A stretch of DNA of 64,000 nucleotides from an uncultured Chitinophaga sp. (GTDB lineage: Bacteria > Bacteroidota > Bacteroidia > Cytophagales > Cyclobacteriaceae), in assembly GCA_902168205.1 (NCBI GenBank), contig CABHOK010000017.1:1-64000 (forward strand), given 5' to 3'. Positions 1 through 64,000 of this stretch are shown in pieces. The notes beneath the pieces were generated by a model, which worked only from the letters and a program-made list of their open reading frames with translations, searched no databases and had not been told where the DNA came from. Position 1 is the first letter of the stretch. Each line of letters begins with the position of its first letter. The translations under genes were made by a program, and so were the position numbers.

Positions 1-87
1 CTGGCCACGTTCATAATCTTGAACGACTGTCTGTTTAAATTCTTCGCTAAAAAGACGTCTGTTCGCTAATGTAATTCGCTTTGTCAT
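1..87 (-). CDS. Transposase OrfA N-terminus, IS3-like (partial)
   Basis: Reading the minus strand from an ATG at 85-87 gives 29 uninterrupted codons to the window edge, beginning MTKRITLANRRLFSEEF and continuing KQTVVQDYERG. The F(S/T)xEFKxxVV pattern is typical of the start of the helix-turn-helix DNA-binding OrfA of IS3-family and related transposases. Only the N-terminus is visible, so the element's family, length and integrity cannot be judged. What follows on the plus side (88-130) would be the short non-coding end of the element. Confidence 0.6.
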   Translation of the reverse strand, partial: MTKRITLANRRLFSEEFKQTVVQDYERGQ

Positions 88-130
88 AAGTTAACCTTTT
101 GTGGTCAACCTATTTCAGGGACTGACAAAA
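88..130. mobile_element. Probable insertion-sequence end
   Basis: This stretch lies between the transposase start codon and unrelated chromosomal repeats. It contains GTCAGTCCCTGAAATAGG on the minus strand (plus 108-125), the sort of sequence expected for a terminal inverted repeat just upstream of orfA. The partner repeat and any target-site duplication lie outside the window, so the exact boundary near 126-130 is inferred. Confidence 0.35.
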
Positions 131-150
131 ACGGCATCTAGAGTATATTT

Positions 151-190
151 CCTTTGTGCCCGTTTGTGTCTTCTTCGTGCTCTTTGTGTC
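151..190. repeat. Dispersed CTTTGTG-type repeat, copy 1
   Basis: The stretch is built from the word CTTTGTG repeated at 8-11 nt spacing (CCTTTGTGCC, GTTTGTGTCTTC, TTCGTGCTCTTTGTG). The same arrangement recurs in intergenic DNA at about 23385, 32259 (as an inverted pair) and 55257, so this is one member of a dispersed intergenic family rather than coding sequence. Confidence 0.6.
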
Positions 191-213
191 ATTGGATTTC
201 GGGACACTCTTTA

Positions 214-238
214 GTAAACACATCAACACCTCAACAAA
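214..238. repeat. Short CATCAACAC-type repeat
   Basis: AACACATCAACACCTCAAC is a short run of the CATCAACAC word that is found in much longer form at 11915-12043. It is non-coding and lies between two other repeat families upstream of the sigma factor gene. Confidence 0.45.
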
Positions 239-249
239 AATCACTCTCG

Positions 250-284
250 CAGCTGGCAGCTAGCAACTAGCAGCTATTTTTTTT
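250..284 (+). terminator. Hairpin plus T-tract made of AGCTAGC-type repeat
   Basis: GCTAG-CAA-CTAGC forms a perfect small stem (about 259-271) inside the longer near-palindrome AGCTGGCAGCTAGC, and is followed by TATTTTTTTT. It looks like a rho-independent terminator for something to the left. The stem words match a hairpin at 40651, so it also belongs to a dispersed repeat family. Confidence 0.45.
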
Positions 285-354
285 ATCTTCTGCTCTGTAA
301 CCTTTCCTCCCCCTTCCGGTAACTAACACGAATTTGACAAAAAGAGCGTACCTG

Positions 355-894
355 ATGACAGACGAACTACTTATGGAGGCCGTAAAAAACGGTGATCTTC
401 AGCAGGCCTCTGCGCTTTTTGAGCGCTATAACAAGCGCATATTCAATTTCCTGGCACGCTTAACCATGGATCGTGCCCTGGCCGAAGACCTTACGCAAAA
501 TGTTTTCCTGCGCATTATAAAATACAGGAACAGTTATCGCGAAGGAGCCCGGTTTCAGTCGTGGATATACCAGGTAGCCCGGAATGTTTTCTCCGATCAC
601 TACCAGGTACACAAAAACAAGTTCTCTGACTTTGTTGATGTAGAAAAGGTGAGTGATGCTTTATACGATACCGAAGATAGCGATGTGCTGGATGAGCAGG
701 AAAGACTTCTTCAACGGTCGATGGCGAAGCTCAGTGATGAACAACGCGAGCTGCTGATCTTAACACGGTTTCAGCACATGAAGTATGAAGAAGTTGCTGC
801 CATCATGGATACAACGGTGGCGAATATAAAAGTAAAGGTGCACCGCGCTATACTGAAATTACGCGAACACTATTTTGAACTTGAAAAAATATAA
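355..894 (+). CDS. ECF-type RNA polymerase sigma factor
   Basis: This 179-residue protein is a small group IV (ECF) sigma-70 factor. Region 2 lies at about residues 15-80 (core-binding and -10 recognition, with the typical LAEDLTQNVFLRI and FQSWIYQVARN stretches). Region 4 lies at about 120-175 (LSDEQRELLILTRFQHMKYEEVAAIM, then a DNA-recognition helix). I chose the ATG at 355. A TTG at 334 in the same frame would add seven residues, but the ATG matches the usual short N-terminus. It is followed 35 bp later by a membrane protein that looks like its anti-sigma factor and then by two secreted DUF4097 proteins, a common Bacteroidota arrangement for an envelope-stress regulon. Its target promoters cannot be read here. 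Confidence 0.9.
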   Translation: MTDELLMEAVKNGDLQQASALFERYNKRIFNFLARLTMDRALAEDLTQNVFLRIIKYRNSYREGARFQSWIYQVARNVFSDHYQVHKNKFSDFVDVEKVSDALYDTEDSDVLDEQERLLQRSMAKLSDEQRELLILTRFQHMKYEEVAAIMDTTVANIKVKVHRAILKLREHYFELEKI

Positions 895-929
895 ACAGAA
901 CATACGCTGCAACGTGGTTCTATAGCATT

Positions 930-1703
930 ATGGACAGAGAAACACTCGAAACACTTCTGATTGATTACATCGATGGAAGGCTTGCACCCGAAGAGAAACT
1001 TCAGGTAGAGCAGGAATTGGTGAACAACAAGGAAGCATATATACTATATGAGCAGCTGAAGGAAGTGATTCACAGCATGGAACGCTCTTCTAAACTTGAG
1101 CCGACTGCTAAACTAAAATCATCTTTTGATAAACTGATTGAAGAAGAAATACGGTCTTCAAAAAAAAATAAGACCATTTTCTTTCAGCCTGCCTTCTATC
1201 GCGTTGCAGCTGCGGTGACACTGGTGGTGCTGGGCGGAGGTATAGGATACTGGATCAGTAAATATGAGCGACAACAACAGGAGCTTGCTGATATACGGAA
1301 AGAGATGCAAGCCACCAAGAACATGATGATGACGATGCTCGACAATCATCAGTCAGCAAGTCAACGAGTGTTGGGTGCAACGGTAGCACTGAAGATGGAG
1401 CGGCCCGATGATGAAATTATACTCGCACTTGCCAACGCGATGAATGAAGATTCAAACACCAATGTACGCCTGGCTGCGCTGGACGCACTCAGCAAATTCA
1501 ACAAAGAACAAAACGTACGCAAAATATTGATTGCATCACTCACCACACAGAAGGATCCGATCGTACAAATAGCACTCATCCGAATACTGGTAGAGATACG
1601 GGCACAAGGCACCGTGAAAGAGCTTCAACGCATTACGAACGATGAAGAAGCTTTAAAAGAGGTAAAAGATGAAGCACACGCAGGAATACTGAAACTTTCA
1701 TGA
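930..1703 (+). CDS. Membrane HEAT-repeat protein, probable anti-sigma factor
   Basis: The 257-residue protein has an N-terminal helical segment (LLIDYIDGRLAPEEKLQVEQ) like the cytoplasmic anti-sigma domain of zf-HC2-type proteins, but without histidine or cysteine zinc ligands. One transmembrane helix follows at about residues 90-108 (VAAAVTLVVLGGGIGYWI), then a coiled segment, then a C-terminal region of about 95 residues with HEAT-like helical pairs (DDEIILALANAMNEDSN, VRLAALDALSKF). Position directly after an ECF sigma gene on the same strand supports the anti-sigma assignment. The HEAT region would lie in the periplasm and could sense a protein partner. Inferred from architecture and context, not from a recognised signature. 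Confidence 0.7.
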   Translation: MDRETLETLLIDYIDGRLAPEEKLQVEQELVNNKEAYILYEQLKEVIHSMERSSKLEPTAKLKSSFDKLIEEEIRSSKKNKTIFFQPAFYRVAAAVTLVVLGGGIGYWISKYERQQQELADIRKEMQATKNMMMTMLDNHQSASQRVLGATVALKMERPDDEIILALANAMNEDSNTNVRLAALDALSKFNKEQNVRKILIASLTTQKDPIVQIALIRILVEIRAQGTVKELQRITNDEEALKEVKDEAHAGILKLS

Positions 1704-1745
1704 AGATATATTATAGCATGCTAAATCACACCCACACAACTTTCA

Positions 1746-1780
1746 AACTCGAAGCTCAAAGCTAAAAACTCGAAGCTGAG
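1746..1780. repeat. Short ACTCGAAGCT repeat
   Basis: Two copies of AACTCGAAGCT flank CAAAGCTAAA, giving a small direct repeat at 1746-1780 in the gap between the putative anti-sigma gene and the next gene. It resembles the other word-like intergenic repeats in the window. No function is visible. Confidence 0.35.
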
Positions 1781-1826
1781 AAAATTCAAGTCACATTTAG
1801 TAAGAAAATCAAAACATCAACGAAAT

Positions 1827-2591
1827 ATGAAAAAGGTATTTGCAGCGGTAGCCCTGGTGGTTTTTATAACAGGGTTTATACAGGCACAGGAATATAAACT
1901 TGCCAAGAGCACAGGTCGCCTGGAAATTAAAGAAGTAAACCACGTAGAGATTGAAGGCTACGCTGGCAATGAGATAATCTTTACATCGCGCAATGGTAAA
2001 AAAGATGATGACGAACGCGCCAAAGGACTACGCGCCATCAGCAGCATGGGCCTGGAAGATAACACCGGTATAGGTTTATCGGTAGTAGAAAAAGGCGGGG
2101 TAATTGAAGTGCAGCAATTGAAGAAGATGGATGGTCCTGATGTCATCATCAAAGTTCCCAAAGGAGTCGTGGTGTCCTATTCCCATACATCACCGTATGG
2201 CGATCGTGTAACATTCAAGAACTTTGAAGGTGAGATCGAAGTATCAACTGTACACAACGGTGTTGTACTAAACAACACAACCGGCCCGATGACGATCAAA
2301 ACTGTACACGGTGACATTGACGCTTCGCTGAGTCCGAATATAAAGAACCCTGTATCGATCATATCGGTACACGGCCATGTAGATGTAGCCTTCCCTACTA
2401 CACTGAAAGCAAACCTAAAATTAGGCACGGTATACGGAGAGATCTTTGTTGATCCAGATTTCAAGATCGAGATCGAGAAGACCAACAACATGGTAAAATA
2501 TAGCGACAATGTAAGCGGCAAGCTCAACGGTGGTGGATTGGACATCTACTTGTCTTCCACACACAGCAATGTATACCTCCGGAAGAAATAA
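1827..2591 (+). CDS. Secreted DUF4097-like beta-helix protein
   Basis: A 254-residue protein with a clear signal peptide (MKKVFAAVALVVFITGFIQAQ, cut near residue 21) followed by short repetitive beta-rich units: ATVHN/GVVLNN, KTVHGDIDASLS, ISVHGHVDVAF, GTVYGEIFVD. This pattern is that of DUF4097 (putative adhesin) domains, which form a beta-helix. The protein should be exported to the periplasm or cell surface. It is third in the sigma/anti-sigma operon and has a paralogue directly downstream. No catalytic motif is visible, and its molecular role is not established from the sequence. Confidence 0.8.
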   Translation: MKKVFAAVALVVFITGFIQAQEYKLAKSTGRLEIKEVNHVEIEGYAGNEIIFTSRNGKKDDDERAKGLRAISSMGLEDNTGIGLSVVEKGGVIEVQQLKKMDGPDVIIKVPKGVVVSYSHTSPYGDRVTFKNFEGEIEVSTVHNGVVLNNTTGPMTIKTVHGDIDASLSPNIKNPVSIISVHGHVDVAFPTTLKANLKLGTVYGEIFVDPDFKIEIEKTNNMVKYSDNVSGKLNGGGLDIYLSSTHSNVYLRKK

Positions 2592-2651
2592 ATCTGACTG
2601 CTTCGATCTATACCTATCGATCGGAGCAGCTTCACCCCCAAACTTCTTGCT

Positions 2652-3392
2652 ATGAAAAATATACTGTTCATCATAGTCGGGCTTATTATTCCGGTAAAGG
2701 AATACGCGCAAACCGCCATCAACAAATCTATCGCGGTTAAGCCCGGACAAAATATAGTCATGCACTTCGATTACCCCGAACTGGTCCGGGTTAGCACCTG
2801 GGATAAAAATGAAGTCTCCATCCAGGGAACTGTAAGTATCAACAACGGAGAAAATGATAATGCGTTTACATTAGACCTCTCTGTATCTGGTAATACGGTT
2901 AACATTCGCAGCCGGATTGCTGACATGAAAAACCTGCCCCGGTTCTATACAATTAAAGATGGTACGCAAACCATCACTTTTAAAAACAAGGAAGAACTCG
3001 ATAAATACAAACAGCAAACCGGCAAGAGTAAATTTGATATGATGTCTAATGGCGTTGATATTGAAATTGTACTGGAGATTAAGGTACCGCGTAACACCGA
3101 CACCCGTGTTGAATCTGTTTATGGAACGGTGGAGATCAAAGAGTTTACCGGGCCGCTCTCCGTTACATCTACATACGGTGCTGTAGATGCAGCCCTGGTT
3201 GAAAAAGCAACGGGAGAGCTAGTCGCTGAAACAAATTATGGCGAGATCTTCACTAACCTGGAAGCCAAGTTTGGCGGCATGGACAAGGATGAACATTTTC
3301 ACACCTATGTCTCTGCAAAACCGGGCAATGGTCCGCGCTATAGCTTCGAATCAAAATATGGCAATGTATACATACGCAAGGCCAATCCATAA
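2652..3392 (+). CDS. Secreted DUF4097-like protein, paralogue of the preceding gene
   Basis: The 246-residue product begins with a signal peptide (MKNILFIIVGLIIPVKEYAQ) and has the same repeated beta strands as its upstream neighbour: ESVYGTVEIKEF, TSTYGAVDAAL, AETNYGEIFTN, SKYGNVYIRK. It lies 60 bp after that gene and is probably its cotranscribed paralogue. Both would be envelope proteins under the ECF sigma factor at 355. Position of the start is supported by the signal peptide. Function beyond an extracytoplasmic beta-helix cannot be stated. Confidence 0.8.
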   Translation: MKNILFIIVGLIIPVKEYAQTAINKSIAVKPGQNIVMHFDYPELVRVSTWDKNEVSIQGTVSINNGENDNAFTLDLSVSGNTVNIRSRIADMKNLPRFYTIKDGTQTITFKNKEELDKYKQQTGKSKFDMMSNGVDIEIVLEIKVPRNTDTRVESVYGTVEIKEFTGPLSVTSTYGAVDAALVEKATGELVAETNYGEIFTNLEAKFGGMDKDEHFHTYVSAKPGNGPRYSFESKYGNVYIRKANP

Positions 3393-3520
3393 AGTATATC
3401 CCTGCTATATATCCGGTGAAACAGGGTCGATGGTTTATTGGTTAAAAAAACTTGCTGCAAAAGCTGTCTCATTGATTTGGTTGCGCAAAACACCCTGACC
3501 ACCCGATAATGCCGGGGATG

Positions 3521-3547
3521 AAGAGCTCGCTATACTGCGGGCTCTTT
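3521..3547 (+). terminator. Probable terminator of the sigma-factor operon
   Basis: AAGAGCTCGC and GCGGGCTCTT form a 10-bp stem with one mismatch and a 6-nt loop, followed by only a short T run. It lies about 130 bp after the last gene of the sigma operon. Confidence 0.5.
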
Positions 3548-3699
3548 ACATGTATACAATGTGGTATCTTTATTGCTCCTGAAGAAATACCTGAACCCAC
3601 GCATTATGGAACTTAACTACCATTGGATCAACCTGCTCGTTTGTTCGGAGCACTGCAAGGCCCGCTCTTCTGCGTAATACCAGGCAACTGCTTTTTACC

Positions 3700-3816
3700 A
3701 TGAAAATTTATGACTGGGCGCGGTAGCCCATTTTTGAAGTAGATGATGAACCATTTCTGACATCGATTCGCAAATCATGGCAGCCGATGAATTATAGCGG
3801 TGCTTTAAAATTCTAA
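3700..3816 (+). pseudogene. Small ORF interrupted by one in-frame amber codon
   Basis: An ATG at 3700 reads MKIYDWAR, then TAG at 3724, then stays open in the same frame as PIFEVDDEPFLTSIR and on to SGALKF with a stop at 3814. If the TAG were sense this would be a 38-residue protein. No homologue is recognised. It may be a decayed gene or chance. The rest of 3550-3834 shows no convincing coding sequence, apart from a 23-codon ORF at 3606. Confidence 0.2.
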
Positions 3817-3834
3817 ATATTTTTTTCAAAAAGA

Positions 3835-3887
3835 TTTGCACGTTAACGATTAATACTGATATTTGTCTATCGATTTAGTAGACAAAT
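3835..3887 (+). promoter_or_regulatory. Promoter A with 27-bp palindromic operator
   Basis: TTTG at 3835-3838 and GATATTTG at 3858-3865, separated by 19 bp, match the Bacteroidota promoter form (TTTG, 19 bp, TAnnTTTG) apart from one base in the -7 box. A perfect inverted repeat, ATTTGTCTA (3861-3869) and TAGACAAAT (3879-3887) around a 9-bp centre, covers the -7 box and expected start site. Its core, CTATCGATTTAGTAG, recurs at two other promoters in this window and in variant form beside an Rrf2 regulator gene. Placement over the -7 box implies repression. Confidence 0.7.
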
Positions 3888-3914
3888 CAATTCTCACCAG
3901 ATTGGTTTTATACA

Positions 3915-4006
3915 GAAGGGAGTAGAGACTAGGCTCAGCGATCCCCTAGCAACCTATCAACCGCAGGTTGAAAAGGTGCTAATTCCTACCAATAAAAAAA
4001 AATTGG
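3915..4006 (+). promoter_or_regulatory. SAM-clan (S-box) riboswitch
   Basis: The RNA would have a stem CTAGG (3929-3933) with CCTAG (3945-3949), the conserved CTAGCAACC element after it, a perfect hairpin TCAACC-GCA-GGTTGA (3957-3971), and the nearly invariant S-box string GGTGCTAATTCC (3975-3986). These are the core ligand-binding elements of SAM-I/SAM-IV type riboswitches. The peripheral P4 region is reduced: CCAAT and ATTGG could form a small A-loop hairpin at 3989-4006. There is no following T-tract terminator, so control of translation of the short ORF beginning at 4029 is the likelier mechanism. Subclass is uncertain. Confidence 0.75.
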
Positions 4007-4028
4007 AACTATAAAATTTTTAACCAAC

Positions 4029-4118
4029 ATGAAACACACAAAAAATTTCTCCGTTCGTAACAGTATGTACGCCCAGGCCATCAACATGAATTACTGTATG
4101 AACAACTGTTGTTGTTGA
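4029..4118 (+). CDS. 29-residue Met/Asn/Cys-rich peptide ending CCC
   Basis: An ATG 23 nt after the riboswitch opens a 29-codon ORF whose product starts MKHTKNFSVRNSMYAQ and ends NYCMNNCCC directly before TGA. It has four Met, four Cys and five Asn, with three Cys codons (all TGT) as the last three. Its position between an S-box and a dioxygenase/ATP-grasp gene pair makes chance unlikely. Two readings fit. One is a leader peptide whose translation through Met and poly-Cys codons senses sulfur amino acid supply, as known for poly-cysteine upstream ORFs of mycobacteria. The other is a precursor peptide modified by the two downstream enzymes. No signal peptide or known family is recognised. Confidence 0.6.
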   Translation: MKHTKNFSVRNSMYAQAINMNYCMNNCCC

Positions 4119-4330
4119 TTTCGCCTTTTCAAAAATCCCCTATAGAAATTTTAATGACTTGCAAACACTGCATCCTCGCGCGGGGAATGCACAGGGAATA
4201 TTTTGTACCGCAAAAAACAAGCGTATGAAAATGAACTGTTTCCATATACTATACCGATGTTGATGAGCACTGAATTCATCACACCCTTACTAAATATATA
4301 CTTATACGTCCACCTTAACATTGAACGATC
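4119..4330 (+). other. Leader spacer with hairpin between short ORF and dioxygenase gene
   Basis: This 212-nt gap contains a hairpin at 4169-4191 (TGCATCC pairing with GGGAATGCA around a GC-rich loop) and two very short ORFs (4188 and 4226, 13 and 12 codons) that are not convincing. The hairpin could be part of an attenuation mechanism linked to the Cys-ending ORF. No T-tract follows, so it is not a standard terminator. Confidence 0.3.
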
Positions 4331-5179
4331 ATGGCTTCTTATAAAAAATTCACATTCGAAGGTACATTAACAACAGAACAAATTGAGTTCTTTCAAAAGA
4401 ACGGCTTCATTCACTTTGAAAACTATGCGTCACAGGAAACTGTTGATACTATTATTAACTCTACCGAGCAGGTGCAACGCCAGTGGGTAAAATCAAATGT
4501 TCAGAAAGTAAATGGTGTGCCGATCAAATATGGTACAGATGAAAATGGTGATACCATTGTACAACGTTTTGCATTTACCAATCAACACAGCGATGCCGTA
4601 AGAGCATTCGCCAACAACCCGGCTCTGCAGGCATTAAAAGTCTTAATGCCGGAAGGCGCACGCCTCGGTCTCGAAGAGAAAGATGGTGTAGTATTCAATC
4701 ACTATGTCAATACAGAAGGAAGTAATTTCTACCACATGGGCTGGCATACCGATAGCGCACGTGATATATTCTACGGTAAGAAAGTAGCGCCTATGTTAAA
4801 CATCGGCTTTTACCTGGATGATTCTACAGCCGATAAAGGCGGACTCCGCGTTTTGCCCGGCACCCATAAACAAGGACTGTGGGATTTACTCTTCCGAAAA
4901 AAATACTACATGAATAACTATGGCGATAAAGACGAAGTATTGGTAGAAGCAAAAGCAGGCGACCTCGTTATTCACGATGGCAGAATATGGCATCGCGTGG
5001 CGCCATCGCCACTGACCGGTGCAGCCAGTCGCAGAAGAGTAATGTATATACCGATGATCGTGGGTAAGTATAAACCTAAAACGGAGCAAAGCACAACACC
5101 GCTATACCTGCACTTGCTGCCACTGGTAGGAAGTAAGAAACATAAAAATCTTATTCCGGCATTCCGCAAGGCTGCCTGA
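4331..5179 (+). CDS. PhyH-family Fe(II)/2-oxoglutarate dioxygenase
   Basis: A 282-residue protein with the double-stranded beta-helix signature of phytanoyl-CoA dioxygenase-like enzymes. The iron ligands are visible as the HxD pair at H139/D141 (MGWHTDS) and a distal His at about 221 (GRIWHRVAPS). Arginines at about 234-236 could bind 2-oxoglutarate. GGLRVLPGTHK is the usual strand before the distal His. Such enzymes hydroxylate or oxidatively cleave small molecules or peptides in the cytoplasm; the substrate is not evident. Placement under a SAM riboswitch and 41 bp before an ATP-grasp gene links it to sulfur metabolism: either oxidative release of sulfur from an organosulfur compound or modification of the adjacent Cys-rich peptide. 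Confidence 0.85.
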   Translation: MASYKKFTFEGTLTTEQIEFFQKNGFIHFENYASQETVDTIINSTEQVQRQWVKSNVQKVNGVPIKYGTDENGDTIVQRFAFTNQHSDAVRAFANNPALQALKVLMPEGARLGLEEKDGVVFNHYVNTEGSNFYHMGWHTDSARDIFYGKKVAPMLNIGFYLDDSTADKGGLRVLPGTHKQGLWDLLFRKKYYMNNYGDKDEVLVEAKAGDLVIHDGRIWHRVAPSPLTGAASRRRVMYIPMIVGKYKPKTEQSTTPLYLHLLPLVGSKKHKNLIPAFRKAA

Positions 5180-5220
5180 TGGACTATATAAAACTGTTAC
5201 GCTAAAATTAAACTACAACC

Positions 5221-6156
5221 ATGTTCACATTTTTTGAAAGACCGGTCGGCATTATATACGGCCACCCTGAACAATATAATCCCTTGTTTGAAAAGCTGCT
5301 GACGCGGGGAATTCCCTATGAAATAATAAATCCGGCAGATCACCTGTATGATCCTGCCCAATATGAAGTGCCCTATAGCCTCGTGTTCAACGACATGAGT
5401 TCACCGCCTTACCTGGCGCACAACGCACTGGGTATTGCTCAAACCGTAGAATATGTAAAACATGTGGAAAAGGTAAGTGGTGTACACAACAGCAGTCAGG
5501 TTGTAAACGGGTCGCGCGTTACGGAGATTATCAGTACCCGGTCGCGACAACTGGCCCTGTTCGCTTCGCTGGGTATACCTTTTCCGAAAACACGCATCGT
5601 GAGCAGCATTGACCAGTTACTGGCCGCCAGCAATGAACTTCGCTTCCCAATCATTATAAAGAGTAATGGCATCAGCGATCCTGCTGTTACCAGGCGCTTT
5701 GAAAGTGCAAACGAACTGGTGAATGCCCTCGTAAAAGATGAACTGCATTTACAAAACGATAAGTCATGGCTGGTGCAAGAGTATATCCGGCCCAAGGGCA
5801 ACCATATCAACCGCGTTGAGATTCTGAATGGTCGCGTGCTCTATGCTGTTAAAATATACCATGCCGGTGACGAACAGGAGCGCTGGCCGATTGAAGTTAA
5901 AGCGAGTGTATTTGCACCATCCCTGGAAATTCTGAACACGCTGGAGAGAATAGCGCATGCAGCTTTGATCGATACCGGCAGCATCGAATATGTTACCGAT
6001 CGAAAAACAAACCAGGTATATTTCTATGCGATCCGCCCGCATACAAGTTCACGCAGCATACATATTGAAGGCATTGATTTTAATCCGCTAGATCACCTCA
6101 GTCAATACCTCGAGCAGCGGTTGCAAAAGATAAGAGAGATCGCGCTTACCATTTAA
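5221..6156 (+). CDS. ATP-grasp superfamily ligase
   Basis: The 311-residue protein has an N-terminal alpha/beta domain (about 1-95; GIIYGHPEQYNPLFEKL) followed by an ATP-grasp fold. FPIIIKSNG supplies the phosphate-anchoring lysine, SWLVQEYIRPKGNH the hinge region binding adenine, and EYVTDRKTNQVYFYAIRPHT the Mg-binding end. This layout is like RimK/GshB-type carboxylate-amine ligases, which join an acyl phosphate to an amine or thiol. It follows the dioxygenase on the same strand by 41 bp and almost certainly shares its transcript and riboswitch control. Possible substrates are an amino acid, a thiol compound or the short Cys-ending peptide. Which one cannot be read from sequence. Confidence 0.75.
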   Translation: MFTFFERPVGIIYGHPEQYNPLFEKLLTRGIPYEIINPADHLYDPAQYEVPYSLVFNDMSSPPYLAHNALGIAQTVEYVKHVEKVSGVHNSSQVVNGSRVTEIISTRSRQLALFASLGIPFPKTRIVSSIDQLLAASNELRFPIIIKSNGISDPAVTRRFESANELVNALVKDELHLQNDKSWLVQEYIRPKGNHINRVEILNGRVLYAVKIYHAGDEQERWPIEVKASVFAPSLEILNTLERIAHAALIDTGSIEYVTDRKTNQVYFYAIRPHTSSRSIHIEGIDFNPLDHLSQYLEQRLQKIREIALTI

Positions 6157-6177
6157 AAAAAATTATAGCACGAATAC

Positions 6178-6229
6178 TTGCATATAAAGTATCGTTACTT
6201 ACATTTGTCTATAGATTTGGTAGACAATA
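6178..6229 (+). promoter_or_regulatory. Promoter B with the same operator on its -7 box
   Basis: TTG at 6178-6180, a 19-bp spacer and TACATTTG at 6200-6207 match the Bacteroidota promoter consensus exactly. The inverted repeat TTGTCTA (6205-6211) and TAGACAA (6221-6227), again with a 9-bp centre, begins inside the -7 box. The core CTATAGATTTGGTAG (6209-6223) matches that at 3867 in 12 of 15 positions. The gene served is the exporter at 6506. Confidence 0.7.
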
Positions 6230-6235
6230 AAAAAT

Positions 6236-6422
6236 TATACCGGGTAACAGTGACGTAAAACGGTATATACAAATCTGGTCAGATGAGTTGAGATTCTGTT
6301 CTGGCCATTAACAAAACGGCTTCCGGATGCACCGGTCTTAAAAAGAATTTTGGTGGAATTTCTCGAAAGACACTGGTGCATTCCGTAGCCACCAAGCCAC
6401 TCTCCTGCTACATTCTCCGTTC
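6236..6422 (+). promoter_or_regulatory. Structured 5' leader of the YeiH-type exporter gene
   Basis: Several complementary segments can fold. TATACCG with CGGTATA closes about 6236-6270. TGGTCAG with CTGGCCA (one wobble) forms a hairpin at about 6277-6307. GGATGCACCGG pairs with CTGGTGCATTCC (one bulge) across about 6325-6384, with TTGGTGG able to pair with CCACCAA further out. This resembles a compact regulatory RNA but matches no riboswitch class I recognise, including S-box. No terminator T-tract follows. Base-pairing was judged by eye. Confidence 0.4.
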
Positions 6423-6509
6423 ATGAAGCTTCACCGTTTTTGTTTTCATATGTTCTTTCGGGTTGAGTACATTTATACATTCTTAGTTTATCACGCGCCC
6501 AACATATGA
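6423..6509 (+). CDS. Possible 28-residue upstream ORF overlapping yeiH start
   Basis: An ATG at 6423 opens a 28-codon ORF (MKLHRFCFHMFFRVEYIY and onward) whose TGA overlaps the exporter start codon as ATGA at 6506-6509. This overlap is typical of translational coupling. The peptide is hydrophobic and aromatic with one Cys, not Cys-rich. It may be a coupling leader ORF or chance. Confidence 0.25.
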   Translation: MKLHRFCFHMFFRVEYIYTFLVYHAPNI

Positions 6510-7783
6510 GTACTGCAACACAGACCTTAAGCGAAAAAAAAGGATTTGTATTACATGAAGACTGGACAGCCGTAGCGCTGGGAGGTATCACAATTCTTTT
6601 TTCACTTCTCTGGTTTATTATACCAACACCGGCATTCTCCTGGAAAGAAGGAAACGACATCACTGAAAAAATATTAGCCAGTGAAAATCTCTTCAAGATC
6701 GGTGCGCAATTCCTCTATAGTTTCGCGATTGCTATACTGGGAACGCTGTTAACCGGCAAACCTGTAAAAAATATGCTCGTTGTTTTTCCGGTGCTATATA
6801 TACTTACGGTAATAGCCGTAGCACTGGCCGGGAACAGCGCGATAAAATCATTGAACCTGGAAGCTGTTATCTTCAGTCTCTCCATCGGTTTACTCATCAG
6901 CAATACGCTTCCGCTTCCGCAGTGGTTTCGTTCGGCACTCTCTACTGAATTATTTGTAAAGACCGGGCTCGTGTTACTCGGCACCGGAGTTATTTTCTCC
7001 GATATACTCAAGGCAGGTGGTCTCGGTCTCATTCAGGCACTCGCGGTTGTAGTGAGCGTTTGGTATTTCGCATACTGGATCTGCAAGAAGCTAAAGCTTG
7101 ATGAAGAGTTAACCATGATGATCTCCAGCGCAGTTTCCATCTGCGGTGTATCGGCTGCCATCGCTACGGCCGGTGCTATACAAGGTGATTCTAAAAAGCT
7201 CTCGTATGTTATATCATTGGTACTGATCGTTGCTATTCCGATGATGATCTTCATGCCCTATATCGCGAACTACTTTCACTTTCCGCAGGAAGTTACGGGC
7301 GCATGGCTCGGGGGTAGTATTGATACAACGGGTGCGGTAGTGGCTTCCGGAACGCTCGTAGGTGAAACAGCACTCAAGATCAGCACGATCGTTAAATTTT
7401 CTCAAAACGTTTTGTTGGGTGTTGCTGCTTTCGCCATCAGTATATATTGGACGTATACTGGTAAAGATCAGGCTGATGGTAAAGTAACCAAACCATCGCT
7501 CGGTGTTATCTGGGAGCGCTTCCCTAAATTTGTGATCGGCTTCGTTGCTGCCTCACTCCTTTTTTCATTCGCATTAAGTGCAGACGCCGTGAGCAGTGTA
7601 AAAGAAAGTTTAAAGAGTATACAAACACTATGGTTTGTGCTGGCCTTTACAAGCATCGGGCTTGAGACTAAATTTTCAGACCTGTTTAACGCCAATAGCC
7701 GGAAACCTTTATACGCTTTTCTTATCGCCCAGGGTTTCAACATCATTATTACGCTGATTGTAGCATTCCTGCTGTTCAGCTAA
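6506..7783 (+). CDS. YeiH-family (UPF0324) putative sulfate/sulfite exporter
   Basis: A 425-residue inner-membrane protein with about ten hydrophobic helices and the family's conserved features: the SNTLPLPQWFRSAL region, FVKTGLVLLGTGVIF, a glycine/alanine-rich SICGVSAAIATAGAIQ segment and GAWLGGSIDTTGAVVASG. UPF0324/YeiH proteins are often found near sulfur genes and are described as putative sulfate exporters; substrate proof is limited. Here it has its own promoter bearing the shared operator and a structured leader. A role in moving sulfite or a related anion released by the upstream dioxygenase is an inference from context. An intrinsic terminator follows at 7838. Confidence 0.85.
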   Translation: MSTATQTLSEKKGFVLHEDWTAVALGGITILFSLLWFIIPTPAFSWKEGNDITEKILASENLFKIGAQFLYSFAIAILGTLLTGKPVKNMLVVFPVLYILTVIAVALAGNSAIKSLNLEAVIFSLSIGLLISNTLPLPQWFRSALSTELFVKTGLVLLGTGVIFSDILKAGGLGLIQALAVVVSVWYFAYWICKKLKLDEELTMMISSAVSICGVSAAIATAGAIQGDSKKLSYVISLVLIVAIPMMIFMPYIANYFHFPQEVTGAWLGGSIDTTGAVVASGTLVGETALKISTIVKFSQNVLLGVAAFAISIYWTYTGKDQADGKVTKPSLGVIWERFPKFVIGFVAASLLFSFALSADAVSSVKESLKSIQTLWFVLAFTSIGLETKFSDLFNANSRKPLYAFLIAQGFNIIITLIVAFLLFS

Positions 7784-7837
7784 CAAGTATTCCGACTCCT
7801 ATATACAGTAAGAGTTTGTTGATGAAAAGCGTGTCGT

Positions 7838-7868
7838 AAAAAGCCTCTGCAGCGTTTCGGAGGCTTTT
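7838..7868 (+). terminator. Intrinsic terminator after the exporter gene
   Basis: AAAAAGCCTC and GAGGCTTTT form a 9-bp stem with a 12-nt loop and U-rich 3' arm, 55 bp after the exporter stop codon. Confidence 0.85.
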
Positions 7869-7923
7869 ACTATTGTCCGTTAGGCAAAAAATTCTACAAT
7901 ATTTTCATAAAATTCTTTTAAGT

Positions 7924-7956
7924 CTATTGATTTAATAGGGATTACTCCTAGCTTTG
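7924..7956 (+). promoter_or_regulatory. Promoter C with operator on its -33 box
   Basis: TTG (7927-7929), a 19-bp spacer and TAGCTTTG (7949-7956) fit the Bacteroidota promoter consensus perfectly. The operator CTATTGATTTAATAG occupies 7924-7938, so here it covers the -33 rather than the -7 element. The adjoining AATAGGGATTA is shared with the site upstream of the peroxiredoxin at 47439. It serves the TonB-dependent receptor starting at 7994. Confidence 0.7.
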
Positions 7957-7993
7957 CCAAAAATCTACCAAAGCTATAGACTTAAACTGCTAT

Positions 7994-10921
7994 ATGAACA
8001 ACTTTTACCACCGATTGCTTTTCTTACTCGTATTGATTTCCGCTACAACATTTGTCCAGGCGCAAAACCTGATTAGTGGTAGCATTGCCGATGGCGAAAC
8101 GCAGGAAACACTGGCAGGTGTTAACATCGCTGTGAAAGGGACTGTGCTTGGAACAGTAACCGGTGCTAACGGAGACTTCAGTATATCTGTAAAACAATTA
8201 CCGGTAACATTAGTAGCTTCTTTTATAGGGTATAAAACAGAAGAGATCGAAGTAACTGTACCTAATACAGTATTAAAGTTTCAACTGAATCCAAGTGCGT
8301 TGCTCGGTGAAGAAGTTGTTATCACGGCATCGCGTGTAGAAGAGTCTCAACTCAAATCTCCGGTAGCCATTGAAAAGCTTGACCTGCGCGCGATCAGGGA
8401 AACACCTGCACCAAGCTTTTACGATGCGTTGGAAAATGTAAAAGGTGTACAGATGACTACCTCGAGCATTACCTTTAAAGTACCGAATACACGCGGCTTT
8501 AATATACCCAACAACTTTCGCTTCGTACAAGTAGTAGATGGTGTGGATATGCAGGCCGCTACATTGGGTGTTCCGCTCGGCAACGCTATAGGCCCCACTG
8601 AACTCGATATAGAGAGTGTCGAGATTACCCCGGGTGCTGCATCTGCACTCTATGGTATGAACGCCATCAACGGTATGGCTAACCTCATTACCAAGAGTCC
8701 ATTTTTATACCAGGGGTTAAGTATATATCAAAAGACTGGTGTAAACCATGTTGACGGTATCGATTATGATCCGAGTGTATTAACTGAAACAGCATTGCGC
8801 TATGCCAAGGCGTACAATAACAAAATAGCGTTCAAAATAAATGCAAGTTACCTGCGTGCTACAGACTGGCGCGGCAATACCAAAACCGATCAGAATCCAA
8901 ACTCTACGCCCGGTACCGGCAATCCTTCGTATCCTGAATTAAATGTTGCCGATCACCCGGCATACGATGCGTGGAATAAGTATGGTGATGACAGCGGTAG
9001 CAATGCTGTAACCGTAAGTGGCATCACGTACAACGGTGTAGCTAATCAATCTTTTGTAGTTCGCAGAACCGGCTATTGGGAAAAAGACCTTGTGCCCGGT
9101 AAAGTAGATAACATCAAGCTCGATGCTGCTATACATTATAAGATTGGCAGCAATGCAGAATTGTCCTATAGCTACCGTTTCGGTTTACTGGATGGTTTAT
9201 TTCAGCGTGGTAACAAAATACAACTCAACAACACGCGTGTGCAAAATCACAAGCTTGAACTGAAAGGTGCCAACTATTCTATCCGCTCGTATGTATCGCT
9301 TGAAAACACTGGTGACTCCTATAACCTCAAACCGCTTTCTGACAACCTCGACCTCGCACATCTTTCAAACAATGCATGGCGCGATAAATTCAAAGCGTCT
9401 TTACAAAGTACATTGAATGCCAACCCCGATATAGAGCTGGCAGAAGCGATGCGTATAGCACGTGCCAATGCAGACGCTGGTCGTTACGAACCGGGCACCT
9501 ATGGTTTTGATTCCATGAAGAATGTTATCATCGGTATCAATAACTGGGATCATATCAGTGCTGTGCCTACCGGTACATCTTCCGGCGGAGCCAAGCTTCA
9601 CCAGATGAGCCGCATGTACCACACCGATGCACAATGGGATCTATCCAAGAAAGTAAAGATTGTTGATCTGCTGGTAGGCGCTGATCTGCGCATCTATCAA
9701 ATTATACCCGATGGAAATAACTTCGTTGATTTCTCTCGTCCGGTAGCAGAACGCAACACACCGCTGGAAGATGGCAGCTTTGGTAACAATGTATACTATA
9801 CTAAATATGGTTTCTTCACGCAGGTCACCAAAACTTTATTCAATGAAAAACTGAAACTGTTCGGATCGCTTCGCCTGGATCACAACCTCGAATTCAATCC
9901 GAAAGTAAATCCGCGTATAGCAGCGGTATATACCGTGGCCGAGAAACATAATTTCCGCGCATCATTCCAGAATGGTTTCCGCTTCCCTTCGCTGTTTGAA
10001 GCGCTTTCATTTGTGAACAACGGAAACATCAGACGTGTAGGTGGATTGTCCTATATCAACGATGGTCTCAACTACCTCGACAACTCCTATACGCTCGCAT
10101 CCATCAATACATTCAATGCTGCCGTAAATACGGATGTAAAAAACGGTATGGCCGCCAATGATGCAGCGTTGAAGAACCGTGCATTGCTGGAAGCGACCAA
10201 CCTGTCGCCTACACGCCCGGAACGCATCAACTCCTTTGAAGTGGGCTATAAAAGCGTATTGTTTGATAATACTGTGGTGGTCGATATAGATGCCTATACC
10301 AACCAGTACGATGGATTTTTAGGACAAGTAGAAGTAGCTGTTCCATACCTCGCAGATGTTTCCGGTAAATATCCTGATCCTGACAAGCAAGTACAGGTGG
10401 GTACAGATGACGCTGTGATCTCGATGCTGGCTGCCAACCGTACTCCACGCCAGGTTCGCTACCGCGTATATACCAACGCCAAACAGAAGTATAACAACTA
10501 CGGTTCTTCACTTGGCCTTACCTATAACTTCTATAAGAAATTTACCATCGGTGGTAATGTGAACTATAACAATATATCGAAGAATAAAGAGAAAGATGTT
10601 TTTGTTACCGGCTTCAACACACCGAAGTGGGCAACCAATATCTCTTTCGGAAACCGCGAAGTAATTACCAACCTCGGCTTTAACATTGTGTGGAGATGGC
10701 AGGATTCATTCCTGTGGGAAAGTCCGCTGGCCAACGGTAGCATACCAGCCTATAGCACGATTGATGCACAGGTTACATACCGCCTGCCGGCTATCAAGAC
10801 GAGCATTAAAGTTGGCGGAACCAACATTCTCAATAACCGCTATATCCAGTATGCAGCAGGTCCTACCATTGGTGGATTGTACTATGTATCGCTTACACTG
10901 GACGGTCTGTTAACAAATTAA
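7994..10921 (+). CDS. TonB-dependent outer-membrane receptor
   Basis: This 975-residue protein has a signal peptide (MNNFYHRLLFLLVLIS, cut after VQAQ), a carboxypeptidase-regulatory-like domain at about 25-105 (SGSIADGETQETLAGVNIAV), a plug domain from about 115 (EEVVITASRVEESQLKSPVAIE; ALYGMNAINGMANLITKSP), and a long 22-strand-type barrel ending LDGLLTN. There is no SusD partner beside it, so it is a stand-alone receptor of the siderophore/vitamin/small-ligand kind. Its promoter carries the operator shared with the SAM-riboswitch operon and exporter, so uptake of an organosulfur compound or a thiol-metal complex is an inference from regulation. The cargo is not readable from sequence. Confidence 0.9.
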   Translation: MNNFYHRLLFLLVLISATTFVQAQNLISGSIADGETQETLAGVNIAVKGTVLGTVTGANGDFSISVKQLPVTLVASFIGYKTEEIEVTVPNTVLKFQLNPSALLGEEVVITASRVEESQLKSPVAIEKLDLRAIRETPAPSFYDALENVKGVQMTTSSITFKVPNTRGFNIPNNFRFVQVVDGVDMQAATLGVPLGNAIGPTELDIESVEITPGAASALYGMNAINGMANLITKSPFLYQGLSIYQKTGVNHVDGIDYDPSVLTETALRYAKAYNNKIAFKINASYLRATDWRGNTKTDQNPNSTPGTGNPSYPELNVADHPAYDAWNKYGDDSGSNAVTVSGITYNGVANQSFVVRRTGYWEKDLVPGKVDNIKLDAAIHYKIGSNAELSYSYRFGLLDGLFQRGNKIQLNNTRVQNHKLELKGANYSIRSYVSLENTGDSYNLKPLSDNLDLAHLSNNAWRDKFKASLQSTLNANPDIELAEAMRIARANADAGRYEPGTYGFDSMKNVIIGINNWDHISAVPTGTSSGGAKLHQMSRMYHTDAQWDLSKKVKIVDLLVGADLRIYQIIPDGNNFVDFSRPVAERNTPLEDGSFGNNVYYTKYGFFTQVTKTLFNEKLKLFGSLRLDHNLEFNPKVNPRIAAVYTVAEKHNFRASFQNGFRFPSLFEALSFVNNGNIRRVGGLSYINDGLNYLDNSYTLASINTFNAAVNTDVKNGMAANDAALKNRALLEATNLSPTRPERINSFEVGYKSVLFDNTVVVDIDAYTNQYDGFLGQVEVAVPYLADVSGKYPDPDKQVQVGTDDAVISMLAANRTPRQVRYRVYTNAKQKYNNYGSSLGLTYNFYKKFTIGGNVNYNNISKNKEKDVFVTGFNTPKWATNISFGNREVITNLGFNIVWRWQDSFLWESPLANGSIPAYSTIDAQVTYRLPAIKTSIKVGGTNILNNRYIQYAAGPTIGGLYYVSLTLDGLLTN

Positions 10922-11023
10922 CCTAAACTGGAGGGCGCTTCCGGAATTCAAAAAAAACAATTTTGTTTCCGGCAAGTACCTCAAGGGGCAAAAACGTTTG
11001 GGTTATGTATTTCTGGTTGTGAG

Positions 11024-11057
11024 AGCTTGCTGCCACGAATTGGCAGCAAGCTTTTTT
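11024..11057 (+). terminator. Intrinsic terminator after the TonB receptor
   Basis: AGCTTGCTGCC and GGCAGCAAGCT form a perfect 11-bp stem with a 7-nt loop followed by TTTTT. The remaining intergenic DNA at 11058-11285 shows no convincing gene. Confidence 0.9.
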
Positions 11058-11285
11058 ATGGCAAAGCAATCGTTGGCTGGCACAATTCTTTAAATATTTT
11101 ACGCGAATACGTGTCGATTGAAAATAGTGTAAATCATATCATCACTCCCGCCCACATACTACACGGCCATGTTTGTTTTGATGTGACTGAAGACACTCTG
11201 GAATACCAGTGCTCTTTCGAGTGATTTTTTTGGAATGCTATTTATTTTATCTTCACGCACTTTTATTTAAGATCTGATAATTTAA

Positions 11286-11870
11286 ATGGCACTCCTGGAA
11301 AAACAACTCTACGTTAAGAAGTCAACAATCCCTAACGCAGGGAAAGGTTTATTCACCAAGAAATTTATACCCAAAGGAACTCGCATACTGGAATACAAAG
11401 GCGTGATCTCTTCGTGGAAAGATGTGAAAGACGAAGACGGGCGCAATGGCTATATCTTCTATGTAAAGCGCTCTCACGTAATTAATGCACTGCCAACACC
11501 CAAGGCTCTGGCGCGTTATGCCAATGATGCCAACGGGTTAACCCGCGTACCCGGCCTTAAGAATAACTGCGATTACGAAACGGAAGACGTTCGCGCATTT
11601 ATCGTTTCCATTAAAGATATACCGGCAGGTTCCGAAATTCTGGTAGACTATGGTAAGGATTACTGGAAAGTAATTCGCGAAAACATAAAGCTCTGGGCAA
11701 AAGAAGCGAAGGAAAAAGAGCAGAAAGAAAAAGCCAAGACAAAGAAGGAAGAAGCAAAAGCAAAGAAAAACGGAAAGGCTTCGAAGAAGAACGGAAAAAC
11801 TTCCAAACACGCCACCCAGGTAAACGGCCGCAAAGTGAAAAAGAAAACCACCAAGCGCGTAGCCGCCTAA
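11286..11870 (+). CDS. SET-domain lysine methyltransferase with basic C-terminal tail
   Basis: The 194-residue protein has a SET domain over about residues 8-125: GKGLFTKKFIPKGTRILEYKG is the first SET motif, the ARYANDANG/NNCDYE stretch stands where NHxxxPN is usual, and IPAGSEILVDYGKDYW is the last motif with the catalytic tyrosine. SET enzymes use S-adenosylmethionine to methylate lysines. Residues 130-194 are an extremely Lys/Ala/Glu-rich tail (EAKAKKNGKASKKNGKTSK), like the basic tails of histone H1-like proteins, and would bind DNA or be its own methylation substrate. A terminator follows directly, so it is probably monocistronic. The family assignment is firm; the target protein is unknown. 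Confidence 0.85.
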   Translation: MALLEKQLYVKKSTIPNAGKGLFTKKFIPKGTRILEYKGVISSWKDVKDEDGRNGYIFYVKRSHVINALPTPKALARYANDANGLTRVPGLKNNCDYETEDVRAFIVSIKDIPAGSEILVDYGKDYWKVIRENIKLWAKEAKEKEQKEKAKTKKEEAKAKKNGKASKKNGKTSKHATQVNGRKVKKKTTKRVAA

Positions 11871-11876
11871 TATCAT

Positions 11877-11906
11877 AAAAAAGTCAGGTTAACCCTGACT
11901 TTTTTA
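11877..11906 (+). terminator. Intrinsic terminator after the SET-domain gene
   Basis: AGTCAGG and CCTGACT form a stem around TTAAC with A-rich upstream and TTTTTTA downstream, seven bases after the stop codon. The A/T flanks allow it to work in both directions. Confidence 0.85.
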
Positions 11907-11914
11907 TTTATATA

Positions 11915-12043
11915 GGTGTTGATGTTCTGATGTATTGAGGTGTTGATGTTAGGACAAAAACTAAAGAGAGCAGAATTGTCCTAAAGAGTATATCAATACA
12001 TCAACACTTCAACACTTCAACACATTAACACATCAACACAATC
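11915..12043. repeat. Large imperfect inverted repeat of CATCAACAC words
   Basis: The left arm carries GTTGATG-type words (GGTGTTGATGTTCTGATG) and the right arm the complementary CATCAACACTTCAACAC series. AGGACA and TGTCCT lie toward the centre at about 11951 and 11975. The arms could form a long cruciform or RNA hairpin between the convergent SET-domain and TPR genes. The same word family appears briefly at 214. Confidence 0.6.
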
Positions 12044-14981
12044 AGGGAGCCAGTTCCTGCAGACGTTGCTGCGCACTTAACGCATATTCATCGAAGCCCT
12101 GCCGGACAGCTTCTGCTGCATACGCCCGAAGCAATCTATAGGAGTTTGAATTAACCTGGATCGCTTCCGAAAGAATAGTATAGGGTTTTAAACTCCCGGC
12201 ATCGCGGCTGCGATAGAAATCGGCTGCAGCCAGTATACCTTCTTCAAAGTATGGATTATAGTGGCTCAGGATATCAAAGTTTTTCCGGGCATTCAGTGTG
12301 TCTCCGTTGGCTTCGTTAAGTAGTGCCGTATAGAGTGTTTTCTCCAACAGTCGCGAGGCAGGAAACTCAATTCCTTTATTGATCTGTGTGGCCAGCGCGC
12401 GCAGTTCTTTTCGCGATGCCAGCATGCGCAGCTCAAAATGACGTACATCATCATACAACAGTTTATCGCTTAATTCAAGCCCTGCAATGCGGTTGAAAAA
12501 GCGTATAGCCGGACCGTATTGTTCTGCCTTATAGTATTTCCGACTGATGTCGAGTAGTGCCTGCGCTTTATAGTTTGCATTGCTGAATGTGTTCACGATA
12601 CGATCGAACAACACTGAGTCCCGCAGCCCGATGCGATAACGGCAGAATTGATACTTTTCACCATCACTCAGCTCCAGTGGGTTCTGTCCGGGCAACAACA
12701 GTATATTTTTAACTGTAGCTGCAATGCGTTGCTGAGATTCTTCTTTGCCGATCGCTACAGTGTCCCACGCAGCCAGTGCCGAACCCAGCAATCCCGCTTC
12801 GGTCAATGCAATGGCGTGATAGAACTTTGCATTTTTATAATCATACGTATCAGCATAGCTGAAGTACTCCGCTGCTATAGCAGGATTACCCTGCTCGAGT
12901 GCCCACAGTCCCATTACATAATTATACTTACCCTGGTTGGCTTGCCCTACATATACCTGCTCTGCCAGGATGGCCAATGCCTGTGTTACATTTCCCTGGT
13001 GATAGAATGCGTGCGCCAATGCTGCTTTCAGGGCAATGCCATAGTCGCTGTTGAGCGAATCAGAAGCTATAGCGTACGCTCTCCGCGTAAAGGTTGTATC
13101 CAGTGTAGCAGCATTTTTAAGAATATAGTTATTCAACAGGGTTGCTGATTTCAGGTCCAACCGTTTTACAGCCAACGGATCAATGTTGACTTTTATAGGC
13201 TGACCATACAACCCGGCTAAAGCAAGTGCATTGGCCGTGGTGGCAGGCGATGTAGTATTGAACACGGTGAGAATGGAGTCAGCCTGCAGCGGCAATAACT
13301 CGGTTGCTGCCATGGCGAAGAAATTAGTCTCCGCTATATCTTTGGAAACGTTGTGCTCGCGTGCCTTGCTGAAATATACCAATGCGGAATCCAGGTTATG
13401 AATCTTGGCATATGCCAGTCCCAGGTTGTTGGCAACAATACCTGACTCCGGAAGAATGCCATACGCTTTACGATACTCACGAATGGCATCGAATATTTTT
13501 CTGTCCCATATAAAAACATTACCGGTATTGGTAAGCGAATATTCCGAAGGATGTATATAATTAGCCGATGAATAATCTTTGAGTGCACCTTCAAAATTAT
13601 AGCGCATTCCTTTCATTGTAGCCAATGCATAGTTGGAGCGGTGATTGGCGAAGCCGTGCGTTCTGCCCTGATCATAAAACGACTCGGCATATACATCGTT
13701 TCCCTGCAGGGTATACAGATCACCAGCTGAATTATAAAAGGCAGCCATACCGTTGTAAACATAGCTCCTCCAGTCGGCCACAAATACAAACGCCAGCATC
13801 GCGATAATACCCGCGAAACGATACGTGAAATAAGGCATGCGATTAGGCTTGTACAATACGCGGTATACCGGCATGTTCTGCGACAGCATTACGATATAGT
13901 TCGAGAACACATACGTGAGGAATATAATACCAAAGCCTGCATGACTGAAGATGATTACTTCACGAATGATCTTTAGTCCCGGATCGTTGGCGTTGCCTAG
14001 TAGTTGTCCCGTGGTAGCGAAGCATATAGCTCCCATGGCCAGATAGAAGTATGCACCAAACGGGTAGAACGGAAAGATGCTGCCATAGATAGGCTCACGC
14101 TCGCGATAACCCCATATACCCAATACAGCCGAAATGGTAAGCAGCAGGTATATATTGATATAAATAAAGTTCCACTCCACAACGCCCAACTCGTGCAACG
14201 CAGTGATGATTACGTTAGCCATGTAGATAACGCTGATGATCGAAAGATGCTGCAGACTTTTGGAAGACCCCTGACTCACTACATTAATAAACGTTGCCAG
14301 TATTTCATGCGCCACCATAATGATGAACAACAGCGTTAAGATGAGACCTGGCGTATACCCGGTAAGTGTGAGATGATATAGCGGAAATTCAACTTGCGAG
14401 AAGAACGCTACTGCGAGCGCCAGCAACATGGTTATAAATGCAAACAAAAGCAGACGTGTTACAAAGGCAACCGATGTTCTGAAGCGATTAAAATAAAATG
14501 AAGGTATACCGTATAGCAACAGTATAACAATAGAAGGTATACGGTTGAACTGTCCGCCAATACCCAATACCTCGAGGCGCAGACTCACAACAAAAAGAAT
14601 GAACAGGGCCATGGCCACAAAATACCAGAAGCCTTCAATGGTAGTAATTACCGCCAGCAGCACCACGGCACTTACGGCCAGCACCGCCAGGAATATATAG
14701 GATGCCGTAGTGTTCGGCTCGATACCGCTGCCATTAAAGTATTCTACAAGGGCATAGTTTTCAGCGGGTACATTTAGTATAAACGGCCCCACGCGAAAAG
14801 TGTGAACCGTTGTCTCAACTGTTTTTTGTTCCTGTATAGTGTCCCAATGGATAACACCATCCGTTCCCTGAAAGTACGAGAACCAAAGAAAGAACAGTGC
14901 GAAGAAAAAGACAGCAGCAGCAAGGTATCCGGTCCAACGGTAATCTTTCAGCCAGTTTTTCCAGAAAAAAAGTGATTGCAT
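12042..14981 (-). CDS. Large polytopic membrane protein with C-terminal TPR domain
   Basis: The 979-residue product begins with a hydrophilic stretch, then about a dozen transmembrane helices over residues 18-430 (for example FLAVLAVSAVVLLAVITTIEG and LILTLLFIIMVAHEILATF). From about 440 it is an alpha-helical tetratricopeptide array with recognisable units such as NNLGLAYAKIHNLDSALVYFSKA and YNYVMGLWALEQGNPAIAAEYFSYA. The TPR region probably faces the periplasm or cytoplasm as a protein-binding scaffold. No catalytic motif is seen. It has no operon partner: the bidirectional terminator at 15026 separates it from gatC. Confidence 0.7.
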   Translation of the reverse strand: MQSLFFWKNWLKDYRWTGYLAAAVFFFALFFLWFSYFQGTDGVIHWDTIQEQKTVETTVHTFRVGPFILNVPAENYALVEYFNGSGIEPNTTASYIFLAVLAVSAVVLLAVITTIEGFWYFVAMALFILFVVSLRLEVLGIGGQFNRIPSIVILLLYGIPSFYFNRFRTSVAFVTRLLLFAFITMLLALAVAFFSQVEFPLYHLTLTGYTPGLILTLLFIIMVAHEILATFINVVSQGSSKSLQHLSIISVIYMANVIITALHELGVVEWNFIYINIYLLLTISAVLGIWGYREREPIYGSIFPFYPFGAYFYLAMGAICFATTGQLLGNANDPGLKIIREVIIFSHAGFGIIFLTYVFSNYIVMLSQNMPVYRVLYKPNRMPYFTYRFAGIIAMLAFVFVADWRSYVYNGMAAFYNSAGDLYTLQGNDVYAESFYDQGRTHGFANHRSNYALATMKGMRYNFEGALKDYSSANYIHPSEYSLTNTGNVFIWDRKIFDAIREYRKAYGILPESGIVANNLGLAYAKIHNLDSALVYFSKAREHNVSKDIAETNFFAMAATELLPLQADSILTVFNTTSPATTANALALAGLYGQPIKVNIDPLAVKRLDLKSATLLNNYILKNAATLDTTFTRRAYAIASDSLNSDYGIALKAALAHAFYHQGNVTQALAILAEQVYVGQANQGKYNYVMGLWALEQGNPAIAAEYFSYADTYDYKNAKFYHAIALTEAGLLGSALAAWDTVAIGKEESQQRIAATVKNILLLPGQNPLELSDGEKYQFCRYRIGLRDSVLFDRIVNTFSNANYKAQALLDISRKYYKAEQYGPAIRFFNRIAGLELSDKLLYDDVRHFELRMLASRKELRALATQINKGIEFPASRLLEKTLYTALLNEANGDTLNARKNFDILSHYNPYFEEGILAAADFYRSRDAGSLKPYTILSEAIQVNSNSYRLLRAYAAEAVRQGFDEYALSAQQRLQELAP

Positions 14982-15025
14982 TTTATAACAGATGAGGTTT
15001 GTTAAGCTTACAAGTATAAAAAAAT

Positions 15026-15057
15026 AAACCCGGAAGGTTTTACAGTCTTCCGGGTTT
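15026..15057 (-). terminator. Intrinsic terminator after gatC
   Basis: AAACCCGGAAG and CTTCCGGGTTT form a perfect 11-bp stem with a 10-nt loop. On the minus strand it is followed by TATTTTTTTATA, about 20 bp after the gatC stop. Confidence 0.85.
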
Positions 15058-15076
15058 ACTCCTGAACAGGAAAAGA

Positions 15077-15364
15077 TTATTCAAGTACTTTCGGCACTCT
15101 GAAATAATCGGCATCTTTTTTCGGTGCATTGAACAGCGCGCGCTCGTGACTCAAATGTTCTTTTACTTCATCTTCACGCAGTGCATTAATTTCGTGGCTC
15201 ATGGTGGTGAGCGGTTCCACACCGTCTGTATTTACTTCTTTCAGTTTCTCAACCCAGTCCACAATGGCCGTCATGTCTTTCATCATCTTCTCGGCATCCT
15301 TCTCATCAAATTCGAGGCGGGCGAGGTGAGCAATTTTATCCAGCAGGGCGCGATCTATATTCAT
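15077..15364 (-). CDS. gatC: Asp-tRNA(Asn)/Glu-tRNA(Gln) amidotransferase subunit C
   Basis: This 95-residue protein has the standard GatC features: DKIAHLARLEFDEKDAEKM near the N-terminus, MTAIVDWVEKLKEVNTDGVEPL in the middle and a C-terminal FRVPKVLE. GatC stabilises the GatA-GatB complex that amidates misacylated Glu-tRNA(Gln) or Asp-tRNA(Asn). Length matches the family. Neither gatA nor gatB is in the window, as usual when the subunits are dispersed. The start overlaps the end of the acyltransferase gene by 29 bp, so the two are cotranscribed. Confidence 0.95.
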   Translation of the reverse strand: MNIDRALLDKIAHLARLEFDEKDAEKMMKDMTAIVDWVEKLKEVNTDGVEPLTTMSHEINALREDEVKEHLSHERALFNAPKKDADYFRVPKVLE

Positions 15365-16118
15365 TGTTTATGACGTTCGTTGCTACAGGCAGGTTTGCCA
15401 AATGTTGTTTCAATTCCGTATCAATTACGCTGAACACCCGTTCTTTCAACGCATCCACATCGTTTAACGTGAGGCCTGTGGTTTCCACAGGTTCATGAAA
15501 AATGACTCTCAGCGGATGCCAGTGCAGCACAAACTGATCGGCTGGCAAAATTATCCAATTATATGGAATGGTTACAGGCACAATAGCAATTTGTTTCTCG
15601 ATCGCCACGCGAAATGCCCCGTCTTTAAAGCGTCCTAACACCGGGTCGCGTTCCGTTACTATACCTCCTTCCGGAAAGATCACGAGGCTTTTTCCTTCAT
15701 CAATAGCTTCCAGCGAACGCTTCAGCGAGGTGTACCGGCTTTTCAGTTTGCTACGGTCTACCGTAATATGAAGTTTTCCATACATATAGCCGAACAGCGG
15801 AATTTTTTCAATCTCATTCTTGCCGACAAAAATTGTATTGAAGTGATTCAACCCGGCCGTCGGGATATCGATGTATGAAAAATGATTGGGACAAAAGATA
15901 TATTGTTTTTTCCGATCGAGCTTTGTACGATACTCAACGCGGAACGGAATAAATACAAAAAACAGCAGCAGTCTGGCCCACCAACGGTTAACGATACCGG
16001 TTAATTTGAACTGACTTGGAAAAATAATGGGAATGAGCAGGAATGGAAGCAAGATCGCAAACAACAAGGCAAACACAAGCATGCCATAACAGGTATGTAT
16101 AACGCGCAGTATCTTCAT
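15336..16118 (-). CDS. 1-acyl-glycerol-3-phosphate acyltransferase (PlsC family)
   Basis: A 260-residue membrane-bound acyltransferase. The catalytic H(x4)D motif is H79/D84 (CPNHFSYIDIP), the substrate-binding motif is FPEGGIVTERD at about 147, and two hydrophobic segments at 8-33 and 48-60 anchor the N-terminus. PlsC-type enzymes add the second acyl chain to lysophosphatidic acid in phospholipid synthesis; related Bacteroidota members act on other acceptors. Its gene overlaps gatC downstream by 29 bp. The start at 16118 is an ATG directly before the first membrane segment. Confidence 0.85.
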   Translation of the reverse strand: MKILRVIHTCYGMLVFALLFAILLPFLLIPIIFPSQFKLTGIVNRWWARLLLFFVFIPFRVEYRTKLDRKKQYIFCPNHFSYIDIPTAGLNHFNTIFVGKNEIEKIPLFGYMYGKLHITVDRSKLKSRYTSLKRSLEAIDEGKSLVIFPEGGIVTERDPVLGRFKDGAFRVAIEKQIAIVPVTIPYNWIILPADQFVLHWHPLRVIFHEPVETTGLTLNDVDALKERVFSVIDTELKQHLANLPVATNVINNEYRSRPAG

Positions 16119-16289
16119 GGTCTTCCAACAACCGCATTCTTCAGGGTTGTTTCCGAAATATGGAAGATAAAAATAGTTATTTATTCTGTTTTAAAATAGA
16201 AGCCAGAAGTAAGAAGTAAGACGTTTGGGTTGATGAATTGATTCCTCACCTGTGGTTAAGTATATATGTGCTATATCTGTTACTCGTTT

Positions 16290-17621
16290 TTATCGATTGA
16301 TGGCATCTTTATCGGGGATGGTGATCAGTTTGGTTTGACGGCCATCGATATAGCGGAAGCCGCCTTCATCAAAGTAGCCGTCTTCTTCCAGTTTTATCTG
16401 TATATCTTTTTTCCATTCGGCTATGTTTACTGTAACGTTGAGCTCGATGGAGTATGCTGTGTTGTAGTATAGCGGATAATCGCCTTGTACGGGCACCCCC
16501 TGCTGCATGTCCCACAGCCCGACTGTCATGCCAGCGGCATGACCATGATAGCCAATAGGATGTGTATAAATGGATGGACGCAACCCCTGGGCTATTGCTT
16601 GTTTACGAGAATCAGCGAGGATAGCGTTGCCGCTTTTTCCCTGTACAAAGTTTTTGGTGAGTATATCCTGTAATGCATTGCCTTTGGCGAGTGCGTCTTT
16701 CAGATATTCGGGAGCATCTGTCTCACCTGGTTTTAATATATAGGCGTGCTGTTGCGTGTCGGTGTTCAGTCGCAGGTACGTGATGCCGAAGTCAACGTGT
16801 AGCAGATCGCCCGGCACAATTACCACGGGCTGCGGACGCCTGGTAAAGATGGCGTCCGGCTCGCTTCGCTGTATTGATACAGACGGATGAAACCACGTAT
16901 CTAATTTTAATTCCTTGATACGCTCGCGATACCACCAGCTCACATCATCGGTAGTGATTACGCCCGGTTGAATTACTTTATCAGAGAAACCTTCCTGGAT
17001 TATAGCATGTGCTATGCGGCAGATCTGTTGATAGATCACCATCTCGCGTTCGCTGCGTGTCTCCAGCCAGGCGATGGCAATCTTCTCGGCAGACACAACA
17101 CGTGACTGATATTTTTTATCGAGCGATTTCAATAGCTCTTCGTAATCATTCGATGATATACCATCAGCCAATCCAAAGTGCACCGACTTGTTCACGGCAA
17201 TTTTCTTCGGATTTCGTTCTGCTATAATTCCGGCGAGCTGTGCCCACTGATCCGGTTGACTTTCCGGATTCCACGCAGGTCTGAATACTTTCCCGACATT
17301 GTAGCGCGACACAGCTATATATTCCATGTCTTTTCCCTCACCCGGATCGAACATCACCAGCATGGTTGTTCTGCGTGCAGCCATCCACGTTGCAGGCAGT
17401 AATGTTTCAATTACCGGGTCTTCGTTGTACTCGCGCGATATCACCACCCACATATCTATACCTTCCCTGCGCATCAATTTTGGAAGAACGGTGCGCAGGC
17501 GATCATCGAGCAGCTCATCAATCACACGTGCCTGATCGCGCTGTGAGAGGATGAGCGGTGTTTGTGCCGCTGCTATAGATACAACGAGTATATAGAGTGT
17601 GGTGAATAAATATCGGAACAT
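16290..17621 (-). CDS. Secreted M24-family metallopeptidase (Xaa-Pro aminopeptidase-like)
   Basis: The 443-residue protein has a signal peptide (MFRYLFTTLYILVVSIAAAQ) and an N-terminal creatinase-like domain (about 30-190) before a pita-bread peptidase domain. The five metal ligands can be placed at D277 (LHVDFGI), D288, H361 (HPIGYHGHAAG), E393 (SIELN) and the Glu pair in KLEEDGYF. Such enzymes remove N-terminal residues before proline or act as methionine aminopeptidase relatives; the signal peptide puts this one in the periplasm. It ends the thioesterase/peptidase pair with a 5-bp gap to the thioesterase gene, so the two are probably cotranscribed. Confidence 0.85.
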   Translation of the reverse strand: MFRYLFTTLYILVVSIAAAQTPLILSQRDQARVIDELLDDRLRTVLPKLMRREGIDMWVVISREYNEDPVIETLLPATWMAARRTTMLVMFDPGEGKDMEYIAVSRYNVGKVFRPAWNPESQPDQWAQLAGIIAERNPKKIAVNKSVHFGLADGISSNDYEELLKSLDKKYQSRVVSAEKIAIAWLETRSEREMVIYQQICRIAHAIIQEGFSDKVIQPGVITTDDVSWWYRERIKELKLDTWFHPSVSIQRSEPDAIFTRRPQPVVIVPGDLLHVDFGITYLRLNTDTQQHAYILKPGETDAPEYLKDALAKGNALQDILTKNFVQGKSGNAILADSRKQAIAQGLRPSIYTHPIGYHGHAAGMTVGLWDMQQGVPVQGDYPLYYNTAYSIELNVTVNIAEWKKDIQIKLEEDGYFDEGGFRYIDGRQTKLITIPDKDAINR

Positions 17622-17626
17622 AGCGT

Positions 17627-18184
17627 TTACAATAAATGAATATCGATTATACAGCGTTCATTTTTCAGAAGCTCTCTTGCTTCCGGAAGTTCGATTTGAG
17701 ACTTGGCATCATCAAGTGCTTCGCGTATGCGGGTCTTGATTTCTTTCATACGAAGTGCTTCTACAAAACGTCTTACCTCTTCTTCATTTTCAAGAATCAG
17801 TTTAGGCACCTTGGTTGGTTTATCATCATCACCTTTTGCCACCATGGTAAAGTATGATGAGTTGGTATGCGTAATGGTGCCTAGTTTTACATTCTGTGCT
17901 TCCACGCGTATGCCTACAATCATGGAAGAATTACCAACGTAATTTACAGAAGCGTGCATAGATACCAACTGTCCTACTTCAACGGGTTGAAGAAATTCAA
18001 CTTTGTCTACTGTCACCGTTACACAATAGGCACCGGCATGTTTACTGGCACAGGCATAGGCTACTTTATCCATCAATGAGAGTAAAATACCCCCGTGAAT
18101 TTTACCACCAAAATTGGCATACGAAGGGATCATCAGTTCGGTAATCGTTGTCTGCGAAGCGCGAACAGGTTTAGAGTCTGTCAT
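17627..18184 (-). CDS. Acyl-CoA thioesterase, hotdog fold (YciA/BACH type)
   Basis: A 185-residue cytoplasmic protein with a hotdog domain at about 1-120. PSYANFGGKIHGGILLSLMDKVAYACASKHAG is the family's substrate-binding helix region with the conserved Asp/Asn-Gly-His pattern, and VTVDKVEFLQPVEVGQLV is the following strand. These enzymes hydrolyse acyl-CoA thioesters. The C-terminal 60 residues are helical and charged, longer than in short YciA proteins. It lies 5 bp before the M24 peptidase gene, most likely in one operon. Confidence 0.85.
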   Translation of the reverse strand: MTDSKPVRASQTTITELMIPSYANFGGKIHGGILLSLMDKVAYACASKHAGAYCVTVTVDKVEFLQPVEVGQLVSMHASVNYVGNSSMIVGIRVEAQNVKLGTITHTNSSYFTMVAKGDDDKPTKVPKLILENEEEVRRFVEALRMKEIKTRIREALDDAKSQIELPEARELLKNERCIIDIHLL

Positions 18185-18214
18185 GGTTAGTGTATGAAAT
18201 CAGGAGGAAATATA

Positions 18215-18318
18215 GCTATTATCCGTTATTCGTTAATCGTTATCCGATAACAGAAATACGAAATGCTAGGAAGGCACTGAAAATCACGAGAGAAAAACCT
18301 GTGACTTCTGTGCCTTCC
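18215..18318. repeat. TAACGGATAACG-type repeat plus hairpin
   Basis: The segment ATTATCCGTTATTCGTTAATCG and on to CCGATA is built from the TTATCCG/TTATTCG word that recurs near 23455 and 25471. It is followed by an inverted repeat, GGAAGGCAC (18269-18277) and GTGCCTTCC (18310-18318), with inner TCAC/GTGA pairing. No gene is seen between 18190 and 18365. Confidence 0.5.
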
Positions 18319-18365
18319 CGAAAAGGTACGTTAAAATAGATTTACTAAATCGTAACGGGTTCGCT

Positions 18366-18605
18366 CTACATATCCGAAAGTATAGATGCACAAAGTAGCG
18401 ATGCAAATTCCAGGTGATCGCAATCGATATCATAAATAGTATCCGCCTCTATTTCATCCTGAACAAAAAGCATCGCGAGTATATCAAAGGCTATACCGGA
18501 TGCAATCCATGTACAGGCGGAGTATATACAATATCCCGCAAACTCCTTCACATGCTCTGTTACTGAAACTTCCGGATCCTTGGTACCTGCTACTCTCCAT
18601 TCCAT
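18366..18605 (-). CDS. Hypothetical 79-residue protein
   Basis: Starting at the ATG at 18605, the product reads MEWRVAGTKDPEVSV onward. It contains a central hydrophobic stretch (SACTWIASGIAFDILAMLFV) and a very acidic end (DEIEADTIYDIDCDHLEF). A longer form from a TTG at 18662 is possible. No family is recognised. It lies just past the end of the efflux operon on the same strand and could be its last gene or an unrelated small gene. Confidence 0.4.
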   Translation of the reverse strand: MEWRVAGTKDPEVSVTEHVKEFAGYCIYSACTWIASGIAFDILAMLFVQDEIEADTIYDIDCDHLEFASLLCASILSDM

Positions 18606-18710
18606 GTATATATTTACTTTTAACGATTTTGAATAAGGCGCTATAGCAACGTATCCTGTCAACTACAACTACCCTGTTGTGTCGCTATAGCGCAATGTCT
18701 TTATGTGCTT

Positions 18711-20288
18711 TTAGTGTACACCGCCAACGTCAACCACTTCTCCTTTTTTGATCTTTGCCAGAAATACCAACGGCAGAATGATGGCACAAATTATACCGAT
18801 CATCATAAAGCCTTCGCCATAGGCTATGATAGCAGACTGTGTTGATAGCGAACGATCCATTATACTCATGGCCATTTGTTGTGCCTGCTGACCCGAAGTT
18901 CCATCGGCAACCAGTTGGGTTGTGATGGATTGCAATCTTTCATTGGAGGCGGGATTATATATAGACAAGTTTGCCATCAGGTCAATGCGATGCTCAGCTG
19001 TTCTGCGTGTTACATACGTGTTGATGAGCGCGAGACCTACCGAGCCACCCAGCAACTGCAACATGTTGGAAAGACCAGAGGCCTGCCCTATATCTTTACC
19101 TTTCAACCCCGCCAGCGTAAGACTTGCAGCCGGCACAAAAATGAAACCGAAGCCTAACCCTCTTACAAGCTGTGGCCAGAAGAAATCCCACTCGCCTGCC
19201 GCAGGGGTAGCTAACATATAGGTTATATATTCATAGGCTATTACGGCACTAAAACCAAAGATGAGTAATGCTTTAGGACTTATACCTTTCTTTATCAATG
19301 CACCATTTACTCCCATAAGCATACCGGTGAGAAAAGCGGAAGGCAGAATGAGTAAACCGGTTCGCGTAGCATTCCATCCTAAAAAGCTTTGAACAAAAAC
19401 CGGGTATAGAAATATGGAGCAATATATACTCAGTCCGAATGCAAACCGCAGGGCAGAGCCTACGGCAACATTTCTGAATCGCAGCACACGCAAGTCTACT
19501 ACTGGGTTTTTAGCTTTGAGTTCGCGCAGTATAAAAAACACGATTCCACCGATGGCGAGAATAGAGAAAACAATAATGAACATACTGGAGAACCAGTCTT
19601 TTCGTTCACCTTCTTCCAGCACCATTTGTAAACTACCTATACCTACGATTAGTGCCAGTATACCCCAGTAGTCGATCTTGCCTGTAAATTTACCTTTGGT
19701 ACCCTTTATAAATTTCCACGAGAGAATGGTGGCCACTATACCGATGGGTATATTGATATAGAAGATCCAGTTCCACGAGTAATTATCAGTGAGGTAGCCG
19801 CCCAGCACCGGGCCGAGCGTTGGCCCCATCACGATGCCGGCACCAAATATACCATTGGCTTTGTCCAGTTCTTCCGGGGGAAATGTTTCCACCAGCACTG
19901 TTTGTGCTGTAGCCAGTAACGCACCACCGCCTATACCTTGTACAAATCGCCATGCCACCAGCATCCATATCGAACTTGATACACCACACATGAACGATGC
20001 GATGGTAAATAACAACACCGAGGCTGTGAAGTAATTTTTACGTCCGAAGATATCACCGAGAAAACTTGTGAGCGGTATAACAATGATGTTGGATATAGCA
20101 TACGCTGTAATTACCCAGGCCGTTTCTTCCACCGTGGCTCCAAGATTACCGGCAATCTGTCGTGTGGCTACATTTACAATCGAAGTATCAATCAGTTCCA
20201 TGATGGCGCAGGTGATCACGGTGATCGTGATCAGCCATTTGCGCGCACCTACTTCATAAGCAGGCTGCTCTATTGCTATAGCACTCAT
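18711..20288 (-). CDS. DHA2-family MFS multidrug transporter (EmrB/QacA type)
   Basis: A 525-residue inner-membrane protein with about 14 transmembrane helices. Family motifs include LIDTSIVNVATRQIAGNLGATVEETAWVITAY (helix 1 and the D-x-T-I/V-V-N-V motif), GRKNYF in loop 2-3 and GxxxGPxLGG as GAGIVMGPTLGPVLGGYL (motif C of antiporters). It exports drugs using the proton gradient and works with the membrane-fusion protein encoded just upstream (stop and start codons directly abut at 20288/20289) and the TolC-like channel before that. Confidence 0.95.
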   Translation of the reverse strand: MSAIAIEQPAYEVGARKWLITITVITCAIMELIDTSIVNVATRQIAGNLGATVEETAWVITAYAISNIIVIPLTSFLGDIFGRKNYFTASVLLFTIASFMCGVSSSIWMLVAWRFVQGIGGGALLATAQTVLVETFPPEELDKANGIFGAGIVMGPTLGPVLGGYLTDNYSWNWIFYINIPIGIVATILSWKFIKGTKGKFTGKIDYWGILALIVGIGSLQMVLEEGERKDWFSSMFIIVFSILAIGGIVFFILRELKAKNPVVDLRVLRFRNVAVGSALRFAFGLSIYCSIFLYPVFVQSFLGWNATRTGLLILPSAFLTGMLMGVNGALIKKGISPKALLIFGFSAVIAYEYITYMLATPAAGEWDFFWPQLVRGLGFGFIFVPAASLTLAGLKGKDIGQASGLSNMLQLLGGSVGLALINTYVTRRTAEHRIDLMANLSIYNPASNERLQSITTQLVADGTSGQQAQQMAMSIMDRSLSTQSAIIAYGEGFMMIGIICAIILPLVFLAKIKKGEVVDVGGVH

Positions 20289-21365
20289 CTAGTTTGTTTT
20301 AACCGTTACATATACACTCATGCCGGCACGGAGCGGATAGCGCGAATCTTTACTTTCCGCCAATGTGATCTTAACCGGAACACGCTGTGTAACTTTTACA
20401 AAATTACCGGTAGCATTATCAGCCGGTAAAAATGAGAAGCGGGCACCGGTAGCCTGTGCGAGTGATTCTACTTTACCAGTAAACGTTGTATCCGGATATG
20501 CATCTACTTCCACTTCTACATCTTGTCCGGGACGTATATCTTCCAACTGCGTTTCTTTGAAGTTGGCTACCACCCAAATCTTTTTATTATCTGCTACGGC
20601 CATCAATGCTTGTCCTATGGATACTACCTGACCGATCTGTACATTTTTCTTCGAAACAATTCCATCAGCTGGTGCTACTATCGTACAATATGAAAGCTGA
20701 AGATTGGCCGCATCCAAATCCGTTTGTGCTTTCTTCACAGCGAGTTCTGCCAGTGATATATTCTCCGTGTTACTCGATAGGTTGTTGCGTGAGTTTGCAA
20801 CCTGATATTCGCTGGCATCAATCTGTTTCAGCAAAGCATCACGCTGACCAATGGCAGCCTGCAACCTGGCCTCTGCTTCTACCTTCTCTGCATTTACCTG
20901 GTCGAACTGTTGCTGGGTTGCCGAGTTACTCTGCAACAGGCGTTCATAGCGTTCATAATTTTTCTGCGCTACCGCGAGACGCACCTTTGCTGATTCAATA
21001 GCTGCATTTGCAGATGAGAGCGTAACAACAACAGCTCTTGAGTTTGCCGTAGCATTGGAAACATCTACATGCGATACGGTTTTATTTATACCCGCTACTT
21101 TCAGATTCTGTTTGGCCTGCAGTAAAGCTATACGCGCTTGTTCTACTGCTATAGTAAAGGTTGCGTTGTCCAGCAGCACAAGTGTATCGCCTTTCTTTAC
21201 CGGTTGATTATCTGCTACGCGAACCTCCACTACCGTACTGTTTACTTTTGGTATTACCGGGCTTATATCAGCTTCCAGTTGTGCGTTATCGGTGCCTTCG
21301 CTGGAGCATGACAACAGAAGCGATGCGAGAAGAACAAAAGAGGGAAAAGTATATATGGTTTTCAT
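20289..21365 (-). CDS. HlyD/EmrA-type membrane-fusion protein
   Basis: The 358-residue protein begins with a lipoprotein-like signal (FVLLASLLLSCSSEG, Cys at about 20), has a biotinyl-lipoyl-like half (VRVADNQPVKKGDTLVLLDN), a long alpha-helical hairpin (about 75-220) and the second half with IVAPADGIVSKKNVQIGQVVSIGQALMAV. It bridges the inner-membrane DHA2 pump and the outer-membrane TolC-like channel. It sits between these two genes in the operon, 23 bp after the channel gene and abutting the transporter gene. Confidence 0.95.
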   Translation of the reverse strand: MKTIYTFPSFVLLASLLLSCSSEGTDNAQLEADISPVIPKVNSTVVEVRVADNQPVKKGDTLVLLDNATFTIAVEQARIALLQAKQNLKVAGINKTVSHVDVSNATANSRAVVVTLSSANAAIESAKVRLAVAQKNYERYERLLQSNSATQQQFDQVNAEKVEAEARLQAAIGQRDALLKQIDASEYQVANSRNNLSSNTENISLAELAVKKAQTDLDAANLQLSYCTIVAPADGIVSKKNVQIGQVVSIGQALMAVADNKKIWVVANFKETQLEDIRPGQDVEVEVDAYPDTTFTGKVESLAQATGARFSFLPADNATGNFVKVTQRVPVKITLAESKDSRYPLRAGMSVYVTVKTN

Positions 21366-21388
21366 GATATGATTAAATTTTCAGTTTA

Positions 21389-22720
21389 CTATTGAGCGGT
21401 TTCACCGGTTGATGTTATCAGCTTGCGATAAGCCAGTTCTGCATTAGCCTTTGCTGTGGCGAGATTCAATTGTGCCTGCAAAAATTTTACGTTGGCATCG
21501 AGGAAATCAGTAGGTGTTGTAGTCTGCGCATCGAGCTTATTTTGTTCAACTCTGAAATTTTCAGTTGCCTGTTCCAATTCGATTTGGACAAGCGTCATTT
21601 TATCGAGTGTCTTTTTAAACTCGAGGTAACTTGTATTTACCTCCATGCGGATATTGTCTTGCGTCTGCAATATATTCCGATCGAGTTGCAGTGCACTCAA
21701 TTTGGTTTCCCGCACGCGGGTATGATTAGTATAGAATGCAGATATTCGCCATGTTAGGTTTGCTCCCGCGTATGCCGAGTATGTAAATTTATTTTCGCTG
21801 GGTATAACACGCTGGTTAGGCTTATCATAATTATAGGAGCCGATCAGGTTAATGGTCGGAAAATAATCTGACCGTGCTGATTTAATTCTATAAGAAGCAG
21901 CCTCGCTTCTGAATTTGAAACTTTTCAACTCTGGTCTCTTCGCTAAAGCATCATCGATATATACCTGCAACGGAGCTATTGCTACAACGGCCTGCAAGTA
22001 TGCATCCGGAATTTCAATGGTTGTTGCCGGATCTGTACCCGTTGTTAAACATAAATTATAGTTCAGGCTTCCCGCGAGACTTGCCATGTCGGCCAGGCTG
22101 GAGCGAAGGCTTGTTATGGAGAGGTCAATCTTCAGCACATCGTTAGCCAATGCTATACCTTCCACACGGAATGTTTCAAGGTCAGCGCGCTTCTTGTTGA
22201 GCACTTCTATATTCGCTTGTATAATTCTTTCGGATGCTCGTGCATTGTAGAGATTGAACCAGAGATCCGTTACTTGCTGATCCAGTGCCAGTATATTTTT
22301 CTCATAGTCAGATCGCGAAGCTTCGAATTCACTCTTTAATGCGCGACTGGTATATGTAACTTTCCCTCCGCTATATAACAGTTGTGTAAGCTCTACAGAA
22401 TTATAAGACTGATTTAATATCTGCGGATTAAGGGTAAAGGAAACATCAGGCGACAGGTTTATGACAAACGGTGTAATGTTATTACTCATGCGTCTGTAGC
22501 TGGCGTTAGCAACAAGCTGCGGCAGTGCATTGGTCTTGTTCTGTGCAACACGACTTTGTGCAATGTGATATTGCATGCTATCGGCTTGCAGCTGGTTGCT
22601 ATGCTTGCGTGCCAGCGTTAACGCCTCGTGCAACGTCATCGGTTGTGTTGGTTGTGCGTAGATTACTGAGGGCAGTAGCAGTAAAAGAGGCAGCAACCTC
22701 TTCTTGAACTTGTCTGACAT
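21389..22720 (-). CDS. TolC-family outer-membrane efflux channel
   Basis: I start this gene at the ATG at 22720, giving MSDKFKKRLLPLLLLLPSVIYAQ as the signal peptide; an upstream start at 22765 would add 15 residues before it. The 443-residue product has the TolC repeat structure: long helices with LTLHEALTLARKHSNQLQ at the start and the second half from about 210. It forms the trimeric exit duct for the EmrAB-like pump. It is first in the operon and faces a divergent MarR-family gene across a 141-bp intergenic region that carries a duplicated operator. Confidence 0.9.
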   Translation of the reverse strand: MSDKFKKRLLPLLLLLPSVIYAQPTQPMTLHEALTLARKHSNQLQADSMQYHIAQSRVAQNKTNALPQLVANASYRRMSNNITPFVINLSPDVSFTLNPQILNQSYNSVELTQLLYSGGKVTYTSRALKSEFEASRSDYEKNILALDQQVTDLWFNLYNARASERIIQANIEVLNKKRADLETFRVEGIALANDVLKIDLSITSLRSSLADMASLAGSLNYNLCLTTGTDPATTIEIPDAYLQAVVAIAPLQVYIDDALAKRPELKSFKFRSEAASYRIKSARSDYFPTINLIGSYNYDKPNQRVIPSENKFTYSAYAGANLTWRISAFYTNHTRVRETKLSALQLDRNILQTQDNIRMEVNTSYLEFKKTLDKMTLVQIELEQATENFRVEQNKLDAQTTTPTDFLDANVKFLQAQLNLATAKANAELAYRKLITSTGETAQ

Positions 22721-22799
22721 TTTAGAATTGGAGTTAATAGAAACTATAAATGAGTTACCGGGCAAAATTTCAGCGCTTTAAATTCTGACCGAGGCAAAT

Positions 22800-22857
22800 G
22801 TAAACATTGTTTACTATTTTAGTAATCATTGTTTACTAATTATTTTTATTACCTTTG
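22800..22857 (+). promoter_or_regulatory. Twin operator and promoter between efflux operon and marR gene
   Basis: A perfect inverted repeat GTAAAC-ATT-GTTTAC lies at 22800-22814, and a second, AGTAA-TCATTGT-TTACT, at 22821-22837. The shared CATTGTTTACTA words start 22 bp apart (22805 and 22827). The second site overlaps a promoter ATTG (22828-22831), 18-bp spacer and TACCTTTG (22850-22857) reading toward the regulator gene. This is the expected layout for autoregulation by the MarR protein with repression of the divergent pump. Confidence 0.65.
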
Positions 22858-22861
22858 GGCT

Positions 22862-23353
22862 ATGAAAATTGATGATCGTTTGAGAGAAATCGAGAACCAG
22901 AAATACAGGAATTGGCAACGATTGATTTATATTCTGAGAAGACACCTTGATATATGGTCTCATAAAAACATCCGGCCGGAATGGGGCCAGATGAAATTAT
23001 CGTACTGGCCGGTGATCTGTAATATAGCTGCAGAAGGCAGCACGGCCATGGAGATATCCCGCAGCTCGATGGTTGCCAAACAATCGATGAGCCGTACGAT
23101 AAAAGAGCTGGAAGAAAAAAAGATGATCACCAGCAAACCCAGCAAAGACGACCGGAGAAGCGAACGTCTGCAACTCACCGCCAGCGGCAAACAGTTAATT
23201 GTTGATGCCAACGACAACGTGTTTAAATTAATGGAGACCTATAAGGAACTCGTGGGCGAGAAAAACCTGGAGACTACGATCAATACATTGAACAAGATTA
23301 TCGAGTATCATGAAAGCCTCGCTATGAATGATGATGGAGATAATGATGAGTAA
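22862..23353 (+). CDS. MarR-family transcriptional regulator
   Basis: With the ATG at 22862 the product is 163 residues (MKIDDRLREIEN). A winged helix-turn-helix lies at about 50-125: STAMEISRSSMVAKQSMSRTIKELEEKKMITSKPSKDDRRSERLQLTASGKQL, with the DDRR wing typical of MarR. It likely represses the divergent TolC/EmrA/EmrB operon until a drug or phenolic ligand binds. The ATG is only four bases after the promoter's TACCTTTG box, so the transcript would have almost no 5' leader. An in-frame TTG upstream at 22829 lies within the promoter and is not used here. Confidence 0.85.
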   Translation: MKIDDRLREIENQKYRNWQRLIYILRRHLDIWSHKNIRPEWGQMKLSYWPVICNIAAEGSTAMEISRSSMVAKQSMSRTIKELEEKKMITSKPSKDDRRSERLQLTASGKQLIVDANDNVFKLMETYKELVGEKNLETTINTLNKIIEYHESLAMNDDGDNDE

Positions 23354-23384
23354 GTATATATAGTGACTCCAACAATCCAATTGC

Positions 23385-23421
23385 ACAAAGGGCACGAAAG
23401 AGACACAAAGGGGCACAAAAG
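23385..23421. repeat. Dispersed CACAAAG-type repeat, copy 2
   Basis: GCACAAAGGGCACGAAAGAG and then ACACAAAGGGGCACAAAAG repeat the CACAAAG word at 8-11 nt spacing, as at 151, 32259 and 55257. It fills the gap between the marR gene and the convergent MATE gene. Confidence 0.55.
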
Positions 23422-23433
23422 TTTTGCTGATAT

Positions 23434-24789
23434 TTATACTGGCTGCCTACGATTAACGGCTAATGAATAACGATTAACCATCCACTGGAGTCGCCAGAAC
23501 ATACCCAGGGCCGTAAGTGTAAGTCCGATGAAAAGTCCCAGCCATATACCGATAGCTCCGTAGCCTGATTTAAAGGCAAGCCAGTAGCCCAGTGGCAGAC
23601 CGATGATCCAATATGAAATAAGAATAAAGACGGATGGTATTTTAACATCCTGCAATCCGCGAAGCGCAGAGGCACACACCACCTGCGTGCCATCCGATAG
23701 CTGAAATAATGCCGCAACCACCAGCAACGATGCAGCAATGGGTATAACTTCCGAATCATTTATATATAAAGTAGGAAGCCAGTTGTTGCCGATTATAAAT
23801 ATACTGGCAAATATAGTCATGAGCAGTAGTGCCATGCCGAGTAAAGTATATACTGCGAGGCGCATGTTCTTGTAATCGCGCGTGCCGGAGAAATAACCAA
23901 CGCGAATGGTGGCAGCCGTGGCAAGTCCGGTGGTGATCATGTAACTCAGCGTTGCCAGGTTTATAGCAATCTGGTGAGCGGCTTGCGTTTTGGTGCCGAG
24001 CCATCCCATCATTACCAATGAAAAATCGAATGCTGCAGCTTCAAATATAAATTGTACACCGCTGGGTATACCGAGGTGCAGCATCTTTGAGAACAATCGC
24101 TTTGAATAATTACCCAACGAAAAACCATCACGGAATTTTCTGAATGACGGCATGTAGTATATATATACCGCTATCGCGATAGCCATAAAAACACGCGATG
24201 TAAATGTTGCCCATCCTGATCCGACCAAACCCAACGGAGAGAAACCCAAATGTCCGTAGATCAAAATATAGTTTAGTATGACATTCAGAATGTTGGCGAG
24301 TATCATCACCACCAGCGCCACGCGTGTATTGGACATTCCTTCAGCAAATTGCTTGAAGGTTTGAAAGATCATCATCGGCACCAATGAAAAAGCAATGATG
24401 CTCAGAAATGGTATAGCACGTTCTACAACTTCTGCCGGTTGATTGATGTGGTATAGCAAGTTCTTACCAACCTCCACGACACCAATCAGTATAGCAGCAT
24501 TTATAACGTTGATGACGAGTCCATGACGTAACGTCTCGGTTATTGTGCTATCATTTTTCTCGCCATGCGCAGCTGCAACAAGCGGTGTTATAGCATACGA
24601 TACACCTATACCAAACAGCATAAAGACATTGAACACCACTAAAGCAAGACCAGCCGCAGCCAGCGACTCTGCATTGAGGTGTCCCACCATCACCGTATCC
24701 GTAACTCCCATCAGCACGTGACCGAGATTACTGAGCATTACCGGAAATGCCAGGTGTAAATTTTCGCGTACGTGTGAGCGAATCGTCAT
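23434..24789 (-). CDS. MATE-family multidrug/cation antiporter
   Basis: This 451-residue protein has twelve predicted membrane helices in two homologous bundles. Typical NorM-like sequence includes PVMLSNLGHVLMGVTDTVMVGHLNAESLAAAGLA at the start and PSGVQFIFEAAAFDFSLVMMGWLG opening the second bundle. MATE proteins export cationic drugs by Na+ or H+ exchange. The start codon lies one base after the Nudix gene's stop, so the two form an operon. A stretch of repeat sequence just after the stop is non-coding. Confidence 0.9.
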   Translation of the reverse strand: MTIRSHVRENLHLAFPVMLSNLGHVLMGVTDTVMVGHLNAESLAAAGLALVVFNVFMLFGIGVSYAITPLVAAAHGEKNDSTITETLRHGLVINVINAAILIGVVEVGKNLLYHINQPAEVVERAIPFLSIIAFSLVPMMIFQTFKQFAEGMSNTRVALVVMILANILNVILNYILIYGHLGFSPLGLVGSGWATFTSRVFMAIAIAVYIYYMPSFRKFRDGFSLGNYSKRLFSKMLHLGIPSGVQFIFEAAAFDFSLVMMGWLGTKTQAAHQIAINLATLSYMITTGLATAATIRVGYFSGTRDYKNMRLAVYTLLGMALLLMTIFASIFIIGNNWLPTLYINDSEVIPIAASLLVVAALFQLSDGTQVVCASALRGLQDVKIPSVFILISYWIIGLPLGYWLAFKSGYGAIGIWLGLFIGLTLTALGMFWRLQWMVNRYSLAVNRRQPV

Positions 24790-24790
24790 C

Positions 24791-25348
24791 TTAAATTCCC
24801 TTCAGGCGACCCAGTGTGAGCAGGCCTATAACGCTTGGGCTATCGGTTATTTCGCCACGCATTACCATGTCGATCGCTTCTTTAAGCGGAAGCTTCCATA
24901 CTTTCATATCAGCTTCGGTTTCTTCAAGGTTATTCGCGCCATGCTCAAGGTCTTCTGCCAGGTAAATAAAACCTTCTTCGTCGGTTACAGAGTTAGAGGT
25001 GTGCAGGCGCGCAATCTTGGTCCAACGTTTCGCTACAATACCCGTCTCTTCGCGCAGTTCGCGTTTGGCAGCATCGAGCGGATCTTCATCCAGCGGAGCA
25101 CCACCTTCCGGAATCTCCCAATGAAATTCATTTAATGTATAGCGGAATTGTCCTACCAGCCACGTGTTACCTTCAGCATCCACAGGAATCACACCAATCG
25201 CTTTATTCCTGAAATGTACTTTACCATAAATACCTTTTCCTCCGGCCGGATTAATAACCTGAAACTCGGTGACCTGTATCCAACGGTTGGTATATTTCTC
25301 TTCGCCTGATAAAGTTGTCCAGGGATTTTTAATTTCTTTTTGATTCAT
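24791..25348 (-). CDS. Nudix hydrolase (ADP-ribose pyrophosphatase-like)
   Basis: A 185-residue protein with a complete Nudix box, GGAPLDEDPLDAAKREL followed by REETG (the G-x5-E-x7-REUXEExGU pattern with the metal-binding REEtG glutamates). The fold before it (NTWLVGQFRYTLNEFHWEIPEG) is the NudF/ADPRase type, which cleaves ADP-ribose or similar nucleoside diphosphates linked to X. It overlaps nothing and precedes the MATE gene by one base. The reach of its substrates cannot be told from sequence. Confidence 0.9.
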   Translation of the reverse strand: MNQKEIKNPWTTLSGEEKYTNRWIQVTEFQVINPAGGKGIYGKVHFRNKAIGVIPVDAEGNTWLVGQFRYTLNEFHWEIPEGGAPLDEDPLDAAKRELREETGIVAKRWTKIARLHTSNSVTDEEGFIYLAEDLEHGANNLEETEADMKVWKLPLKEAIDMVMRGEITDSPSVIGLLTLGRLKGI

Positions 25349-25470
25349 AAACGTGTTTCGCGATTAGCCAATGACATTTTTAACTGAAGTCAAACCTTCG
25401 ACTTCAAAGCTATTGATTTCTTTTTTGTATGAAATCAAATCTCTTTTAAGTTTGTGGGAATGTTATCCGC

Positions 25471-25552
25471 AATTCAGTTAGTCGTTATCCGTAACTGAAT
25501 CGCGGATACAACTAACGGATAACGATTCACGGATAACTGATAACGAATAACG
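25471..25552. repeat. TAACGGATAACG-type repeat tract
   Basis: The tract runs through CAGTTAGTCGTTATCCG and ACTAACGGATAACGATTC, ending GATAACGAATAACG. It is a dense run of the same word in both orientations, capable of hairpin formation. It lies between the divergent Nudix and RNase HII genes and runs right up to the latter's GTG start. Confidence 0.6.
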
Positions 25553-25555
25553 AAG

Positions 25556-26152
25556 GTGCTACGATCGTCTTTCACAAAAGATCTGACTGAAGCTGGCTGC
25601 GATGAAGCCGGGCGCGGCTGCCTTGCAGGACCGGTTGTAGCGGCTGCTGTTATCCTTCCAAAAAAATTCAGACACAAATTACTCAACGACTCCAAGCAAC
25701 TTAAAAAAGAAGCGCGCGAAGAACTGCGTGAGGTTATTCAAAAGTCTGCTATAGCATGGGCTGTTGCTGAAGTGAGTCATGCGGAGATCGATGAGATCAA
25801 TATTTTAAATGCTTCGTTCAAAGCCATGCACCTGGCGCTTGATAAACTGCACGAGCAACCTCAGCTGTTATTGATTGATGGTAACCGATTCAAGCCTTAT
25901 CGTGATGTGCGGCATGAATGTATTATAAAAGGAGATGCTACTTATTTCTCTATTGCAGCAGCTTCCGTGCTTGCTAAAACATACCGCGATGATCTGATGC
26001 AAGGCCTGGCCAACCAATATCCCGGCTACGGTTGGGAAACAAATGTAGGCTACCCTACAGAAGCACATCGCGATGGCATCAAACAACTGGGCATCACTCC
26101 GTATCACCGCAGATCGTTTACGCTGCTGCCCGAGCAGCTCGAGCTTTTTTAA
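25556..26152 (+). CDS. rnhB: Ribonuclease HII
   Basis: The 198-residue enzyme has the RNase HII active site: EAGCDEAGRGCLAGPVVAAAV near the N-terminus supplies the DEaGRG acidic pair, LLIDGNRF contributes the third Asp, and the GDATYFSIAAASVLAKTYRD stretch contributes the fourth. YPGYGWETNVGYPTEAH is the C-terminal substrate-binding element. It removes ribonucleotides and RNA from RNA-DNA hybrids. The start at 25556 is a GTG; there is no ATG nearer that keeps the conserved N-terminus. Confidence 0.95.
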   Translation: MLRSSFTKDLTEAGCDEAGRGCLAGPVVAAAVILPKKFRHKLLNDSKQLKKEAREELREVIQKSAIAWAVAEVSHAEIDEINILNASFKAMHLALDKLHEQPQLLLIDGNRFKPYRDVRHECIIKGDATYFSIAAASVLAKTYRDDLMQGLANQYPGYGWETNVGYPTEAHRDGIKQLGITPYHRRSFTLLPEQLELF

Positions 26153-26257
26153 AGCACTTCCTATCCAATAGTGCACACATACTACCTCTCATCCCCAAAA
26201 TAATTTCAGCTTCAAAAGCATTCCTTTTATATTTATCAGTACCAGAGACCCTATACC

Positions 26258-27676
26258 ATGATGCTGAAGAAATTATTTTGCCTGCTCTTTTTTGCCCATA
26301 CTTTTATTGCACACGCACAAACCGCTTCAACTGAAAATGAAGACGCTTTTAAATTGCTGGACGAGTGGTTCAAGGCACAGACAGAGTTTGATAACCTTCC
26401 GGGGATTTCAGTAGGCATTATAAAAGACCAGGAGCTTATCTGGAGCAGTGCGTATGGCAAAGCTGATATAGCGAAGAATGTGCCGGCACAACCCAACACG
26501 ATCTATAGCATCTGTTCTATATCCAAACTATTTACAGCCGTTGGTATTATGCAGTTGCGCGATGCGGGTAAACTGCGTCTCGATGATGAAGTATCATCTA
26601 TACTGCCGTGGTTCAGTATAAAACAATCCGCGAGTGATAGCGGGCCTATTACGATACGAACGTTACTTACGCACTCCTCCGGACTGCCACGTGAATCTGA
26701 TTTTCCGTATTGGACAGACGCCAACTTCCCTACCAAAGAACAGGTAAAACAAAAACTTAAAGAGCAACAAACGCTATACCCTGCATCAACTTACTTTCAA
26801 TACAGCAACCTGGGTATATCACTGCTCGGGTATATCATTGAAGAAGTATCGGGTATACCCTACGAGAAGTATATAGAAGACAACATCATCAAGCCGCTTC
26901 GTATGAGTGATACACGCACATACTTTCCGCAGGAGTTATGGCATGGAAGAATGGCTACCGGCTATAGCGATGCGAGTCGCAAAGGTGAACGCAGAATGCT
27001 TGACAGGTTTGATACGAAAGGTATAACACCTGCTGCTGGTTTAACATCAACGGTTGAAGACCTGGCACGTTTTGCTTCGTGGCAGTTCAGATTATTGAAG
27101 AATGGCGGTTCTGAAATTCTGAAATCTTCTACGTTGCGCGAAATGCATAATGTACAGTATATGGATCCGAACTGGCGTACTTCGTGGGGTCTGGGATTCT
27201 CGGTATCGCAGGTGGATGGGAAGACGTATGTGAGTCATGGAGGCTATTGCCCGGGCTATCAAACACTCATCATGATCAACCCGAAAGATAAACTTGCCTT
27301 TGTGGTTATGATCAATGCTATAGGGGTTGATCCGAATAAATACTTTGAAGCGATGCGCGCGGTATATAACAAGGCGTGTGACGACAAGCTGAATGAAAAG
27401 AAAGAGAAAAAGTTTGAGGAATACTGCGGAACCTATGGTTTTAAACCTTGGGGTGGCGAGATGATCGTTTCCCCCTGGGGCGATAAGCTTGCTATACTAT
27501 ATATGCCGAACGACAATCCTAAAAATATAACGCTGCTCAAGCACGTGGAGAAAGATACTTTTAAGCGCGTGCGCGATGATGGTGAGAATGGCGAGGAAAT
27601 AACTTTTGAACGCGACAAGAACGGAAAAATAACGAAGCTTTGGAGAAATAGTAATTACAGGTTGAAGATGAAGTAA
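26258..27676 (+). CDS. Secreted serine hydrolase, beta-lactamase/class C family
   Basis: The 472-residue protein has a signal peptide (MLKKLFCLLFFAHTFIAHAQ) and the penicillin-binding fold. The nucleophile motif SxxK is S87-ISK (SICSISKLF), the YxN motif is YSN (FQYSNLGISLLGYIIEEVSG), and the third motif is HGG (YVSHGGYCPGYQTL). Residues after about 385 form an additional C-terminal domain (CGTYGFKPWGGEMIVSPWG) similar to the DUF3471-like tail found on such hydrolases. Members act as D-Ala-D-Ala peptidases, esterases or amidases; sequence alone does not say which. Confidence 0.9.
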   Translation: MMLKKLFCLLFFAHTFIAHAQTASTENEDAFKLLDEWFKAQTEFDNLPGISVGIIKDQELIWSSAYGKADIAKNVPAQPNTIYSICSISKLFTAVGIMQLRDAGKLRLDDEVSSILPWFSIKQSASDSGPITIRTLLTHSSGLPRESDFPYWTDANFPTKEQVKQKLKEQQTLYPASTYFQYSNLGISLLGYIIEEVSGIPYEKYIEDNIIKPLRMSDTRTYFPQELWHGRMATGYSDASRKGERRMLDRFDTKGITPAAGLTSTVEDLARFASWQFRLLKNGGSEILKSSTLREMHNVQYMDPNWRTSWGLGFSVSQVDGKTYVSHGGYCPGYQTLIMINPKDKLAFVVMINAIGVDPNKYFEAMRAVYNKACDDKLNEKKEKKFEEYCGTYGFKPWGGEMIVSPWGDKLAILYMPNDNPKNITLLKHVEKDTFKRVRDDGENGEEITFERDKNGKITKLWRNSNYRLKMK

Positions 27677-27719
27677 ACAAAATTCATACTTTTGTTTGCA
27701 TTCCCTTTACCACGTTAAC

Positions 27720-28352
27720 ATGACTATTGAACTAAGCGACAAACAAAAGATCAAGCTGCTAAACTCTGACGATGTTTATACCGTGATGCAGGGTATTCTT
27801 CTCCGTGAGGAAAAGATAGACCAGGAGAAAGAACATTTCTGGATGATTGGCCTTGCCAACAACAACCGTATACTATATATCGAGTTGGTGAGCCTGGGGA
27901 GTGTAAACGCGGTTACTGTGGAGCCCATGAATGTATTTCGTGTGGCTGTATTAAAGGGAGCAGTAAAAGCAATTATAGCCCACAACCACCCGAGCGGAGA
28001 ACTGAAACCATCGGATGCCGACAAAGATCTGACCGACCGGCTTATTCAGGTAGGGAGAATTCTAAATATACCGGTAATTGATCACCTGATTATATCTGTA
28101 AATTCATATTTGAGTTTTGTTGATACCGGTTTGTTCGAGCAACTGGAAGATAGCACAAAATGGGTTCCGGCATTCGAATTGATTGAGCGCATAAAAAAGG
28201 AAGAAAAGAAAATTCGTGATCAAGCCGTTCAGGAAGAAAAAGAGAAGACCATTAAGAAGGTCGTAAAAAATGCTCGAAGAAAAGGATTATCAGTTGATGA
28301 CATTGCAGAACTAACTGGTTTAACTCCCGAGGAGATCGCAAAGATTAAATAG
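27720..28352 (+). CDS. RadC/JAB-domain protein with charged C-terminal tail
   Basis: I use the ATG at 27720 (MTIELSDKQKIKLL), 210 residues. Residues about 35-135 carry the JAB/MPN metalloprotease-like motif: AIIAHNHPSGELKPSDADKDLT is the HNHPSGxxxPSxxD zinc-binding signature of RadC. The usual N-terminal helix-hairpin-helix domain of full RadC is missing. Instead there is a 70-residue tail with KEEKKIRDQAVQEEKEK, a likely coiled coil, and a small helix-turn-helix-like end (GLSVDDIAELTGLTPEEIAKI). A promoter-like TACTTTTG lies at 27687. Biochemical role of RadC proteins is unresolved. The gene converges with the CPBP gene, overlapping by 8 bp. Confidence 0.85.
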   Translation: MTIELSDKQKIKLLNSDDVYTVMQGILLREEKIDQEKEHFWMIGLANNNRILYIELVSLGSVNAVTVEPMNVFRVAVLKGAVKAIIAHNHPSGELKPSDADKDLTDRLIQVGRILNIPVIDHLIISVNSYLSFVDTGLFEQLEDSTKWVPAFELIERIKKEEKKIRDQAVQEEKEKTIKKVVKNARRKGLSVDDIAELTGLTPEEIAKIK

Positions 28353-28830
28353 GATTCATCCAATTGTCAATAAGACCTATCAGATTATAGCAGGCGTGAA
28401 TTATTGTTGTATGAAGCAATGGCCTGGAATGCAGGCGAAGATAAAATGCCGTTGAAAAAAGTAAACCTCCCAAAAAAGTAAAGACAAAATAAAGGGGGCT
28501 ATAGGCAAGATGAAACGATCCAAAAAAAAGGGCTGACAGCAGAATAACAGCGCGCGGCCGCATATACTTTAACAGGTAATGAAACGGCATATACTGGCAT
28601 AGGTATGTTTCAAAAAAAGGTCCCACACATACAGCAAGAATAAACTGCTCTAACGGGCTACCGAAACTCGGTCCGCCAAGAGATTCGTGCTCAACGAACG
28701 ACAACACGATCGAAAAAACAATTGCCAGCAAAACCTTCAGCGTAACAAACACGCTAATAAACAGCAGTGAATTATTGATTATTGTTTGCGCTATTTTTCC
28801 TTTGAAAATTTTCATGCTGCTTATCTCCAT
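28345..28830 (-). CDS. CPBP-type membrane protein (degenerate motif 1)
   Basis: A 161-residue protein with about four membrane helices. It retains CPBP/Abi motif 2 as FFGSFH and motif 3 as HACYN, while motif 1 (normally EExxxR) reads ETYLCQ, lacking both the paired Glu and the Arg. It resembles the CPBP intramembrane protease family but may not be catalytic. It overlaps the convergent RadC-like gene by 8 bp at their 3' ends. No partner genes suggest a specific substrate. Confidence 0.6.
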   Translation of the reverse strand: MEISSMKIFKGKIAQTIINNSLLFISVFVTLKVLLAIVFSIVLSFVEHESLGGPSFGSPLEQFILAVCVGPFFETYLCQYMPFHYLLKYMRPRAVILLSALFFGSFHLAYSPLYFVFTFLGGLLFSTAFYLRLHSRPLLHTTIIHACYNLIGLIDNWMNPI

Positions 28831-29043
28831 ATTAAACGTATATCCAGATGAAGCAAAATCACTTTAAGCAATTGGTATCAACCTGTAAGCATGGGAAATT
28901 GATTGTGTTTGATATAGTATAGTATCGATAGCAACAACATTTTGTAGCAATAGATTTCAGTTGCGCTATTTTTGAAAAATTCAGTTCGATAACGATAGAC
29001 GTTTATAAATCAAAATAATACCTTTAACAACTTAATTTGATCT

Positions 29044-29814
29044 ATGTGTCTGATCTTCTTCTCTGTTCACAACCATCCAACCTATAAATTAATTATAGCG
29101 GCTAACCGCGATGAGTTTTACAATCGTAAAACGGCAGCGGCCGCGTATTGGGAAGATCACCCGGAGCTATTGGGCGGTCGCGATCTGGAAGCATGCGGCA
29201 CGTGGATGGGCATGACAAAGTCAGGACGCATCAGTATGCTTACCAACTATCGCGATCCGCTTAACATCAACCCAAGTGCACCTTCGCGCGGAAACCTGGT
29301 AAGTGATTACCTGCTATCGAAAGAAGAGCCCGAACAATATCTGAAACGCATTGAGCAGAACGGCAAAGTATATAATGGCTTCAACCTGTTAGCCGGCACA
29401 ATTAACGGACTATATTATTACTCGAACTATAGAGAAGGTGTGGATAAAATAGAACCAGGCTTTTACGGCATCAGCAATCACCTGCTGGAAACACCATGGC
29501 CTAAAGTTGTGCGTGGTAAAGAAAAAATGAAACCGGTGTTATCGAAGTCCACTATAAATCCTGACGACCTGTTTGAAGTTTTATACGATAATGAAATTGC
29601 AGACGACAATAAATTACCCAACACGGGATTGACCATCGAGCGTGAGCGAGCGCTGTCGTCTATGTTTATCAAGACCGAGAATTATGGTTCGCGTTGTTCT
29701 ACCGTTGTACTGGTCGATCATGATAACCACGTGCTCTTTGCCGAGCGCGTTTATGATCTGAAAACTTTCCAGTTCACCACGCAAACCTTTCAGTTCACAA
29801 CAGAAGCATCGTAA
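29044..29814 (+). CDS. NRDE-family protein (TANGO2 domain)
   Basis: The 256-residue protein starts MCLIFF and has the family signature AANRDEFYNRKT with the NRDE motif near residue 22, then WMGMTKSGRISMLTNYRDP. The invariant Cys2 suggests an Ntn-hydrolase-like nucleophile. TANGO2/NRDE proteins are implicated in lipid or heme handling in eukaryotes; the bacterial role is not established. The hydrolase gene follows after 50 bp on the same strand, so they may be cotranscribed. Confidence 0.9.
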   Translation: MCLIFFSVHNHPTYKLIIAANRDEFYNRKTAAAAYWEDHPELLGGRDLEACGTWMGMTKSGRISMLTNYRDPLNINPSAPSRGNLVSDYLLSKEEPEQYLKRIEQNGKVYNGFNLLAGTINGLYYYSNYREGVDKIEPGFYGISNHLLETPWPKVVRGKEKMKPVLSKSTINPDDLFEVLYDNEIADDNKLPNTGLTIERERALSSMFIKTENYGSRCSTVVLVDHDNHVLFAERVYDLKTFQFTTQTFQFTTEAS

Positions 29815-29864
29815 GTATATACACGCAGCAAACGCGAGTTGAAAAGTTTTCGTAAACTTCGGTT

Positions 29865-30746
29865 ATGAAGAAAGACAAGACTCCCTTTATGTTGAAAGCC
29901 GTGCGCTGGATTTTTCCGAGAGCCGAGCGGATCGCCCCCACGCTTACGCATCGCTACTTTGTTAATCTTTTCTTCACGCCTCTTCGTTATCCAACGCCCG
30001 AAAAAGAACGCAAGGCTGAAACGTTCAGCAACACATTTTCATTCGAGATCGAAAATAAAAAAGTACAGGCCTATACCTGGGGCGATAATACCCGGTATAT
30101 CCTGGTTGTTCACGGATGGGCCGGTCGCGCTACACAGTTCAGACGATTTATTAAACCTCTTCTTGCAGCAGGCTATAGTGTAATCGGTTTTGATGCACCG
30201 GCACACGGCAACTCTGAGGGCAAGCGCACAACCATCTTTGAGTTTGAACAGGTACTTCAGAGTATGTATGAATTGAAAGGAGAACCCGAGGCGATCATAG
30301 CACATTCCTTCGGAGGCGGAGCAGTTTTACATGCAGCGATGAACGGGTTGCCAGTAAAGAAACTCATCAACATTGCCAGTCCTACCATTGGCGATGAGAT
30401 CATTCGTACATACCTCCGAACTATTAATGGCTCACCGGCAGCTGCGGCATTCTTCAAGAATTTTATAATCAGCACATACGGCAAACCGTTCGATGAGTTT
30501 ACTGCGCTACATTTCATTAAACATTTACCTTATCCACTGGAGCTTTTATTGATCCATGATACTGATGACAAGGAAGTCGTTATACAACATGCCAAAGCAT
30601 TGATAACAGTCTATCCCTCCGCCCGTCTCATCAGCACGCAAGGTCTTGGTCACACACGCATTTTAAAAGATAACGCAGTTATCGAGGCTGCCGTAACATT
30701 TATCACTGCCGGGGCGTCTGTCAAAAAAAGTAACACTGCGTTGTAA
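29865..30746 (+). CDS. Alpha/beta hydrolase
   Basis: A 293-residue alpha/beta hydrolase. VVHGWAGRATQFRRF supplies the HG oxyanion region, AIIAHSFGGGAV the nucleophile elbow (Ser in HSFGG), LLLIHDTDDKEV the acid strand and GLGHTRILKD the catalytic His. The N-terminal 50 residues are basic and precede the core; no signal peptide is visible, so it is cytoplasmic. Substrate unknown (esterase, thioesterase or similar). Confidence 0.85.
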   Translation: MKKDKTPFMLKAVRWIFPRAERIAPTLTHRYFVNLFFTPLRYPTPEKERKAETFSNTFSFEIENKKVQAYTWGDNTRYILVVHGWAGRATQFRRFIKPLLAAGYSVIGFDAPAHGNSEGKRTTIFEFEQVLQSMYELKGEPEAIIAHSFGGGAVLHAAMNGLPVKKLINIASPTIGDEIIRTYLRTINGSPAAAAFFKNFIISTYGKPFDEFTALHFIKHLPYPLELLLIHDTDDKEVVIQHAKALITVYPSARLISTQGLGHTRILKDNAVIEAAVTFITAGASVKKSNTAL

Positions 30747-30912
30747 CCGCTGGTGGATTAATGCACTGAATTTGCAACCAAACGCGGGATTAAGAGTATA
30801 TTGAAAGGAAACTTTTCAATAATTATATACATCCTTGTAATTAGAACGTTAAAACACAAACTAATACCCACAACGCACACCAAAGCTTGTTAAGCCCCTA
30901 AAACAGCAGCCG

Positions 30913-31638
30913 ATGAAAATTATTGAGACACATCACATTGCCAAAGTTTATCGCATGGGTAACAACATTGTTAACGCCCTGCAGGATGTAACCATTTCCA
31001 TAAACAAAGGCGAGTATGTTGCCTTTATGGGTCCTTCCGGATCAGGAAAGTCAACACTCATGAATATTGTAGGTTGCCTGGATACTCCAACCAGTGGCAC
31101 CTATAGTCTCAACAATCACCTGGTAAGTGAAATGACGGAGAATCAACTGGCGGAAGTTCGTAATAAAGAAATCGGCTTTGTGTTCCAGACGTTTAACCTG
31201 TTGCCTCGTGCTTCTGCTTTGGAAAATGTAGCGTTGCCGTTGATCTATGCAGGCTATAGCCGGTCGGAGCGTGAAGAGATGGCCATGGCTGCGCTGGAAA
31301 GTGTAAGCCTTGCCGATCGTCATCATCATAAACCCAACGAACTCTCCGGAGGTCAGCGTCAGCGTGTAGCCATCGCGAGAGCATTGGTTAATAATCCTTC
31401 CATAATCCTGGCCGATGAACCTACCGGGAACCTCGACACTAAAACATCTTACGATATCATGAATCTCTTCCAGGAGCTTCACGATAAAGGCAACACCATT
31501 ATTATGGTAACACACGAAGATGATATAGCACACTATTCCCACCGCATCATTCGTCTGCGCGATGGACTCATTGAATGGGATCGCAGGAATGAAAATGTTA
31601 CCCGCAGCAAGCCGGTGGAAGTGGCGGCCGAAAGCTGA
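30913..31638 (+). CDS. ABC transporter ATPase, MacB/LolD type
   Basis: A 241-residue ATPase with Walker [10 protein letters not shown] (about 40), Q-loop [17 protein letters not shown], signature [15 protein letters not shown], Walker [12 protein letters not shown] and H-loop MVTHEDD. The PTGNLD/NLLP pattern is that of LolD/MacB-type ATPases, which pair with FtsX-like permeases. No permease gene is adjacent: it is preceded by the hydrolase and followed by a cobalamin adenosyltransferase, so its partner is encoded elsewhere. The C-terminal 25 residues are an extension past the ATPase core. Confidence 0.9.
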
Positions 31639-31700
31639 TGCTTTAAATCGTACTGCAATTAAAATCTTTCCTATAACTTCCCGTCTGCAAAGGAAGTGTT

Positions 31701-32249
31701 ATGAAAATATATACCAAGACGGGAGATAAAGGTACTACGGCTCTTTTTGGAGGCAAGCGTGTATCGAAGGCCGATCTGCGCATTGATACGTACGGCACCA
31801 TCGATGAGCTTAACTCGTGGATCGGTATGGTACGCGACCTCGAAGTAAACCAGAAACGAAAAGATGTGCTGGTTGAAATTCAGGACAGGCTCTTTACAGT
31901 CGGTTCTATTCTCGCCACGGAGCCCGGTAATACTAAAGTTAAAATTCCTTCTTTAATGGAAGCAGATATACTCTTTCTTGAAAAAGAGATTGATGCCATG
32001 GATGCTGCATTACCGCCTATGCGCTTCTTTGTTTTACCCGGTGGACATACCGCTATATCGCATTGCCATGTAGCGCGCACCGTATGCCGCAGAAGCGAAC
32101 GACTTATCATTGCATTGAATGAACAGGAACCTGTTCCGGATGATGTGATCAAGTATATAAATCGCCTCTCGGATTATCTTTTTGTACTCTCCCGAATGGT
32201 AGCGCACGAACTTGGCGCTGAAGAAACTCCGTGGAAACCGCGGATGTAA
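31701..32249 (+). CDS. PduO-type cob(I)alamin adenosyltransferase
   Basis: The 182-residue protein carries the family's N-terminal ATP-binding motif (YTKTGDKGTTALFGGKRVSK) and the conserved RIDTYGTIDELNSWIG. It has the five-helix bundle end with HVARTVCRRSERLIIALNE and YINRLSDYLFVLSRMVAHE. It transfers the adenosyl group of ATP to cob(I)alamin to make coenzyme B12. It follows the ABC ATPase by 62 bp. The dispersed repeat after the stop may act as its 3' end. Confidence 0.95.
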   Translation: MKIYTKTGDKGTTALFGGKRVSKADLRIDTYGTIDELNSWIGMVRDLEVNQKRKDVLVEIQDRLFTVGSILATEPGNTKVKIPSLMEADILFLEKEIDAMDAALPPMRFFVLPGGHTAISHCHVARTVCRRSERLIIALNEQEPVPDDVIKYINRLSDYLFVLSRMVAHELGAEETPWKPRM

Positions 32250-32258
32250 GGTAAATCT

Positions 32259-32356
32259 CTCTGTGAAACTTTGTGTCTTCTTTGTGCTCTTTGTGTAAAG
32301 GATTTAAAAATTCATTGCACAGAGAGCACAAAGAAGACTCAGAGTTTCACAAAGAA
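32259..32356. repeat. Inverted pair of CTTTGTG repeats
   Basis: The left arm has CTGTGAAACTTTGTGTC and TTTGTGCTCTTTGTG. The right arm carries the complement, with CACAGAGAGCACAAAGAAG and AGAGTTTCACAAAG. The arms of about 36 bp surround about 22 bp. This is a full inverted copy of the family seen singly at 151, 23385 and 55257. It lies between two convergent genes. Confidence 0.7.
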
Positions 32357-32363
32357 TAATAAA

Positions 32364-35144
32364 TCAGAAATTGTCAAGGAATGATTTGCGTCTCTCAAGC
32401 TTTAAATCCTGAAGAATGCTTGCCTTTACGTTAATGGTAAAGTTAAATGACTGGAATCTTCCAAACGGTGTCCAATTCAAATGCATCGTCCAGCAGTGGA
32501 GATCGCGCGATATACCTAAGTTCGTTTGCGTAAATTCTTTCGACTCGAAGTGATAGCCGGTGCTATAGGTAATCTTCCATTTCTCCGAGAGCGACAGATC
32601 TCCGTTCGCAGATACGGTCTGTATAACATTTGGATCGGAATTTACAGCATGGGTATAGCTCAGGTTATAGCTAACATTGAGACTCCACGGTATTTCAAAA
32701 TCTAAATAGGCATCCGGGTTTTGTATCAGGAAGTCTTTCTCCTGCTGTGGTAAATTTGACTTCGCTATTTTTTCACGACTCGTTGTCTCCTTATTTCTCG
32801 CTTTCGGGTTCAGGTTCGTACTCATGGCTAATGTAGCACTGGTTATACGACCTACTCGTCCGCTTTTCCACGCCAGTTGATCTCTGCGTCTTTCTTCGGG
32901 CTCCTCTCCCTCTATCGGCATCATCACATAGTTATAAGGATCCAATGTAGCAGACAAGTTGAGGTTAAGTTTGTTGTCAAGTATGTTCGTGTTAGCAGAT
33001 ATACCTATAGGAGCGAGTTTAAATGAGTCTGCAATAATATTATAGCTGGTACTGAACGAGAGGTTGTTCAACAACATTACTTTACGTGCTACGGAATCTT
33101 GCGGGCCTTGTACTTTTGCTTCGAGGTTGTTTCCTAAGCTAAATCCGATGGAACCGCTTTTTCCAGTGTTAGAGCCTCCGTATACAAAACCGTCATGATA
33201 GGATTTATATACATTGAGGGGCTTTCCTTCGCTATCAACAGTTTCAAACTTTTGAAAATAGTTTTCATTTCCGGTAAAGTCAGGAGTATACCCAAAGGAT
33301 ATCGATGGGTTAACGATATGTCGTATAGCCTTGATCTTACTAGTTTTCTTTTTAAAGAAGTAAGTACCGTATACCCTTGTTGTTAAACTTGTACTGAAAG
33401 AATAATTTGAAATGCGATTAAATCCTTTGGTCGTATCACCCCGTACAATTGATCCGTTCTCTTCTTTCCATCCAACTTTCTCAAAGTACCACTTCTCTTC
33501 ATAGCTAACCGATGGAGAAACTGTAAAGAAACGAAGTGCTTTAAAAGAGAATGATGCCGGTATAGAATGCCGTATACCTTTCTTACCATTTTCGAAGAAG
33601 GTGCCGAAGTTGTTCATGTTGAATGATGCTATACTATCGGTAGACGATGTCCCAATCTTTCCAAGGTTGTTGGTTACACGATTCGATGCCGCCATTGACC
33701 ATGATACCGAGAAGTTATCCAATGGACCGTTGCCGGCTCCGGTCTTCTTCTGGAATGGATATATATTGGTCATGTTAACGGTAAGGGTAGGCAACGATAA
33801 GTCAACAATTTTAGTAACAAGGTCCTGGTTGTGACTCATGTTCAACCCCATGGTAAATGGTGTTCCTGTAAAGCGTTTGCTATACGATATGTTTGAACTG
33901 AGTTTGGTAGATATATTACTAAGACTTGACGTAGTCAGATCGTACGATGTACCGTAGCCTAAATAGTTATTCTGGTTATAGGTAGTCGTGGCAGCGTTCA
34001 CCGAAGCAGAAAAACGTCCTGTTCCTTTTGATTGTGGCGAGTGGCTCCACGTTAACCGAAAGTCTTTCGTAAAGTTTTGAGTTTCAATCTTATCATCCTG
34101 GTCAGGGTTCTTGGAATATGAGAAGTTTAATGAACCACTATAGTGATAACGTTTCAGGTAACTGGAGTTTGCGTATAGTGCGTGGCCGCCTTTGGAGTAA
34201 ATATCTCCCGTAAGGGCAAGCTTCATATACTCGCTGATGTCGAAGAAATATCCACCGCCCCGCAAGTTAAAACCTCTTCTCCGTTCCTCGCCATACGAAG
34301 GTACAATTATACCCGAAGCACTTTTACGGGGTGAAGGGAACATACCAAACAGAAACCCAAGCGGCAACGGTATATCATTGAACTCCATATAAAACGGTCC
34401 GGCAACAATCTTATCGTTGGGTATAGCCTTGGTTTTGGTAGCTCGAATGCGGAAGTGCGGGTGTTCAAGGTTACAGGTAGTGTAGCTGTTGTGTACGCTC
34501 AATATTTCATTCTTCTCGTTCTTAAAGGCAGCCTCACTGTGTAGATAACCTTCGCCCTGTTGTGTTACCACTTCGCTGATGCGGGCGCGCTTCGTTTTAA
34601 AATTATAGACAATGTCTTTCGTCTCGTATAGTTCAGGGCCGTTCTTAAATACCGGATAGCCTACACGTTGGCCCAGTGAATCGCGCCTGCCATGTGCTGT
34701 AAGTGTACTGTTGGCATAATCAATTACTATTTCATCGGCTTCCAGTTCAATCTCTCCATATACTATTTTTGCTTCACCGTATAGCCATACCATCTGGTTA
34801 TCGAGGGTAGCGCGTATAGAATCTCTGGCAGAATAGTTGATCGTAGTTTCTATATCACCTTTGGGTGGTGGCGTATTGGTGGTATCAGATTTTAAAGTAT
34901 CGGCTTTTGCAGGAGGAGGAATGGTATCGGCCGGAGCTTGTTTGAGTGAATCGGTCTTTAACCGCAGCGTATTCCCTGGTGTTTTAACGGTCGGCTCCAC
35001 CTGCGCATAGGAGGCAATTGATAGGATGAAAAGTAAAGTAAATATAGAAAGTCGCTGCACAGGTGCTGAGTTGAATGTCAGGGCTTTAGCTTTTAGTGAA
35101 AAATTCACATTTTTGCGTAAAGTTATTGCAAATAGATTGAACAT
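32364..35144 (-). CDS. lptD: LptD-like outer-membrane LPS assembly protein
   Basis: The product is about 927 residues from an ATG at 35144; a GTG at 35060 would begin directly at a clean signal peptide (RLSIFTLLFILSIASYAQ) and leave 94 bp to the divergent amidase. The N-terminal periplasmic domain (about 90-300) has the OstA-like beta-jelly roll: MVWLYGEAKIVYGEIELEAD and GEGYLHSEAAF. The rest is a large beta barrel with FGMFPSPRKSASGIIVPSYGEERRRGF, the conserved plug region of LptD. It inserts LPS in the outer leaflet. The gene is divergent from an amidase/MCE pair, a standard Bacteroidota arrangement. Confidence 0.8.
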   Translation of the reverse strand: MFNLFAITLRKNVNFSLKAKALTFNSAPVQRLSIFTLLFILSIASYAQVEPTVKTPGNTLRLKTDSLKQAPADTIPPPAKADTLKSDTTNTPPPKGDIETTINYSARDSIRATLDNQMVWLYGEAKIVYGEIELEADEIVIDYANSTLTAHGRRDSLGQRVGYPVFKNGPELYETKDIVYNFKTKRARISEVVTQQGEGYLHSEAAFKNEKNEILSVHNSYTTCNLEHPHFRIRATKTKAIPNDKIVAGPFYMEFNDIPLPLGFLFGMFPSPRKSASGIIVPSYGEERRRGFNLRGGGYFFDISEYMKLALTGDIYSKGGHALYANSSYLKRYHYSGSLNFSYSKNPDQDDKIETQNFTKDFRLTWSHSPQSKGTGRFSASVNAATTTYNQNNYLGYGTSYDLTTSSLSNISTKLSSNISYSKRFTGTPFTMGLNMSHNQDLVTKIVDLSLPTLTVNMTNIYPFQKKTGAGNGPLDNFSVSWSMAASNRVTNNLGKIGTSSTDSIASFNMNNFGTFFENGKKGIRHSIPASFSFKALRFFTVSPSVSYEEKWYFEKVGWKEENGSIVRGDTTKGFNRISNYSFSTSLTTRVYGTYFFKKKTSKIKAIRHIVNPSISFGYTPDFTGNENYFQKFETVDSEGKPLNVYKSYHDGFVYGGSNTGKSGSIGFSLGNNLEAKVQGPQDSVARKVMLLNNLSFSTSYNIIADSFKLAPIGISANTNILDNKLNLNLSATLDPYNYVMMPIEGEEPEERRRDQLAWKSGRVGRITSATLAMSTNLNPKARNKETTSREKIAKSNLPQQEKDFLIQNPDAYLDFEIPWSLNVSYNLSYTHAVNSDPNVIQTVSANGDLSLSEKWKITYSTGYHFESKEFTQTNLGISRDLHCWTMHLNWTPFGRFQSFNFTINVKASILQDLKLERRKSFLDNF

Positions 35145-35154
35145 TGTAAGGCCT

Positions 35155-35937
35155 GTGAAGAATATTGGATTAACTGTGCTTCTGATAGCAATAACCTTGC
35201 TAAATTCATCATCTACCTGTTTCCGTACAGACGCGAAGGTAGATGTAGTGGTAATTGATGCCGGCCACGGAGGCAAGGACCCTGGAAATATAGGGAAGCA
35301 AGCAAGGGAAAAAGACATCGCGCTGAAGCTGGCGTTAAAGCTTGGCGACTATATAGAAAAGAATATGCCGGATGTAAAGGTAATTTACACCCGTAAAGAT
35401 GATCGTTACCTGGCGCTTGACGAACGTGCGGAGATCGCCAATAAAAACAAGGCTGACCTCTTTATCTGTATCCACGCTAATTCGCATTCCAACACCAAAG
35501 CCTTTGGCACCGAGACCTTTACCATGGGTATGCACGTAGATGAACGCAACTTGCAGGTGGCCAAGCGTGAGAACTCTGTTATCCTGATGGACGAAAACTA
35601 TAAGGAGCGATACGAAGGCTTTGATCCGAACAGTCCGGAGTCCTATATATTATTTACACTTACTCAGAGTGCTTACCAGGAAAGTAGTCTTAGCTTTGCC
35701 CAGAAAGTTGAAGCACAATTCAAAAATAAAGTGGGTCGCTTTAGCCGCGGTGTTAAGCAGGCGGGTTTTGTTGTACTGTGGCGCACCACTATGCCGAGCG
35801 TACTGATCGAAGCCGGCTTCCTGTCCAATCCTCCTGAAGAAAAATTCTTAATGACTGGCGATGGCCAGGATTTAATTGCCTCTGGTATTTACCGGGCCTT
35901 TAAGGAGTATAAAAATGAAGTAGAATCTATAAATTGA
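35155..35937 (+). CDS. N-acetylmuramoyl-L-alanine amidase
   Basis: An Amidase_3 enzyme. VVVIDAGHGGKDPGNIGKQ has the first zinc His, FICIHANSHSN the second, and SVLIEAGFLSNPPEEKFL the catalytic Glu, in the usual order over about 190 residues. The start is ambiguous. A GTG at 35155 gives a short hydrophobic N-terminus (KNIGLTVLLIAITLLNSS, likely signal or anchor); an ATG at 35026 would run through the divergent lptD start region and is less likely. The enzyme cleaves the amide bond between MurNAc and the stem peptide in the periplasm. The MCE gene follows after 47 bp. Confidence 0.85.
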   Translation: MKNIGLTVLLIAITLLNSSSTCFRTDAKVDVVVIDAGHGGKDPGNIGKQAREKDIALKLALKLGDYIEKNMPDVKVIYTRKDDRYLALDERAEIANKNKADLFICIHANSHSNTKAFGTETFTMGMHVDERNLQVAKRENSVILMDENYKERYEGFDPNSPESYILFTLTQSAYQESSLSFAQKVEAQFKNKVGRFSRGVKQAGFVVLWRTTMPSVLIEAGFLSNPPEEKFLMTGDGQDLIASGIYRAFKEYKNEVESIN

Positions 35938-35984
35938 TGACCCAAAAGGTTATTCTGAAATAAACAACTTTCACTTTCCTCTGC

Positions 35985-36938
35985 ATGAAATTATCCAAAG
36001 AATTTAAGGTGGGCCTCTTTATGGTAGTAGCCCTCGCGTTGCTGTATTTCGGATTTAACTTTCTTAAAGGCATCGACTTTTTCTCAACCACCAATAAATA
36101 CTATGCGATCTACCAGAATGTAGATAAGCTTACGGAGTCTAACCAGATATTTTTAAATGGTTATGCCGTAGGTCGCGTAAGCAATATTGAAATTCAGCAG
36201 AGCCGGGATCGTGTTATTGTTGAACTTGACATTGATTCAGATATCGTTCTTACCGATTCATCGATCGCTATGCTGAATGGTGAGATTCTCGGAGGACGCT
36301 TTATTCAGCTCGATGTTCGGGGAGGCGGTAAAAAACTTGATCCAAAAGACACCATGCGTTCTGAAGTAGCCAAGGGTATCATGGACTTCATTACTCAAAA
36401 TGCACAACCGGTCGCTTCCAGCCTTACTACAACTTTAAAGAAAGTAAATGAGTTACTGGAAAACCTATCGGGAAACAGCAAACGACTGGATACGTTGTTT
36501 GCCGGCTTGCAATCAACACCGCGGCTGCTGAACACAACACTCACTACTGCCAACACGAACATTAACGACCTCGGTGCCAATTTCAAAACTGTAGCAACTA
36601 ACCTGAATGGTACACTGGAGGAATTGAAACCTACTATTGCCAACCTTCACGTTGTATCAGACTCGTTAAAGATGATGCAATTGAATGGCACGGTTAAGAA
36701 AGCTCAGGAAAGTCTCACAAAACTGAATGAGACACTGGCCAAGCTGAACAAAGGTGATAATACCGCGAGTAAACTGTTAACGGAAGATACACTCTATGTT
36801 AACCTGAACAAGATGCTCCAGTCAATCGATTCTTTGGCTCAGCATTTCAATAATAATCCGCGTCACTTCCTGTCACCGCTAGGTAAAAGCAGCAAGAAGA
36901 TCGAAAAGGAGTTGTCACGCCAGCGCAAGAGTAATTAA
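35985..36938 (+). CDS. MCE-domain (MlaD-like) lipid transport protein
   Basis: A 317-residue protein with one N-terminal membrane helix (VGLFMVVALALLYFGFNFLK), then an MCE domain at about 35-115 (YYAIYQNVDKLTESNQIFLNGYAVGRVSNI and MLNGEILGGRFIQLDV). A long helical C-terminal half (about 120-300; EELKPTIANLHVVSDSLKMM) follows, with heptad character. MlaD-type proteins form hexamers that carry phospholipids between membranes. It lies 47 bp after the amidase gene with a strong terminator after it. No MlaE/MlaF permease or ATPase genes are adjacent. Confidence 0.9.
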   Translation: MKLSKEFKVGLFMVVALALLYFGFNFLKGIDFFSTTNKYYAIYQNVDKLTESNQIFLNGYAVGRVSNIEIQQSRDRVIVELDIDSDIVLTDSSIAMLNGEILGGRFIQLDVRGGGKKLDPKDTMRSEVAKGIMDFITQNAQPVASSLTTTLKKVNELLENLSGNSKRLDTLFAGLQSTPRLLNTTLTTANTNINDLGANFKTVATNLNGTLEELKPTIANLHVVSDSLKMMQLNGTVKKAQESLTKLNETLAKLNKGDNTASKLLTEDTLYVNLNKMLQSIDSLAQHFNNNPRHFLSPLGKSSKKIEKELSRQRKSN

Positions 36939-36939
36939 C

Positions 36940-36975
36940 AACGAAAGGCTATAGTTACTATAGCCTTTCGTTTTG
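36940..36975 (+). terminator. Intrinsic terminator after the MCE gene
   Basis: AACGAAAGGCTATAG and CTATAGCCTTTCGTT make a perfect 15-bp stem with a TTA loop and a T-run after it. It starts just past the stop codon. Confidence 0.9.
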
Positions 36976-37011
36976 AAGATCCGATATTTTAGTTCACCTC
37001 TCTTTATAGCG

Positions 37012-37034
37012 ATAGTCTATACCGTATAGACTAT
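37012..37034. repeat. 11-bp perfect palindrome with 1-nt centre
   Basis: ATAGTCTATAC, C, GTATAGACTAT is a perfect inverted repeat about 65 bp upstream of the carboxylase start codon, followed by a further CTATGGACTATT word. It is either an operator for the carboxylase gene or one more member of the word-like intergenic repeats; nothing decides between these. Confidence 0.45.
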
Positions 37035-37099
37035 GGACTATTCAGTATTTTTCCAATCTTTAGGTCTTTCATTATCTTCAATTCAATCCATCATTCAGC

Positions 37100-38731
37100 A
37101 TGACGCGCGATCTTGAATTCAACAAAAACGAAGATCAGTTTAAGCAGCTCATTTATCAGCTTCAATCAAAAGCAAAAAAGACCAAGCTTGGCGGAGGCGA
37201 AAAGAAAATTGATGAGCAGCATCAACGCGGAAAACTTACCGCTCGTGAACGCATCGATTATTTAACAGATGATGGTTCATCGTTCGTAGAGATCGGGTTG
37301 TTTACCGGCGATGGTATGTATAAAGAGCAAGGTGGATGTCCGTCCGGTGGTGTTGTTGCCGGCCTCGGCTATATACATGGAAGGCTCACCATGATTGTAG
37401 CAAATGATGCTACCGTAAAAGCTGGCGCATGGTTCCCGATCACAGCCAAGAAAAATCTGCGTGCGCAGGAGATCGCGATGGAGAATCACCTTCCTATAGT
37501 ATATCTCGTGGACAGTGCAGGTGTATTTCTGCCCATGCAGGATGAGATCTTCCCTGATAAAGAACACTTCGGCCGACAGTTCCGAAACAACGCAAAGATG
37601 TCTGCGATGGGTATTGTACAAGTTGCGGCTATCATGGGAAGTTGTGTTGCCGGTGGTGCCTACTTACCGATCATGTCGGATGAAGCTATGATCGTTGACA
37701 AAACCGGATCTATATTTCTGGCAGGCTCTTATTTAGTAAAAGCAGCCATCGGTGAAGATATAGATAACGAAACATTAGGAGGTGCTACAACCCATTGTGA
37801 GATATCCGGTGTAACAGATAATAAATTTCCGAACGACCAGGCTTGTCTTGACTATATACGCTCGCTCTTCAGCAAATTCGGAGCGACCGAAAAAGCTGGC
37901 TTCGATCGCAGTACTCCTGCCCCGCCTTCACTCGACCCGAAAGAACTATATGGCATCATGCCGGTAGATCGTGTGAAGCCTTACGACATGGTGGAGATCA
38001 TTAAACACATCGTTGATAATTCTGAGTTCGATGAGTATAAAGCGCTCTATGGCAAGAGTATTATCTGCGGTACAGCACGCATTGATGGTTGGGCTGTTGG
38101 TATAGTTGCCAATCAACGTAAAGTTGTCAAGACTAAAAAAGGCGAAATGCAAATGGGCGGAGTTATATACTCTGACTCTGCCGATAAAGCTGCACGCTTT
38201 ATTATGAATTGCAACCAGCGAAAAATTCCGTTGGTATTTATACAGGATGTGAGTGGCTTTATGGTGGGCAGTAAAGCAGAACACGGTGGTATAATTAAAG
38301 ATGGCGCCAAGATGGTAAATGCCATGGCAAATTCAACAGTGCCTAAATTCACAATCATTGTAGGTAACTCATATGGAGCGGGTAATTATGCCATGTGTGG
38401 CAAAGCGTACGATCCTCGCTTAATTGTAGCATGGCCTACTGCACAGATAGCAGTAATGAGTGGCGCCTCTGCTGCGAAAACTTTACTACAGATTCGCGTG
38501 AGTACATTAAAGGCCCAGGGCCAGACGATCAGCAAAGAAGAGGAAGAAAAGTTATTGAAAGAAATTACGGATCGCTATAACGAGCAACTGAGTCCCTATT
38601 ATGCTGCGTCACGTTTATGGGTTGATGATGTCATTGATCCGCTCGAAACCCGTAAGGTTATATCGATGGGTATAGAGGCTGCGAATCATGCTCCTGTCGA
38701 GAAATTCAATGTAGGAGTTATTCAAACATAA
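37100..38731 (+). CDS. Acyl-CoA carboxylase, carboxyltransferase (beta) subunit
   Basis: The 543-residue protein has both halves of the biotin-dependent carboxyltransferase fold: KLTARERIDYLTDDGSSFVEIG and the CoA-binding VAGLGYIHGRLTMIVANDATV in the first, and GAGNYAMCGKAYDPRLIVAWPTAQIAVMSGASAA in the second. LVDSAGVFLPMQDEIFPDKEHFG and MGSCVAGGAYLPIMSDEAMIV are close to methylcrotonoyl-CoA carboxylase beta chains, so leucine degradation is the likely pathway, though propionyl-CoA carboxylase relatives share much of this. The alpha (biotin) subunit is not in the window. Length is typical. Confidence 0.85.
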   Translation: MTRDLEFNKNEDQFKQLIYQLQSKAKKTKLGGGEKKIDEQHQRGKLTARERIDYLTDDGSSFVEIGLFTGDGMYKEQGGCPSGGVVAGLGYIHGRLTMIVANDATVKAGAWFPITAKKNLRAQEIAMENHLPIVYLVDSAGVFLPMQDEIFPDKEHFGRQFRNNAKMSAMGIVQVAAIMGSCVAGGAYLPIMSDEAMIVDKTGSIFLAGSYLVKAAIGEDIDNETLGGATTHCEISGVTDNKFPNDQACLDYIRSLFSKFGATEKAGFDRSTPAPPSLDPKELYGIMPVDRVKPYDMVEIIKHIVDNSEFDEYKALYGKSIICGTARIDGWAVGIVANQRKVVKTKKGEMQMGGVIYSDSADKAARFIMNCNQRKIPLVFIQDVSGFMVGSKAEHGGIIKDGAKMVNAMANSTVPKFTIIVGNSYGAGNYAMCGKAYDPRLIVAWPTAQIAVMSGASAAKTLLQIRVSTLKAQGQTISKEEEEKLLKEITDRYNEQLSPYYAASRLWVDDVIDPLETRKVISMGIEAANHAPVEKFNVGVIQT

Positions 38732-38878
38732 CTGGCGCAAGTCTGAAGACTTGTGCCAGCATTGTCAGCAGTCTTCAGACTGTCTTATTATATTCTTAAC
38801 TATATATTTCTATATATACTAGCTTTCAAGTCTGAAGACTTGAGACACTTGTGGTACAAGTCTTCAGACTTGCACCAG
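38731..38878. repeat. REP-like doublet of AAGTCTGAAGACTT palindromes
   Basis: Four copies of a palindromic core occur: AAGTCTGAAGACTT at about 38739 and 38828, a TTC-AGAC variant at about 38770, and AAGTCTTCAGACTT at about 38858. The outer copies extend into CTGGCGCAAGTCT and its inverse AGACTTGCACCAG, so the ends are inverted copies of one another around about 100 bp. This is the layout of REP/REPIN-type elements, in the gap between two convergent genes. Confidence 0.6.
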
Positions 38879-39580
38879 TTATTTGATTTCGAACTGGGCT
38901 GTTACCTGAGCCTGCAGCGTAATTTTTCTGAAGGCGGTAGGATCTTCCGCTGGCATATCACCGGCAGCTTCGTAGTTAGCTTTGCTGCGTACCATTACAT
39001 TGGTAGCCATGTTATCCATCGGATAGTAATTTTCGAATTCTCTTACCATCAATGTCTTGCCCATTTCTGAACCGATAGACTTCAGCAATGCGTCTGCTTT
39101 TGCTTTGGCTGCCTGCAACGCCTTCACTTTCAATTCAAGTCTATATTTCTCTAGTTCGGTGTGTGTAATTTTTGTCAGTGTGATCTGGTTAACTTTTACA
39201 GGCTCAACTTTCTCCAGCAGCTTTTCAAGTTCTGCACCGCTGCTTAAAATTACCTGGTATGTTTTCTCGCGGAAGGCATCTTTATCTTTGCGACCCAGTT
39301 TACCAAACTGTGAACCTACATTGGCGATGGTAACTTTTTTACGATCGATCGATGCGTTCTTGATAGCATCCCAGAATTCCTTATCAAGTTTTTCCAGCGA
39401 TACTTTCTCACGATTCTCTTCAAACTCACGGAGTTGTACGTTCACATAAATTTCGTTCGGCTCTACCTCCTGACGTGCCGTGCCGCTCACTTCTATAAAA
39501 TGTTCACCCTTAAATCCCTCCTGCGCAAATGTTATGGTCGTCAGAAAAAAGAAAACGGAAAATAAAACAGTAGACTTCAT
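38879..39580 (-). CDS. SIMPL-domain (DUF541) secreted protein
   Basis: A 233-residue protein with a signal peptide (MKSTVLFSVFFFLTTITFAQ). It has the SIMPL fold: FIEVSGTARQEVEPNEIYVNVQLREFEENREKV at the start, TYQVILSSGAELEKLLEKVEPVKVNQITL in the middle, and KVKALQAAKAKADALLKSIG near residue 165, a typical helix of the family. SIMPL/DUF541 proteins are periplasmic; some relatives bind envelope or signalling proteins, but no enzymatic function is known. Its stop codon abuts the REP-like repeats. Confidence 0.85.
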   Translation of the reverse strand: MKSTVLFSVFFFLTTITFAQEGFKGEHFIEVSGTARQEVEPNEIYVNVQLREFEENREKVSLEKLDKEFWDAIKNASIDRKKVTIANVGSQFGKLGRKDKDAFREKTYQVILSSGAELEKLLEKVEPVKVNQITLTKITHTELEKYRLELKVKALQAAKAKADALLKSIGSEMGKTLMVREFENYYPMDNMATNVMVRSKANYEAAGDMPAEDPTAFRKITLQAQVTAQFEIK

Positions 39581-39783
39581 GATTGTTATTTTAAATGAAT
39601 AATTGGTTTTCTAAGTTTATCAAAAAATATTCCAGACAATTTTCAATGCTGTTTTTTGCTGATCGTGAGAGATTAGACACTGCAACGGGATAAAAAGTGG
39701 GTAAGCGTTGCACTTTTTTTAAGTGCATTATTCGCATGAGTATCGAATAGTTTTTACTTTAGCAACGACCATTTATCAATTAC

Positions 39784-40638
39784 TTGAAAGACACTGAATT
39801 AAAAGCTCTTGTTTCCCTGCTCGATGATGAGGATGTGCAAATAGTTTCCCATGTCGAAGAGAAAATTCGTTCGCTGGGTACTGCTATTATACCTTTTCTG
39901 GAGCAAGAGTGGGAAAGTAATTTCAATCCGCAGGTACAGCGAAAGATTGAAGAGCTGATCCATGCTTTACAGTATGAGTTATTGAAAGAACGAATCAAGT
40001 CGTGGTACGAAACGCCTGAACAAGACCTGCTCACGGGTATGTGGCTTGTGGCAACGTACCAGTATCCTGATCTTGAGCTTATTAAATTAAAGCAGGAGCT
40101 TGAGCAGATCTATTACGAAACGTGGCTTGAGTTCAAACCCGATCTATACCCGTTCGATCAGATTAAAGTTGTAAACAGTGTACTGTTCAATAAACTGAAA
40201 TTCGGTGCCAACACCAAGAATTTTCATTCACCCGGCAACTCGATGCTCAACGTTGTGCTGGAAACGCGCAAGGGAAATCCGATAACATTGTGTGTGATTT
40301 ATTTACTGGTGAGTCAGAAGTTAAAGCTGCCGGTACATGGCGTAAATCTTCCGAACCTGTTTGTTCTCACCTATAAAGATGAGCGACACACGCAATTCTA
40401 TATAAACGCCTTTAACAAAGGACTGATCTTCTCCCGACAAGACATCGAGAACTATATCAGTGAGCTTCACCTCACACCACAAACATCGTTTTTCGAACCT
40501 TGCTCCAACCTCGAAATCATCCGCAGAGTATTCCGCAACCTCATCATGTCGTTCGATAAAATGGGCGAACACGCGAAAGCGGAAGAAGTAAAAGAACTGC
40601 TGCTGTTGATTGCAGACGGAGCTGACCTGGGCGTGTGA
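39784..40638 (+). CDS. Transglutaminase-like protein (SirB1 type)
   Basis: The 284-residue protein starts from a TTG at 39784 (KDTELKALVSLLDDEDV). The N-terminal helical part (about 1-75) has HEAT-like helices. A transglutaminase-like core follows at about 90-260: NSVLFNKLKFGANTKNFHSPGNSMLNVVLETRKGNPITLCVIYLLVSQKLKLPVHGVNLPNLF, with the Cys in TLCVIYL and the His in PVHGVNLP in the usual order. SirB1-like proteins are found beside many genomes' core genes with no settled activity. A promoter-like TACTTTAG lies at about 39758. Confidence 0.75.
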   Translation: MKDTELKALVSLLDDEDVQIVSHVEEKIRSLGTAIIPFLEQEWESNFNPQVQRKIEELIHALQYELLKERIKSWYETPEQDLLTGMWLVATYQYPDLELIKLKQELEQIYYETWLEFKPDLYPFDQIKVVNSVLFNKLKFGANTKNFHSPGNSMLNVVLETRKGNPITLCVIYLLVSQKLKLPVHGVNLPNLFVLTYKDERHTQFYINAFNKGLIFSRQDIENYISELHLTPQTSFFEPCSNLEIIRRVFRNLIMSFDKMGEHAKAEEVKELLLLIADGADLGV

Positions 40639-40650
40639 AATAGCGGCGAG

Positions 40651-40674
40651 CTTCTAGCTGCCAGCTGCTAGAAG
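40651..40674. repeat. AGCTAGC-type hairpin repeat
   Basis: CTTCTAGC and GCTAGAAG form a perfect 8-bp stem around TGCCAGCT. The words match the hairpin at 250, so this is the second copy of that family. It lies 12 bp after the transglutaminase-like gene and may act as its 3' end. The remaining DNA to 40825 contains further CCAGAGGCCAGCCGCC-like fragments and no gene. Confidence 0.5.
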
Positions 40675-40825
40675 ATGATATTTATACCGCTATTTCGTTA
40701 CATAATGCAGATTTCAGCCTCACTCAAAGACGTATATATACATCATTACTACGAATAATTCACTCTATAAATTAGCAGTAACGTCCTGTAGCCAGAGGCC
40801 AGCCGCCATTTCTCGTAGCTCACAG

Positions 40826-41581
40826 CTAATTCCCTATCCACTTCTTAAACGCTACGGCTTTTTCACGACTGATGTCGAGTTCGAGGTTAATCGGTAGTTT
40901 GAGTTGTACGGTGAGGCCTTTGTGGGTGGTTTTTATTTTGGCTACCGATTGTATATGTATTATATATTGGCGATTAACGCGAAAGAATACTTCGGGACTC
41001 AGCAGACTTTCAATTTCATCGAGGGTGTGATGTTCGGTAATATACTTTTCATTATTAAGCGTGTGCAGGTATATAAGTTCTTCCTTATGAAAGAACGCGA
41101 TCTCGTTTTGCATTACCGGGATCAGTGTATTACGATGTACGGTTAGAAATCGCTCTTTATACTTTCGTGACTGATTACCCCACGTACTCATTAAGGATTT
41201 CAGTTGTTCGCCTAATATAGTCTCGGTGGAGAGCGATTTATACTTGGCTACTGCCGCACGTAATTCAGCTTCATCCACCGGTTTTAATAAATAATCTATA
41301 CTGTTGAGTTTGAATGCACGAATAGCATATTCATCGTAAGCCGTAGTAAAGATGATGGGACAATGAATGTGCAGTGTCTCAAATATTTCGAAACTTATAC
41401 CGTCTGATAATTGAATGTCAGACAGTATCAGGTCGGGTAAATTATTTCCATCGAACCAACCCCTGGCGGCCTCCACACTTGTAATGGTGTCGAGTATCTT
41501 TGCTTCCGGCTCTGCCTTTGCGATCAGGTTCTTCAGATCCTGCGCAACCAGTGGTTCGTCTTCGATGATCAGTATATTCAT
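40826..41581 (-). CDS. LytTR-family response regulator
   Basis: A 251-residue two-component regulator. The receiver domain occupies about 1-120 with the phospho-acceptor D55 (DLILSDIQLSDG), acidic pocket EDEP at the N-terminus and the conserved T/K stretch (FTTAYDEYAIRAFKLNSIDYLLKP). The LytTR DNA-binding domain is at about 145-250 (IAFFHKEELIYLHTLNNEKYI; FFRVNRQYIIHI). It is transcribed with the histidine kinase at 42164, with a GNAT gene between. Targets are not readable. Confidence 0.9.
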   Translation of the reverse strand: MNILIIEDEPLVAQDLKNLIAKAEPEAKILDTITSVEAARGWFDGNNLPDLILSDIQLSDGISFEIFETLHIHCPIIFTTAYDEYAIRAFKLNSIDYLLKPVDEAELRAAVAKYKSLSTETILGEQLKSLMSTWGNQSRKYKERFLTVHRNTLIPVMQNEIAFFHKEELIYLHTLNNEKYITEHHTLDEIESLLSPEVFFRVNRQYIIHIQSVAKIKTTHKGLTVQLKLPINLELDISREKAVAFKKWIGN

Positions 41582-41590
41582 TACCGTTTC

Positions 41591-42112
41591 TTAAAATTCG
41601 AAATTAGGATTCTGCCACCCCATCGGTATATCTGCCTCGTAAAGTCCTGCAGGTGTTTTAATTCGCATCTCCATTCTTCCTTCAATCTTGAAACCAAGCG
41701 CCTGATAGAACTTGATCGCTTTCTCATTGCCCTCGCGTGTAATCAACTCTACCTTGCCTATATCCGTTCGGTTAAGTGCTATCTCTTCGAGGAAAATGGT
41801 AAATAACGTGCGACCGATCTTTCGTCCCTGAAACTCCGGATGCACAGCAATCGTCAGGTCTGACAATAAATGCTTGAATACATGTATACCTGGTTTATAG
41901 GCGTGCATCTCTCCTATAAATCGCTCCGGGTCTTCGGGATGTATAGCCACCAGTATCAAGCCATCCGCAATACTCTTCTTAACAAAGTTCTCTACGTATT
42001 CTTCGGTAATCTCGTTTTCCAATCGTGCGATACCGCCCTTGATCCTGGCAACTTCTTTATATAGTTGAACGATCTTCGATACATCATCCATTGCAGCAGT
42101 TCGTATATGCAT
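41591..42112 (-). CDS. GNAT-family N-acetyltransferase
   Basis: The 173-residue protein has the GNAT fold: DLTIAVHPEFQGRKIGRTLFTIFLEEI holds the acetyl-CoA pyrophosphate-binding QGRKIG motif A, and NEKAIKFYQALGFKIEGRMEMRI is motif B. It transfers acetyl from acetyl-CoA to an unknown amine. It lies between the response regulator (9 bp downstream) and the histidine kinase (51 bp upstream), both on the same strand, so it is part of their transcript; whether it is functionally linked is uncertain. Confidence 0.85.
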   Translation of the reverse strand: MHIRTAAMDDVSKIVQLYKEVARIKGGIARLENEITEEYVENFVKKSIADGLILVAIHPEDPERFIGEMHAYKPGIHVFKHLLSDLTIAVHPEFQGRKIGRTLFTIFLEEIALNRTDIGKVELITREGNEKAIKFYQALGFKIEGRMEMRIKTPAGLYEADIPMGWQNPNFEF

Positions 42113-42163
42113 AAGTATTTATTTCATTTCGCTGCAAAATACTATTCTTTGTCGTGGCTGCCA

Positions 42164-43183
42164 TTATATCAACGGCACTTTCACATAGAAACGATCTGTA
42201 GTCGGTTCAATCAACACTGGTTTGTCACTAAAAAAACTATACAGTGAACGCAGATTTTCGAGCCCCAGCTTGTTGGATGTCTCTACGCGTTTGCGTAGTT
42301 GCAGGTTGTTGCTTACCACCAGGTAATCGCCAATGGAAGTGATCTCGATAGTTAACGGTTTCGTCTTGTCAACCACATTATGCTTGAGTGCATTTTCAAT
42401 CAATATCTGCAAGGTTACGGGTACAATTGCCTGACTCCGGGCATCATCGCGTATATCAATCTTAAAGTGAATAGCATCTTTAAACCGTGTATCCAGCAAC
42501 GATATATAGTGTTGAATGAAGTCCAATTCCGTTTGCAGTGTAACAAAGTTTTTGTCTTTGTTCAGCAAAACATAGCGGTATATTTTAGAGAGCTGTTGCA
42601 GGAACTGCGAAGCGAGCTTCTGATCTTCAAAGATTAAACTGTTAAGCGAAGTAAGCGCGTTGAATAAGAAGTGCGGATTAAGCTGGTTCTTGAGATTATC
42701 GAACTGCACCTGCGATTTCTCTTTCTCCAATCGCTCCGCCAGCACAAGCGAATCTTTCCAGCGATCAATAAAATAATTGGAAATAAAACCGAGGTTGATG
42801 GCGGTGGGCACGATCATGTAGATTGCCCACGTTGCTGCCAGAAAAAGACTATCGAGTTTAAAAGGCAGAGCCGGCTCTCCAAAGAAATATACTATAAATC
42901 GAACTGTCAACCCGATGCCTACACCACAGCTGATCTGGATCAGCATACGTTTGACAAGATTCACTTCAAAGGGATGCACTTTATTCAGCAACCGATGAAC
43001 TAAGCGAAGCGATTCCCACATAACCACCACCAGCACTATGGATGCGATGGTTGTTTTTACCTGAAGGCCTACGCTGAATTCTCTCCACTTAGACAGCCTC
43101 ACGAGCAGGCCTGCCACGGTAATAGAAAGAACTATACTATAGGTAATGAGAATTTGCCGGGTATTTTTATATCCTAATATCAC
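42164..43183 (-). CDS. LytS-type sensor histidine kinase
   Basis: A 339-residue membrane kinase with four N-terminal hydrophobic helices (residues 10-140) and a His_kinase domain from about 160. The phospho-acceptor His is H171 in NPHFLFNALTSLNSLI. The HATPase domain begins around 250 with VTLQILIENALKHNVVDKTK (N-box) and ends with LGLENLRSLYSFF as the G-box. It pairs with the LytTR regulator at 40826 with an acetyltransferase gene between. No extracellular sensor domain beyond the membrane helices is visible. Confidence 0.9.
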   Translation of the reverse strand: MILGYKNTRQILITYSIVLSITVAGLLVRLSKWREFSVGLQVKTTIASIVLVVVMWESLRLVHRLLNKVHPFEVNLVKRMLIQISCGVGIGLTVRFIVYFFGEPALPFKLDSLFLAATWAIYMIVPTAINLGFISNYFIDRWKDSLVLAERLEKEKSQVQFDNLKNQLNPHFLFNALTSLNSLIFEDQKLASQFLQQLSKIYRYVLLNKDKNFVTLQTELDFIQHYISLLDTRFKDAIHFKIDIRDDARSQAIVPVTLQILIENALKHNVVDKTKPLTIEITSIGDYLVVSNNLQLRKRVETSNKLGLENLRSLYSFFSDKPVLIEPTTDRFYVKVPLI

Positions 43184-43275
43184 TGTATGAATATACTATA
43201 TTTCACTGTAAGTGAGGCAGGATATATCTTCTGGCCTGATGAGTTATAGCTTGCCTCAACGGCCAAAACAAAAAA

Positions 43276-43425
43276 TTAATCCCGCGCCTTAAGCTGACGT
43301 TTACTTTTTTCGATACGCTTCTGCAGTCTCTCCTCCTCAATCAACTTGTTAAAATTGCGTTGCGCTACATAGAACTGTCGCAAATAAGGATTTACAGAAG
43401 TAAAAAGGTTGATCTTGTTCTCCAT
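43276..43425 (-). CDS. Hypothetical 49-residue charged protein
   Basis: A short ORF from an ATG at 43425 reads MENKINLFTSVNPYLRQFYV followed by a Lys/Arg/Glu-rich helix (KLIEEERLQKRIEKSKRQL). It is a plausible small soluble helical protein located alone between the histidine kinase and the ABC ATPase on the same strand. No family is recognised. It may be real because its codon content resembles its neighbours, but there is no independent support. Confidence 0.4.
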   Translation of the reverse strand: MENKINLFTSVNPYLRQFYVAQRNFNKLIEEERLQKRIEKSKRQLKARD

Positions 43426-43525
43426 AATCGTGTTATTTCCGTTATGACACCCATACTAACGTAAACCCCTATGGGTTGTGTTGTAAAAATCTGAACGACT
43501 TGCAGAAAAAGTCGACCAAAGACCG

Positions 43526-44197
43526 TTACGACACGATCTTTCCATCACTCATCTCTACAATACGATCTGATTTTTTTGCGAATTCCTCATCGTGCGTCAC
43601 GGCAATAATCGTTTGTTTATAGCGCTGCGTGAGCTCGTTGAATATATCAAAAACTACATGCGTGTTGTAGGAGTCGAGGTTACCGGTAGGTTCATCACCC
43701 ATAATTATATCCGGGTCATTAATCAATGCACGTGCTATGGCAACTCTTTGCTGCTGTCCTCCTGAAAGTTTGTTTGAAGGTTTCAAGGCTTGCTCCTGTA
43801 CACCCAGCATCGTTAACTTTTCATAGGCACGCTCTTCTATTTCATGTGGCGAATAGCGTGCAAGTTTCAATGCCGGTATCATTACATTCTGCAACACGCT
43901 AAACTCGGGCAACAAATAATGAAACTGAAAAACGAATCCTATATGTGCATTTCTGAACTTTGAAAGTTGATTCTGATCCTTACCGGTAAGGCGTTGCCCG
44001 GCAATTTCAAGCTCGCCTTCATAATCTGTATCCATAGTGGAAAGTACATACAGCAATGTAGATTTACCACAACCTGATTTGCCTACCAGGGAAAGGAACT
44101 CACCTTTACTTACAGAAAGGTCAATCGCTTTCAACACCTGGAATTTTTCAGGCTCATAAAAGTATTTCGTTACCTTATGTGCTTTTAATACCTGCAT
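43526..44197 (-). CDS. ABC exporter ATPase (LolD/MacB type)
   Basis: The 223-residue ATPase has Walker [11 protein letters not shown]-loop [17 protein letters not shown], signature [15 protein letters not shown], Walker [13 protein letters not shown] and H-loop AVTHDEE. It forms a MacAB-like efflux or lipoprotein-transport set with the FtsX-type permease 20 bp upstream and the membrane-fusion protein before that. It is the last gene of this operon. Confidence 0.95.
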
Positions 44198-44216
44198 ATA
44201 CTATAGACGCTTGAAT

Positions 44217-45461
44217 TTATCCTCGCAAGATTTCAATCGGATCAACATTGGCTGCTTTGCGTGAAGGCATATACCCGGCTATAGCTGTGGTGACTATACC
44301 AAATACGATACCCACTATATAATATTTTGCCTTGAAATTTACCGGCAGGTGATCAATGCTGATTACATCGCCACCATCAAACGGAGCGCGCACAATAAGC
44401 GATGAAAGTAAAAAGCCAATAGCAAGACCAGCCAGACTTCCGATGAGACCAATGATCAACGATTGTATCATAAAGATCTTCCGCACATCGCTTCCGGAAA
44501 ATCCCATCGCTTTAAGAATGGCTATATCTTTCATCTTGTTCATGATCGTCATGTTCAGAATATTATAGATCCCGAAGCCTGCAACAATCAACAAAGTTAT
44601 TGAAACAGAGTAGGTAAGTATATTTCGGATAATAACGCCCAGCAACATCGTAGCATTCGCAGTCTCCCAGTCTTCTGATTTATAGCCAAACGTCTTTTGC
44701 AGTTGTGGTGCCATCGCTTTTGCAAGATGAAAGTCTTTTAGCTTGATATTGACATCTGTGAGATAACTCTTATCGCGTTGCAGTATATTTTGTACCATCG
44801 AAATGTTGGCGTAGCTCTTTACGTTATCGATCGTTCCTACGCCCATTTGAAAAAGGCCTACGACCTTCAGGGTCATGGTAAAGCCTTGCGGGGTAGTAAT
44901 TACTACGCGGTCGCCTGTTTTGGCGTTCAGTTTTTTAGCGAGTCCTTTACCCATAATGATTCCTTCCGGATTTACAATCAGGTCTTCAATGCGACCTTCC
45001 CGCATTTTGGCTTTTATATCAAAGAGACGATCCTCCTCCACGATATCTACACCGGCAATCGTACCATTCAGTTGCACAGGTCCATAATTGTAAAACACCT
45101 GTGACGTAAGCTGAGGCGACACGCCCCGCACCTCCGGGTTCTTCCGAATCATCTCTGCGATCTTCAACGCATTGTGCACCTTCTGACTTTCATTCTTGGG
45201 CTTTGTGTGATACACTATATTTATACCTTGTGGATTTACCTGCTCCGCGAGCGAAGAACGATCAGCTGTGATATCGTGGTATATCCGTATATCCGGTGAC
45301 GATGTCATGGCGAGGTCTTCCGTCATATCATTCAACCCGGTCATTAAACTTACCATCGCTATGAACATACCTATACCAAACGTTACCCCCAGCATGGCAA
45401 CAATAGTTTGCTTGGGTTTTGATACCAGGTGTGTACGCGCTATGGTGAATGGCAGTGACAT
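44217..45461 (-). CDS. FtsX-like ABC permease (MacB/LolC type)
   Basis: A 414-residue permease with four membrane helices: one at the N-terminus (about 20-40) and three at the C-terminal end (SVSITLLIVAGFGIYNIL, IIGLIGSLAGLAIGFLLS and YYIVGIVFGIVTTAIAGYM). A large periplasmic MacB_PCD-like domain lies between (about 50-270). The final PSRKAANVDPIEILRG is the typical end of FtsX-family permeases. It lies between the membrane-fusion protein gene (6 bp) and ATPase gene (20 bp). Confidence 0.95.
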   Translation of the reverse strand: MSLPFTIARTHLVSKPKQTIVAMLGVTFGIGMFIAMVSLMTGLNDMTEDLAMTSSPDIRIYHDITADRSSLAEQVNPQGINIVYHTKPKNESQKVHNALKIAEMIRKNPEVRGVSPQLTSQVFYNYGPVQLNGTIAGVDIVEEDRLFDIKAKMREGRIEDLIVNPEGIIMGKGLAKKLNAKTGDRVVITTPQGFTMTLKVVGLFQMGVGTIDNVKSYANISMVQNILQRDKSYLTDVNIKLKDFHLAKAMAPQLQKTFGYKSEDWETANATMLLGVIIRNILTYSVSITLLIVAGFGIYNILNMTIMNKMKDIAILKAMGFSGSDVRKIFMIQSLIIGLIGSLAGLAIGFLLSSLIVRAPFDGGDVISIDHLPVNFKAKYYIVGIVFGIVTTAIAGYMPSRKAANVDPIEILRG

Positions 45462-45467
45462 ATAGTA

Positions 45468-46586
45468 TCAATGTATAGTGGTGAATGATACCAAAGGCTG
45501 ATCAGCTTTTATGCCCTCTGTTATCTCTACTTCATCGAGTGTCTTAATGCCGGTAGTAACATGAATCTTTATATCGCCATCATCGGTCTTGATGATCACC
45601 GAATCACCGGGCAATAGCGCTGTCTTCGGCACAACGATGGCCTTCTCTTTTTGCCGGATCACAATATTCGCTTCAACAGCGAGTCCTGAGTAAGACTCCG
45701 GTAATTTACCTTCCAACACAGCATCAACCCGCAGCGACTGCTGCTGCCGGTTTACCATCGGGTATATTTTACGAACTTTGGCGTGAAAGATTTTATCCGG
45801 AAAAGCATCGATCTTTACCAATACCGTTTGCCCTTCTTTGATGCGTTGTATATCGAGTTCATCTACGCTTAACTGCAGGTAGAAGCCGGTGTCTCTTCCC
45901 ACAACCGCGAGCAGTTCACTTCTTCTTACCAACTCACCTTTTTCTTTCACAGTTTTAAATATTCTTCCATCTACTTCGCTCTTCACTATATATTTACCGC
46001 TTTCGTCTCCGGCTATCTTTAGCTGGTTGGTGGCATTCTGTAACTCAAGTGCCACTTGGTCTTTCATACGTCTCAGCCGGCTGTTTTGCGCGGTATATTC
46101 GTTGCGCGAGTTCTTATACAGTAATATATACCTATCGTATTCCACACGCGTAGTGGCACGCTGGTTCCACAAGTTGGTATAGCGTTCTGCATTGATCGAA
46201 TCGAATTCCATTTTTGATTTTGCAGCGTCTGCAGCTGCGCTCAGTTCATGTAATACGGGAGAGTTGTCGCTTTTATTCCGAAGGGCAAGTTCATAATTCT
46301 CTTTCGCGATGCGGAAGCGTGCTGACTGCTGGCCGGATTCTATGATAAATATAGGAGCGTCTTTTGAGACAACATCTCCATCGTTCGCCAGCTTGGCGGT
46401 TATCGTTCCATCAACCTCGGAGAAGATCTGGTGTTCGTCTTCCGATACCACAAAGCCAGATGCATATACCGCCTCCATCAATGGCTTTACCACGGGTGTT
46501 ACTACATCTCCGCGGTTATTGCAGGAGTATGCCACAAAAAGCAAACCGAGTATTGTTGTCCTATTGCATATCGGGCGCGTATCCAT
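45468..46586 (-). CDS. MacA/HlyD-type membrane-fusion protein
   Basis: The 372-residue protein has an N-terminal lipoprotein-like region (TTILGLLFVAYSCNNRG), a biotinyl-lipoyl half (VDGTITAKLANDGDVVSKDA), a helical hairpin (about 95-185) and a beta-barrel domain (KVRKIYPMVNRQQQSLRVDAVLE). It connects the MacB-like pump to an outer-membrane channel. It heads the operon with the permease and ATPase genes downstream; the TolC partner must be elsewhere (one is encoded at 21389). Confidence 0.9.
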   Translation of the reverse strand: MDTRPICNRTTILGLLFVAYSCNNRGDVVTPVVKPLMEAVYASGFVVSEDEHQIFSEVDGTITAKLANDGDVVSKDAPIFIIESGQQSARFRIAKENYELALRNKSDNSPVLHELSAAADAAKSKMEFDSINAERYTNLWNQRATTRVEYDRYILLYKNSRNEYTAQNSRLRRMKDQVALELQNATNQLKIAGDESGKYIVKSEVDGRIFKTVKEKGELVRRSELLAVVGRDTGFYLQLSVDELDIQRIKEGQTVLVKIDAFPDKIFHAKVRKIYPMVNRQQQSLRVDAVLEGKLPESYSGLAVEANIVIRQKEKAIVVPKTALLPGDSVIIKTDDGDIKIHVTTGIKTLDEVEITEGIKADQPLVSFTTIH

Positions 46587-46685
46587 ACCGTTAATGTAAA
46601 TAGAAACACGATGCCCGTTGGTGACGAAAATCAGGAAGTGTATGAAAAGTAAATCAAAGTGTAGCGAATAGCGATTGAACCGTAT

Positions 46686-46720
46686 ATAAAAAAAGCTCCC
46701 GTTGCAATAACGGGAGCTTC
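46686..46720 (-). terminator. Intrinsic terminator after the peroxiredoxin gene
   Basis: AAGCTCCCGTT and AACGGGAGCTT form a perfect 11-bp stem with a 5-nt loop, and on the minus strand are followed by TTTTTTTATA. It lies 30 bp past the peroxiredoxin stop codon. Confidence 0.9.
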
Positions 46721-46749
46721 CTTATAAGACTATATTCCAAAAGAACGAC

Positions 46750-47382
46750 TTACAAATTAGGCTGTGGTGTTGTTCTCAGGTAAGGCTTCACACGCTTGTG
46801 GCCTTTCGGGAATTTAGCGGCTATATCTTCATCTTTCACAGCTGCCGTGATGATCACATCTTCACCATGTTTCCAGTTAGCAGGTGTTGCCACGCTATAG
46901 TTGGCAGTAAGCTGAAGACTATCAACCACACGAAGGATCTCATCAAAGTTTCTTCCGGTAGAAGCCGGGTATGTAAGCGTCAGTTTAATTTTCTTATCCG
47001 GACCGATCACAAACACAGAGCGTACCGTAAATTTATCTACCGCCGGGTGAACCATGCCATACAGGTTGGCTACTTTAAATTCAGGATCTGCAATGAGAGG
47101 ATATGTTACCGTGGTGTTTTGTGTCTCATTGATATCGCCAATCCATTTGTTATGGGACTCGAGTGGATCTGCACTAATCGCCAGGATTTTTACATTACGT
47201 TTATCAAACTCTGGTTTCAGTTTCGACATGGAGCCAAGCTCTGTTGTACAAACCGGAGTAAAATCTGCAGGGTGCGAAAACAAAATGCCCCAGCTGTTGC
47301 CGAGCCATTCGTGAAATTTAACAGTACCTTGAGTGGTTTCTGCTGTGAAGTCGGGGGCTACATCGCCTAGTCGGAGTGACAT
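46750..47382 (-). CDS. 1-Cys peroxiredoxin (Prx6 type)
   Basis: A 210-residue peroxidase. The peroxidatic cysteine is C45 in HPADFTPVCTTELG, preceded by the conserved Pro and Thr. The C-terminal extension (WKHGEDVIITAAVKDEDIAAKFPKGHKRVKPYLRTTPQPNL) is that of 1-Cys Prx6 proteins, which lack a resolving Cys. It reduces peroxides using a thiol donor. Upstream lies a copy of the sulfur-type operator and then the Rrf2 regulator gene, so it is probably controlled by that protein and belongs to the same regulon. Confidence 0.9.
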   Translation of the reverse strand: MSLRLGDVAPDFTAETTQGTVKFHEWLGNSWGILFSHPADFTPVCTTELGSMSKLKPEFDKRNVKILAISADPLESHNKWIGDINETQNTTVTYPLIADPEFKVANLYGMVHPAVDKFTVRSVFVIGPDKKIKLTLTYPASTGRNFDEILRVVDSLQLTANYSVATPANWKHGEDVIITAAVKDEDIAAKFPKGHKRVKPYLRTTPQPNL

Positions 47383-47422
47383 ATTCTATCGTGTTTAAGT
47401 GAAACAAATTATACTGAAGTCC

Positions 47423-47453
47423 TAAAAATACTTAATCCCTATTGAATTAATAG
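47423..47453 (-). promoter_or_regulatory. Promoter D with variant operator, upstream of peroxiredoxin
   Basis: The plus-strand sequence CTATTGAATTAATAG (47439-47453) differs from the site at 7924 by one base. Read on the minus strand it continues as AATAGGGATTA, identical to the flank at 7934. A -7-like TATTTTTA lies 17 bp past the operator's central TTA (plus 47423-47430). The operator therefore covers the -33 region, as at promoter C. The site lies in the 95-bp gap between the Rrf2 gene stop and the peroxiredoxin start. Confidence 0.6.
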
Positions 47454-47477
47454 AGTTATACTGAATAATGTGTAGGG

Positions 47478-47918
47478 TTAACGCTTTTTACGCGCTTTCA
47501 GTTTCGCTTCTTTCTTTACAAGCGATTCAAGTGTATCAGCTTTCAACATCTCGACCGTAGCGTTTCGTATTTGTAAAAACGCATCGTGCACGGTACAGGT
47601 CTCTTCATCTTCACATTCTGCACAAGGCTCATAAAATTTATGAGCCGCACAGGAAACGAGTGCTATAGCACCATCGAACTGACGCACAACTTCTGCCAGG
47701 TTAACATCTGCGGGTTTCATCCGAAGAAAGTATCCGCCTCCTTTACCCTGCTTGCTGCCCAGTACACCGGAGCGCTTCAGGTCAAGCAGAATGGCTTCCA
47801 GAAATTTTTTCGGAATGTTACAGGCTTCAGATATATCCTTGATTAAAAATTTTTCTTCCGGGTCCCGGGCCATATGGACGAGGGCATGGATAGCATATTT
47901 ACACTTCTTCGATAGCAT
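47478..47918 (-). CDS. Rrf2-family transcriptional regulator with Cys cluster
   Basis: The 146-residue protein has the Rrf2 winged helix (KKCKYAIHALVHMA at the start, IKDISEACNIPKKFLEAILLDLKRSGVLGSKQGKGGGYFL) and a C-terminal cluster C90, C99, C102, C108 (SCAAHKFYEPCAECEDEETC). Many Rrf2 proteins (IscR, NsrR, CymR) sense iron-sulfur status, nitric oxide or cysteine metabolism; clustered Cys suggests a cofactor or redox sensing here. It lies upstream of the peroxiredoxin gene across an operator that also occurs at three promoters of the sulfur block, so it is the best candidate for their repressor. Confidence 0.85.
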   Translation of the reverse strand: MLSKKCKYAIHALVHMARDPEEKFLIKDISEACNIPKKFLEAILLDLKRSGVLGSKQGKGGGYFLRMKPADVNLAEVVRQFDGAIALVSCAAHKFYEPCAECEDEETCTVHDAFLQIRNATVEMLKADTLESLVKKEAKLKARKKR

Positions 47919-47947
47919 AACTGGGACAATTTAATGGATTTACAGGT

Positions 47948-47977
47948 TTTGTAGTTACCTTCTTTCGCTTAATTTTG
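47948..47977 (+). promoter_or_regulatory. Promoter of tRNA-Thr
   Basis: TTTG (47948-47951), an 18-bp spacer and TAATTTTG (47970-47977) match the Bacteroidota consensus and end 15 bp before the tRNA. Confidence 0.65.
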
Positions 47978-47992
47978 ATAACACCACGACAG

Positions 47993-48064
47993 GCCGAGGT
48001 AGCTCAGGGGTAGAGCATCCCGCTCGTAACGGGAAGGTCGTGGGTCCAATTCCCATTCTCGGCT
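47993..48064 (+). tRNA. tRNA-Thr (anticodon CGT)
   Basis: A full cloverleaf can be drawn: acceptor GCCGAGG with TCTCGGC, D-arm GCTC/GAGC, anticodon stem TCCCG/CGGGA around loop CTCGTAA (anticodon CGT), and T-arm GTGGG/CCCAT with a TCCAATT loop. Anticodon CGT reads ACG (Thr). It lies directly before crcB with a short gap. Confidence 0.9.
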
Positions 48065-48077
48065 CTATATTTACTTC

Positions 48078-48458
48078 ATGGATCTTATTAAAATAGTACT
48101 GGTTGGTATAGGAGGCTTGCTTGGAAGTATTGCCCGCTATATAACGGTTAAGTCTATAACTATTAAAATACCCGCAGCGTTCCCGTATGGTACGCTCACG
48201 GCTAACCTGGTGGGGTCATTTATCCTGGGATTTGTTTATGGATTAGCACTTCGAAAGACAGATATGTCGGAGAATGTAAAATTGTTTTGGGGTGTTGGTT
48301 TCTGTGGCGGGTATACTACGTTCTCGTCTTTCGCGTGGGAAAGTGTAACGCTCTTTAATCAGAAGATGGCGGCTACTTCGCTATTATATATTTCCACAAG
48401 CCTGGTACTCGGCATTCTTTCTTTGCTGGCCGGGATGTGGTTAAGTCGTTTTTTATAA
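48078..48458 (+). CDS. crcB: Fluoride exporter CrcB/Fluc
   Basis: A 126-residue protein with four membrane helices and the family's motifs: GGLLGSIARYI at the start, GTLTANLVGSFILGFVYGL (the Asn lining the pore) and GFCGGYTTFSSFAWES with the central FSS. Fluc channels export fluoride as dual-topology dimers. It starts 14 bp after tRNA-Thr and probably shares its transcript. No fluoride riboswitch is visible because the upstream DNA is the tRNA. Confidence 0.95.
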   Translation: MDLIKIVLVGIGGLLGSIARYITVKSITIKIPAAFPYGTLTANLVGSFILGFVYGLALRKTDMSENVKLFWGVGFCGGYTTFSSFAWESVTLFNQKMAATSLLYISTSLVLGILSLLAGMWLSRFL

Positions 48459-48467
48459 CGACTGTTT

Positions 48468-48499
48468 TTTGTTTAATCTAATAAAGCTTCTTACTTTTG
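48468..48499 (+). promoter_or_regulatory. Promoter of the tRNA-Leu pair
   Basis: TTTG (48468-48471), a 20-bp spacer and TACTTTTG (48492-48499) match the Bacteroidota consensus; transcription would begin about 25 bp before the first tRNA-Leu. Confidence 0.65.
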
Positions 48500-48531
48500 T
48501 CGCCCTTGCAAAAAGGGAAATTTTACACCTT

Positions 48532-48615
48532 GCCCAGGTGGTGAAATTGGTAGACACGCTACTTTGAGGGGGTAGTGCCTTAACCGGTGTGCTGGTTCGA
48601 GTCCAGTCCTGGGCA
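48532..48615 (+). tRNA. tRNA-Leu (anticodon GAG)
   Basis: Acceptor GCCCAGG with CCTGGGC, D-arm GTGGTGAAATTGGTAGACAC typical of Leu, anticodon stem CTACT/GGTAG with loop TTGAGGG (anticodon GAG), a long variable arm (CCTTAACCGG), and T-arm GCTGG/CCAGT with TTCGAGT. It reads CTC/CTT codons. The long variable arm confirms a class II tRNA. Confidence 0.9.
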
Positions 48616-48678
48616 CATTGTTTAAAGGATAGATAACGTTGGCCAGTTGTTTTTAACGTAAAGCAACGGTCAACATAA

Positions 48679-48760
48679 ACCGAAGTGGTGGAATTGGTAG
48701 ACACGCACGTTTCAGGGGCGTGTGTCGCAAGACATGAGGGTTCGAGTCCCTCCTTCGGTA
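48679..48760 (+). tRNA. tRNA-Leu (anticodon CAG)
   Basis: Acceptor ACCGAAG with CTTCGGT, the same Leu-type D-arm (GTGGTGGAATTGGTAGACAC), anticodon stem CACGT/GCGTG with loop TTCAGGG (anticodon CAG), a long variable arm and T-arm GAGGG/CCCTC with TTCGAGT. It reads CTG. It lies 63 bp after tRNA-Leu(GAG) and is followed by a terminator. Confidence 0.9.
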
Positions 48761-48762
48761 CG

Positions 48763-48796
48763 AAAGCTTTCAGTAAAAAAACTGGAAGCTTTTTTA
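48763..48796 (+). terminator. Intrinsic terminator after the tRNA-Leu pair
   Basis: AAAGCTTTCAGT and ACTGGAAGCTTT pair with one mismatch around an A-rich loop, followed by TTTTTA. It lies three bases after the second tRNA-Leu. Confidence 0.8.
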
Positions 48797-48939
48797 TTTA
48801 TAGCCCATCACACCCTTACTCTAAATATTTTTGATCGCACAAAAGATTTAAGAAGTTTTTAACAAGCGAATCTTTTCAGTGAGCTACCTTCGTCAACGCC
48901 ACCCCTATCCGTCATTTAAACTAAATAATAACCCGACTC

Positions 48940-49481
48940 ATGAAACGACTATTGCCCCTCGTGCTTCTCATTGGAAGTATAACCGTGTTGCATGCCCAGC
49001 AGAAAGACAAAGCATCTAACGCTGATAAAAAAGCATCCGCTTCGAAAAAGTCATCGACTCATAAACTAGTTGGAACATGGACGCTCGTGTTGGTTGACAA
49101 TATACTTCCCGATGGCAGTCGCGTGGAGCTATACGGACCATCACCACAAGGTATACTTATGTTTGATGCTCGGGGTAATTACTCACTCCAGATATTGCGG
49201 GCCAATCGCGCGAAGTTTGCTGCAAATGACAAAGGTCAGGGTACACCAGAGGAGTATAAAGCTGCTGTGCAGGGAAGTAACACCCACTTCGGCAATATAC
49301 TGTTGATGAAACCACCGGTACGATAACATTCTACATTGAACATGCTTCGTATCCGAACTGGGAAGGCACTGAACAGAAACGACTCTTTACCATCACCAAC
49401 GATGAACTTAAATATACCGTACCTACACCCACTACCGGAGCCGGTGCTACCGGTGAAGTGGTTTGGAAGCGTATCCAGTAA
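48940..49481 (+). pseudogene. Lipocalin-like secreted protein, single-base frameshift
   Basis: The first frame reads a signal peptide (MKRLLPLVLLIGSITVLHAQ), a Lys/Ser-rich linker and a lipocalin-like start (LVGTWTLVLVDNILPDGS and YGPSPQGILMFDARGNYSLQI) but ends in stray sequence with a stop at 49324. From 49296 a second frame carries the rest of the fold, YTVDETTGTITFYIEHASYP and NWEGTEQKRLFTITNDELKY, to a stop at 49479. The two halves join cleanly if one base is missing between 49293 and 49296. Together they form a typical Lipocalin_5-type protein. It is either a true recent pseudogene or a sequencing error. Confidence 0.75.
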
Positions 49482-49486
49482 TGCAC

Positions 49487-49523
49487 AAAAAAAATAGCAG
49501 CAAGCTTTCTAAACTTGCTGCTA
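49487..49523 (-). terminator. Intrinsic terminator after lysS
   Basis: TAGCAGCAAG and CTTGCTGCTA form a 10-bp stem with a 9-nt loop; read on the minus strand it is followed by TTTTTTTG. It separates the convergent lysS and the lipocalin-like gene. Confidence 0.85.
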
Positions 49524-49547
49524 TAGCTTTTGGTTATTGATCCTGAT

Positions 49548-51275
49548 TTATTTCAACCAACCTTCTACATCTTGTAATGTAGGGTTCGGTATTTCAAGTT
49601 TCATCTTCTTACGTGTTCCGCATACATCGTTGAACAGCTTGGAAGCTTTCATCTCTTTCATTTGTGCCAGCGACTGGATGCCGAGTTTCTGTATTACCGG
49701 TATCAAATCAGCACGAACACCGGCATCTAAAAATTCTTTTTCATCAAAACCAGCAACGGCTTTCTCCGGCTTCATCTGCGGGAAGAAGAGTACATCCTGG
49801 ATTGATGCTGAGTTGGTCATGATCATCGACAGACGATCAATACCGATGCCTAGCCCAGCCGTTGGCGGCATACCAAATTCCAGTGCACGAAGGAAGTCTT
49901 CATCGAGTGTCATCGCTTCTTCATCACCACGTTTACCGAGTTCGAGCTGTTCTTCGAATCGCTCGCGCTGATCGATCGGATCGTTCAACTCAGAGAACGA
50001 GTTTGCTATTTCTTTACGATTACAGATTGCCTCGAAACGCTCAACTAACCCAGGCTTGCTTCTATGTTTTTTAGCAAGTGGCGACATCTCCAACGGATAA
50101 TCCGTAATGAATGTTGGCTGAATCAGGTTCGGCTCGCATTTCTCACCGAAGATCTGATCGATCAGTTTTCCTTTACCCATGGTAGGGTCCATCGGCACAT
50201 TCAATTGCTGACAAGTATCACGCAACTGTTGTTCATCCATGGCAGATATATCTACACCCGTGAAATGTTGAATTGCTTCAAACATGGTATAGCGTTTCCA
50301 CGGACGTTTAAAATCGATAACATTCTCGCCTACTTTTACTTCGGTAGATCCGTGGAGATCGAGTGCTACTTTCTCAATCATCTCTTCCACAAGGTCCATC
50401 ATCCAGTAGTAATCTTTATAGGCTACATACAATTCAACCTGTGTAAATTCAGGATTGTGGAAGCGTGACATCCCTTCGTTACGGAAGTCTTTCGAAAATT
50501 CATATACACCGTTGAACCCGCCTACGATGAGGCGCTTCAGGTACAACTCATTGGCTATACGCAGGTATAGCGTCATGTCCAGCGTGTTGTGATGTGTTTT
50601 GAACGGACGAGCCGCAGCACCACCATACAAGGGCTGAAGTATAGGCGTTTCCACTTCCAGGTACCCTTTTACATTGAGGTACTGGCGCATGGAGTTTACC
50701 AGTTGCGTACGTTTGATGAATGTATCGCGCACGTCTGGGTTTACGATCAGATCCACGTAACGCATGCGGTAGCGTTGCTCTGAATCCGTAAAGGCATCGT
50801 GACGTTGCACATTGCCTTGCTCGTCTGTTGTTTCTTTAACAACTGGTAACGGACGAAGTGCTTTGGTCAAAACCGTAAAGGCTGTAACATGTATGGAGAT
50901 CTCACCGGTTTGTGTTGTAAAGCCGTAGCCTTTCACACCGATGATATCGCCTATATCCAGTAATTTTTTAAATACCGTATTGTATAAAGTTTTGTCTTCA
51001 CCTGGGCAGATATCATCTCTGCGGATATAGATCTGTATGCGACCGGTTTCATCCTGTAACTCAGCAAAGGCAGCGCTTCCCATGATGCGGGTGCTCATGA
51101 TGCGGCCTGCAATGGAGATCTGGCGATAGTCGCTCTTCTGACGTTCGTAGTTTTCCAGGATTTCCTTCGCAGAGGCATTCACTTCAAAAAGTTCTGCCGG
51201 ATATGGATCGATACCTAATTTCCTGAGATCGTCCAGTTTTTGTCTGCGGATGATCTCCTGTTCGCTAAGTTGCAT
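49548..51275 (-). CDS. lysS: Lysine--tRNA ligase
   Basis: I use the ATG at 51275 ([28 protein letters not shown]); an ATG at 51293 would add six residues. The 575-residue protein has an N-terminal OB-fold (about 50-140; [30 protein letters not shown]) and a class II catalytic core with motif 2 ([18 protein letters not shown]) and motif 3 ([12 protein letters not shown]). It charges tRNA-Lys. The C-terminal 65 residues (after about 510) extend beyond the usual end with a helix-hairpin-helix-like segment ([19 protein letters not shown]), a known extension in Bacteroidota LysS. Confidence 0.95.
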
Positions 51276-51404
51276 GATTAAAAATTTTCGCAAAAATACT
51301 CTAAATAGGGAGAAAAGGAATACTTTGACGCACGAAGGTAGCGCACCGAAAAACGGTTTGTCTTTCGTTTACACCACGTTACGCCTTGTATATCGTTGGC
51401 AGAA

Positions 51405-52604
51405 TTACTTACGATTCGCTTTTTCGCGCTTTCGTCTCTCGAGTTCTTTTCTGATTAAAATTAACTCACGGCTGCTCTGGCCGGCCACGGATGTATTTTC
51501 CTGCGCCCTGCGGAAGAGGTATGGCATCACCGAACGCACCGGACCGTACGGAACATATTTGGCTACTTTATAGCCAGCCTTCGCCAGGTTAAAAGAAATG
51601 TTATCGCTCATGCCATAGAGCTGGGCAAACCACACACGCTCATCGTTGTGTTTAATGCCATACTTCTGCATGAGTGTAGTGAGATACTGGTTGCTGTACT
51701 CGTTATGTGAGCCGCACATAAAACCAATACGTACTATATTTTCAACGCAGAATTCCAGTGCTTCATTAAAGGCTTTATCGGATGCTTCTTTACTGGGTTG
51801 TATCGGGTCTGCATAGCCCATCGCTTCTGCCCGCGCACGTTCTTTTTCCATATAGGCACCGCGCACAAGCTTGGCACCGATGTGATAATTTTTTCGCGAA
51901 GCTTCCGCGAAAGCGTTCTTCAGATTTTGCAAGGTGGCAGTGCGGTATAGCTGGTACGTGTTGAACACGATCGCTTTGTCCTGATTATACTTCGCCATCA
52001 TTTCATAGGCGAGTGCATCGATGGGATCTTGTATCCAGGTTTCCTCTGCATCGATAAGTACCGGAACATTTGAAGCGTGCGCCCGTGCGCAGATTTTATT
52101 TACGCGTTCGCGAACGCGTTCATAGGCACGTTGCTCTTCAATGGTAAGTACCTCTTCTTTCTGAACTTTCTCCAGCAGATCGCTATCCCCTATACCGGTA
52201 ACTTTAAAAACAGAGAAAGGTATACCGGCCGGATTAAGCTTTGCTTTATCGATGGTGTGTAAAAGTTCTTCTGTTACCAGGTCAAAACCTTTTTCGGACT
52301 TCTCTCCTTCCACTGAATAATCCAGGATGGTGCCCACACCATACTTTGAAAGTTGCGCGATCTCTTCATCACAATCATCAATGCTTATGCCTCCACAAAA
52401 ATGGTCGAACGCAGTTTTGCGAATGATGCCTTCCACCGGAAGATGTGCCTTCAATGCGAACTTTACAGAGCCTATCGCTATCGCGGAGATCCATGGATGA
52501 TTAACCATAGAAAAAATAAAGTTTGCCTTGCGCAGAGCTGCGTCTGATTTGTAAGAGAATGCTACGGATGTGTCTTCAAATGAAATCCTGGGTGATGCTT
52601 CCAT
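51405..52604 (-). CDS. Proline dehydrogenase
   Basis: A 399-residue FAD enzyme of the PRODH TIM-barrel type. Family stretches include GVGTILDYSVEGEKSEKGFD, VPVLIDAEETWIQDPIDALAYEMM, KLVRGAYMEKERARAEAMGY and FAQLYGMSDNISFNLAKAGY. The terminal VAKYVPYGPVRSVMPYLFRRAQEN carries the flavin/proline-binding arginines. It oxidises proline to pyrroline-5-carboxylate. The separate (non-PutA) form is usual in Bacteroidota. No neighbour relates to proline. Confidence 0.9.
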   Translation of the reverse strand: MEASPRISFEDTSVAFSYKSDAALRKANFIFSMVNHPWISAIAIGSVKFALKAHLPVEGIIRKTAFDHFCGGISIDDCDEEIAQLSKYGVGTILDYSVEGEKSEKGFDLVTEELLHTIDKAKLNPAGIPFSVFKVTGIGDSDLLEKVQKEEVLTIEEQRAYERVRERVNKICARAHASNVPVLIDAEETWIQDPIDALAYEMMAKYNQDKAIVFNTYQLYRTATLQNLKNAFAEASRKNYHIGAKLVRGAYMEKERARAEAMGYADPIQPSKEASDKAFNEALEFCVENIVRIGFMCGSHNEYSNQYLTTLMQKYGIKHNDERVWFAQLYGMSDNISFNLAKAGYKVAKYVPYGPVRSVMPYLFRRAQENTSVAGQSSRELILIRKELERRKREKANRK

Positions 52605-52712
52605 GCCGAAAAAATTCGGGCAAATATACTGCTTACAATTGTTAGCCCAAGTTCTGCCGTAACAGTTCTGATGTTTTTAATAACTTTCGAGCGAAAGAAC
52701 TAAAAATCACAC

Positions 52713-53756
52713 ATGCTACCCGATAACATTTTGTTTTCTACCGATCCTTCCAACGATTTGCTGGCATTCCTGAATCAAAAAAAGTATAGCAAGGTCGTTG
52801 TGCTCACCGATGAGAACACACGCACTCATTGTTACCCGATTCTGGAGAAGAAACTTCCAGGGCATGTTGTTATCGAAGTGAAGAGCGGTGAAGAACAAAA
52901 GAACCTGGACACGTGCGCAAAAATCTGGAAAGACCTGACGGAGCTTGCGCTTGATCGTCATGCCGTGTTAATCGTGTTGGGTGGTGGTGTGCTTGGTGAC
53001 ATGGGAGGCTTCTGTGCTGCTACCTACAAACGCGGAATTGATTTTATACTTATACCAACAACATTGCTCGCACAAGTGGATGCTAGCATTGGCGGCAAAC
53101 TTGGTGTTGACTTCGAACATCTGAAAAATCACATTGGGGTGTTTCAACAGCCAGCCCTCACGTTGCTTTATACCGGCTTCCTGAAAACTTTACCGGAGGC
53201 AGAACTTCGTTCAGGTTATGCTGAAGTCATCAAGCATACGCTGATCTCCGATAAAGCGATGTGGCAACAGATCAGCGCAAAGTCATTACAACAGCAAGAC
53301 TGGGATGGACTCCTGAAGCATTCGGTAATTTTTAAAGCGCACGTAACCACGGAAGATCCGAAAGAGAAAGGCCTGCGTAAAATTTTAAATGCCGGTCACA
53401 CGATAGGTCATGCCGTTGAAAGTTATCTGCTGGCAAGCGGCAACCGTATTTTACACGGTGAAGCTATAGCACTTGGTATAATCGCTGAAGGCTTTATTGC
53501 ACATCAACGCACCATGTTAACAGCTGCAGACTTTACCAGTATAACAAACTATATACTTTCTGTTTACGGCAAGGTTGCCCTGAATGATATGCAGATAGAA
53601 GAAGCTTCACAGCTAACGGTTCAGGACAAGAAAAATAAAGGAAATAAGATACTATGCGTTCTTCAGGATGGTATAGGAAGAGCGCGTTGGGATTGCGAGA
53701 TCAGTCTTGATGAGGTAAAACGTGCTTTAGCATTTTACCAATCGCTTCAGATGTAG
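52713..53756 (+). CDS. aroB: 3-dehydroquinate synthase
   Basis: A 347-residue shikimate-pathway enzyme. LIVLGGGVLGDMGGFCAATYKRGIDFILIPTTLLAQVDASIGGKLGVDF is the NAD- and substrate-binding core (spread over residues 88-136), SGYAEVIKHTLI has the conserved Glu/Lys and the two zinc histidines lie in LNAGHTIGHAVE and ILHGEAIALG. It converts DAHP to dehydroquinate. It lies 280 bp before aroA with only a small convergent gene between. Confidence 0.95.
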   Translation: MLPDNILFSTDPSNDLLAFLNQKKYSKVVVLTDENTRTHCYPILEKKLPGHVVIEVKSGEEQKNLDTCAKIWKDLTELALDRHAVLIVLGGGVLGDMGGFCAATYKRGIDFILIPTTLLAQVDASIGGKLGVDFEHLKNHIGVFQQPALTLLYTGFLKTLPEAELRSGYAEVIKHTLISDKAMWQQISAKSLQQQDWDGLLKHSVIFKAHVTTEDPKEKGLRKILNAGHTIGHAVESYLLASGNRILHGEAIALGIIAEGFIAHQRTMLTAADFTSITNYILSVYGKVALNDMQIEEASQLTVQDKKNKGNKILCVLQDGIGRARWDCEISLDEVKRALAFYQSLQM

Positions 53757-53938
53757 TGAGCGTCTGAATCATCAAAGGAACGTTTCTTTTCGGTTTTAAT
53801 GGCATTCTTCAGGCCGTCAGCTTTTTTGGAGATATACTCTTTGGTTTTCTTTTTCCGATTGCCGGTAAGCAACCAGGCCGCCAACAAAGCACCCGATGCA
53901 ATGCCTAATCCTACTGCTATTTTACGGGTTGTACTCAT
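53747..53938 (-). CDS. Small YtxH-like membrane protein
   Basis: A 63-residue protein starting with a membrane helix (KIAVGLGIASGALLAAWLLTG) followed by a basic, helical tail (NRKKKTKEYISKKADGLKNAI). This layout matches short YtxH/gas-vesicle-protein-G-like envelope proteins associated with stress. The gene converges with aroB, overlapping its stop by 10 bp, and is flanked by aroA. Function unknown. Confidence 0.65.
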   Translation of the reverse strand: MSTTRKIAVGLGIASGALLAAWLLTGNRKKKTKEYISKKADGLKNAIKTEKKRSFDDSDAHYI

Positions 53939-54035
53939 ATATACAATTTAACCTTTTTCAGAATTAAAAGTTTCAACCATCTGTTAAAAAATCTTTTTAC
54001 AAAGAGTAATTTGCCCGCTCAAATTTCTGATACCA

Positions 54036-55250
54036 TTGGACACAACAATTCATCTCAAGCGAACGAATGTTTTGAAGGGAACTGCAACCTTGCTTCCTGC
54101 ATCGAAAAGCATTAACAACCGTGCACTCATCATTAACGCACTGGCCGGAAGTAAATCTGAAATTCAGAACATGTCGGATGCCAACGATGTACAACTGATG
54201 CTGCGCCTGGTAAATTCAAAAGATGAGACCATTGATGTGGAAGATGCCGGAACAACGATGCGCTTTCTTACTGCATACTTCTCCATCACCAATCAACACA
54301 AGGTGCTTACCGGAACATCGCGCATGAAAGAGCGCCCCATCGGTATACTGGTTAATGCATTGCGAAGCCTGGGAGCAACAATAGACTATATAGAAAAAGA
54401 TGGTTACCCCCCGTTAAAGTTATCGGGCTTTGCCGGGCAGAAAACCGACACGATCAAGATTCGCGGTGATGTAAGCAGTCAGTTTATATCTGCGCTTATG
54501 ATGGTAGCCCCTATATTACCGAAAGGACTTACGCTTGAGCTGGAAGGGAAGATCGGAAGTCGCCCCTATATAGAAATGACGGCTTCTATCATGAAACACT
54601 TTGGTGTTAGCAGTAATTTCAAAGACAATAAAGTTATTGTTGCACCGCAGAAATATATACCTGCACCATTCACAGTAGAATCTGACTGGTCAGGTGCGAG
54701 TTACTGGTTTGCATTTGCCGCGCTTGCTGAAAAAGCTGAGATATATTTACCAAAGCTATATCTTGAATCACTGCAAGGCGATAGCGTGATTGTAAAGATC
54801 ATGGAGCAACTCGGTGTGCAAGCCTCTATGGAAAACAGTTTGTTGAAGTTGACGAAAAAAGAAAGTGTAAAAGAATTGCATTGGGACTTTACACATTGTC
54901 CTGACCTGGGCCAGACCGTTGCTGTTGTTTGCGCGGCAAAAGGTATAAAAGGATACTTTACAGGATTGGAAAGTCTGCGCATTAAAGAGACCGACCGCAT
55001 TGCTGCACTTCAGAATGAGTTGCAGAAGATCGGAGGAAACCTCGTAGAAGTAGATGCGGCTCACTGGACGCTTATACCATCATCGTCTTTGCCGGATAAA
55101 GCTTTCTTCAATACATATAAAGATCACCGCATGGCGATGGCGTTTGCTCCACTGGCTACGTTGATGAATGTTGAGATTGAAAAGCCTGAAGTGGTAAGAA
55201 AGTCGTATCCTAATTTCTGGAATGATTTGAAGGAATTTGGATTAGTTTAA
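54036..55250 (+). CDS. aroA: 3-phosphoshikimate 1-carboxyvinyltransferase (EPSP synthase)
   Basis: A 404-residue enzyme starting at a TTG (54036; MDTTIHLKRTN). PASKSINNRALIINALAGSKSEIQN is the substrate-binding Lys/Ser region, and EDAGTTMRFLTAYF, IRGDVSSQFISALMM and KESDR-equivalent SLRIKETDRIAALQNEL follow in order, ending KDHRMAMAFAPLA. It transfers enolpyruvate to shikimate-3-phosphate. The loop LTGTSRMKERPIG (about 90-102) is the usual class sequence. It is a shorter form than the E. coli enzyme, as in other Bacteroidota. It is on the same strand as aroB, 280 bp downstream. Confidence 0.95.
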   Translation: MDTTIHLKRTNVLKGTATLLPASKSINNRALIINALAGSKSEIQNMSDANDVQLMLRLVNSKDETIDVEDAGTTMRFLTAYFSITNQHKVLTGTSRMKERPIGILVNALRSLGATIDYIEKDGYPPLKLSGFAGQKTDTIKIRGDVSSQFISALMMVAPILPKGLTLELEGKIGSRPYIEMTASIMKHFGVSSNFKDNKVIVAPQKYIPAPFTVESDWSGASYWFAFAALAEKAEIYLPKLYLESLQGDSVIVKIMEQLGVQASMENSLLKLTKKESVKELHWDFTHCPDLGQTVAVVCAAKGIKGYFTGLESLRIKETDRIAALQNELQKIGGNLVEVDAAHWTLIPSSSLPDKAFFNTYKDHRMAMAFAPLATLMNVEIEKPEVVRKSYPNFWNDLKEFGLV

Positions 55251-55256
55251 AATCTA

Positions 55257-55300
55257 TTGCACGAAGAACACAAAGGAGAAATCACGGAGTTTCGCAAAGT
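55257..55300. repeat. Dispersed CACAAAG-type repeat, copy 4
   Basis: TTGCACGAAGAACACAAAGG and then AGAAATCACGGAGTTTCGCAAAG recapitulate the repeat family seen at 151, 23385 and 32259 in a more degenerate form. It fills the space between aroA and the convergent receptor-like gene. Confidence 0.5.
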
Positions 55301-55310
55301 ATATATACAG

Positions 55311-56093
55311 TTAGCGGATCGCGTCTTGCAGAGAATTGAAATATAGTGGGGCATGCAGCAGGCGACTTCCGTACCAGGAGAACATTTCTCCGTCTACCAG
55401 TATAATTTTGGATGATGGGCATAGTTCCCGCAACTCAGCTATATGTTTCTCCTGAAAAGGGTAAGGTTCTGACGACAGAAATATATACTCTGGCTTTAGT
55501 CTTTGGATTTCATCATTGCCTAGGTCAGGATATCGCGAAGACGTTACAACGTTTCGAAGGTTCAACTTCTCCAACATCGTATGGATGAATGTATCTCTTC
55601 CGGCAACCATCCACGGCTTCCGCCAGATAAAGTAAAGAACGGATTGTGATGAGAACGTTTTTAACGATGCAAACGCCTCGTTAATAGAATTGATGATGTC
55701 AAGTGCCCCTGCCTCTCTATCAGTGATTCTCCCGATACCGTGAATCATGCTGAAGACATCGCTCCAATTAACAATATCACTCATCCACACAGGAAACTTC
55801 TTCTGCAGCTCATATATACCTTCCTGGTAATTTTCTTCTTTGTTACCGATAATCAGGTCTGGCTGAAGTTCATTGATAATATCATAATGAAAATTTTTAG
55901 TGCCGCCAACGATCGTCTTGGATTTCAGCCATGCAGCAGGATGCACACAGAATTTTGTTACGCCTACAACTTCATTTTGAAGTCCTAATGATGCCAGTAA
56001 CTCCGTCTGTGAGGGCACCAACGATATAATTCGCTTGGGAGGAAAGGAGATTGAGACCTCTTTGTTAAGTTGATCTGAGAAGGTGTATAGCAT
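55311..56093 (-). CDS. BtuF-like helical-backbone receptor without signal peptide
   Basis: The 260-residue protein has the TroA/BtuF-like fold: KRIISLVPSQTELLASLGLQNEVVGVTKF (first lobe) and LKPEYIFLSSEPYPFQEKHIAELRELCPSSKIILVDGEMFSWYGSRLL (second lobe). Such proteins normally bind cobalamin or metal-chelate complexes in the periplasm. This one starts directly in the domain with no signal sequence, so it may be cytoplasmic or the true start may lie elsewhere; no earlier start is open. No ABC permease genes are adjacent. Confidence 0.75.
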   Translation of the reverse strand: MLYTFSDQLNKEVSISFPPKRIISLVPSQTELLASLGLQNEVVGVTKFCVHPAAWLKSKTIVGGTKNFHYDIINELQPDLIIGNKEENYQEGIYELQKKFPVWMSDIVNWSDVFSMIHGIGRITDREAGALDIINSINEAFASLKTFSSQSVLYFIWRKPWMVAGRDTFIHTMLEKLNLRNVVTSSRYPDLGNDEIQRLKPEYIFLSSEPYPFQEKHIAELRELCPSSKIILVDGEMFSWYGSRLLHAPLYFNSLQDAIR

Positions 56094-56106
56094 ACATAAA
56101 TATATA

Positions 56107-57573
56107 CTATTCCTGTGGCTGTTGCTTTTTGATTTTCTTCTTCATCGGGAATTCAAAACCAACACGCATATTCAACACATCACCATACGGGCTTTTGTTT
56201 TCATGATTGAAAACGCGGAGCATAATCTGTGCAGTGCCTTTTACTTTCCGCATGAATTTATACTCCTTCTTCAAGCCCACAAATACACCCGGTACCCATT
56301 CTCTGCCCACCGGATCAGCGGGTCCGGAATGAAGTCTCGGAGGAACATATGTATTCATTAACTCACCTTCTGCCCTTGGAGAAAAACCTTTACCGATTTT
56401 GAATTCGGAATAAACACGAGGGCCGTATATTCTCGTTCCCGGACTAAACGTATTACGATCTGTATCGTAGCCATACCGTTGGTTCCAGCCTAGTCCGGAA
56501 GTGAGTCGACCAGAAAGACGGTAGCCTATATAGGGATTGAAATCTACGAGTATATTATCTCCTTTACGTTGTATTTGTAATGCTATACCCGGAAGCAACC
56601 GCTCGATCAACGGCTTACCTCGCATTTCATTCGGACGCTTCTTTCCTACTTCGCTCAGGCTGTTGAGACTTGAATATTTATTCTTCAGCTTAGACATTTT
56701 TTCCATCGCTTGCTGCAGTACTTGTTCTTTGCCAGCAAAGTGATTCACCGCTACTTCCTTTACTTTCTTCACAGCCTGTTCTTTCATCGCATCCGGGTTT
56801 TGCGCTGCGTCCAGCATAGGATTCAATGACTCTGCTGATTTCTTAAGATCACCAACACCTGCCACATCTCCAGCCTTGGATTCCAGTGCATTCGGCAATT
56901 GTTTAACGTCCTGCAAATTACCTTGTGCTAAATTTTGAATATCACTTTGATAACCACCGGCCTGTTGTGTGATTGAAGAAAGGTTACCAGCTTTTCCGGT
57001 TATCCCTTGCAGACCATCCAATTCCCCAATCTTGCCGACAGGCGAATCGATTGATGTATTCAGTCCATCCAGATTTTTCAACGGGCTATCAGGCAAATCC
57101 AACGATGGTATATTCATATCCTTCACAGGAAGTTTGAATCCCTGTATGTCTCCTGTTAATGCATCCGCTTTGCTTTGAAGCTCGGGAGAGAGTTCCAGTT
57201 TATTAATTTTATCGGTAGCCTTTGACTTAAGATCATTCATCTTTTCATTCAATGAAGCCACCGTTTTTTCGCGCTGCTGCATTACGCTGTCAAGTTTGTG
57301 GGTGTACTTGTCGGTGGGGAGTTGTAACGCATTCAGACTATCAATCTTTGCCTGAAGTCCGTTTCGTGTTGAATCAATCGAATTAAATTTCGATTTATAT
57401 TCAAGCTTCAGACTGTCTGATTTACCGTAAAATGAATATTGAATGGAATCTAAAGCATCTGTTTTCGCAACAGGAATGCTATCCAGAGACAACCTGTTTA
57501 AAAGGCTATCTACTTGTTGCGCCTGTAAAGAAGCCGCAACGAAGGACAGGAAGATTAGGAGCGCATAACGCAT
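56107..57573 (-). CDS. Secreted coiled-coil protein with C-terminal barrel-like domain
   Basis: A 488-residue protein with a signal peptide (MRYALLIFLSFVAASLQAQQ). Residues 30-330 are a long helical region with many Asp/Lys/Leu heptads (DKYTHKLDSVMQQREKTVASLNEKMNDLK). The last about 140 residues alternate polar and aromatic residues as in outer-membrane beta strands (GDNILVDFNPYIGYRLSGRL and KGFSPRAEGELMNTYVPPRL). It probably lies in the cell envelope, but no family is recognised. It is 13 bp before the receptor-like gene on the same strand. Confidence 0.6.
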   Translation of the reverse strand: MRYALLIFLSFVAASLQAQQVDSLLNRLSLDSIPVAKTDALDSIQYSFYGKSDSLKLEYKSKFNSIDSTRNGLQAKIDSLNALQLPTDKYTHKLDSVMQQREKTVASLNEKMNDLKSKATDKINKLELSPELQSKADALTGDIQGFKLPVKDMNIPSLDLPDSPLKNLDGLNTSIDSPVGKIGELDGLQGITGKAGNLSSITQQAGGYQSDIQNLAQGNLQDVKQLPNALESKAGDVAGVGDLKKSAESLNPMLDAAQNPDAMKEQAVKKVKEVAVNHFAGKEQVLQQAMEKMSKLKNKYSSLNSLSEVGKKRPNEMRGKPLIERLLPGIALQIQRKGDNILVDFNPYIGYRLSGRLTSGLGWNQRYGYDTDRNTFSPGTRIYGPRVYSEFKIGKGFSPRAEGELMNTYVPPRLHSGPADPVGREWVPGVFVGLKKEYKFMRKVKGTAQIMLRVFNHENKSPYGDVLNMRVGFEFPMKKKIKKQQPQE

Positions 57574-57632
57574 GCGGCAAAGATAGGCGTTTCGGGGGGA
57601 AGTTTAAAGGCAATATTTACAGAGCTCAGTAA

Positions 57633-57665
57633 AAAAACAAAACCCGGTGTAATGCCGGGTTGCTT
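57633..57665 (-). terminator. Intrinsic terminator after the 57687 gene
   Basis: AACCCGG and CCGGGTT pair around TGTAATG, and on the minus strand are followed by TTGTTTTTTTAC. It lies 22 bp after the small membrane gene's stop. Confidence 0.8.
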
Positions 57666-57686
57666 TTTACTGCTTCTCGATGTTCT

Positions 57687-58064
57687 CTAGTCCTCCGTTA
57701 TCGTCCTGTTGGCAACAAAGGTGTACTTCTTTTCATTGTGTATTAAAACAATCGTATCGGAAAATTCTTTCTTAAGCAAAATATCTCCTTCTGTTACAGC
57801 ACGTGTTAAACTCACTTCTTGGCCATGCTCGAATATCTTCGCCCAAGGAAGAGTAAATTTTTTATTTGAAGTCGAAGTTATTCTTACAGAGCCACGTCCG
57901 TCAGAGATGACTTGGCTGACAGTGTCTTTAAGGGAATCGCTTGTTTCTATTGTCGGGTATTTTCTTGTCAAGAAAATACCACAAAAGTATAGCCCAATGG
58001 TTATCAGTATAAATAATAAAATAATCATTATAATGAATCGTAAAGTATAGCCTATCTTGTTCAT
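57687..58064 (-). CDS. Hypothetical single-pass membrane protein (possible immunity partner)
   Basis: A 125-residue protein with one N-terminal helix (FIIMIILLFILITIGLYFCGIFL) and a small periplasmic domain with beta character (GRGSVRITSTSNKKF; LTRAVTEGDILLKKEF). Its ATG overlaps the end of a decayed upstream reading frame as TAATG, which is typical of toxin-immunity pairs. No known family is recognised. The immunity role is inferred from this overlap alone. Confidence 0.45.
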   Translation of the reverse strand: MNKIGYTLRFIIMIILLFILITIGLYFCGIFLTRKYPTIETSDSLKDTVSQVISDGRGSVRITSTSNKKFTLPWAKIFEHGQEVSLTRAVTEGDILLKKEFSDTIVLIHNEKKYTFVANRTITED

Positions 58065-58345
58065 TACTTAATCAATTTAGTTTCCCCAATATTTACGTTC
58101 CCGCTCACCGGAGTACCTTCGATGCCTACCCTAAAGAAACTGTCCTTGATAAAATGAACATCTTGGAATTAAGTCCGTTAACGGGGGCGATCGAAAAAGC
58201 CCACTCTTCCCGCCAAAGGAATTGCCTCAACATTTCCACCAAAGGAAATCGCATTCGGCATGTGAACAAGCATGCGTAAATACAATTCGAATACATTTGT
58301 ACTAGGATTTGAAAGTGGTCCTGACCCACCTTGCCGTGCAACTAC
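58064..58345 (-). pseudogene. Decayed C-terminal fragment, likely polymorphic toxin tail
   Basis: One frame stays open from the stop codon at 58346 down to 58064 except for two in-frame TAA codons 9 bp apart (58178 and 58169). It reads ARQGGSGPLSNPSTNVFELY, then MLVHMPNAISFGGNVEAIPLAG and, after the stops, FQDVHFIKDSFFRVGIEG. It has no start codon and its last codon overlaps the next gene's ATG. A five-C run just before the stops (58183-58187) could have slipped. This is best read as the tail of a lost gene, perhaps a toxin C-terminus, with its partner gene still intact downstream. Confidence 0.5.
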
Positions 58346-58689
58346 CTAAATATATCCTGATAGAATGTGATAAGATAAAGAATGATAAGGGCTACACTAA
58401 AAATTAGGAAGTAAAAAAAACCAAAGAAAGCTTCATTTTTTGGGTGCTTCTTGTTTCTTATGGTGCCGATTAGTCCAATACAGAAAATAAGTAAAATAGC
58501 AAAACCATAGGTAACAATCGAAATTTGTAGTGGAGCAATAAATTGCTCGCTTATGGTTCGCGGGGTTGAATTATATATTGACGAAATTATACACCATGCA
58601 ACTAAAATTATAACGATGCCCAAAAATAACAAATAAGTAAAAATTCTAAATCTTTTCATTTGATTGGCGTTAAAGTTGGAAAATTCCAT
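58342..58689 (-). CDS. Hypothetical three-helix membrane protein (possible immunity protein)
   Basis: A 115-residue protein with three membrane helices (YLLFLGIVIILVAWCIISSIY, ISIVTYGFAILLIFCIGLIG and FFGFFYFLIFSVALIILYLI). Its start overlaps the end of the upstream gene by 34 bp. Small multi-pass proteins in this position are common immunity partners of toxin tails. No family is recognised. Confidence 0.45.
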   Translation of the reverse strand: MEFSNFNANQMKRFRIFTYLLFLGIVIILVAWCIISSIYNSTPRTISEQFIAPLQISIVTYGFAILLIFCIGLIGTIRNKKHPKNEAFFGFFYFLIFSVALIILYLITFYQDIFR

Positions 58690-59330
58690 TGACCTCCGTC
58701 CATAAATGGATACTGTTCTTTTGAGGCCTTTTGATCGATTGTTCTGAACGCGTTGTTATTAATATAGATATCCAATGGAACAAATCCATTATCAAGTTTA
58801 ATCTCAATGTCAGATGACCATATATGAATGACGCTTGTTTTCTCGTCCCAAGACTCAATTCTCATTTGAATAAAAGGATCACCCGAATTTATTCGCGGAG
58901 CATTTGGTATAGCATTAATAATTCCTCTTTTAAATTTGCCTATCTCTAAGGTAACTCCACCTTTTATTCTCGTTAATGAATATCCAGTAACTTTCTCTAG
59001 CCTTAAATCAATTTTAAGCAGCTGCTCATCTGTAATATCACCGATTGGATGATTATAAATCGCTCTAAAAATATCCTCTACTGTTTTTACTCCTTGCTGT
59101 GCCTCATATTCTTTTGATGCCTGCACATATTTATATCCCGTAACACCATAGCTTATTTTAGCCGTTGCTCCATTATACTTGAAGTTTTTTATACCATACG
59201 TGGCCTCAATAGAGCCACCACCTCCATCATTCATCATTTGTTGAAAAGCAGCAACCCACATATCTGCTTCATTGCTCGATCCGAACATGTGCTGTCCACC
59301 ATCATCATCTCCAGGAAACGCTTTACGCTT
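58656..59330 (-). CDS. Truncated polymorphic-toxin-like C-terminal fragment
   Basis: The open frame begins after a TAA at 59331 with KRKAFPGDDDGGQHMFGSSNE and the first ATG is at 59288 (210 residues from there). The opening FPGDDDGG with no signal peptide resembles the junction after an Rhs-repeat core, where toxin domains begin. The rest (DMWVAAFQQMMNDGGGGSIEA, then beta-rich stretches and a C-terminal PFMDGGQWNFPTL) matches no toxin I know. The large N-terminal delivery part is absent from 59331-59542. It ends overlapping a small membrane gene. Likely an orphan toxin tail. Confidence 0.45.
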   Translation of the reverse strand, partial: KRKAFPGDDDGGQHMFGSSNEADMWVAAFQQMMNDGGGGSIEATYGIKNFKYNGATAKISYGVTGYKYVQASKEYEAQQGVKTVEDIFRAIYNHPIGDITDEQLLKIDLRLEKVTGYSLTRIKGGVTLEIGKFKRGIINAIPNAPRINSGDPFIQMRIESWDEKTSVIHIWSSDIEIKLDNGFVPLDIYINNNAFRTIDQKASKEQYPFMDGGQWNFPTLTPIK

Positions 59331-59467
59331 TTAGCACCCCAAAATAGCTGCATCCGCAATATCAGCTTGATCATGGTACATTAGATTCGCGCTACATATG
59401 TTTATATTCCGTAATCACTATTGCCGTGAGTTGTAACTATGTAAGCAGATAACAGCAATTCGTGTAT

Positions 59468-59497
59468 TAAAAAGGGCGACCATTGGCCGCCCTTTTA
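59468..59497 (-). terminator. Terminator of the SusCD operon
   Basis: AAAAGGGCG and CGCCCTTTT form a 9-bp stem with a 9-nt loop, U-rich on both sides. On the minus strand it lies 45 bp after the DUF1735-like gene. Confidence 0.8.
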
Positions 59498-59542
59498 GTA
59501 TTAAGTGAATCTTTCACTCACTTAGAACAATACATATATACA

Positions 59543-60448
59543 CTATTTATAGTATATATCAGTCACATTTCTTGTAAGAGTTGTATACTTAAGTGTAAAC
59601 ACTGTATAGTCAGAGTTTACGGTGATTGTTGGACCACTGGTGACCACAATACCAGCAGTTGCCCAAGCCCCCGTAACTGAAGCGGGATCAATCACAGCTT
59701 TAAAATTAGATAGAGTGCCATTATTGTTTGTAAAAGTGATAAAATAATTTGCTCCGTCATAGTAGCCTGTTGGTACATGAATAGTAGTAGGATCGGCAGG
59801 CGAGAAAATAGATGCTTCACCATAAAATGAGGTGCCATCAGGGCTTCCTGTTCCCGCCGGATTACTATATCGAATAAAATCATGTTTATAAGCTCCAGCT
59901 ATCGGATTCCCTATCATGTGGAAATATATATGACCATAATTGGTGCTCGTAACTACATCACCATCGTTGGTAGCCGTAATCGGTAATCCATAGTTTTGAC
60001 CAAAATCAATTTTAGAAGGGTAAACAGCAATCTGAAATATAGCATGTCTCTCCCCTGCCTTAATAACAGCGGTTTGGTTTATAAAATCATATAAACTATC
60101 GGGAAGAGGAAGATAATTAATTTTATCATTCACAAAATTAGCATTCAGTTTACTGTCATCAATAACTGCATTGACCGTTAAATCTCTACTCAGTGGGCTT
60201 GCTCCTTGAAGAGATACTATAAAGGTAATGGTATCCTTCTCCTTATCAGGAGACAATAACAATGCAGCATTGGCAAAGTAATTCAACCCCGAATTAATGG
60301 TAGTTGTTGCATCACCCTCATTATATATCAATTCGATGAAACTACTGGAAGAACTATTGGGAATATTCGCATCATTTGTATCAAGACACGATGACACTCC
60401 AACTATCATTAATAGAAAAGGTAGTGTCTGTTTTATAATCGATCTCAT
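59543..60448 (-). CDS. Surface lipoprotein of the SusCD locus (DUF1735-like)
   Basis: The 301-residue protein has a lipoprotein signal (LPFLLMIVGVSSCLDTNDAN, Cys at about 21), an N-terminal beta-sandwich domain like DUF1735/BACON regions (VSLQGASPLSRDLTVNAVIDDSKL; INQTAVIKAGERHAIFQIAV) and a C-terminal domain with aromatic-rich repeats. It follows the SusD-like gene by 14 bp and is probably a surface glycan- or peptide-binding accessory of that uptake system. Confidence 0.75.
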   Translation of the reverse strand: MRSIIKQTLPFLLMIVGVSSCLDTNDANIPNSSSSSFIELIYNEGDATTTINSGLNYFANAALLLSPDKEKDTITFIVSLQGASPLSRDLTVNAVIDDSKLNANFVNDKINYLPLPDSLYDFINQTAVIKAGERHAIFQIAVYPSKIDFGQNYGLPITATNDGDVVTSTNYGHIYFHMIGNPIAGAYKHDFIRYSNPAGTGSPDGTSFYGEASIFSPADPTTIHVPTGYYDGANYFITFTNNNGTLSNFKAVIDPASVTGAWATAGIVVTSGPTITVNSDYTVFTLKYTTLTRNVTDIYYK

Positions 60449-60462
60449 AGAGTTTAATGTTT

Positions 60463-62022
60463 TTATTTAGCCCAAAAAATAAGGGATGTAAAAGTGTTGA
60501 TACCTTGAGGAACATTCGCGCCATTGTATGCTATTTCAGTGGCTGGATATAGTATTCTAGAAGGTAATCTATCTGCACGTGTGCTCTGCGAAACAGTAGA
60601 TGCAAAAGTTGAAGTGGCTCCAGTGCCAGAAACCACCGGGTAACCTGTACGGCGATACTCATTCCATCCTTCATGGCTATGCACAAAATTCAACGCTATA
60701 TATTTTTGTGTAATAATCGCTTCAACCTGCTGGTCAGTGGTTGTCGCCAAATCAAAATTGACTAAGTAGCTTGAAGAATTTGCACTTATATAGGCAGATG
60801 CATCGCCATCGTCATCCCCTGAGATTGTTCCAGAAGGAAGCATGTATAAATAACTGAATGAAGCATTTATACCACTATTAAATAAAGTCTTAGCATTTCC
60901 ACTTACTATACCTTTTACCGCTGCTTCTGCTTGTAAAAAATAACTCTCTGCGGCTGTAAACAATGGGTAGCCGGCATCAGGTCCTTTTAGTACGCCTGTT
61001 GTATTACCTGCTGACGTACCTGTTCTTTCAGAACTTGGATACCAAAAACTTCCTGTAGGGCAGGATGGTACTTCATTACCTTCGTTACCAAGTTGGTTGG
61101 TTCCTGTACTAGGGTACTGGTAATATATAGCTGCTCCTCTTTTAGCATCTGTTAACTTTGTTCCGTCATAAAAAGCCATTATAAACTTTGTTGGTATCCA
61201 AGATTTAGTCGCAGCTCCACCTGTATATGAATAGGCCCACGTATTCCATGCTGGATTTTGTTTGTTGTTGTCACGAGAAAATCCAGGATCTATCAAAGCA
61301 TCTACACTTAAAAAACCATCGTTGCTAAATGAAGTTGTACTAAATGTCACTTTTCCATTTCCACGCACTAACAATCTTAACTTAATAGTATTGGCAAGCT
61401 GCTTCCATTTCACCATATCACCTGCAAATAATACATCAGATGATCCCAGTTTTTTAACCCCTCCAGAACTTTCAAGGCTCAAACCTTTATCTATACTACT
61501 AATCGCATTATCCAATTGAACAGCCAAGTCCGCATATACGGAAGCTGCATCGTCAAATGCCGGACTCAAACTATTAGCACCTTTAAGGGCATCAGTATAA
61601 GGGATATTATTATAAGCATCCACTAATAATTGATATTCATAAGCTTTCATAATTGATGCAGATGCATTAAAGTAGTAATGCTCTTCATCTGTGGAGTTAT
61701 CTATGATATATTGATAATCCTCCAAGTTATCATAGACACTTGTCCAAAGTCCACTATAATTACCGGAAGTGTAACTATATGTTACCAATTCATTGAAACC
61801 ACCATATCCACCGGCATTGGCTGCGTATCCACCAATTTGCGATCCATAGGTATTAAATGTGTTTAAAGTATTTGCCGTGGCTGTGAGGGCCTGCGGCAAT
61901 ATTAACTCAGGAGCAGCAGAAGTAGCTTGATTGGGGTTCGTATTAACATCCAAATAGTCGTTGCAAGCCGTTTCCAGAATAGCAAGACTAATGAAGATAA
62001 ATATATAATATGTATATCTCAT
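60463..62022 (-). CDS. SusD/RagB-family surface lipoprotein
   Basis: A 519-residue SusD-like protein with a lipoprotein signal (YTYYIFIFISLAILETACND) and the alpha-helical TPR-type scaffold: DYLDVNTNPNQATSAAPELILPQA at the start and IITQKYIALNFVHSHEGWNEYRRTGYPV near the end, the conserved SusD_RagB signature. It captures ligand at the cell surface and hands it to the SusC-type barrel encoded 61 bp upstream. The cargo (glycan, peptide or other) is not readable. Confidence 0.95.
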   Translation of the reverse strand: MRYTYYIFIFISLAILETACNDYLDVNTNPNQATSAAPELILPQALTATANTLNTFNTYGSQIGGYAANAGGYGGFNELVTYSYTSGNYSGLWTSVYDNLEDYQYIIDNSTDEEHYYFNASASIMKAYEYQLLVDAYNNIPYTDALKGANSLSPAFDDAASVYADLAVQLDNAISSIDKGLSLESSGGVKKLGSSDVLFAGDMVKWKQLANTIKLRLLVRGNGKVTFSTTSFSNDGFLSVDALIDPGFSRDNNKQNPAWNTWAYSYTGGAATKSWIPTKFIMAFYDGTKLTDAKRGAAIYYQYPSTGTNQLGNEGNEVPSCPTGSFWYPSSERTGTSAGNTTGVLKGPDAGYPLFTAAESYFLQAEAAVKGIVSGNAKTLFNSGINASFSYLYMLPSGTISGDDDGDASAYISANSSSYLVNFDLATTTDQQVEAIITQKYIALNFVHSHEGWNEYRRTGYPVVSGTGATSTFASTVSQSTRADRLPSRILYPATEIAYNGANVPQGINTFTSLIFWAK

Positions 62023-62083
62023 TGTTCAATATTTTAAAGTTCAGATCAGCATTTCATTAACTATAAATGCAGTAAAACTTGAT

Positions 62084-64000
62084 TTAGAATTTAACGGAAA
62101 CAGTCGCACCATATGTGCGCGTTGGAGGAGTCTGACTCAAATCGTTCAAACCTGTTCCGTTTCCTGTAGTGCTGCCACTGCTGTATTCAGGATCAGCATA
62201 CAGGTTGTCTTTAGCCATCCAAAGGAACAAGTTACGGCCTTGAACACTTATAGTGACGTCCTTAATAATTTTAGTACCGCTAAGAAGTGACGCAGGTAAC
62301 GAGTAGGACAATGAGATCTCTCTCAACTTTATGAAATTTCCGGAAGTAACATAGTTTGATGTAACATTTCGATTAATACCATCTGACCAAAAACCATTGT
62401 TCCCATTACCATTGGCGATGGCAACGCTCTTATTCTCAACATAATTTCCACTTTCGTCCATGTAAACAGAATTAGGAAAAATAAAGCTCTTGCGATCGTA
62501 TACAGCGGTTCTGTATCCTGTACCTGACCAGTCTAATTCAGAACCTATACCATTGAAGATTTTATAGCCTGTACGAGCTTCAAATAATATTGAGAAACGT
62601 AGCCCCTTATAACTTACCGCTGCGTTCATCCCCATTCTATTTTTAGGTGTACCATTTCCCAAAATCACAAGAGAACTTGTTTGAGTTGGAAGACCAGTCG
62701 TAGAATTAACAATTACTCGCCCCTTATCATCTCTTACATAATCATATCCCATGAGTACAGGAAAAGATTGACCAGCCACAGCAGCAGAGATTGCAGTACC
62801 GGTTGATCCAAGATTGATTCTGTCGAGAGTAGAGGCAATCGAATTAACTGTATTCTTAAGGTATGTATAGTTACCACCAATTGTTACTTCCCAATTATCG
62901 GTCTTAATAGGCGTCACCATCAAATCGAGCTCAAGTCCCTGACTTTGTGTTTGTCCAACATTTGTCAATAAATTCTGGAAACCTGTACTATAAGCGAGAG
63001 AAGTATTAACAGTTTGATCATTTGTTTTTGTATTGAACCAAGTTACGTGAGTAGTAATACGGTCCTGTAGCGCAGACAAATCAAATCCAAATTCATAACC
63101 TTTTGTGATCTCAGGTCTCAAATCATTCGATACGATCGTACCATTAACAGTATACCCCGCTAGGCTATTATACGGAAAACCATAACCAGTTGCGCTGCCG
63201 ACCGTTGTATAAAGTTGATAAGCTCCTAAATCATCAGAAGTACCTAAATTTACTTTACCATTCTTATTTAAACCACCTCTTATCTTCAAATAACTGATGA
63301 CGTTACTCTGAGCAATTGCAGGAATAGCTTCACTAGCAACAAAAGATGCATCTACTGATGGATAAAAGAAGGATCTATTTTCTGCTGCTAACCTAGAATC
63401 CCAGTCGTTACGCGCTCTGGCCGTTACGAAGAGATAATCCTTATAACTAATTACTGCTTGGCCTAAAATCCCCATCAGGCGAGTTTTGAATTCAGCCTCC
63501 CCGTATGTTGGAGTACCCGTTCCGTTACTCAAGTTGTATAGCCCATCAATAACAAGCCCCCCTATATATGTAGACATATAGCGGTTTTCATTTTGCTTCC
63601 ATTGCCCACCTGCAACAACATTGAAATTAAAATCTCCTACAGTTTTATTGTATTGTGCCAAGAAATCAGTAAGAAGCTGGGTTTGAAAATTACTGGTTTC
63701 TGTTACAGAACCTGTAATATCACTTTTAGAGCTCATGTCTGTATTCTCAGCCCATGTTGTATAATTAAAAGCTCCAGTTGTATACTTATCAGAGTAATTT
63801 CTAGTAGATATACCTTGACGTGCGATCAAATCAAGACCAACAAAAGGTGTGACTTTTATCTCTACACTTCCTGTGAGATAATCGTTTCGTGTCTTCTGGC
63901 GATAATTATCTGCTGTAAAATATGGATTCTGATACCACGGGTTATAAAAACCATTGGGATTTGCAAACTTATTATTTCTCCAATCTTTATACTTCGTTAT
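62084..64000 (-). CDS. SusC/RagA-family TonB-linked receptor (partial)
   Basis: The frame is open from the window end (ITKYKDWRNNKFANPNG and onward) to the stop at 62084, so at least 638 C-terminal residues of the barrel are present and the N-terminus with plug lies outside. SusC hallmarks: WFNTKTNDQTVNTSLAYSTGF, GFDLSALQDRITTHV, NRMGMNAAVSYKGLRFSILFEARTGYKIFNG and LREISLSYSLPASLL, ending RTYGATVSVKF. It forms the TonB-driven channel of the SusCD pair with the SusD gene 61 bp downstream. There is no start codon inside the window. Confidence 0.95.
   Translation of the reverse strand: MTKYKDWRNNKFANPNGFYNPWYQNPYFTADNYRQKTRNDYLTGSVEIKVTPFVGLDLIARQGISTRNYSDKYTTGAFNYTTWAENTDMSSKSDITGSVTETSNFQTQLLTDFLAQYNKTVGDFNFNVVAGGQWKQNENRYMSTYIGGLVIDGLYNLSNGTGTPTYGEAEFKTRLMGILGQAVISYKDYLFVTARARNDWDSRLAAENRSFFYPSVDASFVASEAIPAIAQSNVISYLKIRGGLNKNGKVNLGTSDDLGAYQLYTTVGSATGYGFPYNSLAGYTVNGTIVSNDLRPEITKGYEFGFDLSALQDRITTHVTWFNTKTNDQTVNTSLAYSTGFQNLLTNVGQTQSQGLELDLMVTPIKTDNWEVTIGGNYTYLKNTVNSIASTLDRINLGSTGTAISAAVAGQSFPVLMGYDYVRDDKGRVIVNSTTGLPTQTSSLVILGNGTPKNRMGMNAAVSYKGLRFSILFEARTGYKIFNGIGSELDWSGTGYRTAVYDRKSFIFPNSVYMDESGNYVENKSVAIANGNGNNGFWSDGINRNVTSNYVTSGNFIKLREISLSYSLPASLLSGTKIIKDVTISVQGRNLFLWMAKDNLYADPEYSSGSTTGNGTGLNDLSQTPPTRTYGATVSVKF

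Follow-up and report, generated by a model that had tools for sequence, protein, structure and literature searches.

Riboswitches and leader-peptide attenuators have mostly been described as separate solutions. A stretch of 64,000 nucleotides from an uncultured Chitinophaga sp. (contig CABHOK010000017.1, positions 1 to 64,000, here referred to as the window) raises the question of whether one can be built onto the other, because an apparent SAM riboswitch is followed there, within a few nucleotides, by a mini-ORF closing with consecutive cysteine codons. The original prediction was that a single transcript may carry two stacked sulfur sensors, of which the first responds to SAM and the second to the charging of Cys (or Met) tRNA. 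Are both parts what they seem, how widely do they occur together, and how might the first act on the second?

Elements of an S-box had been predicted at positions 3929 to 3986, and these turn out to be the core of a full-length match to the SAM-I family RF00162 (Table 1). The match scores 68.7 bits against a gathering cut-off of 44.4 (E 6.3e-14, cmscan), which assigns the element to the SAM-I class and answers the call for a covariance-model check. The sequence also agrees with the predicted mini-ORF of 29 codons at 4029, with its several Met codons (codons 1, 13, 20, and 24) and three terminal Cys codons; Cys stands at codons 23, 27, 28, and 29, the ORF ends TGT TGT TGT TGA, and 11 nt separate its start codon from the end of the riboswitch.

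TABLE 1 Coordinates of the leader elements and the genes behind them, counted from the first letter of the window
Feature	Position	Strand	Remarks
SAM-I (S-box) riboswitch aptamer, RF00162	3905..4017	+	cmscan, model 1-108, full length
P1 3' strand of the aptamer	4010-4017	+	reads TATAAAAT
Leader ORF	4029..4118	+	29 codons, ATG start, TGA stop; product MKHTKNFSVRNSMYAQAINMNYCMNNCCC
Spacer, leader stop to first gene	4119..4330	+	212 nt
PhyH-type (phytanoyl-CoA dioxygenase family) oxygenase, first gene after leader	4331..5179	+	282 aa
RimK-like ATP-grasp protein	5221..6156	+	311 aa; 41 nt past the dioxygenase gene
YeiH-type membrane protein	6506..7783	+	Pfam PF03601, E 1.4e-49

Behind the leader lie genes for a PhyH-type oxygenase (Pfam PF05721, E 6e-20), a RimK-like protein (PF08443, 23.5 bits against a cut-off of 21) and a YeiH-type membrane protein, after which a TonB receptor gene comes next on the + strand. 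The YeiH-type protein reaches 81.3 bits against TIGR00698, under the cut-off of 232.6; the NCBI name of this family is putative sulfate export transporter, and the gene is possibly part of the same sulfur locus as the leader. Such family matches are suggestive of a sulfur role for the operon genes, with the role of the PhyH-type oxygenase unproven.

Two further elements were seen around the riboswitch. Upstream of it, at 3862 to 3887, is an inverted repeat, TTTGTCTA-N9-TAGACAAA, whose 17-base core has further sites at 6208 to 6224, 7923 to 7939, and 7964 to 7980 (the last on the − strand), with 2 to 3 mismatches, upstream of the YeiH and TonB genes. These four window sites compare with 0.49 expected, and four were reached in 1 of 100 shuffles; an exact copy of the core precedes another riboswitch of the source genome, on contig C3, and is found in same-genus relatives. 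The repeat is perhaps the operator of a sulfur-responsive transcription factor. Shortly after the leader stop, the block ATCCCCTAT (4135 to 4143), most bases of which are kept in relatives, resembles GATCCCCTAG in the aptamer (3940 to 3949), and it is possible that this block competes for pairing with the aptamer AGGGAG.

Searched in seven same-genus genomes, the window region matched in six, the source genome included, and the orthologous leader was present in three relatives, one of which has the same DNA here as a record named Ohtaekwangia koreensis, making Ohtaekwangia the probable genus of the window. Over the four genomes the leader ORF measures 90 nt with no indel and its terminal NCCC-stop is invariant, while the other peptide positions vary and the spacer behind the ORF has acquired several indels. 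Conservation of the ORF and its terminal Cys codons had been proposed as a check, and in the aligned DNA both are kept in the three relatives, which retain the riboswitch and the start of the dioxygenase gene; together with the covariance-model hit, this means that neither condition set for refuting the prediction came true. This is the form expected of an attenuator: a brief reading frame, conserved among relatives, whose final part has a string of Cys codons.

The source genome has four SAM riboswitches, three of which precede a poly-Cys ORF; the fourth, at metH, has none. Besides the window leader, the poly-Cys leaders are on contig C3 (tail CCCCC) and contig C14 (tail MCNACCCCAYCCC). From just upstream of the riboswitch to the riboswitch end, the C3 leader has 82% DNA identity to that of the window, because of which the two look like copies; their ORFs have little in common except the start and the Cys tail.

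For a census of the family, we took 60 genomes of 60 genera and read all 150 leaders behind the 150 best-scoring riboswitches, each leader counting once irrespective of relatedness. A leader was counted as poly-Cys when its ORF had at least three Cys, with CC, in the last 15 residues, a rule set after the first examples. By this rule 55 of the 150 carry a poly-Cys leader ORF and 95 have no tail, and a poly-Cys leader occurs in 37 of the 58 genomes that have a riboswitch among the 150. The 100 leaders that are not metH leaders by a motif rule include 80 with an ATG-started ORF of 10 to 75 codons at the riboswitch end, and in 63 of these 80 the ATG lies at +6 to +10. CCC is found in the last 15 residues of 44 of the 80, compared with 0.06 on average, and never more than 1, over 200 rounds of dinucleotide shuffling; the tail of the leader ORF exceeds chance. 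Homotriplets in the leader ORFs are likewise those of Cys (45, against 2 of Ile and 1 each of Asn, Lys, Ser, and Phe), and Cys accounts for 30.8% of the last 12 residues versus 1.6% of the rest (78 ORFs of at least 20 residues). Among non-Cys residues, the share of methionine is 12.9% over the last 12 positions and 1.8% elsewhere (53 poly-Cys ORFs of at least 20 residues), which makes the wording "Cys (or Met)" of the original prediction apt.

Coming from the other side, a riboswitch-free search of 30 loci sampled from CCCC-stop places in the 60 genomes found no poly-Cys mini-ORF without a riboswitch: two loci are mini-ORFs, both behind an already listed SAM riboswitch, four others have an ATG and sit in open stretches of 305 to 1004 codons in another frame, and 24 have no in-frame ATG. 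Four leader peptides compared with curated families had no family in NCBIfam, and their only two Pfam matches (E about 0.2) were taken as chance.

What genes follow? Gene classes were defined as protein clusters over the same set of 150, with the gene start placed at the first ATG of the open frame, which calls at least one, L095, too early. No poly-Cys leader was found in the metH group (0/52), and 32 of the 50 genomes with a metH riboswitch carry a poly-Cys leader elsewhere. O-acetylhomoserine (OAH) sulfhydrylase and cystathionine-type PLP enzymes have one in 32 of 67 cases, with 35 lacking it, and all leaders of ferredoxin (6/6), NirA-type nitrite/sulfite reductase (4/4) and OsmC-like genes (3/3) are poly-Cys, as is one of three in an alpha/beta-hydrolase group that we take to be metX-like; the remaining poly-Cys leaders belong to smaller gene groups, one being without a gene call. 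A family scan of individual genes named an OAH/OAS sulfhydrylase (L090), a YfhL-type ferredoxin (L110, with an O-succinylhomoserine sulfhydrylase match under its cut-off), a nitrite/sulfite reductase (L134, the name NirA itself falling under the cut-off), a uroporphyrinogen-III methyltransferase of the siroheme pathway (L149) and a sulfur-transport protein (L183). As for an attenuator, the leader set stands upstream of sulfur or Cys supply genes, the exceptions without an evident sulfur link being L119 (Na+/H+ antiporter type), L192 (SusC/RagA receptor) and L003 and L173 (unclassified proteins). In the main, then, the tail goes with genes that bring sulfur in and not with metH, a gene of methyl transfer.

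The riboswitches themselves differ in the 3' strand of P1, which reads TATAA or GATAA by a simple text match, made post hoc, that misfiles a few (L131). Within the 150, poly-Cys ORFs follow 48 of the 81 TATAA-type riboswitches (46 if only the first ATG is taken), 2 of the 62 of GATAA type and 5 of the 7 of other types; GATAA-type riboswitches stand before metH and before some genes with a hairpin and T-run. A second Cys/Met-tailed mini-ORF was observed between the first ORF and the gene in L149 and L152 (NirA-type reductase), one ending CCMCCVCCCML and the other having MMCCCM within its last 15 residues. Such second ORFs occur in 2 of 53 spacers versus 0.08 per shuffle round.

To look beyond the family, we scanned 84,980 species, each represented by one genome, for the combination of an S-box 3' core with an ATG and a CCC-stop spaced at defined intervals, which yielded 64 records. 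An in-frame ORF runs from the ATG to the CCC-stop in 54 of the 64, compared with 31 of 402 shuffles, and RF00162 scored over its cut-off in 15 of 18 records checked with Rfam, those not over the cut-off being L200 (Ewingella), L210 (Testudinibacter) and L229 (a Bacteroidia bin). Confirmed records come from Ohtaekwangia (Cytophagales), Mucilaginibacter (Sphingobacteriales), Salegentibacter (Flavobacteriales) and Phaeodactylibacter (Saprospirales), and also from Nafulsella and Gillisia, presumably of the Cytophagales and the Flavobacteriales, respectively. One more, L233, is from a metagenome bin labelled Rickettsiales, a label that is perhaps wrong. In three further families poly-Cys tails are less frequent, at 5 of 30 (f42), 3 of 21 (f3) and 0 of 28 riboswitches (f55, where one of the 28 is below the cut-off). 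In a class-wide search of 295 genomes, the 30 loci with the highest scores, a biased sample, include one with a tail, and 28 of them are of the GATAA kind. Many Bacteroidota appear, from these sequence searches, to place a SAM sensor right before a Cys-ending mini-ORF, and the idea of two stacked sensors, SAM first and then Cys (or Met), gains support from the recurrence of the same pattern before other sulfur genes across the phylum.

We consider it probable that this arrangement is a two-stage sulfur gate with AND logic, in which the sulfur genes would be on when SAM is low and Cys or Met is low as well. With plentiful SAM, the aptamer would close its P1 helix. The 3' strand of P1 lies mostly 6 to 11 nt upstream of the leader ORF start, so that ribosome initiation would be blocked; SAM binding should keep ribosomes out because P1 ends beside the start codon of the leader ORF. 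With SAM low, the leader ORF would be translated, and just ahead of the stop the ribosome would meet consecutive Cys codons, in many cases interspersed with Met. Given ample charging of Cys-tRNA (or Met-tRNA), it would finish and leave, and downstream expression would stay low; if charging is poor, it would stall on the tail, what becomes of the spacer (median length 120 nt, from leader stop to gene) would change and the sulfur genes would be expressed. For this output step, relief of Rho-dependent termination has a slight edge on two alternatives, an intrinsic terminator and a start codon hidden in structure. That P1 blocks initiation, that ribosomes stall on the tail and that stalling raises expression we infer from sequence. 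A fuller scheme, on which we are evenly divided, is a three-input AND gate for sulfur-incorporation genes in several orders of Bacteroidota, with the SAM riboswitch admitting ribosomes, the tail reading both Cys and Met charging, metH left under SAM alone and a second ORF adding a stage in some sulfite-reductase leaders.

The last step was sought in the spacers, of which only those of 40 to 280 nt entered the pairing and terminator analyses. Terminator-like sites were called in 4 of 51 spacers versus 3.2 in shuffles by an insensitive scan, which found them in 5 of 52 GATAA-type leaders (0.7 in shuffles), and a simple scan of the window spacer found no terminator-like site. A classical trp-type attenuator, which calls for an intrinsic terminator, finds no support in these counts. 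C exceeds G in 48 of 51 spacers and in 20 of 52 GATAA-type leaders; this bias fits Rho, and it may also reflect base composition, because the bodies of the leader ORFs are likewise C-rich and G-poor (23.1% C, 13.6% G). Relief of Rho termination also sits uneasily with the common expectation that ribosome stalling increases such termination in front of the ribosome instead of reducing it. The Cys run and the spacer pair at an average of 0.48, versus 0.47 in shuffles, so no general antiterminator is seen; duplex energy between the two shows a slight excess over shuffles (mean z −0.67), and the folds of the spacers are more stable than those of shuffles (mean z −1.17).

These data bear on a possible, if doubtful, alternative that keeps the same two sensors and differs from the gate set out above in its last step only: the leader RNA would hide the gene start, and the stalled ribosome would open it. 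Translation attenuation of this kind is reported, in the excerpted text of PMC13236596, for cysteine genes of M. smegmatis, and a structured spacer with two compensatory pairs is found in six of our leaders. In these six (L004, L054, L074, L079, L179, and L182, of which L182 precedes an OsmC-like gene and the other five OAHS-type genes) there is a common RNA fold behind the leader stop: a conserved AGCAAC located past the stop pairs with the final Cys codons, and the compensatory pairs belong to another hairpin. Over 41 leaders, however, the last 30 nt ahead of the gene start show less pairing than their shuffled counterparts (unpaired 0.62 to 0.71 versus 0.52 to 0.54, the shuffles evening out local base composition), which would speak against a hidden start unless an alternative fold covers it. 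In the spacers of 12 loci, including L004, L054, L179, and L182, a search of Rfam (E up to 1) showed no second known RNA family, and two sub-threshold matches, to a microRNA and a bacterial small SRP model, were taken as chance.

Spacer length separates leaders with and without a tail. Among leaders with a gene call, a start at 0 to +13 and an ORF of at least 18 codons, two or more tail Cys are present in 52 of 59 whose spacer exceeds 35 nt, compared with 1 of 13 in which the ORF ends at most 35 nt from the gene (down to an 11-nt overlap); Fisher's test gives P 3.8e-8 with relatedness ignored. Five of the seven long-spacer exceptions have Met in their last 15 residues (two of these also one Cys), another has a single terminal Cys, and L142 has neither Cys nor Met. 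In 11 of the 13 short-spacer leaders (L131, L144, L150, L045, L138, L123, L106, L124, L115, L046, and L143), the tail has no more than one Cys and the ORF stops −11 to +25 nt from the gene. The sequence of short-spacer, tail-poor leaders suggests SAM control by translational coupling, and the whole fits two outputs, plain translational coupling for ORFs adjoining the gene, and attenuation by Cys sensing for those set apart from it by a spacer.

Could the leader ORF merely relay the SAM signal, for instance through coupling or Rho shielding, with the Cys tail a device for pausing or termination that senses no Cys? The leaders whose ORF ends −11 to +30 nt from the gene do fit coupling, 12 of 13 having fewer than two tail Cys, but the near confinement of the tail to the longer spacers makes this reading unlikely. 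Generic pausing, moreover, needs no Cys or Met in particular, whereas the tail is specific in its amino acids and mostly accompanies sulfur genes.

Less probable again, and in our view quite improbable, is a sensor in the nascent chain, whereby the Cys peptide would bind metal or become oxidized and arrest translation, reporting redox or metal status and not charging. At least three C-terminal Cys could ligate metals, and Met is enriched as well; yet the ORF bodies are unalike, the genes behind are mostly those of sulfur incorporation, and at the stop codon most of the Cys would still be within the ribosome exit tunnel. Chance, or a base-level artefact in which GTT repeats are kept for RNA pairing, has next to no probability and is refuted by the shuffle and frame counts: the window Cys codons do fall in a TGTTGTTGTTG repeat, but of 82 leaders 47 have CCC in the ATG frame, none in the other two forward frames and one in one antisense frame, and the 55 poly-Cys leaders mix 188 TGT with 106 TGC codons and use all three stop codons. 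With CCC confined to the ATG frame and TGT and TGC mixed, it is codons and not a base repeat that have been kept.

Parts of the proposed gate have close counterparts. Canestrari et al. are said to have described mycobacterial poly-Cys leader ORFs in 2020, leaderless ones by the title of the paper. Mycobacterial leaderless ORFs start at the transcript 5' end; in the window, a 113-nt riboswitch stands 5' of the leader ORF on the same strand, which would argue against a leaderless ORF. Poly-Cys leader ORFs were reported in 2005 at cys and cbs genes of Mycobacterium, P. acnes, and B. longum, in an account whose authors, as excerpted, suggested Rho and saw no conserved terminator hairpins (PMC1262725); such ORFs of Actinobacteria figure in PMC13236596 as well. 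The actinobacterial ORFs and ours, to the extent of these excerpts, are alike in being short, in carrying a Cys run beside the stop, in lying upstream of cysteine or sulfur genes and in having no conserved terminator hairpins; ours differ in the SAM-I aptamer ahead of the ORF, the Met in the tail and their occurrence in Bacteroidota, and the excerpted actinobacterial texts name no riboswitch. Similarly, the uORFC-8-2 motif upstream of cysS in Rhodobacterales, read as ribosome-mediated attenuation, has a leader ORF with tandem Cys codons (PMC8632094); unlike our leaders it has two Cys codons and a terminal U run as for an intrinsic terminator, and the excerpt names no SAM riboswitch.

Other systems join an RNA sensor to a second device, here again compared from excerpts. 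The Salmonella mgtA leader combines a Mg2+-sensing riboswitch with mgtL, an ORF with Pro codons (PMC6460261), and is thus also an RNA sensor together with an amino-acid-rich leader ORF; the ligand and the amino acid are others, and mgtL bases join the sensor pairing, whereas the Bacteroidota ORF begins beyond the aptamer, at a nearly constant interval. Contiguous T-box and SAM riboswitches in Bacillota likewise couple SAM sensing to the sensing of tRNA charging, except that tRNA is sensed by an RNA, the T-box, and not by a translating ribosome (PMC12452182). In SAM-I riboswitches that act on translation and carry the ribosome site within P1, the P1 3' strand lies at the ribosome entry site as it does here, but the start protected is that of the adjacent gene and not of a leader ORF (PMC2258182). 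At Sinorhizobium metA, where a SAM-II riboswitch is followed by AUG1, a terminator, and AUG2, the start codon nearest the riboswitch is, as here, not the protein-making one (PMC9373788); that system differs in its riboswitch class and its in-frame start codons, and its excerpt describes no Cys-rich leader ORF.

Among the matches listed from the open-access literature, with subscription papers mostly outside, we found no description of a SAM riboswitch joined to a poly-Cys ORF. Here the riboswitch seems to act directly on the codon at which the attenuator peptide starts, such that one sensor gates the other. If true, this would explain how sulfur uptake is tied to both SAM and cysteine in these Bacteroidota, and the natural variants (with a tail, without one, and doubled) would be useful for studying how RNA logic evolves. 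Set beside the known systems, both parts of the device are familiar already, and their stacking and wide use in Bacteroidota appear to be new.
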